The translations under genes and the position numbers were made by a program. A model generated the notes under the pieces. That model saw only the letters and a program-made list of their open reading frames with translations, was not told the DNA's origin and did no database searches. This document shows positions 1-41,802 of a stretch of DNA of 41,802 bases, one piece after another (the first letter of the stretch is position 1; each line of letters begins with the position of its first letter). The stretch spans positions 1,496-43,297 of the forward strand of contig JAQSWS010000026.1 in NCBI GenBank assembly GCA_029266495.1, given 5' to 3'. The stretch comes from Rariglobus sp. (GTDB taxonomy: Bacteria > Verrucomicrobiota > Verrucomicrobiia > Opitutales > Opitutaceae).

Positions 1-108
1 GCGCGGCACAGGCTTCGTCGCAGGATTGGGAGTCGGCTGGGCGCTCGACGCCACGCAGCCCAGCAAACCCAGGAGAACAACCGGAACCAAGCGAATCAGG
101 GGTTTCAT
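1..108 (-). CDS. Partial lipoprotein, N-terminus only
   Basis: Only the first 36 codons lie in the window; the gene runs off the left edge. The start reads MKPLIRLVPVVLLGLLGC, a basic residue and hydrophobic core ending in a lipobox-like LLGC with Cys18, followed by a Ser/Pro/Thr-rich stretch typical of a linker. This fits a lipid-anchored periplasmic or outer-membrane protein. It lies about 60 bp downstream of the DUF1573 gene on the same strand, so co-transcription is possible. The mature domain is outside the window and no function can be given. Confidence 0.7.
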   Translation of the reverse strand, partial: MKPLIRLVPVVLLGLLGCVASSAQPTPNPATKPVPR

Positions 109-171
109 CACGCGTTGATTAGGCGAGATTAAGGAGAGAGAACAAACCCAATCCCGGATACATCTGTGTCC

Positions 172-825
172 TCAGCGCACGATGCCGAAAACGGTGTAGG
201 TGAGTTTGCGCTCACCGGCCTGGACATGGATTTCCACCTTGGTCGTCGATGGTTGTTCGAGCGATTTGGGAGTAAGGGTGAGCAGCCAGGTGCCCGCTTC
301 GGCCCCCGCCTTTAGCTCCGCAGCCAAGGCATCGCCCGCAGGTTTCACATCAAGGATGCGCACCGCCGAGGAGCTGAGTTGCTTGATCGCAATGGTTCGG
401 GTCAACGCGCGGTCAGCCTTGGTCCACTGCACAAGCCGGGGTGTGAGCGTAAGGGCCGGCTGAATGTCGACCTTGAGAGACAAGGAGGCGGGGGCGACGC
501 CCACCTCATCCGTGGTCACGATCAGCCGCGCGGTCTGCAGCCCCATCCGGTCACCTGCGACATAGACAACGGTGACGATCCCCGTGTCGCCGGCAGGGAT
601 GGTCCGCGATTTAACGGTAGGGGTGGAGCATCCGCAGCTGGACGCAAGTTCACGGATCGTGACCGTGCCCGTGCCTTCGTTTTTAAACGGAAACTCGGCA
701 ACCAATTCCCCCGTCCCGGCCGGCAGGATCAAGTCCAATGAGGTTTTCTCCCAAGTGAGCGCAAACCCGGTCAGCCCGGTCATCAGAGCCAGGACCACGA
801 TGCCCAGATAATTCACGTTACGCAT
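172..825 (-). CDS. DUF1573 domain protein, secreted
   Basis: 217 residues. The N-terminus (MRNVNYLGIVVLALMTGLTG) is a signal peptide or signal anchor. Residues about 25-115 match the DUF1573 pattern: an Ig-like beta-sandwich with F-x-F-K-N-x-G followed by the hallmark S-S-C-G-C-S-T-P-T at 62-70 (Cys64 and Cys66). The rest is a second beta-rich region. The family is common in Bacteroidota, Planctomycetota and Verrucomicrobiota and is related to ASPM/SPD-2/Hydin-type domains; its role is unknown. The ATG start was chosen because the signal sequence follows directly. It lies 83 bp downstream of the unknown secreted protein and probably shares its transcript. Confidence 0.85.
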   Translation of the reverse strand: MRNVNYLGIVVLALMTGLTGFALTWEKTSLDLILPAGTGELVAEFPFKNEGTGTVTIRELASSCGCSTPTVKSRTIPAGDTGIVTVVYVAGDRMGLQTARLIVTTDEVGVAPASLSLKVDIQPALTLTPRLVQWTKADRALTRTIAIKQLSSSAVRILDVKPAGDALAAELKAGAEAGTWLLTLTPKSLEQPSTTKVEIHVQAGERKLTYTVFGIVR

Positions 826-908
826 AAGATTCTATCCATCTGGATCGCCGCCGCGTTGGCAATGTAAGCCGGAGCCGGCATTTGTTTTCACTGGAGCGAA
901 CCGAGATT

Positions 909-2318
909 TCACGGACTTCCGGATTGATTCGCAGGCATAGGTAACGGCCACGAAAGATCAGCCGGGCGGCCAATGTTTTCTCCGTCGCCCAAGCCGCCAT
1001 TATCGATGCCATCTTCGCCTGTGCTCCAGATGTGAGAGGGGTCGCTCAGCTCAACCCTAAGAGATGTCGTGGAAAAAGGATCGACCGGCGCATCGGCCAG
1101 CAGGCCGGCGGCAACCAGCTCTTTCCACTCCGCCGGCCGGCCCAGGCGACGCCAGGCGAGCAGACCCGTCAGCGCACTGCGTTGCGCCTCACGGCGAAAA
1201 ACGGATGCGGAGATCGGCTCCCATTGCGACGTCGTGATGATGAGAAATAATTTACCCACGGGATTCTCCACGGCGGCGATCTCGACATCGACGGCCTTGA
1301 CCTGTTCTTCCGTCACCGGAGCATCCTGCACCGCGTAAAGCAGGAGCGTCCGGATTTCCCGGGCGTAACGCCCAAGGTGCGCCGTCGTATGCGTTGAGGC
1401 CAACCCGCGCGGGTGACGCGCGACGAGCTCGAATGCCCTCACCCAGCCTCGCACGTCATCGGCTGCGGCCTGCAGCGTCGCATCGCGATCAAAGGGATTG
1501 CGGACAGGAATCGAGAGGCGCGGCTCACCCTCCTGAGGGGAAACCGGCGGTGCCAGGCCAAGGGAGCCAATGCTGCTGAGGAACAGCTCCACGTCATTGG
1601 TGCGCGGCAGCCGCTCCACTACAACCTGGGTAAAGAAAGTGAACTCGCCCCGGAAGGCGCGGATGAGGGCATCGGACGCGAGTCGTTCATCTTGGAACAA
1701 AGCGAGCTGCAACCGCATCGCCTGCGCCGGCGTCAACGCCGGCTGACGGGCGAGCCAATACACACCATCGAGAGAGATCTGCCAGACGCCGGAGGCATTG
1801 AGCACCGGGATGAGCCCTTCCTGCTCCGATAACAACGCTCGCGACAGGGCGAGGTTTTCGAGCGCGAACGCGACCGCCTCATCCCGACGCCCGTCGACCC
1901 AGGCAACCTTCAGCGCAAGCGTTCGCACCAGCGCCAGTTGCCGGAGCGGCTGATGATCCGGAAACGGCGTTTCGGGGCCGTGCAGCGGCGGAAATTGCAT
2001 CCGTTCGCGCCCGTTCAACGTGAGCTCCTTCAAAGCGGGGCCAAGTGCGGCCAGCCAGGCTTTCAACGAGGACGAACCCACGTTAGGGACGTCCGTCAGA
2101 GGTGAGGACAAGAGCGAAAGTTCTCCGCTCAATTCCGGGTCCTTGGGAAAAAGTTGCGGGAACAACGGGCGCCAGCGGGTAAGCGCATTCTGATCCGCGG
2201 GCACCTCCCTCCGTGACAGAAGGATCTCACGCCAGGGCGGCCCTTTCCCGGGAGACGTTTGCGCGACACAGGACCCAATCACGCAGAGCAAGGCCAGTAA
2301 CAAAGCGGGGCGGCGCAT
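909..2318 (-). CDS. Unknown secreted protein, about 469 aa
   Basis: The frame is open further upstream to 2426. The ATG at 2318 is preferred because it is followed at once by a signal sequence (MRRPALLLALLCVIGSCVAQ) with Cys near the cleavage region, so it may be a lipoprotein. The body is mostly helical, with repeated Leu/Ala-rich segments (for example LALVRTLALKVAWVDGRRDEAVAFALENLALSRALL broken into helices at about residues 145-190). The C-terminus, with DPFS..SLRVELS and W-S-T-G-E-D-G-I-D-N-G-G, resembles the ending of many hypothetical planctomycete and verrucomicrobial proteins, where a DPF-x(n)-YSxGxDGxDDGG element recurs. I recognise no enzymatic motif. It is probably first in the run that continues into the DUF1573 gene. 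Confidence 0.75.
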   Translation of the reverse strand: MRRPALLLALLCVIGSCVAQTSPGKGPPWREILLSRREVPADQNALTRWRPLFPQLFPKDPELSGELSLLSSPLTDVPNVGSSSLKAWLAALGPALKELTLNGRERMQFPPLHGPETPFPDHQPLRQLALVRTLALKVAWVDGRRDEAVAFALENLALSRALLSEQEGLIPVLNASGVWQISLDGVYWLARQPALTPAQAMRLQLALFQDERLASDALIRAFRGEFTFFTQVVVERLPRTNDVELFLSSIGSLGLAPPVSPQEGEPRLSIPVRNPFDRDATLQAAADDVRGWVRAFELVARHPRGLASTHTTAHLGRYAREIRTLLLYAVQDAPVTEEQVKAVDVEIAAVENPVGKLFLIITTSQWEPISASVFRREAQRSALTGLLAWRRLGRPAEWKELVAAGLLADAPVDPFSTTSLRVELSDPSHIWSTGEDGIDNGGLGDGENIGRPADLSWPLPMPANQSGSP

Positions 2319-2432
2319 GCGCCTAAGGTGCGGCCTTCTTGCAAAAGGCGTCGAGACTGCATTTCGTGACCGGCAAGCGGCGTCGGCGATGATCGTGGGC
2401 GCCATTAACAATCCTCCTACTCCCAAGCGCCC

Positions 2433-2873
2433 ATGAAACGTTTCTTTGTGCTCATCTCCCTCGCCCTGCTGTCAATCGGTTCGCTGCGCGCGGCCGACGC
2501 AACCTGGCTGACCAACTACGATCAGGCGCTCAAGCAAGCCGCCGCCGAAAAGAAGCCCCTGCTGATCGACTTCACTGGCTCGGACTGGTGCGGCTGGTGC
2601 ATTCGCCTGGACAAAGAGGTTTTCTCGCAGCCGGAGTTCGTTTCCTACGCCAAGGAAAACCTGGTGCTGTTGAAACTGGATTTCCCCCGCAAGAAGGAGC
2701 TTCCCGCGGAAGAAAAGGCGCAGAACTCAAAACTGGCCAAGCAGTATCAGATCCGTGGATACCCCACGATCATCGTGCTCGATTCCAAGGGACAGCAGAT
2801 CGGCCAGATGGGTTATCAAAAGGGCGGCGCCGGCCCGTGGATCGCTTCCTTGGAGAAATTCACGAAGCAGTGA
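2433..2873 (+). CDS. Secreted thioredoxin-fold protein
   Basis: 146 residues with a cleavable signal peptide (MKRFFVLISLALLSIGSLRA, cleavage near residue 20). The thioredoxin-like domain covers about 25-145. The active site is W-C-G-W-C (Cys53, Cys56), preceded by LLIDFTGSDWC and followed by the cis-Pro loop RGYPT (Pro111). It resembles the periplasmic Thioredoxin_7/DsbD-gamma-like proteins that reduce or isomerise disulfides outside the cytoplasm. The ATG is preceded by a pyrimidine-rich leader (ATCCTCCTACTCCC) and not by a Shine-Dalgarno sequence. The gene is divergent from the unknown secreted protein, with 114 bp between starts, and is followed by a strong terminator. The redox partner is not visible here. 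Confidence 0.9.
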   Translation: MKRFFVLISLALLSIGSLRAADATWLTNYDQALKQAAAEKKPLLIDFTGSDWCGWCIRLDKEVFSQPEFVSYAKENLVLLKLDFPRKKELPAEEKAQNSKLAKQYQIRGYPTIIVLDSKGQQIGQMGYQKGGAGPWIASLEKFTKQ

Positions 2874-2927
2874 GCCGGGCTCTCCATCGGGCGTAAATAC
2901 GCTCCTGCCGTTTTCGGGCATGAAAAA

Positions 2928-2956
2928 GCGCGGTCCGTTGAGGACCGCGCTTTTTT
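2928..2956. terminator. Bidirectional intrinsic terminator
   Basis: A perfect 9-bp stem, GCGCGGTCC / GGACCGCGC, with a 5-base loop (GTTGA). It is flanked by A5 on the left and T6 on the right, so it can end transcripts from both directions: the thioredoxin gene on plus and the atp operon on minus. Confidence 0.9.
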
Positions 2957-2999
2957 GTAAGGTCGAGTGCACCGGACTTCCGGCCGGGCGCCGCACACC

Positions 3000-3407
3000 T
3001 CAGCGCTTGCGGCGTTTGAGGGCGAGCTGGACGCCGGCGAAGCGCATGACGCTGTGCAGGTGCTCCTGCTCGGCAGGATCGAGGTGGGCGCTTTCCTTGA
3101 GCTGGGTCTCGGCGCGCTTGAGGGCTTCCTCGACGGCTTTCTCGTCGATCTTTTCCTCGGTGATGGCGCGTTCGGCGAGGATCGAGATCTTGTCACCCTC
3201 GACCTGTGCGAAACCATTGCCCACCGCGAGGAAGAGTTCCTTGCCGTCCTTGATCACGCGCAGTTCGCCGTCGGCAACCTGGGTGAGCAGCGGGATGTGG
3301 CCGGGGAGAATGCCGATCTCGCCGTCCACGGTCGGGATGACCACGGTGTCGATGGTGTCGGAATAAACCCGGGCTTCGGGGGTGACGATTTCGAGTGTGA
3401 GGGACAT
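3000..3407 (-). CDS. atpC: ATP synthase F1 subunit epsilon
   Basis: 135 residues, the usual size. The N-terminal beta-sandwich begins LTLEIVTPEARVYSD and has the family motif GEIGILPGHIPLLT at about 30-43. The C-terminal helical hairpin includes LAERAITEEKIDEKAVEEALK. Epsilon joins gamma to the c-ring in the central stalk and inhibits ATP hydrolysis through its C-terminal helices. It is the last gene of the operon, ending just upstream of the bidirectional terminator. A heptad-repeat hairpin fills the gap between atpD and atpC. The leader before the ATG is TTCCTCCGCCGCC, with no purine-rich ribosome-binding site. Confidence 0.97.
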   Translation of the reverse strand: MSLTLEIVTPEARVYSDTIDTVVIPTVDGEIGILPGHIPLLTQVADGELRVIKDGKELFLAVGNGFAQVEGDKISILAERAITEEKIDEKAVEEALKRAETQLKESAHLDPAEQEHLHSVMRFAGVQLALKRRKR

Positions 3408-3420
3408 GGCGGCGGAGGAA

Positions 3421-3504
3421 GTAGTGAGTAGCGGGTAGTGACTAGCGAGTAGTGGAACCGGGCGTTCGCGTGATGCTCGCTACCCGCTACTCACTACTCG
3501 CTAC
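3421..3504. repeat. Heptad inverted array, atpD-atpC gap
   Basis: Five tandem 7-bp units on the left (3421-3455: GTAGTGA, GTAGCGG, GTAGTGA, CTAGCGA, GTAGTGG) face four reverse-complement units on the right (3477-3504: TCGCTAC, CCGCTAC, TCACTAC, TCGCTAC), with about 21 bases between. Units 1-3 can pair with 3477-3497 over 21 bp with one G-U wobble. The consensus is GTAGYGR. It is non-coding and carries many stop codons. Confidence 0.9.
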
Positions 3505-3515
3505 TTCATCAGCGA

Positions 3516-5842
<2,327 letters not shown>

Positions 5843-5852
5843 TGTGGGAGAA

Positions 5853-5935
5853 GTAGCGGGTAGCGAGTAGTGGGTAGCGAGTAGATCGGAGGCGGGGATC
5901 GAGATGCTCGCTACCCGCTACTCACTACTCGCTAC
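5853..5935. repeat. Heptad inverted array, atpA-atpG gap
   Basis: The left array of GTAGYGR units covers 5853-5884 (GTAGCGG, GTAGCGA, GTAGTGG, GTAGCGA, then a partial unit). The right array covers 5908-5935 (TCGCTAC, CCGCTAC, TCACTAC, TCGCTAC). The first two left units pair perfectly with 5908-5921 (14 bp). The right array and its flank are identical over about 34 bases to those of the copy in the atpD-atpC gap. Confidence 0.9.
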
Positions 5936-5940
5936 TGTTA

Positions 5941-7467
5941 TCAGCCGGCGTAGGTGGCTTTCCACTCGTCCAGGGCGGCGACGATTTTGGCCTCGAGGTC
6001 CTTGTCGAGGGCGGCCTTGGTGCGGATTTCCGTGAGGAGCGCGTCCTTGCGGGTGGCGAAGAACTCGCGGATCGAGACGGCGGCGGCTGTGACCTTCTTC
6101 ACGTCGAGGGCGTCGTAGTAGCCCTTTTGGAGGGCATAGATCGTGACAGCCTGGAGTTCGATGGAGATCGGGTTGAAGGCGGGCTGCTTGAAGAGTTCGA
6201 CGATGCGACCGCCGCGGTCGAGCTGGGCCTTGGTCTTGGCGTCGAGGTCGGAGCCGAACTGCGCGAAGGCGGCGAGTTCGCGGAACTGGGCGAGCTCGCC
6301 CTTGAGTTTACCGCCGACCTGCTTGGTGACCTTGATCTGCGCAGCGGAACCGACGCGGGACACGGAGAGACCGACGGAGACCGCGGGACGGATGCCTTGG
6401 TTGAAGAGGTCGGTTTCGAGGAAGATCTGACCGTCGGTGATCGAGATCACGTTGGTCGGGATGTAGGCGGACACGTCGCCGGCGAGGGTTTCGATGATGG
6501 GGAGCGCGGTGAGCGAGCCCTTGCCATCGAGGCGGGCGGAGCGCTCGAGGAGGCGGGAGTGCAGATAGAACACGTCGCCGGGATAGGCTTCGCGGCCGGA
6601 GGGGCGCTTCAGGATGAGCGAGATCTGACGGTAGGCGACGGCGTGCTTGGAGAGGTCATCGAACACGATGAGGGCATCCATGCCGTTTTCCATGAACCAC
6701 TCGCCCATGGCGGCGCCGGAGAAGGGCGCGAGGTATTGGTTGGCGGCGTTGTCGGCGGCGGGGGCGGCGACGATGATCGTGTATTCGAGCGCGCCGGCGG
6801 CCTCGAGGGCGGCGATGGTGCGGACGATGTTGGAGTTCTTCTGGCCGATCGCGACGTAGATCGAATAGACGGGACGGAACTTCGGGTCGCCGGAAGCGGC
6901 GCCGACCTTATTGATCTTCGCCTGGTTGATGATCGTGTCGATCGCGATGGTGGTCTTGCCGGTGCCGCGGTCACCGATGATCAGTTCGCGCTGGCCGCGG
7001 CCGATCGGGATCATGGAATCGATGGCCTGGATGCCGGTGAAGAGCGGTTGGGAAACCGACTTACGGGCCATGATGCCGGGGGCGATCTTCTCGACGGGAT
7101 AGGTTTCGGTGGAGGCGATGGGGCCTTTGCCGTCGACTGGATTGCCGAGGGCGTCGACCGCGCGGCCGAGGAGGGGCTTGCCGACGGGAACGGAGAGGAG
7201 CTTGCCGGTGGTGTGGACCTCGTCGCCTTCCTTGAGCTGGGAGACGTCACCAAGAACGACGGCGCCGACTTCATCGGTGCCGAGGTTGAGCGCGATGCCG
7301 ATCACGCCGTTGGGGAACTGGATCATCTCGTTGTAGGCGACGTCGGAGAGGCCATCGATTTTGGCGACGCCGTCGGCGACGGTGCGGATGATACCGGTGT
7401 TCTTGCGGACGGCTTTGTTGGAAAGCTTCGCGATCTGCTGTTCGATTTGTTCGATGACCGTGCTCAT
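5941..7467 (-). CDS. atpA: ATP synthase F1 subunit alpha
   Basis: 508 residues, full length. Alpha carries the non-catalytic nucleotide sites. Visible motifs are the [17 protein letters not shown]-type segment near 94-110, the P-loop GDRGTGKT at 165-172, and the alpha/beta family signature [17 protein letters not shown]. In most alpha subunits the P-loop reads GDRQTGKT; here the Gln position (168) is Gly. It sits between atpH and atpG in the standard order. The leader is CCCTCCCGCCCGAC before the ATG. Confidence 0.98.
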
Positions 7468-7509
7468 GTCGGGCGGGAGGGTTTGGTTATTAGAAAGGGT
7501 GCTGGAAAA

Positions 7510-7905
7510 TCAGACGTTCTCGGAGAGAGCGGCGAGCTGACCGGAGACGGACGACTCAAAGAGGTCGTCGCCGATGCGCACGCGGAGACCGGCGAAGAGG
7601 GCCGGGTTGGCCTTCGCGGTCGTGGTGACCGGACGTCCGTAGCGTTTGGAGAGACCGGCGCCGATGGCGGAGAGGGTCGCGTCGCTGACGGGGCCGGCGT
7701 GTTCGACGATGGCGGAACCTTTGGCGACTTCGGCGGCGACAAGGCGCTGATAGGCCTTGAGGATCGCGACGGCGTTGAGGGCGTGGGCCTTCTCGATGTA
7801 GGCGAGGACACCGGTGACCTGCTCGTTGGAGAGGCGGCCGTCCACGAAGCTCAGCTTGAAGAGCTGACGGGCGAGCTGCTGGATCTGGGGTTTGCCGGTG
7901 GCCAT
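7510..7905 (-). CDS. atpH: ATP synthase F1 subunit delta, short form
   Basis: 131 residues, against about 175-185 for typical delta subunits. Delta fixes the peripheral b-stalk to the top of F1. The C-terminal part is standard, with NPALFAGLRVRIGDDLFESSVSGQLAAL matching the usual P-x-L-x-GGxxVRxGDxxxDxSVxGxLxxL ending. The N-terminal helical domain is shortened: only QLARQLFKLSFVDGRLSNEQVTGVLAYIE and two further helices remain. No upstream in-frame extension is possible without running into atpF, whose stop is 9 bp away. Position between atpF and atpA supports the call. The leader is ATCTCCCGTC. Confidence 0.9.
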   Translation of the reverse strand: MATGKPQIQQLARQLFKLSFVDGRLSNEQVTGVLAYIEKAHALNAVAILKAYQRLVAAEVAKGSAIVEHAGPVSDATLSAIGAGLSKRYGRPVTTTAKANPALFAGLRVRIGDDLFESSVSGQLAALSENV

Positions 7906-7914
7906 GACGGGAGA

Positions 7915-8502
7915 TTAAACGGAGGTGAGCTCGCGGGCGGCGGCTTCGTTATAAGAAGCGCGATCGGCATCGGAGAGTTTCTTGGCGAGGACGCGCTCGG
8001 TGGTCGTGACGACCAGGCGGGCGATTTCGGAGCGGGCTTCGTTGAGCATTTTCTTGTGCTCGAGCTCGATGGACTGCTGGGCCTTGGCGAGCTGGGAGGC
8101 GACGCGCTCGGTGGTGGCGGCGGCTTCGCGCTCGGCGAGCTCCTTGGCGGTCTTGCGCGCCTCGTCGATGATCTTGGTGGCGGCGACCTGGGCTTCCTTG
8201 AGCTGGGCGGCGGCGGTGACCTGGGCCTGCGCAAGCTGGGCGGCGGTGGCTTCGGCGTTCTTGAGGCCGGCGTCGATCTTGGCGTTGCGCTCGTCCATCG
8301 TGGCGAGGACGGGCTTGATCGCGAACTTGTAGAGAACGACGGCGAGGATGGCGAAGCTGAGGAGCTGCATCCCGACGTTGACGCCGTCGATGCCGAACTT
8401 GGTCACGAGCTCGCTGACGAGGCCGCCATCGGCGTTGGACGCAGGGGCGTCGTGCGCGGTTTCAACGGCGGGATTCGCGGCGGCCAGAAGAAGGGAGAAC
8501 AT
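7915..8502 (-). CDS. atpF: ATP synthase Fo subunit b
   Basis: 195 residues from the ATG at 8502. A GTG at 8571 would add 23 Arg/His-rich residues that fall in the atpE-atpF stem-loop and is less likely. After a polar N-terminal segment there is one membrane helix (MQLLSFAILAVVLYKFAIKPVL), then a long charged coiled coil (about 60-185) rich in Ala, Glu and Lys, as in the peripheral-stalk b subunit. ERNAKIDAGLKNAE is typical of the first part of the stalk. Only one b gene is present, so a homodimer is expected. The leader is an unusually long pyrimidine tract (CCTCCCTTTCTCCTCTTCCG). Confidence 0.93.
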   Translation of the reverse strand: MFSLLLAAANPAVETAHDAPASNADGGLVSELVTKFGIDGVNVGMQLLSFAILAVVLYKFAIKPVLATMDERNAKIDAGLKNAEATAAQLAQAQVTAAAQLKEAQVAATKIIDEARKTAKELAEREAAATTERVASQLAKAQQSIELEHKKMLNEARSEIARLVVTTTERVLAKKLSDADRASYNEAAARELTSV

Positions 8503-8534
8503 GGCGGTAAGACGGAAGAGGAGAAAGGGAGGGT

Positions 8535-8564
8535 GGCTCCGGTGCGGGTGACGCAACCGGAGCC
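8535..8564 (-). promoter_or_regulatory. Stem-loop between atpE and atpF
   Basis: A perfect 9-bp stem, GGCTCCGGT / ACCGGAGCC, with a 12-base loop, just downstream of the atpE stop on the transcribed strand. There is no T-run, so it is not an ordinary terminator. It could protect the 3' end of an atpE transcript or partly block readthrough, helping to give the extra c subunit the enzyme needs. That role is inferred. Confidence 0.5.
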
Positions 8565-8583
8565 GGAACACTAAAACGCTTAA

Positions 8584-8790
8584 TTAGGCGCGAGCGAGGA
8601 ACAGCGCGAGGAGGCCGAGACCTTCAGCGAGCGCCATACCGAGGATGGACTGAACGAGGATCTTGCCGGACGCGCCGGGGTTGCGACCGACGGCCTCGGC
8701 GGCCTTGGTGCCGATCATACCGACGGCGATGGCGGCGGCGATGAGGCCGGCGGCGGAAGCGATGTTACCAGAGATTTCAGCGATGAACAT
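8584..8790 (-). CDS. atpE: ATP synthase Fo subunit c
   Basis: 68 residues forming two membrane helices joined by the polar loop G-R-N-P (residues 35-38). The ion-binding acid is Glu56 in helix 2 (GMALAEGLGLLALFLA). The residue after it is Gly, and the helix-1 position that is Gln in sodium-type c subunits is not Gln here, so proton coupling is expected. Subunit c forms the rotating ring. It sits between atpB and atpF and is followed by a stem-loop. Its leader is C/A-rich (ATCCATCCACC). Confidence 0.97.
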   Translation of the reverse strand: MFIAEISGNIASAAGLIAAAIAVGMIGTKAAEAVGRNPGASGKILVQSILGMALAEGLGLLALFLARA

Positions 8791-8884
8791 GGTGGATGGA
8801 TTTGGTTGGTTTGGATTGCGTCGTGTCGTGCTCGTTTGGTGTGGCGCGTGGGCCCGAGATCACGAACCGACAAAGTCGGAAAAC

Positions 8885-9778
8885 TTAGTGAGTGGCTTCC
8901 TTGGCATGGCCGTGACCGTGGTCATCGGCGTGCGCGTCGTCGTGGTGATCGTCGCCATGGTTGCAGATGAGGCCGATGTAGACGGCGGTCAGCAGGGTGA
9001 AGACGAGGCCCTGCACAAAGCCGACGAGCAGCTCAAGGAAATAGAACGGCGGGAGGAAGTGCATCGCGTGAAGGAGGTTTTCGCCGCCAAACACGTTGCC
9101 GAAAAGACGCATCGAAAGGGTCACCGGACGGATGAAGATAGAGACAACCTCGATCAGACCGACCACAAGGAACACCAGCGAAAGACCCCAATACATCGCG
9201 GGAGCGAGTTCCTTTTTGTCGGCCTTGTTACCGAACAGATCTTTGATGAGCAGGCCGGGGCCGGCGTAGCGCATCACAATGATGAACCAGGCGCCGAACG
9301 AAACGAGCGCGAGGGCGATGGTGCCGTTGAGCTCGGAGGTGTGGGGACGGATCAGCGGAGTGGTGACGTGGAAATGTCCGTCGACTTCATGACCCCAGCC
9401 CATCGTGCCTACGAACGGCAGCAGGCCCGACCAGTTGTGCAGCACAATAAAGATGAAGAGAGTGACGAGAACCGGGAAAGCCATCGGCATGGCTTTCTTG
9501 CCGACGATCGGTTCGTAGAGATCACGCAAACCAGTGAGGGCGTCTTCGACAATCGCCTGGCCGCGGGAGGGGACGATCTTGGGTTTTCCGACCATCCAGC
9601 GGACGACAAGGATGATCAGAATCGTGATCGCCCAGCTGGTGATGATGCTGTTGGTGACGGGCAGGCCAAGAACGCCTTTAAGTGAAGAGGCGGCCTCATG
9701 TCCGCCTTCAGCGGCGAATGCGGTTGCACCGGACGCGAGCAGCAGCGTCGAAAGGGCGATGGTTTTGACTGCGGACAT
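8885..9778 (-). CDS. atpB: ATP synthase Fo subunit a
   Basis: 297 residues from the ATG at 9778; the longer frame to 9847 adds a non-conserved stretch and overlaps the promoter region. The first about 23 residues (MSAVKTIALSTLLLASGATAFAAEG) look like a cleavable signal peptide, unusual for subunit a but seen in some phyla. Conserved proton-channel elements are present: PLIRPHTSELNGTIALAL, and LSMRLFGNVFGGENLL with the essential Arg at about 224. The C-terminus is a 25-residue His/Asp-rich tail with 8 His. It is the first gene of the operon, and no atpI is found upstream. Confidence 0.96.
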   Translation of the reverse strand: MSAVKTIALSTLLLASGATAFAAEGGHEAASSLKGVLGLPVTNSIITSWAITILIILVVRWMVGKPKIVPSRGQAIVEDALTGLRDLYEPIVGKKAMPMAFPVLVTLFIFIVLHNWSGLLPFVGTMGWGHEVDGHFHVTTPLIRPHTSELNGTIALALVSFGAWFIIVMRYAGPGLLIKDLFGNKADKKELAPAMYWGLSLVFLVVGLIEVVSIFIRPVTLSMRLFGNVFGGENLLHAMHFLPPFYFLELLVGFVQGLVFTLLTAVYIGLICNHGDDHHDDAHADDHGHGHAKEATH

Positions 9779-9817
9779 GGAGGCGCGGAAGGGCAAGGCG
9801 TGTTTGGAAAAAGACAA

Positions 9818-9847
9818 GACGTAGGCGGACGGTTTTGACGCCGTCAA
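9818..9847 (-). promoter_or_regulatory. Candidate atp operon promoter and palindrome
   Basis: On the minus strand TTGACG (9842-9847) could be a -35 box, with TACGTC (9818-9823) 18 bp downstream as a weak -10. The -35 is half of a perfect 13-bp palindrome, TTGACG-C-CGTCAA (9835-9847), which could be a repressor or activator site. The -10 match is poor, so the promoter call is tentative. Confidence 0.35.
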
Positions 9848-9936
9848 CCCCTGAAATTACCTCCACTAATCGAGACGTGAGTAATTAGTTGTGACGAATG
9901 CCGGCGTTGTGGCGCTAATTCCCCCGATTTCCGGCC

Positions 9937-10545
9937 TTAATGGCTTTGCCCGATGGAGCACGTGCGCCGGGCGATCAGCGACTGGTGTCCCTCGGCGCGT
10001 AACTGGAAGACCGTGGCGAGTTCGAACGGCCACGGTTCGTCGGGTGCAAGCGCCCAGCCTGCGTGTTCGCCGACACAGTTCAAGGCGTGCGAAAAATAAG
10101 GCGCGTGGTCCGTGCGAAAATACAACCGAGCCCCCTCCCCGGTTCGTTCAGCGAGTTGGCTGAGAAACTCCGGCTGCAGAACCCGGTTTTTCCAATGCCG
10201 GCGCTTCGGCCAGGGGTCGGAGAACAAAAGAAACACCTCGGCGAGGCGGATTTCCGCCGGCAAGGCCTCCAAAAACAGGCGCACATCGGCGTGCAACCAG
10301 GCGATATTGGCAAGCCCGGCGCGGGTAGATTTGCGTGCAGAACGCTCCAGACGATCACCGATCAGGTCGATTCCAATGCAAAAGCGATCCGGATGAGCCT
10401 GCGCATAGGCCGTCAGGAAATGCCCGTGCCCGCTCCCGATCTCCAAGGTAATGGGCAACGTCGTCGCGGCGAAAAGCGGTGCTAGGCGTGCGCGCAAGTC
10501 GGCAAGGCGGGATGCGGTGAGAGCTTGAGCGTGTTCCAGAGGCAT
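9937..10545 (-). CDS. trmB: tRNA (guanine-N7-)-methyltransferase
   Basis: 202 residues from the ATG at 10545; a TTG at 10587 would add 14 residues. TrmB methylates G46 in the tRNA variable loop using S-adenosylmethionine. The SAM-binding motif I is LEIGSGHGHF (about 34-43), followed by the acidic end of strand 2 in IGIDLIG. The family signature FSDPWPKRRHWKNR is at about 108-121, and YFRTDHAPY lies further on. The length is normal for the family. It lies between the phosphate-type two-component genes and the atp operon, 122 bp from phoR and about 160 bp from atpB, and is probably its own unit. Confidence 0.94.
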   Translation of the reverse strand: MPLEHAQALTASRLADLRARLAPLFAATTLPITLEIGSGHGHFLTAYAQAHPDRFCIGIDLIGDRLERSARKSTRAGLANIAWLHADVRLFLEALPAEIRLAEVFLLFSDPWPKRRHWKNRVLQPEFLSQLAERTGEGARLYFRTDHAPYFSHALNCVGEHAGWALAPDEPWPFELATVFQLRAEGHQSLIARRTCSIGQSH

Positions 10546-10667
10546 GAAGAAGCCGGGGGAGTTATGGGCAGACGCCGCCGCGCTCAATCACGAACATACA
10601 AGCAAGCCTCGAACGAGGCTGCCGGAACTCCCTGCGCCCGGTCACCGGACGTGTCGAACGAAGGTGA

Positions 10668-11951
10668 TCATCCCTGACCGTTCGCGCGCACCGGCAGGCT
10701 GAAGGAAAACGCCGTCCCCTCCCCCAGCTTGCTCTCAACCCATACGCGTCCGCCATGGAGCTGCACGATGTGTTTTACAATCGAGAGCCCAAGCCCGGTG
10801 CCACCGCTCTCGCGACCACGACCCTTGTCGACACGGTAAAAACGCTCGAAGAGATGCGGCAGGTCCTCGGCGGGAATGCCGGGCCCGTTATCACGCAGGG
10901 TAACGATGACCTCGCCGAGACCCTGCATGCGCGTCGAAAGGTGAATGTGCGACCCCTTGGGCGTGTATTTAAGGGCGTTATCGAGGAGATTCTCGATTAC
11001 CTGGGTAATTTTCAGGGGGTCGACAAAAAGAATGCCGTGAGTCGGGTCGACGGTCAGCTCCAGATGTTGCCCGGCGGTGGCGGGGCGTCCGTGGTAATCG
11101 TCGATGATCGACGTCAGCAAGGCCCGGAGGTCCACCTGCTCGCGATGCAGGCCGGGGTTGATCGATTCGAGACGCGAAAGAACCAGCAACTCTTCGAGCA
11201 GTGAATTGAGCCGCTCCGTATGTCGCTGAATGGTTTTCAGGAAACGCTCCTGATCGGCAGCCGGGATATCAGGATGCCCGTCGACCAGCGTCTCGACGTA
11301 GCCTTTGATTACGCTGAGCGGGGTGCGCAGCTCGTGGGAGACGTTGGCAACGAAATCTTTTCTCACCGCCTCCAGCTTCTTTTGCTTGGTGATGTCGTGA
11401 AGGACGAAGAGCGTCCACGGCCCCCGTGAACTGCCCTGGCTCTGAATGGTCGTGCCGGTGACCTCGAGCCACGTGGTGCGTGCGCCCTCGACAAATTCCA
11501 CCTCATGCTGTGGCAGGGCTTTGCCGAGGCGGACCGACTCGACATAATTAAGAAACTCCGAGCTGTGCAGCACGAGTTCCAGCCGGTGGCCGATGATCTG
11601 GGTGGCCGCACGAGGCGAGATCGCCTGGAGCGCTTTGTTGGCAAGCAGGATGTAATTGCTGGCGTCCACGATGAGCACGGCCTCCTGCAAACTCCCCAAC
11701 GTCGCCTCCAGCTGGGCAAGCTGACCGGTTCGCTGCTGCTGCAGCTGCGCCACCTCGATGATCAATTCGTTGCCGGCAATTCGCAGTTGCTCCCACGCCG
11801 GTCCGGCGGCGCCAGGCAGATCTTCGCTCAGCAGCGGTTGCTTTTTCAAAATCGCCTGCTGCAAGGCACGCACGGCCCGCCGGTGGGAGATTATTTTTAT
11901 CAGCGCGACGCCGAGCGCGAGGGCCAGGACAAAGGTGAGGGCAATAAACAT
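10668..11951 (-). CDS. phoR: PhoR-type sensor histidine kinase
   Basis: 427 residues. A single N-terminal membrane helix (residues 1-21) is followed by a short linker coil, a PAS domain (about 85-190, ending LFVLHDITKQKKLE), the HisKA dimerisation domain with phospho-acceptor His206 in VSHELRTPL, and a HATPase_c domain with the N box (VIENLLDNALKYTP), G1 (DNGPGIP), F box (FERFYRVD) and G2 (GTGLGLSIV). This one-helix-PAS-HisKA layout is that of PhoR, which senses phosphate supply through the Pst/PhoU system; no pst or phoU gene is in the window. It lies 12 bp downstream of the response regulator, so the pair is one operon. Substrate specificity is inferred from layout only. Confidence 0.87.
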   Translation of the reverse strand: MFIALTFVLALALGVALIKIISHRRAVRALQQAILKKQPLLSEDLPGAAGPAWEQLRIAGNELIIEVAQLQQQRTGQLAQLEATLGSLQEAVLIVDASNYILLANKALQAISPRAATQIIGHRLELVLHSSEFLNYVESVRLGKALPQHEVEFVEGARTTWLEVTGTTIQSQGSSRGPWTLFVLHDITKQKKLEAVRKDFVANVSHELRTPLSVIKGYVETLVDGHPDIPAADQERFLKTIQRHTERLNSLLEELLVLSRLESINPGLHREQVDLRALLTSIIDDYHGRPATAGQHLELTVDPTHGILFVDPLKITQVIENLLDNALKYTPKGSHIHLSTRMQGLGEVIVTLRDNGPGIPAEDLPHLFERFYRVDKGRGRESGGTGLGLSIVKHIVQLHGGRVWVESKLGEGTAFSFSLPVRANGQG

Positions 11952-11963
11952 GCGCGCGAGGCC

Positions 11964-12689
11964 TCAACCCCGGCTTCCACCGGTTTCCTGCGCCCGGCGC
12001 TCAGCCATGCGATAACCGACACCGCGGATCGTCTCGATCCAATCCGCTTCCGTCCCGAGCTTCTCGCGCAGACGACGGACGTGCGTGTCGACCGTGCGCG
12101 TCTCGATTTCGGTCTCATAGTTCCACACGTTGAGAAGAAGATGTTCACGGGGTTGCACCCTGCCGCGCCGCGTCATCAAGAGCTGCAGAAGATTAAATTC
12201 CGTCGCGGTGAGATCCACCGGCTTGCCGTGGATTTCCACCTCATGGCGTTCGGTATCAACCACGATCTCCCCCACTTGGAGCCGCTTGGGCGCCTCAGGA
12301 ACAACCTCCATCAAACGACGAAGAATGGTCTGAACTCGAAGCACCAGCTCCTTGGTGCTAAAGGGCTTGCAGATATAATCATCCGCGCCGATTTCCAAAC
12401 CCTGCACCCGGTCGTTCTCCTCCGCCTTCGCGGTCAAAAAGATCACCGGAACCGTTTTGAGCGCCGGATCGGCACGAAGCATCCGACAGATCTGGATGCC
12501 GCTGAGGTCGGGCATCATTACGTCAAGAATGACGAGATCGGGCAGGAAAGAGCGGGCAGCACCGATGCTGCGATTGGGATCATTGATGATCTCCACCTGA
12601 AAGCCCTTGGCCCGGAGGTGATACGCGACGAGATCGGTCACGTCGGGCTCATCATCGACTACGAGGATTTTCTTGGGTTTGTCTGCCAT
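11964..12689 (-). CDS. phoB: PhoB-type response regulator
   Basis: 241 residues. The receiver domain has the acidic pair near 12-13 (VVDDEPD), phospho-acceptor Asp56 (LVILDVMMP), Thr86 and Lys108 (DDYICKPF). The C-terminal OmpR/PhoB winged helix (about 140-230) contains LTATEFNLLQLLM, RTVDTHVRRLREKLG and the wing IRGVGYRM. It should be phosphorylated by the kinase encoded downstream and bind tandem sites in target promoters. Two copies of TTGTWAC (minus strand; 12754-12760 and 12790-12796) lie upstream and could be self-regulatory sites. The final residues (QETGGSRG) are non-conserved. Confidence 0.87.
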   Translation of the reverse strand: MADKPKKILVVDDEPDVTDLVAYHLRAKGFQVEIINDPNRSIGAARSFLPDLVILDVMMPDLSGIQICRMLRADPALKTVPVIFLTAKAEENDRVQGLEIGADDYICKPFSTKELVLRVQTILRRLMEVVPEAPKRLQVGEIVVDTERHEVEIHGKPVDLTATEFNLLQLLMTRRGRVQPREHLLLNVWNYETEIETRTVDTHVRRLREKLGTEADWIETIRGVGYRMAERRAQETGGSRG

Positions 12690-12852
12690 AACAGTCCCAC
12701 CCTAGCGGATGTTCAGGGCCGCTCCCAGTGGATTTCCCGCGCGTTTCACAAATGTTACAACGTCACCGTTCCGTCGTGAATGCCAGAAAGTAACAAGTGC
12801 CCCGCTTTTTCCTGCCGTGTGAGTTCAAACCCGCGCTGAGGGAACCCACTGG

Positions 12853-14754
12853 CTACGTTTTTGAGCCAGCCCCCCTGCCCGCTTCGATCAAAACCATTAA
12901 CACGCTGATGTCCGCAGGGTTAACTCCACTAATCCGACTGGCCTGACCGAGGGTGTAGGGACGAATTTCCGCGAGTTTGAGCGCGCTTTCTTTGCGCAGA
13001 CCGCGCACTTGCGAATAGTCGATCGTCGGAGGGATTTTGATTTTTTCAACCTCGCTGAGCTTGTCGATCTGGCGCTGTTCACGCGCCAGATAGCCGTGGT
13101 GACTGACTCGATAAAGCACCTCCTGGCGCAAAGCTTCAGGCAGCGTGGTAAACGCCTCCGGCAAGATCGGCATGACGTGGGTCGAGTTGGCGCCAGTGAT
13201 GGTGCGGCGGATCGCGTCTGCAAAAGTCCCCTGCCCTGCCGGCGCTTTCTGGCCTTCTAGAAACCGGATCCAATGCTCGGTCTGACGCTTGGATTCCTCC
13301 ATGCGCGCAAGCCGGGTGGGCGAAACCAATCCATAGGTTTTAGCGTGGTGCAGCAGGCGTAACTCGGCGCTCCCATGATTAAACAGGAGCCGGTATTCGG
13401 CCCGGCTGGTGAACATGCGATAAGGTTCATTGGTGCCCTTGGTGACAAGATCGTCGATCAGCACTCCAATGTAGCCCTCGTGGCGACCAATGATCAGCGG
13501 CGGCTGGCTCCGCACCTTGTTCACCGCATTCACCCCGGCGAGCAGGCCTTGGGACGCGGCCTCCTCGTAACCGGACGTGCCATTGATCTGACCCGCAAAA
13601 AAGAGGTTCTCGACCTTCTTCGATTCAAGAGAGGGATAAAGCTGCGTGGGCGGCGCGAAATCATACTCGACGGCGTAGGCCGGACGCAGGAGCTGGGCTT
13701 TTTCAAGGCCGGGCACACTGTGAACCATCTGAAGCTGGATTTCGAACGGCAGCGAAGTGGACAGGCCATTAACGTAGTATTCGTTGGTCGAGCGTCCCTC
13801 GGGCTCCAAGAACAGCAAATGACGGGGTTTATCGGCAAAGCGGACGAATTTATCCTCAATACTTGGGCAGTATCGGGGACCAACGCCCTCGATCTCGCCG
13901 GAATACATGGCGGATTTGTGCAGGTTGTCGCGCACCAGCTGGGCCGTCTCGGCGGTCGTATGCGTCATCCAACAGGAGACTTGATTGGTGCTGTGATGCC
14001 AGCCGATGCGCTGCTCGCCCGTCTGTTCCACGTGGAACAGCTCCTCGGCGTCCCGGCTGTCGTAGAACGCAAATCGAGTCGGCGAGGCATCGCCGCGTTG
14101 CTCCTCCATCTTGGAGAAATCCAGAGTGCGCCCCAACAAGCGGGGAGGTGTCCCGGTTTTAAGCCGGCGAAGCTCTATCCCGGCTTCCAGAAAACTAGCG
14201 GAAAGCGTTTTGGCGCTAAAATCACCCAAGCGCCCGCCCTCGTTCTTGTTTTGCCCGATATGCATGAGGCCCCGCAGAAACGTGCCCGTGGTAACGATCA
14301 CCGTCAGCCCATGGAATTCGATATCCAAGTTGGTGCGGACACCCGTGACCTTTTGACCCGTAAAGATCAGCCCCGTGACCGTGGCTTGAAACACCTGAAG
14401 GTTCGGCTGGAGCTCCAGTGTATGCTTCAACCGGAATTGGTAGGCTTTCTTGTCGCATTGGGCACGAGGGGACTGGACCGCCGGCCCCTTGGACTCGTTG
14501 AGCAGGCGAAACTGAATGGCCGTGAGATCCGTGTTGATGGCCATCTCGCCACCCAATGCATCAATCTCACGAACCATCTGGCCCTTGGCTTGGCCACCAA
14601 TCGCCGGATTACAGCTCATTTGAGCGATCGTATCGATGTTACCCGTAAGCAACAGGGTGGAGGCACCCATGCGGGCTGCGGCGAGCGCAGCCTCGCAGCC
14701 GGCATGACCGGCGCCGCAAACGATCACATCGAAGGGAGATTGGTTATATATCAT
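12853..14754 (-). CDS. mnmG: tRNA uridine-5-carboxymethylaminomethyl enzyme MnmG
   Basis: 633 residues. With MnmE it modifies U34 of tRNAs that read codons ending in A/G. The FAD-binding motif [21 protein letters not shown] is at about 10-30; the signatures [23 protein letters not shown] and PPRLLGRT follow; and [18 protein letters not shown] is near 375-395. The ATG at 14754 overlaps the mnmE stop in an ATGA, which fixes the start and implies translational coupling. A longer frame upstream lies inside mnmE. About residues 225-250 contain a segment with [15 protein letters not shown], extra relative to the Escherichia coli protein as I recall it, whose DNA holds a perfect parS-like palindrome. 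Confidence 0.97.
14024..14039. other. parS site (ParB-binding palindrome) inside mnmG
   Basis: The sequence TGTTCCACGTGGAACA is a perfect 16-bp palindrome. It is the CC/GG variant of the widely conserved parS consensus (TGTTTCACGTGAAACA), and this variant is used in Pseudomonas. parS sites load ParB to guide origin segregation and SMC loading, and typically lie within tens of kilobases of oriC, often near mnmG. No parA or parB gene is in the window. Confidence 0.8.
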
Positions 14755-16106
14755 TTTCCAATGCAGAAGGTTGCGAAGAGATGGTCGAGCATGCGTTCGT
14801 TGTCGATTTTGCCGGCAATCTCGCCAAAGGCATCCAAGGCGCCCCTGAGATCGCTGGCCAGAAGTTCCGTCGGGGCACTGGTCGTGACCTTTTGGCGAGC
14901 GGCTTCCAAGCACTCGCGGGCCCGGCGAAGCGCATCGGCATGCCGGGCGTTGATGGCAATGATCTCGTCTCCGTGGTCATGACGGAATGAATCAGCCAAA
15001 CGAACCACATGGTCGGCCAACCCGGAAAATCCTTCGCCCGTAAGGGCAGAAATGCGCAAGGCAGGCAGGGAAACCGAGGGCAGGGGAGTGGACTCACCCA
15101 AGAGGTCGGCCTTGTTAAAAAGAACCAAGGTATTTTCAGGAGTCAGCCGGGAGACCACCTCGGCCGGTAAAACAGGGCAGGGGCGGGCGGCATCCAGCAC
15201 CCACAGGAAGAGGTCTGCCTCCGCAGCTCGCTCCAAGGTCTTGTCCATGCCCAGTTTTTCGAGCGCGGCAGGCGCGGGATTGAGGCCCGCCGTGTCAATC
15301 AGGCGCAGGCAGTGCGGACCCAGAATGATGCGTTCCTCAATAAAATCCCGCGTGGTGCCAGGCTCAGGACTCACCAGTGCACGGTCACGACCAACCAAGC
15401 GATTAAGCAGACTGCTCTTGCCGGCATTCGGCTCGCCAATGATCACGGTTTTAATGCCGTCACGGAGCAGTTCACCGTAGTGATGCGTGGCCAGCAGACG
15501 CGATGTTCCATGTAGAACACTGTCCAATTCCTTGACCACGACGCGGCGATCTTCATCCGGGAGATCCTCATCCGGAAAGTCGATGTATGCCTCGACACGT
15601 GCGAGCACGAGAAGAAGCCCCTCGGTTAATTCGCCGAGGTGACGGCCCAAGCTACCACGCAGCTGCTGATTCGCCGCAGCAAGGGCGCGCTCGCTCCGAG
15701 CGTGGATCAGATCCATGACCGCCTCGGCCTGACTCAAGTCCATGCGTCCGCCCAGAAAAGCCCGGCGGGTGAATTCACCGGCTTCAGCGATACGACATCC
15801 ACGCAGAAGAAGGTCGCTAAGAATCGATTGCGCAATATATGGATTGCCGTGGGTGGAAATTTCCAACGCGTCTTCGCCTGTATAGGAGCGCGGGCCTTGG
15901 AAAAAGGTCACGAGCACATCGTCCACGATCCGTCCTTGCAGATCCCGATAATCGCCATGCCGGGCCGTGCGAGGGGGCAGGGGGGTCGAACCGAAAATCG
16001 CCTTCGCCAGCGCAACACAATCCGGGCCACTGACGCGCACCACTGCGATGGCGGAGGTGCCCACTGGTGTGGCAAGGGCGGCGATGGTGTCGGTCGATCT
16101 GGGCAT
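14751..16106 (-). CDS. mnmE: tRNA modification GTPase MnmE
   Basis: 451 residues from the ATG at 16106; a GTG at 16172 is possible but the family normally begins close to the [23 protein letters not shown] segment. The N-terminal folate-binding domain is followed by a helical domain interrupted by the G domain, with P-loop [12 protein letters not shown] (about 224-235), the G3 region DTAGL and G4 NKAD. It ends in CIGK, the C-terminal motif whose Cys is important for catalysis. It forms the modification complex with MnmG, encoded immediately downstream with a 4-bp overlap. A degenerate parS-like sequence lies within it at 15504-15519. Confidence 0.97.
15504..15519. other. Degenerate parS-like site inside mnmE
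   Basis: TGTTCCATGTAGAACA differs from the perfect parS palindrome 1.5 kb away in mnmG at two of 16 positions. It could be a weak or decayed ParB site. It could also be chance within coding sequence, because one of the changes is in the central CACGTG. Confidence 0.3.
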
Positions 16107-16174
16107 ACCGCCCACGGAAAGCGGCACCGCGCCAAAGGGCAAAAACGAAACACCCGAATCGCAGTTTCCCACGA

Positions 16175-16191
16175 GCGCTCGAAAAGAGCGC
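16175..16191 (-). promoter_or_regulatory. Small stem-loop after the HlyD-like gene
   Basis: GCGCTC and GAGCGC form a 6-bp stem around a 5-base loop, 6 bp after the stop codon of the adaptor gene and before mnmE on the minus strand. No T-run follows. It may weakly separate the export operon from mnmE. Confidence 0.3.
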
Positions 16192-16196
16192 GGGCG

Positions 16197-17450
16197 CTAC
16201 TTTTCGACGTCCAAGCCACGCACACGCGAGCCATCTGCAACCCGGTCGCCCGGATAAATAATCACCCGCTCACCTTCTTGAAGGCCGCCGGCGACCTCGG
16301 TTTCGATGCCATTGGACTGACCGACCTGCACCGTGCGCAGGCGGGCACGGCTGCCATCGATCACAAACGTCTGCCACGCCCCCTCGCGCTGGAACAACGC
16401 ACCGGCCGGCACGCGCAGGACGTTGTCCGCGGACCAACGCACGATGCGCGCCTCCACACGATAGCCATCACCCAGGGTGGGACGGCGCTCAACCGGATCG
16501 ATGAAATCGGCGATCACGTAAACCCGCTGCTCCTCGACTCCGAGCGCCGAGATTTTAGTGAATGCAGAAGGTTCCACGAGCCGCACGCGCGCCTCGAGCG
16601 GTTTTTCTCCGCCCCACTGCTCCAGCAATACGCGCGCACCGGGCGCAATGGCCACACCGTCGCGTGAAAGCACGTCAATGCGCACTTCAAGATCGGCCGG
16701 ATCACCCACTTCCAGCAGCGGCGTGCCCGCGGGAACGGTGCGCGCACTTTCCTGCAGCACGCGCAACACCCGGCCGTTCACCGGTGAAACGATCTTGAGC
16801 GTCGCGCCCTCGCCGCCCTCGCCCGGTTGCGCGCGGATGAGAACGGCCCGGGCCTGCTCCAGTTCATAATCAGCCACCTTTAACCCAAACCCGGTCGCAC
16901 GCTCCTCCTGCGCCGCAACGCGTTCATTCGTGAGCGCCAGTTCCAGCTCCTGGTTGCTGATGATGTTTTGCGTCGACAAGGACTGCGCACGCCTGAGGTC
17001 CGTGCGCGCCTGCTCCAACGTGGCGACCGCGAGCGCATGGCGGGCCCCGGCCTGCTCGCGGGCGCTCTCCGCGCCGCGGACGCGAGCCGCTCCTTGCGCC
17101 AGGCCGCGGGCATCCAGCAAATCGGCGCCGCCCGTCTCCAGGATCGCCAGCACGGTCACGCCCGCCTCGAGCCTCGCGCCGGCCTTCCACTCGATGCGCC
17201 GCAGGTGTCCGCCGGCGGGACTCGCGACGACGTAGCGGTTGCGCACGCGTGTCTGGCCTTCCTCGTCGACCGTAACGAGAAGAGGGCCCCGCGCGACGAC
17301 CGCCGCCTCCACGGGCAGCGCACGCGGCCACAGGCCGGCCACGATCAGTGCAACCAGCAGGGCGATGCCGGCGAAGGGCAGCCAGCGACGGCGGCGCGGC
17401 GCGGGCGGCGCATCGCCATCAAAGGGGACTGACGCTTGAGAATTGTTCAT
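16197..17450 (-). CDS. HlyD/MacA-like periplasmic adaptor of ABC exporter
   Basis: 417 residues. One N-terminal membrane anchor (WLPFAGIALLVALIVAGLW, about 23-41) is followed by a beta strand-rich lipoyl-like domain, a coiled-coil hairpin rich in Ala, Glu and Arg (about 125-215, including LEQARTDLRRAQSLSTQN), the second lipoyl half (IVSPVNGRVLRV), and beta-barrel and membrane-proximal domains (LRVPAGALFQREGAWQTFVI, VQVGQSNGIETEVAGGLQEGERVI). This is the membrane-fusion protein layout of MacA and DevB. It would link the inner-membrane transporter to an outer-membrane channel; no TolC-like gene is nearby. It is third in the operon, 37 bp after the permease. Its leader is AT-rich, unlike its neighbours. 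Confidence 0.88.
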   Translation of the reverse strand: MNNSQASVPFDGDAPPAPRRRRWLPFAGIALLVALIVAGLWPRALPVEAAVVARGPLLVTVDEEGQTRVRNRYVVASPAGGHLRRIEWKAGARLEAGVTVLAILETGGADLLDARGLAQGAARVRGAESAREQAGARHALAVATLEQARTDLRRAQSLSTQNIISNQELELALTNERVAAQEERATGFGLKVADYELEQARAVLIRAQPGEGGEGATLKIVSPVNGRVLRVLQESARTVPAGTPLLEVGDPADLEVRIDVLSRDGVAIAPGARVLLEQWGGEKPLEARVRLVEPSAFTKISALGVEEQRVYVIADFIDPVERRPTLGDGYRVEARIVRWSADNVLRVPAGALFQREGAWQTFVIDGSRARLRTVQVGQSNGIETEVAGGLQEGERVIIYPGDRVADGSRVRGLDVEK

Positions 17451-17487
17451 GATTTGTAATTAAAAATGGATACGATCTAATCCCGCC

Positions 17488-19851
17488 TCAATCGATCGCC
17501 TTCAACGCACCGACGAGGTCGAGCTGGTTGAGCCGGCGGCACGCCAGCGCGGCCGAGAACGCGGTCGCCGTGGCGACGACCAGGACGGCGAAGGCATAGT
17601 TGGAGGGGGTCAGGATGAGCGGCAGCCGCACGGTCTCGGTGTTCACGCTCACGAGGATGGCCTTTGCCATGAACGAACCGAGCACGAGCCCGGCAGGCAG
17701 CGCAACCAGCGTGAGAATGACGAGTTCGCCCACCAGCACGCTCCCCACCTCCCCCCGGGTGAAGCCCAGCACGCGTAACGTCGCCAGTTCGCGGGCGCGT
17801 TCGGAAAGCGAGATCCGGGCGCTGTTGTAAACGATGCCAAAAGCCACCGCGGTCGCGAACGTCAGATAGATCATCTGGATGAGCCCGATGCTCTCGGCGG
17901 TGGTGCGGCGGAAGCTCGCACGCACCGCCTCTTTGACCACCACGCCGGCGGATTGAGGCGTGTTCTTTACCGCGGAGAGAAACTCGCTCCAGCGACCCGC
18001 GGCGACGGTCAGACGCGCCCCGCTGAGCCGGTCGCCTTCGCCCAGCAGGCGATTGAGCGCCTCCATGTCCATGTAGGCGGCGACACCGGCGAAATCCTCC
18101 GCAAGCGCGACCACCGGCACGCTGCGTTCGGGTCGTTTGCCCTGAAGCACGCGCAGAATGACGGAGTCACCCGGCTTGAGTCCAAGGTTGTCGGCAAGCG
18201 CCTTTGACAACACGACGCCTTGAGGCGGCAGGATGATACGACGGTCATTCGCATCGATCACGCGCGCCAGATGCGAATCCGCGGGAATGCCGGAAACCGC
18301 GAGCCGCCGGGAACGGCTGCCGGTGCGCAGCTCCACCGGGACGGAGCGAAACGACTCCGCATGAACGACCCCGGGCAAAGAGCGGAAATCGGCAAGCGCG
18401 CGCAGCGGACCGGGCTCGACCAGCGACAGGGTGACAGTCTGCCGCTGGGAGACATCCCACTGGAAGTTGAGGATGTGATTGATGCCGTCGCGAAACGAAT
18501 TGGGGATGACGAGAATGCCCGTCGCGAGCGCGAGCGCGGCGCACGTGAGCGCGGCCTGCACGGGCTTGCGCTCGATGTTGCGCAGCGACATCCGGAACGA
18601 AACGCCGAACCAGCGGGCCACGCCGATACGCTCGAAAAATGCAGGCCGGAAACTTGCAGGCGGCTCGGGCCTCATCGCCTCCGCGGGGGAAAGCGCGGCG
18701 ACCCGGCGCACCGCGCCGATCACGCCGACCAATGCGGCGGCCGAGCTGGCGAGTGCGGCGGCGACCAGGGCGCCGGTGGCGAGTTGGAAGTCGAGGGCGG
18801 GAAATCGAAAAAAGAGAAGATACATGTCCACCAGCTTCCGCCCGAGAAGCCACCCGCCGAATACCCCGGCAAGGGTGCCCGTCACAACGATCACCAGGGC
18901 GAACTTGACGAAGTGCAGGCCGATCTGGCGGTTCGTGAAACCAAAGGCCTTGAGGATGGCGATCTGCTCGCGTTGAAGCGCGATCTGGCGGCCCATGACC
19001 GCGTTGGTCATGAACGCGGCGACGCTCAGAAACACGAGTGGAAAGCCGAAGGACAATCCCTTCAACACGCGGATCTCATCGGTCACACGCACGTCGGACG
19101 GGTGATCTTTTCGACCATGGGCGCCAAGGCTGCCAAACGGCTCGAGCACGCGGTCCACCGCGGCGATCACCGCACGTTCGCTGGCGCCGGGCGCGAGGGT
19201 GAGTGCGACGGTGTTAAACGCGCCCTCCAGATTGAAGGCCTCCGCCAATTCCTCCTCACGCATCCAGAAAACGCCGAAACTGCGGTTGTCGGGCAATGCC
19301 GCGCCGGGCGCGGCTTCGAAGACAAACTGCGGGGAGAGCACGATCCCGGCGATGCGCAACGTGACCTTGCGACCATTGAGGATCGCCGAGATGGAGTCGC
19401 CCGGCCGGAGGTGGTGTGCATCGGAAAACGCTTCGCTTACGAGCGCCTCGTTGCGGGCGCCCGGACCGGGCAGGCGGCCGGTGCGCAGATAAGGGCGGTT
19501 AAGGATCGGTTCCCGGCGGTCGGGCAGGGAGTTGATGAGGCCGGTGGCGGGCTCGGCCATGCCTGGAATGTCGAGCGTGACCTGCATGGCGACGGAGGCC
19601 TCGACCGCGGCCACGCCGGGCAGGGCCGCGATTTGCGCGGCGACGGATTTCGGCGCGCGCTTGAGCGAGGAGAACACCTCGGCGAAGCGGTGGCGTTCGT
19701 AGTAACCGGTGCGCGCGGTGTCGAGCGAGAGGATGAGGCTGCGCGTCATGATCATCATTGCGAGGCCGCAGGCCATGACGAGCGCCACGGCGAGGGCCTG
19801 GGATTTCAGGGCGCGCAGGTCACGCAGGAGCTTGAGATCGAGAAGGCTCAT
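17488..19851 (-). CDS. FtsX/MacB-type ABC transporter permease
   Basis: 787 residues with two FtsX-like units. An N-terminal helix (about 15-40) precedes a large periplasmic domain, then three helices around 272-385. A second helix near 430-452 precedes another periplasmic domain, and three C-terminal helices lie near 665-690, 707-735 and 750-775. Both halves carry the FtsX-type coupling region ([18 protein letters not shown] and [20 protein letters not shown]). Such permeases drive mechanotransmission from the periplasm, for lipoproteins, macrolides, glycolipids or peptides; the substrate here is unknown. It is preceded by its ATPase (10-bp gap) and followed by the adaptor. The DevC/DevB/DevA arrangement is a possible parallel. 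Confidence 0.9.
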
Positions 19852-19861
19852 CGCCGGCGCA

Positions 19862-20608
19862 TCACCACGCCAGCTCCGTGACGGAACGACGCGTGGAATT
19901 TGTGTGTGAATTTTGAATACGCCCGTCCGAAAGCGTGAAGACGCGGTCGGCCATCTCGGCGAGGACCGCGTTGTGGGTGATCACGACCGTGAGGGTGCCG
20001 AGCTCGCGATTGATGCGCTGGATGGCCTCGAGCACGGTGATTCCGGTGTGCACGTCGAGCGCGCCCGTGGGCTCATCGCAGAGAAGGACCTCGGGGCGTT
20101 TGGCGATGGCGCGCGCGATGGCCACGCGTTGTTGCTCGCCACCGGAAAGCTGCGCCGGGAAGTGGTCGGCCCGGGGCGTGAGCCCGACCATCGCGAGCGC
20201 CTCGGCGGGAGCCATGGGGTTGCGCGCGATCTCGGTGATGAGGGCGACGTTCTCACGCGCAGTCAGGCTGGGAATGAGATTGTAGAACTGGAAAACGAAG
20301 CCGACCGCCTCGCGGCGGTAACGGGTGAGCGCAGCCTCGGCGGCATGGCCGAGATTCCAGCCGCGGTAGTGCAGGTGCCCTTCCGTGGGAGAGTCGAGTC
20401 CGCCGAGGAGATTGAGCAGGGTGGACTTGCCGGAACCGGAGGCCCCAAGAAGCACGACCAGCTCGCCCGCGTGCAGGTCGAGATCGACACCGGCGAGGGC
20501 GCGCACCGCGGCGTGTCCGGTGCCGTAGACCTTGCCGAGGTTGCGAACGCGAAAAACCGCCTCGGCGGAGACGGGCTGGCCGGCGGGCGTGTGGGCGGAC
20601 GGGTTCAC
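19862..20608 (-). CDS. ABC transporter ATP-binding protein, LolD/MacB type
   Basis: About 248 residues from a GTG at 20608. A longer open frame continues upstream through the recA terminator into recA and is not plausible as coding. Walker A is GASGSGKST (55-63), the Q-loop region is [17 protein letters not shown], the ABC signature is [14 protein letters not shown] (154-167), and Walker B is [23 protein letters not shown] is typical of the MacB/LolD/FtsE group. It powers the permease encoded 10 bp downstream. The exact start is uncertain because no ribosome-binding sequence is evident. Confidence 0.9.
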
Positions 20609-20680
20609 GGGGACGCCAGCCAAGCACGCCTGTGCGCACCTTCCGAATTCAAAATGCAAGCCGGGCCGGACCCCTCCAAC

Positions 20681-20711
20681 AAAAAGCCCCGGGCATTCCC
20701 GCCCGGGGCTT
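20681..20711 (-). terminator. Intrinsic terminator after recA
   Basis: The stem AAGCCCCGGGC / GCCCGGGGCTT has 11 bp and a 6-base loop. On the minus strand it is followed by TTTTTGTT. It lies about 30 bp after the recA stop and separates recA from the ABC export operon. Confidence 0.9.
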
Positions 20712-20742
20712 CGAATCTTTACAGTGCTTAAAGCCGGAGGGC

Positions 20743-21825
20743 TTACTCGGCGGGTTCCGATCCGGTGACAGAGGTGCCGCCGGTCACGGTGACTTTTTCC
20801 AGGATCGCCTTGGTGAGCTTGGCGGCGAGTTCGGGTTTCTCGCGCACGGCGGTCTTGGCGGCATCGCGGCCCTGGCCGATGAGATCGCCCTGGTAGGAAA
20901 TCCATGCGCCCTTTTTCTCCAGGATCTTGTGTTCGATGCCGAGATCGATGATCGAGCCCGAGGCGGAGATGCCCTCGTCATACATGATGTCGAATTCGCA
21001 CTCGGTGAAGGGCGGGGCGATCTTGTTTTTGACGACCTTGAGCTTGGTGCGATTGCCGATGACCTTGCCGTCGGGCGTCTTGATCTGGTCTTTGCGGCGG
21101 ATGTCGATGCGGATCGACGAGAAGAATTTCAACGCACGGCCGCCCGAGGTGGTCTCGGGGCTGCCGAACATGACGCCGATCTTTTCGCGAATCTGGTTCG
21201 TGAAAATACAGATGCACTTCGTCTTGCTGACGACGGCGGTGAGGCGGCGCATGGCTTGCGACATCAGGCGGGCCTGGCTGCCCATGGTCATGTCGCCCAT
21301 CTGGCCGTCGAGCTCGGCCTTGGTGATCAAGGCGGCGACGGAGTCGATCACGATGACGTCGATCGCGTTGGAGCGGATGAGCGTCTCGGTGATGTTGAGG
21401 GCGTCTTCGCCGGAGTCGGGCTGGGAGACGAGGAGGTCGTCGATCTTCACGCCGACGACACGGGCGTATTTGGGATCGAGCGCGTGCTCGACGTCGATGA
21501 AGGCGGCGAGACCGCCGCGGCGCTGGGCCTCGGCGATGACGCTCAAACAGAAAGTGGTTTTACCGGAGGATTCCGGGCCGTAGATCTCGATGATGCGGCC
21601 GCGGGGAAGTCCGCCGCCGCCGAGAGTGAGATCGATTGCGAGCGAGCCCGTGGAGACGGTCTCGACCGCGAGCTTGTTGTTGTCACCAAGGCGCATGATC
21701 GAGCCTTCGCCGAACTGTTTGGTGATGGAGCTGAGAGCGAGTTCGACGTTTTTACGGGCGGCGGCGTCGGGGGTGGCAACGGCGGTGGAGGCGGAGGCGG
21801 TCTTGGCGGGAGCGGCTTTGGACAT
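20743..21825 (-). CDS. recA: Recombinase RecA
   Basis: 360 residues, normal length. An Ala/Thr-rich N-terminal extension of about 20 residues precedes the core. Walker A is GPESSGKT (83-90), and [18 protein letters not shown], the loop L1 region [13 protein letters not shown] and the L2 region [26 protein letters not shown] are all present. RecA forms filaments on single-stranded DNA for strand exchange and SOS induction. I could not find a convincing LexA box in the 170 bp upstream, so SOS control is not shown. The leader is pyrimidine-rich (AGCTCCTTCCGCATC). Confidence 0.99.
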
Positions 21826-21995
21826 GATGCGGAAGGAGCTGACGGGTGTGTTTTATGGTTGAGGAAGCGAGGCAACCGCCCCGCTGCAATAAGCGGCCAA
21901 CGTGAAGCGGGCGCGCTGGAGGAAGCAAGCCAAGCGTGGTCGCCGGGATGATTTTTATGCGCGCCGGTCTTTCTCGACGACGGCAGGGCAGGGGA

Positions 21996-22367
21996 TCAAT
22001 GCCCCCCGGGAAGCGGACCGCCGGGCTTGAAGGCGGTCGCGAAGTAGATCGCACCCACAATGAAGGCAAAGCTCACGGCATAGTTCCAAGTGAGTTTTTC
22101 CTTCAGGACCAACCAGGCGAAAATCACGAACACCCCGAGCGTGATGCACTCCTGGATGATCTTGAGCTGGTAACCGGTAAACGTGCCGCTCAAATATCCC
22201 GCCCGGTTGGCCGGGACCATCAGGCAGTATTCGAAGAAGGCGATCCCCCACGAAAAAAGGATGATCCACCACACGGACTTACCTTCGAGGAACTTAAATT
22301 TCAGGTGTCCATACCAAGCCAGCGTCATGAAGATATTCGAGGCAACGAGGAGGAGAATTGTTTTCAC
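21996..22367 (-). CDS. DUF486 family small membrane protein
   Basis: About 123 residues from a GTG at 22367. It begins KTILLLVASNIFMTLAWYGHL, the conserved start of the DUF486/DMT-like family, whose members are 105-120 residues. Four membrane helices are evident: near 3-17, 33-50 (WWIILFSWGIAFFEYCLMVPANR), 68-88 (IIQECITLGVFVIFAWLVLKEKL) and 92-110. The motif FFEYCLMVPANRxG is typical. It is a half-size relative of drug/metabolite transporters with no established substrate. It is divergent from the glutaredoxin gene and separated from recA by about 170 bp. Confidence 0.85.
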   Translation of the reverse strand: MKTILLLVASNIFMTLAWYGHLKFKFLEGKSVWWIILFSWGIAFFEYCLMVPANRAGYLSGTFTGYQLKIIQECITLGVFVIFAWLVLKEKLTWNYAVSFAFIVGAIYFATAFKPGGPLPGGH

Positions 22368-22508
22368 TGGAGAGATGCGATTTCTGCCAGTGGAGAGACC
22401 TGCGCGCCCGTTGCAATGATTGAGCGGTAACATCACCGCCGCCCGGCCCGCAAAATGCTCAGTCCTCCACCACCTTTCGCTTGAATGGGAGAAATCCCCA
22501 TCTACAAG

Positions 22509-22536
22509 TTGCCACGCCTTCCGTCCGTCTTAACTT
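22509..22536 (+). promoter_or_regulatory. Candidate glutaredoxin promoter
   Basis: TTGCCA (22509-22514, one mismatch to the -35 consensus) and TAACTT (22531-22536) are 16 bp apart. The predicted start point is only a few bases before the ATG at 22547, so the mRNA would be almost leaderless. The -10 match is modest. Confidence 0.3.
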
Positions 22537-22546
22537 TGCTGCACGA

Positions 22547-22882
22547 ATGAAAATCAAAGCCTATCTCAAACCGTCCTGTGGTTGGTCCAATGGGGTCCGC
22601 ACCATCATGCGCAAATACAACCTGCCGTTTGAAGACATTGATATCATCAACAACCGCGCCAATTACGCGGAAATGGTTCAAAAATCCGGCCAACCCCTCT
22701 CTCCCTGCGTCGAAATCGATGGCGTGATGCTCGCCGACATCTCCGGCGAAGAAGTCGAGAATTACCTTCTATCCAACGACTTGGTAAAGCCCACCGACCG
22801 ACCCGTCGACGCGCCGACCAACGCTGGCTGCTCCGACGAGGAACACGCCAAGATGGCGACGAAAACCGTTCGGTTCTTCTAA
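22547..22882 (+). CDS. Monothiol glutaredoxin-like protein (CGWS)
   Basis: 111 residues. The thioredoxin fold begins MKIKAYLKPSCGWSNGVR. The usual CPYC site is replaced by C-G-W-S (Cys11, Ser14), so only one active-site thiol remains. The cis-Pro loop is LSPCVEIDG (Pro53, followed by an additional Cys54), and the glutathione-binding end reads ADISGEEVENYL. The last about 30 residues (from KPTDRPVDAP) extend beyond a standard glutaredoxin and contain Cys95. Such proteins may handle glutathione-mixed disulfides or Fe-S clusters; the exact role is not known. A short open frame precedes the ATG but its peptide is not conserved-looking. A strong terminator follows. Confidence 0.82.
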   Translation: MKIKAYLKPSCGWSNGVRTIMRKYNLPFEDIDIINNRANYAEMVQKSGQPLSPCVEIDGVMLADISGEEVENYLLSNDLVKPTDRPVDAPTNAGCSDEEHAKMATKTVRFF

Positions 22883-22897
22883 TGCTTTTTTGCACCG

Positions 22898-22929
22898 GCC
22901 GGCTTCGCCTTGGCGAAGCCGGCTTTTTT
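22898..22929 (+). terminator. Intrinsic terminator after glutaredoxin gene
   Basis: The 12-bp perfect stem GCCGGCTTCGCC / GGCGAAGCCGGC with a 2-base TT loop is followed by T6. It ends the glutaredoxin transcript ahead of gltB. Confidence 0.92.
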
Positions 22930-23027
22930 GTATCTGTAATTACCCCAATACCCCTTCCTAATAATCGCAGCCCCTGCCGATAAGCCCGTTGGTTGCGCTT
23001 CTTACCCCTGTTACATTCCCCCTTTAC

Positions 23028-26000
23028 GTGAACCACCCGAGCCCCTCCTCCAGCGCCCAAACCGGTGCCCCCTCCGCCGCCCAATCCTTCCGCACCGGCC
23101 GCCCGGCCAAACAGGGGCTCTACGATCCTTGGTTCGAACACGACGCCTGCGGCGTGGGCTTTATCGTCGACATGCAAGGACGTGCGACCCACCGCATCCT
23201 CGAACAAGCCATTCAGGTGCTCGAAAACCTCGACCACCGCGGCGCCGCCGGCAGTGAACCCAATACCGGCGACGGCGCCGGCGTGCTCCTCCAGGTGCCT
23301 CACGAGTTTCTCATCAAGGCCTGCAAAAAGGCCCGGATCACGCTTCCCGCCGCCGGCCACTATGGCACCGGACTCGTCTTTCTTCCGCGCCACGCCGGCC
23401 AGCGCCGCCGCCTGGAGGAGAAATTTGTTCAAATCATCCAAAGCGAGGGTCAGTCCTTTCTCGGCTGGCGCACCGTTCCGACTGACAACGCATCCCTCGG
23501 CGACACCGCCAAGGCCAGCGAGCCCTACATTCGCCAGATTTTCATCGGCCGCGCGGCCGGTCTGACCGACGACCTCGCCTTCGAACGTAAACTCTACGTC
23601 ATCCGCAAGCGCGCCACCGCCGAAATCCGCGCCGACGGCCTCGATGGCGCCGACGTCTGGTATCTGCCCAGCCTTTCCGCCCGCACGCTCGTCTACAAAG
23701 GCATGCTGCTCACCACGCAGCTCGCGACCTATTTTCCGGATCTGCGCGACCCCGCGATGACCACCGCCCTCGCGCTGGTTCACTCACGTTTCAGCACCAA
23801 TACCTTCCCGAGCTGGGACCGCGCGCACCCCTACCGCTTCGTCGCCCACAACGGCGAAATCAACACCCTCCGCGGCAACATCAACTGGATGCATGCCCGC
23901 GAGTCGCTCTTCGTATCCGACGCTTTCGGAGACGATATCAAGAAGGTCCTGCCCGTCATCAATACCAACGGCAGCGACTCGGCGATGTTCGATAACACCC
24001 TCGAACTCCTCTATCTTTCCGGCCGCTCCCTGCCGCATGCGGTCATGATGATGATCCCCGAGGCCTGGTCCAACCACGAGACCATGGAAGACGCCCGCAA
24101 GGCCTTTTACCAATACCACGCGTGCCTCATGGAGCCTTGGGACGGCCCCGCCGCCATGTGTTTCACCGACGGAAGGGTCATCGGCACCGTGCTCGATCGC
24201 AACGGCCTTCGGCCCTGCCGCTATTATGTAACCAGGGACGGCCTTTGCATCATGGCCTCCGAGGCCGGCGTGCTCGACATCCCCGCCGCCGACATCGTCG
24301 AAAAAGGACGCCTGCAACCCGGCCGTATGTTTCTGGTGGATACAGCTCAGGGCCGCATCGTCCCGGACGAGGAGATCAAGCGCCAGCTCTCCGCCGAACG
24401 TCCCTATCGCCAGTGGCTCGACGAGCATCTCGTCCACCTGAAGGACCTGCCCGAGCCGCCCAAGCTCCCGCTGCCTGACCGAGACACGCTGCAACACCGC
24501 CAGCTCGCCTTCGGCTATACCCACGAAGATGAACGCGTCGTCCTCGTCCCGATGGCCCGCGACGGCGTCGAAGGCGTCGGCTCGATGGGCAACGACACAC
24601 CGCTCGCCGTCCTCTCCAACAAACCGCGCCTCCTCTACGATTATTTCAAGCAGCTCTTCGCGCAGGTCACCAACCCGCCCATCGACTGCATCCGTGAGGA
24701 ACTGCTCACCTCCGCCGAGACCCGTCTCGGCTCCGAGGGCAACCTCCTCACGCCTTCCGCCGGCGCCTGCCGCCGCGTCGAACTCGCCTGGCCCGTCCTC
24801 ACCAACGAGGAGTTCGCCAAGATCCGCCGCATGGAGCTGCCCGGGCTCAAGGTTGATGTCGTGCCGATCCTTTTCCAAGTGGCCCGCGGCGAAGCCGGCC
24901 TCGCGAAGGCCATGGAGGAACTCTGCGCCGAGGCCCGCCGCCTCATCGAGCAGGACGAGGTCAATATCCTCGTTCTCAGCGATCGCGGCGTGAACCGCGA
25001 TCTCGCCCCGATTCCCGCGCTCCTCGCCGTCGCCGGCCTGCACCACTACCTCATCCGCGAAGGCCTCCGCACCCGCACGAGCATCGTCCTCGAAACCGGC
25101 GAAGCCCGCGAAGTTCACCACTTTTCGCTGCTCATCGGCTACGGCGTCAGCGCGATCAATCCCTACCTCGCCTTCGAAACCATCGACGACCTGATCCACG
25201 AGGGACTCCTGCCCAACCTCGATCACAAGACCGCCTGCAAAAACTTCGTGAAGGCCACGTCCAAGGGCGTCGTCAAGGTCATGTCCAAGATGGGCATCAC
25301 CGCCATCCAGAGTTATCGCGGCGCCCAGGTCTTTGAGGCGGTCGGCCTCCGCCAGGACGTCATCGACCACTACTTCACCTGGACCCCCTCCCGCGTCGGC
25401 GGCATCGGCCTCGACATCGTCGCTCGCGAGGTGCTCATGCGTCACCGTAACGCCTATTCCGATCGCAAACCCGCCGGCGATCCCCTCCCGGCCGGCGGCC
25501 AGTTTAAATGGCGCGACGACGGTGAATACCACCTCTTCAACCCCGAATCCATCCACCGCCTCCAGAAGGCCGTGCGGACCGGCGACTACGCGACGTTCAA
25601 GGGCTATTCCCAAATCGTCAACGACCAGTCCACGCACCTCTGCACCTTGCGCGGCCTGCTCGATTTCAAGCCCTCCGACGCCATCCCCATCGAAGAGGTC
25701 GAGCCCATCGAAGCCATCCTCGCCCGCTTCAAAACCGGTGCGATGTCCTACGGCTCCATCTCACAAGAGGCCCACGAAACCCTCGCCATTGCGATGAACC
25801 GCATCGGTGGCAAATCCAACACCGGCGAAGGCGGTGAAGATCCCGCCCGTTTCCTCCCGCTGCCCAACGGCGATTCCAAGAACTCCGCCATCAAACAGGT
25901 CGCCTCCGGCCGCTTCGGCGTCACCAGCGAATACCTCGTCAGCGCCCGCGAAATTCAAATTAAAATGGCCCAGGGCGCCAAGCCCGGCGAAGGCGGCCAG

Positions 26001-27683
26001 CTCCCCGGCACGAAGGTCTATCCGTGGGTCGCCAAGACCCGCCACACCACCGCGGGCGTCGGCCTCATCTCCCCGCCGCCGCACCACGACATCTACTCCA
26101 TCGAGGATCTCGCCGAGCTCATCCACGATCTTAAGAACGCCAACCGCCGCGCCCGCATCAGCGTAAAGCTCGTCGCCGAGGTCGGTGTCGGCACCATCGC
26201 CGCCGGTGTCGCCAAGGCGCACGCCGACGTCGTTCTCATCTCCGGCCACGACGGCGGCACCGGCGCCTCCCCGCAAAACTCGATCTGGCACGCCGGCCTA
26301 CCGTGGGAACTCGGCCTCGCCGAGACCCACCAGACGCTCGTCCTGAACAATCTCCGCTCACGCATCGCCGTCGAGACTGACGGCCAGCTCAAGACCGGCC
26401 GCGACGTCATCATGGCCGCGCTCCTCGGCGCCGAGGAATTCGGTTTCGCAACCGCCCCGCTCGTCGCGACCGGCTGCATCATGATGCGTGTTTGCCATCT
26501 GAATACATGCCCGACCGGCGTCGCCACCCAGGACCCGCGTCTCCGTGAAAAATACACCGGCAAGCCCGAGCACGTCGTGAACTTCATGACGTTCATCGCC
26601 CAGGAGGTCCGCGAGCTCATGGCGAAACTCGGCTTCCGCACGGTCGCCGAAATGGTCGGCCGCACCGACCGCCTCGAACCCCGCCAGGCCATCACCCATT
26701 GGAAGGCCAGGGGGCTGGATTTCTCCAGCCTGCTCTACTCGCCGGACACCGCCCCCGAAGTCGGACGCTCCTGCCTGATCCCGCAGGATCACGGACTCGA
26801 CAAATCCCTCGATCTCACCGTCCTTCTCGACCTCTGCAAACCCGCGATCGAGAACCGCGAGAAGGTCGCCGCCGAGGTCCCCGTTCGAAATATCCATCGC
26901 GTCGTCGGCACCATCACCGGCAGTGAAGTCACCCGCAAGTGGGGCGCGGCCGGCCTGCCCGCCGACACCATCGACCTCCGCTTCAAGGGCTCCGCCGGCC
27001 AGAGCTTCGGCGCGTTCCTGCCCCCCGGCATGACGTTCCGCCTCGAGGGCGATGCCAACGACTACGTGGGCAAGGGCCTGTCCGGCGGCCGCCTGATCGT
27101 CTTCCCCCCCGCCGCCTCGACCTTCAAGTCCGAGGACAACATCATCATCGGCAACGTCGCCCTCTACGGCGCCACCGCCGGTGAACTCTATGTCGGCGGC
27201 ATGGCCGGCGAACGTTTCGCCGTCCGTAATTCCGGCGTGGATACAGTGGTCGAGGCCGTGGGCGACCACGGCTGCGAATACATGACCGGCGGACGCGTCG
27301 CCGTCCTCGGCCGCACCGGGCGCAACTTCGCCGCGGGTATGTCCGGCGGCATCGCCTACCTGCTCGACGAGCACGGCGACGCCGTGCGCAACCTCAACCT
27401 CCAGATGGTCGCGGTCGAAAAAATCGACAGCGCCACCGAGGCGGTCGCGCTGCGCACACTCATCGAACGCCACCAGGCTTACACAGGCAGCCCCAAGGCC
27501 GCCCAGCTCCTCGCCACCTGGGAGACAAGTCTCTCGAAGTTCATCAAGGTCATGCCCAAGGACTACAAACGCATGCTCGCCTGCATCGAGAAGGCCGAGG
27601 CGCAGGGCCTCACCGGCGACGAAGCCGTCATGTCCGCCTTCGAGGAAAACGCCCGCGACCTCTCCCGCGTCGGGGGCAATTGA
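23028..27683 (+). CDS. gltB: Glutamate synthase large subunit (first copy)
   Basis: About 1551 residues from a GTG at 23028; an upstream TTG at 22989 is also in frame. It transfers the glutamine amide to 2-oxoglutarate. After a Pro/Ser-rich propeptide of about 40 residues the nucleophile Cys41 opens the glutaminase domain ([12 protein letters not shown]). The central domain, the FMN-binding synthase domain ([48 protein letters not shown]) and the 3Fe-4S cysteines in the C-x5-C-x4-C pattern (Cys1150, 1156, 1161) follow. The GXGXG beta-helix domain (GEGG, GMSGG repeats) closes the protein. The small subunit gene follows after a 106-bp gap holding a heptad-repeat element. The start region is pyrimidine-rich (CCCCCTTTAC). 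Confidence 0.97.
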
Positions 27684-27695
27684 TCAAAAACCAAA

Positions 27696-27776
27696 GTAGC
27701 GAGTAACGAGCATCCCAAACCGCCAAAGCAACTCTGCCGCCCGTCTACTCGCTACCCACTACCCGCTACTCGCTAC
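27696..27776. repeat. Heptad inverted array, gltB-gltD gap
   Basis: This is the third copy of the GTAGYGR element. The left arm has two units (GTAGCGA, GTAACGA) and the right arm about four and a half (27745-27776). Bases 27694-27705 pair perfectly with 27767-27778 (12 bp) across a loop of about 60 bases; the inner units offer alternative pairings. It is more diverged than the two atp copies. Confidence 0.85.
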
Positions 27777-27789
27777 TTCTTAAACCATC

Positions 27790-29274
27790 ATGGGCAAACC
27801 CACCGGCTTCCTCGAATACATGCGGGAACTCCCCGCCGACCGCCCCCCGCTCGACCGCGTGCGCGACTGGAAGGAGTTCCACCTCCACCAGGACGAGAAA
27901 CAACTCCGCCAGCAGGGCGCCCGCTGCATGGATTGCGGCGTCCCGTTCTGCCACACCGGCAAACTCATCAGCGGCATGGCCGCCGGCTGTCCCGTCCACA
28001 ACCTCATCCCCGAGTGGAACGACCTCGTGTTCCGCGGACACTGGCAGCAGGCGCTCGAACGCCTCCACAAGACGAACAATTTCCCCGAGTTCACCGGCCG
28101 CGTCTGCCCCGCCCCCTGTGAAGGCTCCTGCGTGCTCGGGATCAACAACCCGCCCGTCACGATCAAAAACATCGAGTATTCGATCATTGAACGCGGCTGG
28201 GACGAGGGCTGGGTCCTGCCCAAACCGCCCAGGGTCCGCACCGGGAAAAAGGTCGCCGTGATCGGCTCCGGCCCCGCCGGCCTCTCCGCCGCCGCCCAAC
28301 TCAACACCGCCGGCCACACCGTCACGGTCTACGAACGCGCCGACCGCCCCGGCGGCCTCCTCATGTATGGCATCCCCAACATGAAACTCGACAAGCAGGA
28401 AGTAGTGCTCCGCCGGATACAGCTGCTGAAGCAGGAAGGCGTCACCTTCGTGTGCAACACCGCCGTCGGCGAAAACCTCGCCGCCGCCGACCTCCTCAAA
28501 CAATTCGACGCCACGGTCGTCTGCACCGGCGCAACCCTGCCGCGCGACCTGCCCATCGAGGGTCGCAACCTCCCCGGCGTGCACTTCGCGATGGAATTCC
28601 TCACCGCCAGCACCAAGGCCGTGCTCGCCGGCGACGGCTTCGCCTCGCCGATCAACGCGAAGGACAAGGACGTGATCGTCATCGGCGGTGGCGACACCGG
28701 CACCGATTGCGTCGGCACCTCGCTCCGCCACGGCTGCCGCAGCGTCACTCAAATCGAGATCCTTCCCAAGCCCGCCCTCGCCCGCACCCCCGACAACCCC
28801 TGGCCCGAGTGGCCCAAGACCTACAAGCTCGACTACGGCCAGGAAGAAGCCGCCGCCAGATACGGTGCCGACCCGCGCGTCTACCTGACGACCGTCAAAA
28901 AGTTCAATGCCGATGCCGATGGCCGCGTCGCCTCGCTCGTCACCGTGCAGATCAAGTGGGACAAAAACGAAAAAGGTCAGTTCATCCCCGTCGAACTTCC
29001 CGGCACCGAACAAACCCGCCCCGCCCAACTCGTGTTGCTCGCAATGGGATTTCTCGGGCCCGAACAACCGTTGGTGAAGAGCCTCGGGCTCGAAACCGAT
29101 CCCCGGAGCAACGTGAAAGCCGATTTCGAGAAATACACGACCAGCCTGCCCGGGGTGTTTGCCGCGGGCGACTGCCGCCGCGGCCAGAGCCTGGTCGTCT
29201 GGGCCATCAACGAAGGCCGAGGCGCCGCCCGCGAGTGCGATCGCTACCTGATGGGTGCAACGGACCTGCCGTAG
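27790..29274 (+). CDS. gltD: Glutamate synthase small subunit
   Basis: 494 residues. GltD takes electrons from NAD(P)H via FAD and passes them through Fe-S clusters to GltB. The N-terminal cluster-binding region has C-M-D-C-G-V-P-F-C (Cys46, 49, 54), then [11 protein letters not shown] and CPAPCEGSC. The FAD-binding motif [14 protein letters not shown] is near 155-168, [22 protein letters not shown] follows, and the NAD(P)H site is [13 protein letters not shown] (about 297-309). The FAD end motif is [23 protein letters not shown]. It is the only small subunit gene here and lies between two large subunit genes. The leader is TACTTCTTAAACCATC, from the end of the repeat element. Confidence 0.97.
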
Positions 29275-29584
29275 AAAAGCCCGCGAAAGCTTCTCTAATC
29301 CTCACTCAGCAAAGCCCCGATGCTCCCCGTCGGGGCTTTTTCGTGCCCAGACCCGCCCTTCATCCGCACCCACGGCCGAGCCCTCGTCCGATTGCGCAGA
29401 CCCGCCATTTTCAGCCACCCGTTTGCGCTCCCGGGAAAATTGGGAAAATTTCGCTCGCCCCCTCCGTTCTCAGCGTAAACTAATTGAGCTGATTCCGTCC
29501 GCTCATTGCACCGGTTGCGTGTGCGGCGCACTTCTTGCAACATTGCCGTCCGGCCTGCCGGGCCGACCACCACTTTTTAGACTC
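29275..29584 (+). other. Intergenic region between gltD and second gltB
   Basis: 310 bp without a supportable gene. It contains a terminator at its left end and a tandem 9-bp direct repeat, GGGAAAATT twice (29433-29450), in an A-rich patch about 140 bp before the second gltB. I see no convincing sigma-70 or sigma-54 promoter, but the terminator implies that the second gltB has its own promoter within this stretch. Confidence 0.6.
29312..29341 (+). terminator. Intrinsic terminator after gltD
   Basis: The 9-bp stem AAGCCCCGA / TCGGGGCTT with a 9-base loop is followed by a short T-run. It lies about 37 bp after the gltD stop and suggests that the second gltB is transcribed at least partly on its own. 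Confidence 0.8.
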
Positions 29585-34117
<4,533 letters not shown>

Positions 34118-34148
34118 TAAATCAAAGCACGCCGTTGATTCTGCCAGA

Positions 34149-34180
34149 AGCCGCGCCCTTTCCGGGCGCGGCTTTTTTTT
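34149..34180 (+). terminator. Intrinsic terminator after second gltB
   Basis: The 10-bp stem AGCCGCGCCC / GGGCGCGGCT with a 5-base loop is followed by a run of eight T. It ends the glt region. Confidence 0.92.
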
Positions 34181-34214
34181 GCATCCGCACGACCCTCACA
34201 AACCGGGAGCCCGA

Positions 34215-34718
34215 TCAGCTCTTCAAAAAGCCCTGGAGCAGGCCATAAACGGTCACTCCGACCAACCCGATGCCCAAGGCGAGGACGGAGTTGGTCACGC
34301 GGCAGCGGAATTGCGGAGTCTCCGCCACCACCGCACGATATTCCGGTGAAAGCACGGTGCGGCCCCGCTTCACGTGGATGAGCCAGAGCACATAGGCATT
34401 GAGCACGGTGCCGATGGGCAAGGCCACCAGGCCAAGCACCGCCATGAGCGTGGCCGAGTAGCGCGCGCGGGCATCGAGCCGGCGCAGCAGGTAACCTGCG
34501 AAGCCGTAGCCCGCCGCCAGCAGTCCGAGCAAACTCATGAACCGTCCTCCCGCTTCGAATCCTTTCATCGCCACCCCGGCAATCGCCGCCACCGCGAGCA
34601 GCCCGGCCGCGGCATAATACAGCAGCCCGATCATGCGAATCGCCGTCTCATGGCGAAGGTGCTCGATGCGTGTCAGTTCGGCTACGCTGCTACCAGCGGA
34701 TGCGGATGAAGAAGTCAT
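34215..34718 (-). CDS. Unknown membrane protein, four helices
   Basis: About 167 residues from the ATG at 34718; a longer frame adds 14 unlikely residues. After a Ser/Ala-rich cytoplasmic start and the charged segment ELTRIEHLRHETAIR there are four hydrophobic helices: LLYYAAAGLLAVAAIAGVAM, SLLGLLAAGYGFAGYLL, LMAVLGLVALPIGTVLNAYVLWLI and SVLALGIGLVGVTVYGLL. Between helices 3 and 4 is VKRGRTVLSPEYRAVVAETP, an arrangement (VLNAYVLWL then a FSPEYR-like stretch) that I have seen in small unannotated membrane proteins of this and neighbouring phyla. No function is known. It converges with the glt genes. Confidence 0.7.
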   Translation of the reverse strand: MTSSSASAGSSVAELTRIEHLRHETAIRMIGLLYYAAAGLLAVAAIAGVAMKGFEAGGRFMSLLGLLAAGYGFAGYLLRRLDARARYSATLMAVLGLVALPIGTVLNAYVLWLIHVKRGRTVLSPEYRAVVAETPQFRCRVTNSVLALGIGLVGVTVYGLLQGFLKS

Positions 34719-34881
34719 TGTTACAGCCCTTAGCCCAAGGCATGCCCGATGGGGCCGCAATGCCCGAACACCCGGTAAAAATCTTCCTCGTCCATGGAAT
34801 CACCTGCTTTCCTGACCGGGCAAATTCCTGATCGACGAATCCGGGGTGAACACATCCCGCCCCGGAGGGTCAGCCCGTGGT

Positions 34882-35658
34882 ATGCGGTTTTGCCCCCTTC
34901 CTACCCTCGTTATCCTTCTGTGCGTATGCGGCCTCGTGCCCTGGCTTCGAGCGGAACCGCCGCCTCTCCTGGTGAAAGCCGTGACTCTGTGGTCGGAAGG
35001 GCGGCAGGATCTTGCATTCACCCAACGCACCCGCGCCTTCAATCCCGATCACACGACACGATACGAGCGGGTGGAACGTTACGATCCGTCCTTGCCCGAC
35101 GACCAGCGCTGGCGCCTCCTGGAGGTCAACGGCAAGCCGCCCACCGAGGCGGAACGACGTGACATCGAGGTCAAACGCAACCGCAAGCCCCGCAAGCGCG
35201 CCGGCAATCCGCCGGCCAGTTATCTCGATCTTGAAAACGCCCGCCTTGCGCGTGAAACCGAGCGCGTGGCCCACTTTGAAGTTGGTATCAAACCCGAGGC
35301 CGCCCGCCTCGTCGCGCTCGACAAGCTCGTGATTCAAGTCGCCGTCGACAAAGCAACCGGAACCATCGACCACATCAGCGCCGATCTTCGCGAACCGATG
35401 CGCGTGGCCCTTGGCCTTGCGCGGGTCATTGATGTCGACCTCGACGTGCATTTCGAAGAGCCGGCGGACGGCCCGCCACCCGCCACCGAGGTCACCTCAG
35501 GCAGCACCGCCCGCGTCATGATGTCGAAACTCGGCGACCCCACGGAATTCAGCTGGAGCGATTTTAAGGAAGTGCCGGTTTACCGGGGAAAAAAACCGGC
35601 AGCTCAACAAAAGCAGACACCCGGCAGCCCGCCCGCCGATCCGCTCTTCGCGCCTTAA
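34882..35658 (+). CDS. Unknown secreted protein, about 258 aa
   Basis: It starts at the ATG at 34882, which begins a signal peptide (MRFCPLPTLVILLCVCGLVPWLRA, cleavage near residue 24). The mature protein opens PPPLLVKAVTLWSEGRQDLAFTQR and has a very basic stretch (EVKRNRKPRKRAG, about 94-106), followed by alternating beta strands, with VDVDLDVHFEEP near 200. The C-terminus is Pro/Gln-rich and low in complexity. The overall look (periplasmic, beta-rich, with a YDPSLPDDQRWRLLEVNGKPPT segment) resembles proteins of unknown function from Verrucomicrobiota. No catalytic motif is recognised. Confidence 0.72.
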   Translation: MRFCPLPTLVILLCVCGLVPWLRAEPPPLLVKAVTLWSEGRQDLAFTQRTRAFNPDHTTRYERVERYDPSLPDDQRWRLLEVNGKPPTEAERRDIEVKRNRKPRKRAGNPPASYLDLENARLARETERVAHFEVGIKPEAARLVALDKLVIQVAVDKATGTIDHISADLREPMRVALGLARVIDVDLDVHFEEPADGPPPATEVTSGSTARVMMSKLGDPTEFSWSDFKEVPVYRGKKPAAQQKQTPGSPPADPLFAP

Positions 35659-35698
35659 CTTTTATCATCACGCCGATGATCCGGCCCGCACCGTTATT

Positions 35699-36574
35699 TC
35701 AATACCGCTCGCTGCGGCCGAAGTAGTTGAGCATCCAATACTCTTTCCATACACGATAGCGGCCTTCGTGGCTGATCTTGCCGTGTTCTTCGCGTTCAGC
35801 CTGCGGAAACAGGAAACCCAGCTCGGTGTTGATCCGCTCCAGCTCGCGCTGCTGCGTGTTCAGGTCGTTGAGCGGATCCGTCGTCCAAGGCGAGATCATC
35901 TCGTTGCCGCGCGCCAGCCGTTCACGGTGGCGTTTCACCAGTCCCGCCAGGGAGCGCCGCCAGGGGTTGCGCTCCACCAGCCAGTTCTCCGGATAAAATC
36001 CGCCAAAAGGCAGGTGCAGGTTGTCGGTCACGTAGCGGTAGCCGCTCACCGTGTTGGTTGAGAGGTTGTAGCACACCGCAAGGGCACCGGTCGCCTGCGG
36101 CAGAAACGTAATCTGCAGGCGCAGACCCGCATCGGTGTCCTGATAAACGGATACCCGCAAGTGCATGCCGGGACCCACCTCGGCCTTGAGTGCCTGAACT
36201 TGCTTGAAGCCGTTGGCGCGAAGCCAGTCGCGGATCTTAAGCAACCGGGGATGGGTCGGCCACTCTTCGCCGGAATGGTTCAACGTAAAACGCGGGAACA
36301 ACGGCAGCGGACTCACGCTAAGCGCGTGAATGGCCAGCCAGTTGTAGAGTGTCTCCAACAAAAACCAGACGAGAAAAGAAGCTGCCACCAACATCGGATA
36401 CGGGCGTTCCGTCCAACCCAGGTCGAGGGCCATGGCCGGCACGCCAAACGCAAAGATCAACCAGCGCAACCAGCGGTTGAAAATCGCCAGCACGGGCGAA
36501 CCCCGGTGTTGGTTGAGCTGCAACAGCACCAGCGACAAAATGATCGCCGCGACAAGCGGGTAGTCGGGTTTCAT
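35699..36574 (-). CDS. Unknown membrane protein with cytoplasmic domain
   Basis: 291 residues. The first about 85 residues hold three hydrophobic segments (YPLVAAIILSLVLLQL; RWLIFAFGVPAMALDLGW; MLVAASFLVWFLLETLYNWLAI). The rest is a soluble domain of about 200 residues with mixed helix and strand, including WPTHPRLLKIRDWLRANGFKQVQALKAEV, then LRLQITFLPQATGALAVCYNLST, and a charged, coiled-coil-prone C-terminus (LNDLNTQQRELERINTELGFLFP). I do not recognise the family. It lies about 100 bp downstream of dnaN on the same strand, so it may be read from the same transcript. It ends 40 bp from the oppositely oriented secreted-protein gene. Confidence 0.72.
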   Translation of the reverse strand: MKPDYPLVAAIILSLVLLQLNQHRGSPVLAIFNRWLRWLIFAFGVPAMALDLGWTERPYPMLVAASFLVWFLLETLYNWLAIHALSVSPLPLFPRFTLNHSGEEWPTHPRLLKIRDWLRANGFKQVQALKAEVGPGMHLRVSVYQDTDAGLRLQITFLPQATGALAVCYNLSTNTVSGYRYVTDNLHLPFGGFYPENWLVERNPWRRSLAGLVKRHRERLARGNEMISPWTTDPLNDLNTQQRELERINTELGFLFPQAEREEHGKISHEGRYRVWKEYWMLNYFGRSERY

Positions 36575-36673
36575 GGGATGGAGGGTGGGGCGGGGACCGC
36601 GGAGACCGCCGCAAATGACGAGCTGCGTGCGAGCTTCAAACGGACAGCTTGGCGGTCCGTCCTATCTCGAAGC

Positions 36674-37798
36674 TCAGCTCAGGCGCACAGGCATGATCAC
36701 GCAGATGAAGCTCTCCAGCGTTTTGAACACACCGGGGCTGACCTCGTCCTTTAATTCAAAGAAGACCTCGTCCTTGGTGAGGGCCTTGAGCGGATCGATC
36801 ACGAACGAGGGGTTGAACGCCACCTGGAGATCGGGGCCGCTGTAGGCGATGGCCATCGATTCGTGGGCCTCGCCGAAGTCGGGGCTCTGGGCGGTGATTT
36901 CGAGAAGATTGCTGGTGAGCTTGATCTTCACGGAATTGGACTTTTCCGAGGTCACGAGCGCGGCGCGGTGCACGCATTGGAGGAACAACTCGCGCTCCAG
37001 CTTGATGCGCTGATGCGTTTCCTTCGGGATGACCTGCTGATAATTCGGGTAATTGCCCTCGACGACTTTCGAGTAGAGATAGATCGAATCGACCAAACCG
37101 CTGGAGTCTTTGTCCGTGTTGATCTGGAACGAGGCGCGGCGGTCGTTAAACGCGATTTTGAGCTTCTCCCCCTTGTCCAGCATGCGCGTGAGCTCGGAGA
37201 CCGTCTTGGCCGGCAGAATGATGCTTCCCGCGCTCTCCGCCGGAACTTCGAGTTCTTTGGAAATCAGCGCAAGACGGCGGCCGTCGGTGGCCACGAGGCT
37301 GAGTTTGCCATCGCGGAAGTTGAAATAGACGCCGTTGAGGATGTAGCGGGTTTCGTCGGAGGACTGGGCGTAGGACACGCTCTTGAGCATCGAGGTGAGC
37401 TCGGCCTGCTCGAGGGTGAAGCTCTTGTCGTCTCCGAATTCAGGGAGGGGGGGGAACTCTTCCTTGCCAATGCCGACGATGCGGAAGGTCGACCCGCCGG
37501 AGGTGAGCTTCACCTGGTGATTGGGCGTGGCGTCGAAGGTGACATCAACGTTGGGGAGTTCGCGAACGATCGTGGCCAGACGCTTGACGGGAAGAGTGAC
37601 AGAGCCGCCTTCTTTGACCTCGGCCTTGATTTTGCAGCGGATACCCAGGTCAAGGTTCGTCGTGGTGAGGGAGATGTAATCCTTCTCGGCCTCGATCAGC
37701 ACATTGCTCAAGATCGGCATCGTGGCCTTGGAGCCGACGACGTTGAGAACCTGGGCGAGGCCATTGCTGAAGTGATCGCGGTTGATCTTGAATTTCAT
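36674..37798 (-). CDS. dnaN: DNA polymerase III beta clamp
   Basis: 374 residues, normal length. The clamp is a ring-shaped dimer that holds polymerase on DNA. The start [37 protein letters not shown] is the typical N-terminal domain; three tandem clamp domains follow (about 1-120, 125-250, 255-374); and it ends VIMPVRLS, matching the conserved MPMR(L) ending used for partner binding. dnaA, its usual neighbour, is not adjacent: pssA lies upstream. The 246-bp gap upstream contains a DnaA box and an AT-rich island. The leader is CTCTCCCTCCCGCTTTAA. Confidence 0.97.
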
Positions 37799-37831
37799 TT
37801 AAAGCGGGAGGGAGAGAAGACGCGAAGGGCG

Positions 37832-37891
37832 GAAATTAACAAAGGATAAAAGATATCTAGTTCAATATATATGTTATCCGTCTTATTATGG
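37832..37891. other. AT-rich island, candidate unwinding element
   Basis: About 60 bp with roughly a quarter G+C by eye, in DNA that is otherwise near 60-65% G+C. It includes ATATCTAG, CAATATATATG and TTATTATGG. It is next to dnaN and about 100 bp from an exact DnaA box. It could be the DNA-unwinding element of oriC or simply an AT-rich promoter region for dnaN. Confidence 0.5.
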
Positions 37892-37988
37892 GCTGCGAGT
37901 AACTGCCATAACCCGGAGTCTCCCCTCCGAAAAACCCGGTGCCGGCCATCGTGAAAAACCCGACGCACCGCCACCAGTAAACGAGGGG

Positions 37989-37997
37989 TTATCCACA
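37989..37997 (+). promoter_or_regulatory. DnaA box
   Basis: TTATCCACA matches the DnaA consensus exactly. Weaker relatives are TTATCCGTC (37874-37882) and, on the minus strand, TTATCCTTT (37841-37849). An inverted TTATGG...CCATAA pair also lies between (37886-37911). The box could be part of an origin or regulate dnaN through DnaA. Confidence 0.75.
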
Positions 37998-38005
37998 GGG
38001 GTGAA

Positions 38006-38035
38006 GTTATTGGCCGGTTATTGGTCGGTTGGTCG
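38006..38035 (+). repeat. Tandem 11-bp repeats beside DnaA box
   Basis: GTTATTGGCCG and GTTATTGGTCG are adjacent and are followed by a shortened copy, GTTGGTCG, ending just before pssA. They begin 8 bp after the DnaA box. The short, phased direct repeats resemble iteron-type binding sites, but no binding protein is known. Confidence 0.65.
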
Positions 38036-38044
38036 CAGAATGAT

Positions 38045-38932
38045 TCACACCAAGGGCGCCCGCTTGATCAGGCCGTGGCGGCGCCAGTGGCGGATGAGCC
38101 CGAAAAAGATATAGCCCAGGCACACGATGAGCATGGCGTATTCTTTAAAGCGCACGACGGCCGCGCCGACCGCCACGTAGATCACCAGAGTCGTAAGTTT
38201 CGTCTTGGTGCGGAGATCGATCTGTTTCCCGCTCGGATAACGCACCATGCTGACCATCAACATGGCGACCAAGAGCAGGAGCGGAGGCAGCCCGAGCGTC
38301 AGCCACTGCAAAGACCGGTCATGAACCATCAGGTTGAGCAGGAACAACACGAGCGCGGCGATCGTACCCGCCGCGGCGGGCACCGGCAGGCCGACGAAGT
38401 CTTTGTTGCTCGATTTGCCGCCGGGGCGATGCAGCAAAGGGTGCGTGATGACGTTGAACCGCGCCAGCCGGATCGCCGCGCAGAGCAGGTAGATAAAGCC
38501 AATCAACCCGCCAACGCTCAACAAGGTCTGATCGCCGTCCGCCGGCCGGATGATCAGGAAAAACACCATCAAAGCCGGTGCCAGACCGAAGGAAACAACG
38601 TCGGCGAGGGAATCGAACTCCGCGCCAAACAAAGACTCTTTTCCACCCATGCGGGCAAGCCGGCCATCCAGCGCGTCAAAGGCCATCGCCCCAAAGATAT
38701 ACCAGACAGCGACGCGATAGTGGGCAATGGCTTCCGGGGGAATGATCGCGGCCATGTCGCTGGCGCCGCGGACGATGAAACTCGCTTCGATGCAGCGCAT
38801 GCAGGCCGCGAAACCACAGAAGAGATTCCCGGCCGTCATCAAGTTGGGCAGGAAGTAAATCCGGCTGGCCTGGGTAACGCTGTAGGGGTTGTCCGCTTCG
38901 TTGTCCGTGGAGGAGGGAAGATCGTCGGCCAT
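38045..38932 (-). CDS. pssA: CDP-diacylglycerol-serine O-phosphatidyltransferase
   Basis: 295 residues. PssA condenses CDP-diacylglycerol with serine to give phosphatidylserine, the precursor of phosphatidylethanolamine. The catalytic CDP-alcohol phosphotransferase motif is complete: D86-x2-D89-G90-x2-A93-R94-x8-G103-x3-D107-x3-D111, in FDALDGRLARMG and FGAEFDSLADVVSFG. About seven or eight membrane helices follow. The N-terminal YFLPNLMTAGNLFCGF and the serine-type SLADVVSFGLAPA favour PssA over a phosphatidylglycerophosphate synthase. No psd gene is beside it. It lies 12 bp downstream of the RelE-like gene, so the two are one operon. The leader is GCCTCCCTCATC. Confidence 0.92.
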   Translation of the reverse strand: MADDLPSSTDNEADNPYSVTQASRIYFLPNLMTAGNLFCGFAACMRCIEASFIVRGASDMAAIIPPEAIAHYRVAVWYIFGAMAFDALDGRLARMGGKESLFGAEFDSLADVVSFGLAPALMVFFLIIRPADGDQTLLSVGGLIGFIYLLCAAIRLARFNVITHPLLHRPGGKSSNKDFVGLPVPAAAGTIAALVLFLLNLMVHDRSLQWLTLGLPPLLLLVAMLMVSMVRYPSGKQIDLRTKTKLTTLVIYVAVGAAVVRFKEYAMLIVCLGYIFFGLIRHWRRHGLIKRAPLV

Positions 38933-38944
38933 GATGAGGGAGGC

Positions 38945-39301
38945 TTACTTTTTGGTCAGCGATTCCAGATACTTCCAAAACTTGGAGTGCTGCTCCACCA
39001 GCTGGGATTCGGAAACCGGGAGTTTGTTGCGCAACAGGAAATCTTCCAACGAATTCTTGTGCAGGATATAAAGCACGTGAACCACCTCGGTGCCCCGGGT
39101 TTCAAAATAGAACCGATGATCGCCGCAACGCAGCCGGTAGAGGCTGTGGCCGGCGCGGGTGAAGCGTCCCAAAGGCTCGCGTGGGTGTTCCAAATCGGCC
39201 GGTTTCAGCGAGCTGATCGGTTCAATCGCCTCAAGCTGTTGCAATTTATCGAGCTTGTTAAGCTCCAGCATGCTCTGCTCGGAAAAGGTGACCTGATACA
39301 T
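38945..39301 (-). CDS. Lone RelE/ParE-like protein
   Basis: 118 residues from the ATG at 39301 (leader CGCCCTCCCACC); the longer frame to 39412 is poorly conserved-looking. The pattern MYQVTFSEQSMLELNKLD, then GHSLYRLRCGDHRFYFETRGTEVVHVLYILHKNS (about 67-100) is that of the RelE/ParE toxin fold, with the RLRxGDxRxxF strand pair. The C-terminal helix extends past the core by about 20 residues. No antitoxin is found on either side: upstream is a divergent EF-hand gene and downstream is pssA at 12 bp. It may be a domesticated relative with a role linked to lipid synthesis or translation; toxicity is not shown. Confidence 0.7.
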   Translation of the reverse strand: MYQVTFSEQSMLELNKLDKLQQLEAIEPISSLKPADLEHPREPLGRFTRAGHSLYRLRCGDHRFYFETRGTEVVHVLYILHKNSLEDFLLRNKLPVSESQLVEQHSKFWKYLESLTKK

Positions 39302-39363
39302 GGTGGGAGGGCGGAAGTCGCGAGGAGAGGGAGGCGGAAGCTTACTGTAACCCGATATCCCTC

Positions 39364-39378
39364 CTGGCGTCACGCCAG
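39364..39378. promoter_or_regulatory. Palindrome in divergent promoter region
   Basis: CTGGCGT-C-ACGCCAG is a perfect 15-bp palindrome in the 114-bp gap between the RelE-like gene (minus) and the EF-hand gene (plus). Its position suits an operator for one or both units. The bound protein is unknown. Confidence 0.45.
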
Positions 39379-39415
39379 AGACAGACAAGCGAACTAGGCA
39401 AACCCCGATCATCCC

Positions 39416-39847
39416 ATGAAAGTTTCGTTTCTATTCCCCGTGTTCCTTGCAGCAACGCAATTTGTTGTGACCGCCCGCGCTGCGGAGCCTGAACCCGCCG
39501 CCGCCGCCACTCACGACGCGGAAATCATCAAACGCTACGATACCAACAAGGATGGTAAACTCGACGAGGCCGAGATCGCCGCAGTGAAGGAGCAGACGCT
39601 CATGGCCAGCCAGGAAAAGCGGGAGGAGAAACGCGAACGCCTTCGGGATCGTCTGAAAGAGTTCGACAAGGACGGCGACGGGAAGCTCGACGCCGGTGAA
39701 AAGACCGCGATGGAAACCGCCCTGCGCGCCCGGGCCGAGAAGACGCCCCGCATGCTCAAACGCCTCGACACCGACGGTGACGGCAAATTGAGCGACGCCG
39801 AGTGGGCCGCCGGTCGGGAAAAAATTATCGAGCGCCTGCAGAAGTGA
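39416..39847 (+). CDS. Secreted EF-hand protein
   Basis: 143 residues. A signal peptide (MKVSFLFPVFLAATQFVVTARA) is followed by three canonical EF-hand loops: DTNKDGKLDEAE (42-53), DKDGDGKLDAGE (84-95) and DTDGDGKLSDAE (118-129), each with Asp or Asn at positions 1, 3 and 5, Gly at 6 and Glu at 12. The helix between the first two loops is very rich in Glu, Arg and Lys (EKREEKRERLRDRLKEF). It probably binds calcium outside the cytoplasm, perhaps as a structural or scavenging protein. Secreted EF-hand proteins of this type are frequent in Planctomycetota and Verrucomicrobiota. It is divergent from the RelE-like gene and ends at an inverted repeat. Confidence 0.88.
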   Translation: MKVSFLFPVFLAATQFVVTARAAEPEPAAAATHDAEIIKRYDTNKDGKLDEAEIAAVKEQTLMASQEKREEKRERLRDRLKEFDKDGDGKLDAGEKTAMETALRARAEKTPRMLKRLDTDGDGKLSDAEWAAGREKIIERLQK

Positions 39848-39852
39848 GGGGC

Positions 39853-39923
39853 AGGGCGGGGACTCCGTTCCCCGCTCTGCATTTCGTCTTCCTCAAACCG
39901 GCGCGGAACGGAGTCCCCGCCCT
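39853..39923. repeat. 19-bp inverted repeat pair (REP-like)
   Basis: AGGGCGGGGACTCCGTTCC (39853-39871) is perfectly complementary to GGAACGGAGTCCCCGCCCT (39905-39923), with 33 bases between. The left arm also folds locally (GCGGGGA-CTCCGT-TCCCCGC). It begins 5 bp after the EF-hand stop. It has no T-run, so it looks more like a dispersed extragenic repeat than a plain terminator. Confidence 0.8.
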
Positions 39924-39973
39924 ACCTCAAAAAGAGTTGGCGCCTCGTTCGCCCGCCGCGCACACCTATCGCG

Positions 39974-41802
39974 ATGCTTCGGCGTGCCATCGCACTCATT
40001 CTAGGCTTGGGGTTCGCGTGTCTCTCCACGCGTGCCGATTCCCCGGCTGCCGGTGCTTCGTCGACACCTCCGTTGGAACTCGACATCCCGGTGCTCGTCG
40101 CCGGCTATGGCGCGGCGTTTTTTGAGGAAACCGCCCGTGAATTCGAAGCGCTTCGCCCCGATGTAAAGGTGCGCATCCACGGGAACCCGCGCATTAACGA
40201 CCAGGTGCGCATCCGCGTCATGGCGGGCGACGACCCTGATGCGACGGATGCCGTTCTGCTTTATCCCAATTTGATCCGGGCCGGTCGTATTCTCGACCTA
40301 TCGCCTTACCTCGACGGTCTCAACTGGGAAGGCGACGCCCGCTGGCGCGACACGTTTCTCCCGGGCGTGCTCGAACGCTGGACCGCCCCGGGCGCAACTC
40401 CGCCTGCGCCGCACCTGACGGCGGGCGCCGGCGAGCGGGGATCGTTGCAAGACCCCGCCGCCGCGCCGGTCTACGGCATTCCCTTCGCGCACGCGGTGTG
40501 GACGGTGTTCTACGACAAAAAACGTTTCCGCGAAAATGGCTGGGAGGTTCCGCGCACGTGGGACGAGTTTTTTGCCCTCTGCGAAAAAATGGAAAGCGCC
40601 GGTGTCGCCCCGCTCTCGTTGCCCGGGGTCTTCATGCGTTATGGCGACGCCTTCCTGCGCGCCGCCCACTACGACCTGGTCGGTCCGGAGGACTACCGGG
40701 CCTACAACCGGCTTGAAGCGGGCACACGCACGGATCCGCGATTCCTTCGTGCGGCCGGCGTCGTGCAGCGACTCGCCACGCGGCATCTCGTAAAGGGCTG
40801 GGAGGGGATGACGCACACCGCCGCGCAGCTTGCGTTTATCGATGGTCGCGCCGCCATGACGATCTCCGCCTCGTGGTTTGCCAGCGAAATGCGCGGCAAG
40901 CTCCCGGAAAATTTCGAACTCGGCGCGATGAACCTTCCCGTCTTCGCCAGTGGTATTGGGAAATCCACTACGGTGCAGACGCAGAGCGCCTACTATTTCC
41001 TTTTTGCCAGCGGGGATCCGGTGCGCGAGCGGGCCACGGTGGATTTTTTTCGTTTTCTCACGTCGCGCGAACGTGCGCGCCGGTTTGCGCAGACGGTCGA
41101 TTCACCGGTTGCGCTGCGCGCGGTGGGCCCCGGTGATTATTCGCCGCTGATGCGCGATACCGCCGCGTTGATTGCCGGTGCATCCGGCTCGTTCGACGCC
41201 GCGCCGCCCGCCTCGGCGGCAAACCTCGCGGTCATCAACCAGGCGCTCACCGACGCACGCTACCGTCTGATGACCGGGCGCATCACGCCGGAGGAGTTTG
41301 GAGCGCGTCTCGAAGCGGCGGCGGCCGCCGCCCGGGCGCGCGAAAAAGATCCCGATCGCGTGGAACTGCGGCACGGGTTCGGCGCCGCCGCGCTGCTGCT
41401 CACGCTCGCGGGCCTGGTGGCGTGGCTGGCGTGGAAGCGATCAAAGGCAGGGCGGGCCCGCCGCGATCCACTGCCAGCGGACGCATCCCCGACCGGCGCG
41501 CCCGGCGGTCGCGTCCCGCCTTCGGCACAGCTTGCCTCTTCCGAGCACCTCGGCCGGTTGCGAGCGCCGCTTGCGCTCGGTTTTGTCGGACCTGCGCTCG
41601 TGCTTTTCGGTGCGCTGGTGATCCTGCCGGGGCTGGCGTCTTTCGTGTGGGCATTCACGCGTTGGGACGGCCTGGGCGAACGCACGTGGGCGGGGCTGTT
41701 TAATTTCAAGTGGCTGCTGCTGGAGAGCGACGTGTTCTGGTTCGCGCTGCGGAATAATCTTTTTCTGATGCTCGCCCCTGCGCTGGTCGTGGTGCCGGCC
41801 GC
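39974..41802 (+). CDS. Solute-binding domain fused to ABC permease (partial)
   Basis: At least 609 codons, open at the right edge. A signal peptide (MLRRAIALILGLGFACLSTRA) leads a periplasmic binding-protein domain (about 25-440) of the sugar type: VLVAGYGAAFFEETAREFEALRPDVKVRI, LDLSPYLDGL, YGIPFAHAVWTVFYDKKRFRENGWEVPRTWDEFF, AAMTISASWFASEMRG and YYFLFASGD. A membrane helix (AALLLTLAGLVAWLAW, about 470-485) and a Pro/Arg-rich linker follow. Then comes the start of a MalF-type permease (LALGFVGPALVLFGALVILPGLASFVWAFTRWDGLG, FKWLLLESDVFWFALRNNLFLM). That order is the same as two separate genes of a CUT1 sugar importer, here joined in frame without a stop. The substrate and the rest of the transporter lie beyond the window. 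Confidence 0.88.
   Translation, partial: MLRRAIALILGLGFACLSTRADSPAAGASSTPPLELDIPVLVAGYGAAFFEETAREFEALRPDVKVRIHGNPRINDQVRIRVMAGDDPDATDAVLLYPNLIRAGRILDLSPYLDGLNWEGDARWRDTFLPGVLERWTAPGATPPAPHLTAGAGERGSLQDPAAAPVYGIPFAHAVWTVFYDKKRFRENGWEVPRTWDEFFALCEKMESAGVAPLSLPGVFMRYGDAFLRAAHYDLVGPEDYRAYNRLEAGTRTDPRFLRAAGVVQRLATRHLVKGWEGMTHTAAQLAFIDGRAAMTISASWFASEMRGKLPENFELGAMNLPVFASGIGKSTTVQTQSAYYFLFASGDPVRERATVDFFRFLTSRERARRFAQTVDSPVALRAVGPGDYSPLMRDTAALIAGASGSFDAAPPASAANLAVINQALTDARYRLMTGRITPEEFGARLEAAAAAARAREKDPDRVELRHGFGAAALLLTLAGLVAWLAWKRSKAGRARRDPLPADASPTGAPGGRVPPSAQLASSEHLGRLRAPLALGFVGPALVLFGALVILPGLASFVWAFTRWDGLGERTWAGLFNFKWLLLESDVFWFALRNNLFLMLAPALVVVPA

Follow-up and report, generated by a model that had tools for sequence, protein, structure and literature searches.

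Facing arrays of a GTAGYGR heptamer in the operon gaps of a Rariglobus genome: probable gene-less members of a family of intervening-sequence-like inserts

The gap between atpD and atpC in this Rariglobus genome holds nine heptamers, eight strict GTAGYGR units and one degenerate unit (CTAGCGA), set in two facing arrays as the original prediction had described. The element occurs twice more in the window, by which we mean the whole stretch of 41,802 nucleotides that was analysed: between atpA and atpG and between gltB and gltD (Table 1), where two further copies had been expected. We read the product of atpD as the beta and not the alpha subunit because the gene sits between atpG and atpC. The window contains 17 two-unit matches with at most one mismatch, where shuffles lead one to expect 0.08. 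Copy 3 is lopsided, one arm having one strict and one degenerate unit and the other four strict units.

Table 1. Positions of the three heptamer-array copies, their GAGCAT motifs and the flanking genes in the window
Feature	Position	Strand	Details or basis
Copy 1, facing GTAGYGR arrays in the atpD-atpC gap	3420..3505	-	5' arm in sense 3505-3476, 3' arm 3455-3420
Copy 2, facing arrays in the atpA-atpG gap	5852..5936	-	Pattern matches and fold
Copy 3, gltB-gltD gap, shorter 5' arm and full 3' arm	27695..27778	+	Pattern matches and fold
GAGCAT of copy 1, loop-side, in the transcript's 5' arm	3473..3478	-	Sequence
GAGCAT of copy 2	5904..5909	-	Sequence
GAGCAT of copy 3	27708..27713	+	Sequence
atpD, upstream of copy 1	3516..4934	-	Pfam ATP-synt_ab
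atpC, downstream of copy 1	3000..3407	-	Pfam ATP-synt_DE_N
atpA, upstream of copy 2	5941..7467	-	TIGR00962
atpG, downstream of copy 2	4973..5842	-	TIGR01146
gltB, upstream of copy 3	23028..27683	+	Gene call
gltD, downstream of copy 3	27790..29274	+	TIGR01317

The arrays of copy 1 were predicted to pair into a hairpin of about 21 bp with one wobble, and they do so closely: the longest unbroken stem, with one wobble in each case, is 22 bp on the plus strand (3420-3441 with 3477-3498) and 20 bp on the transcribed minus strand. The mRNA folds of copies 1, 2 and 3 have energies of -50.2, -52.5 and -20.7 kcal/mol (z -6.1, -10.4 and -4.4), so that all three window copies have a stem built from terminal inverted repeats, long in copies 1 and 2 and weaker in copy 3, whose best unbroken stem is 12 bp. 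Rfam, at gathering score, gave no matches in the whole window, rRNA included. An S23/IVP (PF05635) gene is absent from the loops of the three copies, which are short and leave no room for one.

By an AtpC search, whose best named match was UBA4094 at 95% AtpC identity, the genome of the window (G000; 4.89 Mb in 172 contigs) falls within the Opitutaceae. It contains 116 matches to a pattern of three units and none to the reversed control pattern, and its copies are nearly confined to gaps between co-directional genes, as described below; the element is indeed a dispersed family. Beyond G000, the three-unit pattern was present in 8 of 12 genomes from the genus, in 11 of 23 from the rest of the family and in 0 of 20 from the rest of the order. 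Across a phylum sample it matched 23 of 387 genomes, 18 of the 37 in the family and 5 of the 350 outside it; four of those five repeat a single unit without variation. Bare matches outside the family mean little, because 11 of the 387 genomes match the reversed control as well (one of them, G408, in high number, with 60 matches).

To place the copies relative to genes, we catalogued clusters of at least four strict units in 40 stretches of G000 around the matches listed and in the window, with genes outside the window called in this analysis by codon usage. Among the matches listed there are at least 49 clusters, 46 of them between co-directional genes, one between convergent genes (L150) and none between divergent genes; one of the other two lies within a called gene near a contig end (L169) and one at a contig edge. 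The expectation that the element always sits inside an operon thus stands for the great majority of clusters and fails for these three. Among the 60- to 250-nt gaps of these stretches, co-directional and other arrangements numbered 38 and 1 where a cluster was present, and 46 and 32 where there was none (Fisher p 2.7e-6). The flanking genes, identified by Pfam, often serve one pathway or complex (leuC-leuD, gap-pgk, pgk-tpiA, nuoD-nuoE-like, gatA-gatB, hemC-hemD, hom-lysC, lysC-thrC, araB-araA-araD-like, E2-lpd and ABC ATPase-phoU); some pairs, such as glmS-like with trpE-like and rny with queF, have no obvious relation. The location of the copies outside rRNA rests on Rfam for the window and on called ORFs for the other 46 clusters.

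The copies also have a fixed direction. A loop-side GAGCAT is carried by 26 of the 46 co-directional clusters and lies in the 5' arm of the transcript in all 26, 13 of 13 on plus-strand genes and 13 of 13 on minus-strand genes; in the window it changes strand along with the genes (-, -, +). Twelve co-directional clusters have strict units on a single arm, which reads CTAC in sense in 11 and GTAG in sense in one (L152:14400), an exception to the rule of direction. The loops of the mini copies, as we call copies without a gene, are barely alike, with a mean identity of 0.355 against 0.335 (the highest of 500 shuffles). We considered whether replication sets the orientation and disfavour this: one contig has copies on both gene directions, and GAGCAT tracks the gene direction each time.

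Two further observations concern placement. In L151 (7893-9025, on contig C30 of G000) several arrays of the 3' type, with CTAC in sense, form a series that, in contrast to the majority of copies, lies at a distance of more than 100 nt from the next called start codon. At L156, L162, L170 and L178 the stop codon of the upstream gene, by our gene calls, falls inside the array, so these inserts may supply the stop.

Several of these gaps are occupied in related species by hairpins made of other words. In the relatives many atpD-atpC gaps are 4 to 10 nt long, and many others hold a hairpin of 80 to 150 nt with a different vocabulary; in the genus, 10 of the 13 genomes have an insert there, one of them degenerate (G011), and five vocabularies are represented. 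The gap-pgk gap is occupied in all 13, again by five vocabularies, with a single arm in G001 and, in the other 12, folds at or below -41 kcal/mol (energies computed without shuffles). Even the near relatives G000 and G001 carry different vocabularies at atpA-atpG. In a between-species comparison, the hom-lysC insert is present in G000 alone among 12 genomes with data (0 of the 11 others), and whether the pgk-tpi and lysC-thrC gaps contain an insert varies from species to species. In G002 the lysC-thrC gap (L304) contains a PF05635 gene between arrays of TCAGA words; G000 has a mini GTAG copy there.

We surveyed the atp operon in 100 fetched loci, of which one without atpG was dropped, and in the window. 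Strong hairpins (z < -3, at least 15 bp), counted without 13 gaps longer than 300 nt, were found at B-E in 0/91, E-F in 30/93, F-H in 5/95, H-A in 2/96, A-G in 21/89, G-D in 5/96 and D-C in 32/99. Those at E-F (c to b) are, by eye, plain GC-rich hairpins with no word arrays. When gene-bearing inserts are included and hairpins are counted at z < -2 and at least 12 bp, A-G and D-C are preferred to G-D and H-A (34/98 versus 10/99, p 3e-5; 37/100 versus 2/96, p 9e-11; the Fisher tests ignore shared descent). The subunit ratio falls from 3 to 1 at A-G and D-C and rises at H-A and G-D.

These patterns could reflect a regulatory hairpin of the host, kept at particular gaps to set relative expression and free in its letters, so that vocabularies replace each other. 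Such a hairpin might protect the 3' end of the upstream gene, direct processing or control access to the downstream start codon, and the four-helix-bundle genes described below would then have come in secondarily as guests, or would encode RNA-binding proteins that regulate the hairpins. The constancy of occupation at gap-pgk and atpD-atpC under five vocabularies each, the preference for the two 3-to-1 steps, and the short distance of 5 to 20 nt between the cluster end and the next start codon in 35 of the 46 co-directional cases all speak for it. However, F-H is also a step down in subunit number, from 2 to 1, and has hairpins by the looser thresholds in just 7 of 95; the tests on the atp junctions carry the limit of descent given above; and the occupation of hom-lysC in one genome and the mixed state of pgk-tpi and lysC-thrC are as would be seen for inserts. 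On balance, we regard regulation by the host as an unlikely account of the family.

The 13 long atp gaps show what the larger members look like. Each is a gene between facing arrays, and the gene is a PF05635-like four-helix-bundle gene in sense in 12 and a GxxExxY gene (TIGR04256/PF13366) in one. PF05635 is the family of the 23S rRNA intervening-sequence protein (TIGR02436). It was found in all 13 genomes of the genus (12 above the curated cutoff); of the 60 genomes sampled in the family 48 had it, and of the 14 control genomes none did.

We compared the two flanks of such genes at 30 of 39 PF05635 places in the genus (three scoring under the family cutoff), at 29 best matches in the wider family and at 30 of 50 PF13366 places; short flanks removed 1 of the 59 PF05635 loci and 1 of the 30 PF13366 loci, leaving 58 and 29. 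The PF05635 flanks were facing-complementary above the 99% shuffle level at 38 of 58 loci. Against swapped pairs of flanks, 38 of 58 reached the score attained by 5% of swaps and 27 of 58 the 1% level. For PF13366, 23 of 29 passed the shuffle level, 19 of 29 the 95% swap level and 4 of 29 the 99% swap level, this last number being low since the words at these loci are common to each other. Facing flanks above the shuffle threshold were absent at 20 of the 58 PF05635 and 6 of the 29 GxxExxY loci. Where both neighbors were called, both were co-directional with the gene at 45 of 49 PF05635 and 22 of 28 PF13366 loci.

The GxxExxY genes, at L277 (an atpA-atpG gap) and L369-L398, are surrounded by a second kind of vocabulary, with facing-array words such as CCACGGAACACACGGAA, CACAGAGG, CCGCTAATTTACGCTAAT and CGCAAAGACGCGAAG, and lie mostly in sense between co-directional genes.

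The GTAGYGR vocabulary itself surrounds a PF05635 gene at six loci in relatives, in the gaps gyrB-gyrA (L314, L315, L356 and L363), pheS-pheT (L355, where PheT was identified from its sequence, without a Pfam match) and gatA-gatB (L361). In the last of these gaps, G021 carries the form with a gene and G000 the mini form (L180). At four of the six loci the array runs into the ATG of the gene without a spacer, as GAGC-ATG in L355, L356 and L363 and as AAGC-ATG in L361; at L314 and L315 the gene starts about 30 nt beyond the array. In the mini copies the base after GAGCAT varies (C 10, T 11, A 3 and G 3 in 27 occurrences). The two GTAG-clade proteins that we checked, those of L315 and L356, are TIGR02436 four-helix-bundle proteins, and the closest solved chain to the L356 protein is 2gsc.

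The words follow the protein. Proteins flanked by the same words have a median identity of 0.74, compared with 0.22, and vocabulary and protein distances are correlated both across 48 elements (Mantel r 0.61) and across 24 site-unique elements with four same-word pairs (r 0.48), with 0 of 5000 permutations reaching these values in either case. The correspondence has exceptions: 11 of 49 protein pairs above 60% identity have little word overlap by the measure used here, and L317 and L336 have common words despite 18% protein identity.

This tie bears on the idea that slippage and template switching make words and arrays locally in any intercistronic palindrome, without a mobile element. Growth in situ would suit arms that have common words but not exact letters, and also the difference in vocabulary between G000 and G001 at atpA-atpG. 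It would not lead one to expect that a single genome repeats the same words in dozens of its gaps and that other genera use them too, that a vocabulary follows the protein clade across unlinked sites, or that copies have a fixed direction. We disfavour it and consider it very improbable.

Three PF05635 genes were found in G000, and none belongs to the GTAG clade (best identity 40%); present-day mobility in G000 is therefore unsupported. For the same reason we disfavour the candidate explanation that the copies form a post-transcriptional regulon of a resident GTAG-clade protein.

We consider it probable that the copies in the window belong, as members without a gene, to a family of inserts resembling the 23S rRNA intervening sequences (IVSs), lying in sense in the operon gaps of mRNAs. 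A full member consists of a word array, a PF05635/TIGR02436 four-helix-bundle gene and a second array that faces the first and repeats its words; once transcribed, the arrays are predicted to pair into a long hairpin that encloses the gene or, in mini copies, a short loop. The long stem and the S23-type gene in the loop of full members suggest that the insert family works like the IVSs. We infer that the inserts are or have been mobile, their protein recognising its own words, and that mini copies either were moved in trans or remain after loss of the gene. From its sequence, the orientation counts and the gene-bearing relatives, we propose that the GAGCAT of copy 1 is what is left of the start of a four-helix-bundle gene that has been lost. 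By analogy with the IVSs, the RNA hairpins of the inserts are probably substrates of RNase III, and cleavage there would split the polycistronic mRNA harmlessly. Operon gaps may be to mRNA what the tolerant helices are to 23S rRNA, places where cutting of the RNA need not hurt. Some gaps may retain an insert since its hairpin shields the upstream segment or uncouples downstream translation.

Among the ideas in the original prediction, the one that fits best is that of a small mobile repeat which only gaps of this kind tolerate. The direction fixed in 26 of 26 cases nevertheless exceeds mere tolerance, and the main point was out of the prediction's reach: larger members hold a protein gene between the same arrays. 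Its other idea, that the element may shape mRNA processing or relative expression, would agree with the strength of the hairpins and with their persistence at some gaps. Its proposed search of the genome and of relatives for GTAGYGR arrays, with positions mapped, gave the distribution reported above, with 46 of 49 clusters in co-directional gaps and one inside a gene.

A broader reading, which we hold only tentatively, is that the inserts form a large unrecognised class of transcript-oriented elements in operon gaps, each lineage having its own words read by its own small protein, either a four-helix bundle or a GxxExxY protein of nuclease fold. Gene-less hairpins would be their offspring and the 23S rRNA IVSs their ribosomal branch. 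The class would move through RNA, and such movement would account both for inserts lying in sense and for their preference for operon gaps that are transcribed.

These readings would give a home to two orphan gene families, annotated as "four helix bundle protein" and "GxxExxY protein," and suggest an answer to the origin of the 23S rRNA IVSs. They would make that long-open question, and that of S23 function, testable, as one would expect the protein to bind hairpins written in its own words. They also portray core operons (atp, gap-pgk-tpi, gyrB-gyrA and gatA-gatB) as colonised again and again by swappable hairpins.

The IVS architecture is already known, as are the families of the cargo proteins. 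The titles and abstract openings of open-licence papers, which are weak evidence of absence, contained no description that we could find of operon-gap elements of this kind, whether of their operon location, word arrays, vocabulary-clade tie or gene-less copies; papers matching the sequence words were, by title, unrelated. The original prediction knew of no named family with this unit, and in the papers searched a name was found for the cargo protein alone (TIGR02436/PF05635) and not for the repeat.

Among known systems, the letters of the unit recall the GTAG REPs, palindromes mobilised by a REP-associated tyrosine transposase (RAYT). One genome bearing on this comparison is that of O. terrae, which we take to be a member of the Opitutaceae. 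One study describes this Verrucomicrobium as highly enriched in GTAG REPs, and REPs in general as palindromes of 20 to 40 bp with stems of 6 to 13 bp (PMC3733652). Like GTAG REPs and BIMEs, whose dimers are mostly 20 to 100 bp apart (PMC3733652), the copies are dispersed intergenic palindromic DNA with GTAG letters, their units beginning with GTAG, and plausibly form transcribed hairpins. Unlike them, they have tandem heptamer arms, a fixed sense direction and a location nearly always between co-directional genes. Each arm here is an array of about four or five GTAGYGR units that pairs with the facing array, rather than a REP palindrome with a terminal unpaired GTAG. Vocabularies without GTAG occupy the same gaps, and in G000, the single genome searched, we found no link to a RAYT: the sole Y1_Tnp gene found there lies in a 3.3-kb locus free of heptamer arrays. 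A REP origin is thus hardly credible. This Y1_Tnp gene (L050, C1:2859-3185) has an ORF that appears by eye to be bounded by the short inverted repeats gggcgttttttgtca and tgacaaaaaacgccc.

MITEs are short gene-less copies whose ends are common to a gene-bearing parent transposon. The gene-less inserts likewise have the ends of gene-bearing members; they differ from MITEs in that the insert gene is no known transposase, the ends are word arrays and the direction is tied to transcription. PF05635 is also said to resemble the Avd protein of diversity-generating retroelements (PMC10053308). The GTAG-clade proteins, however, match the Avd model weakly, at 24.3 and 19.7 bits, far under its cutoff of 80.

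The inserts also resemble the 23S rRNA IVSs, some of which are likewise gene-less. The IVS of Coxiella burnetii is described as having terminal inverted repeats, a 28-bp stem, an S23/IVP gene inside and a sporadic distribution, and as being excised by RNase III; the origin and function of IVSs are there called unclear, and the idea is raised that the IVS was a mobile element whose gene helped its mobility (PMC4990558). Like it, the gene-bearing inserts have a long terminal stem around an S23/IVP gene and are sporadically distributed. Unlike it, the window copies lie between protein-coding genes and not in a 23S rRNA gene, and the inserts have arms made of short-word arrays, in many vocabularies and with many copies per genome.
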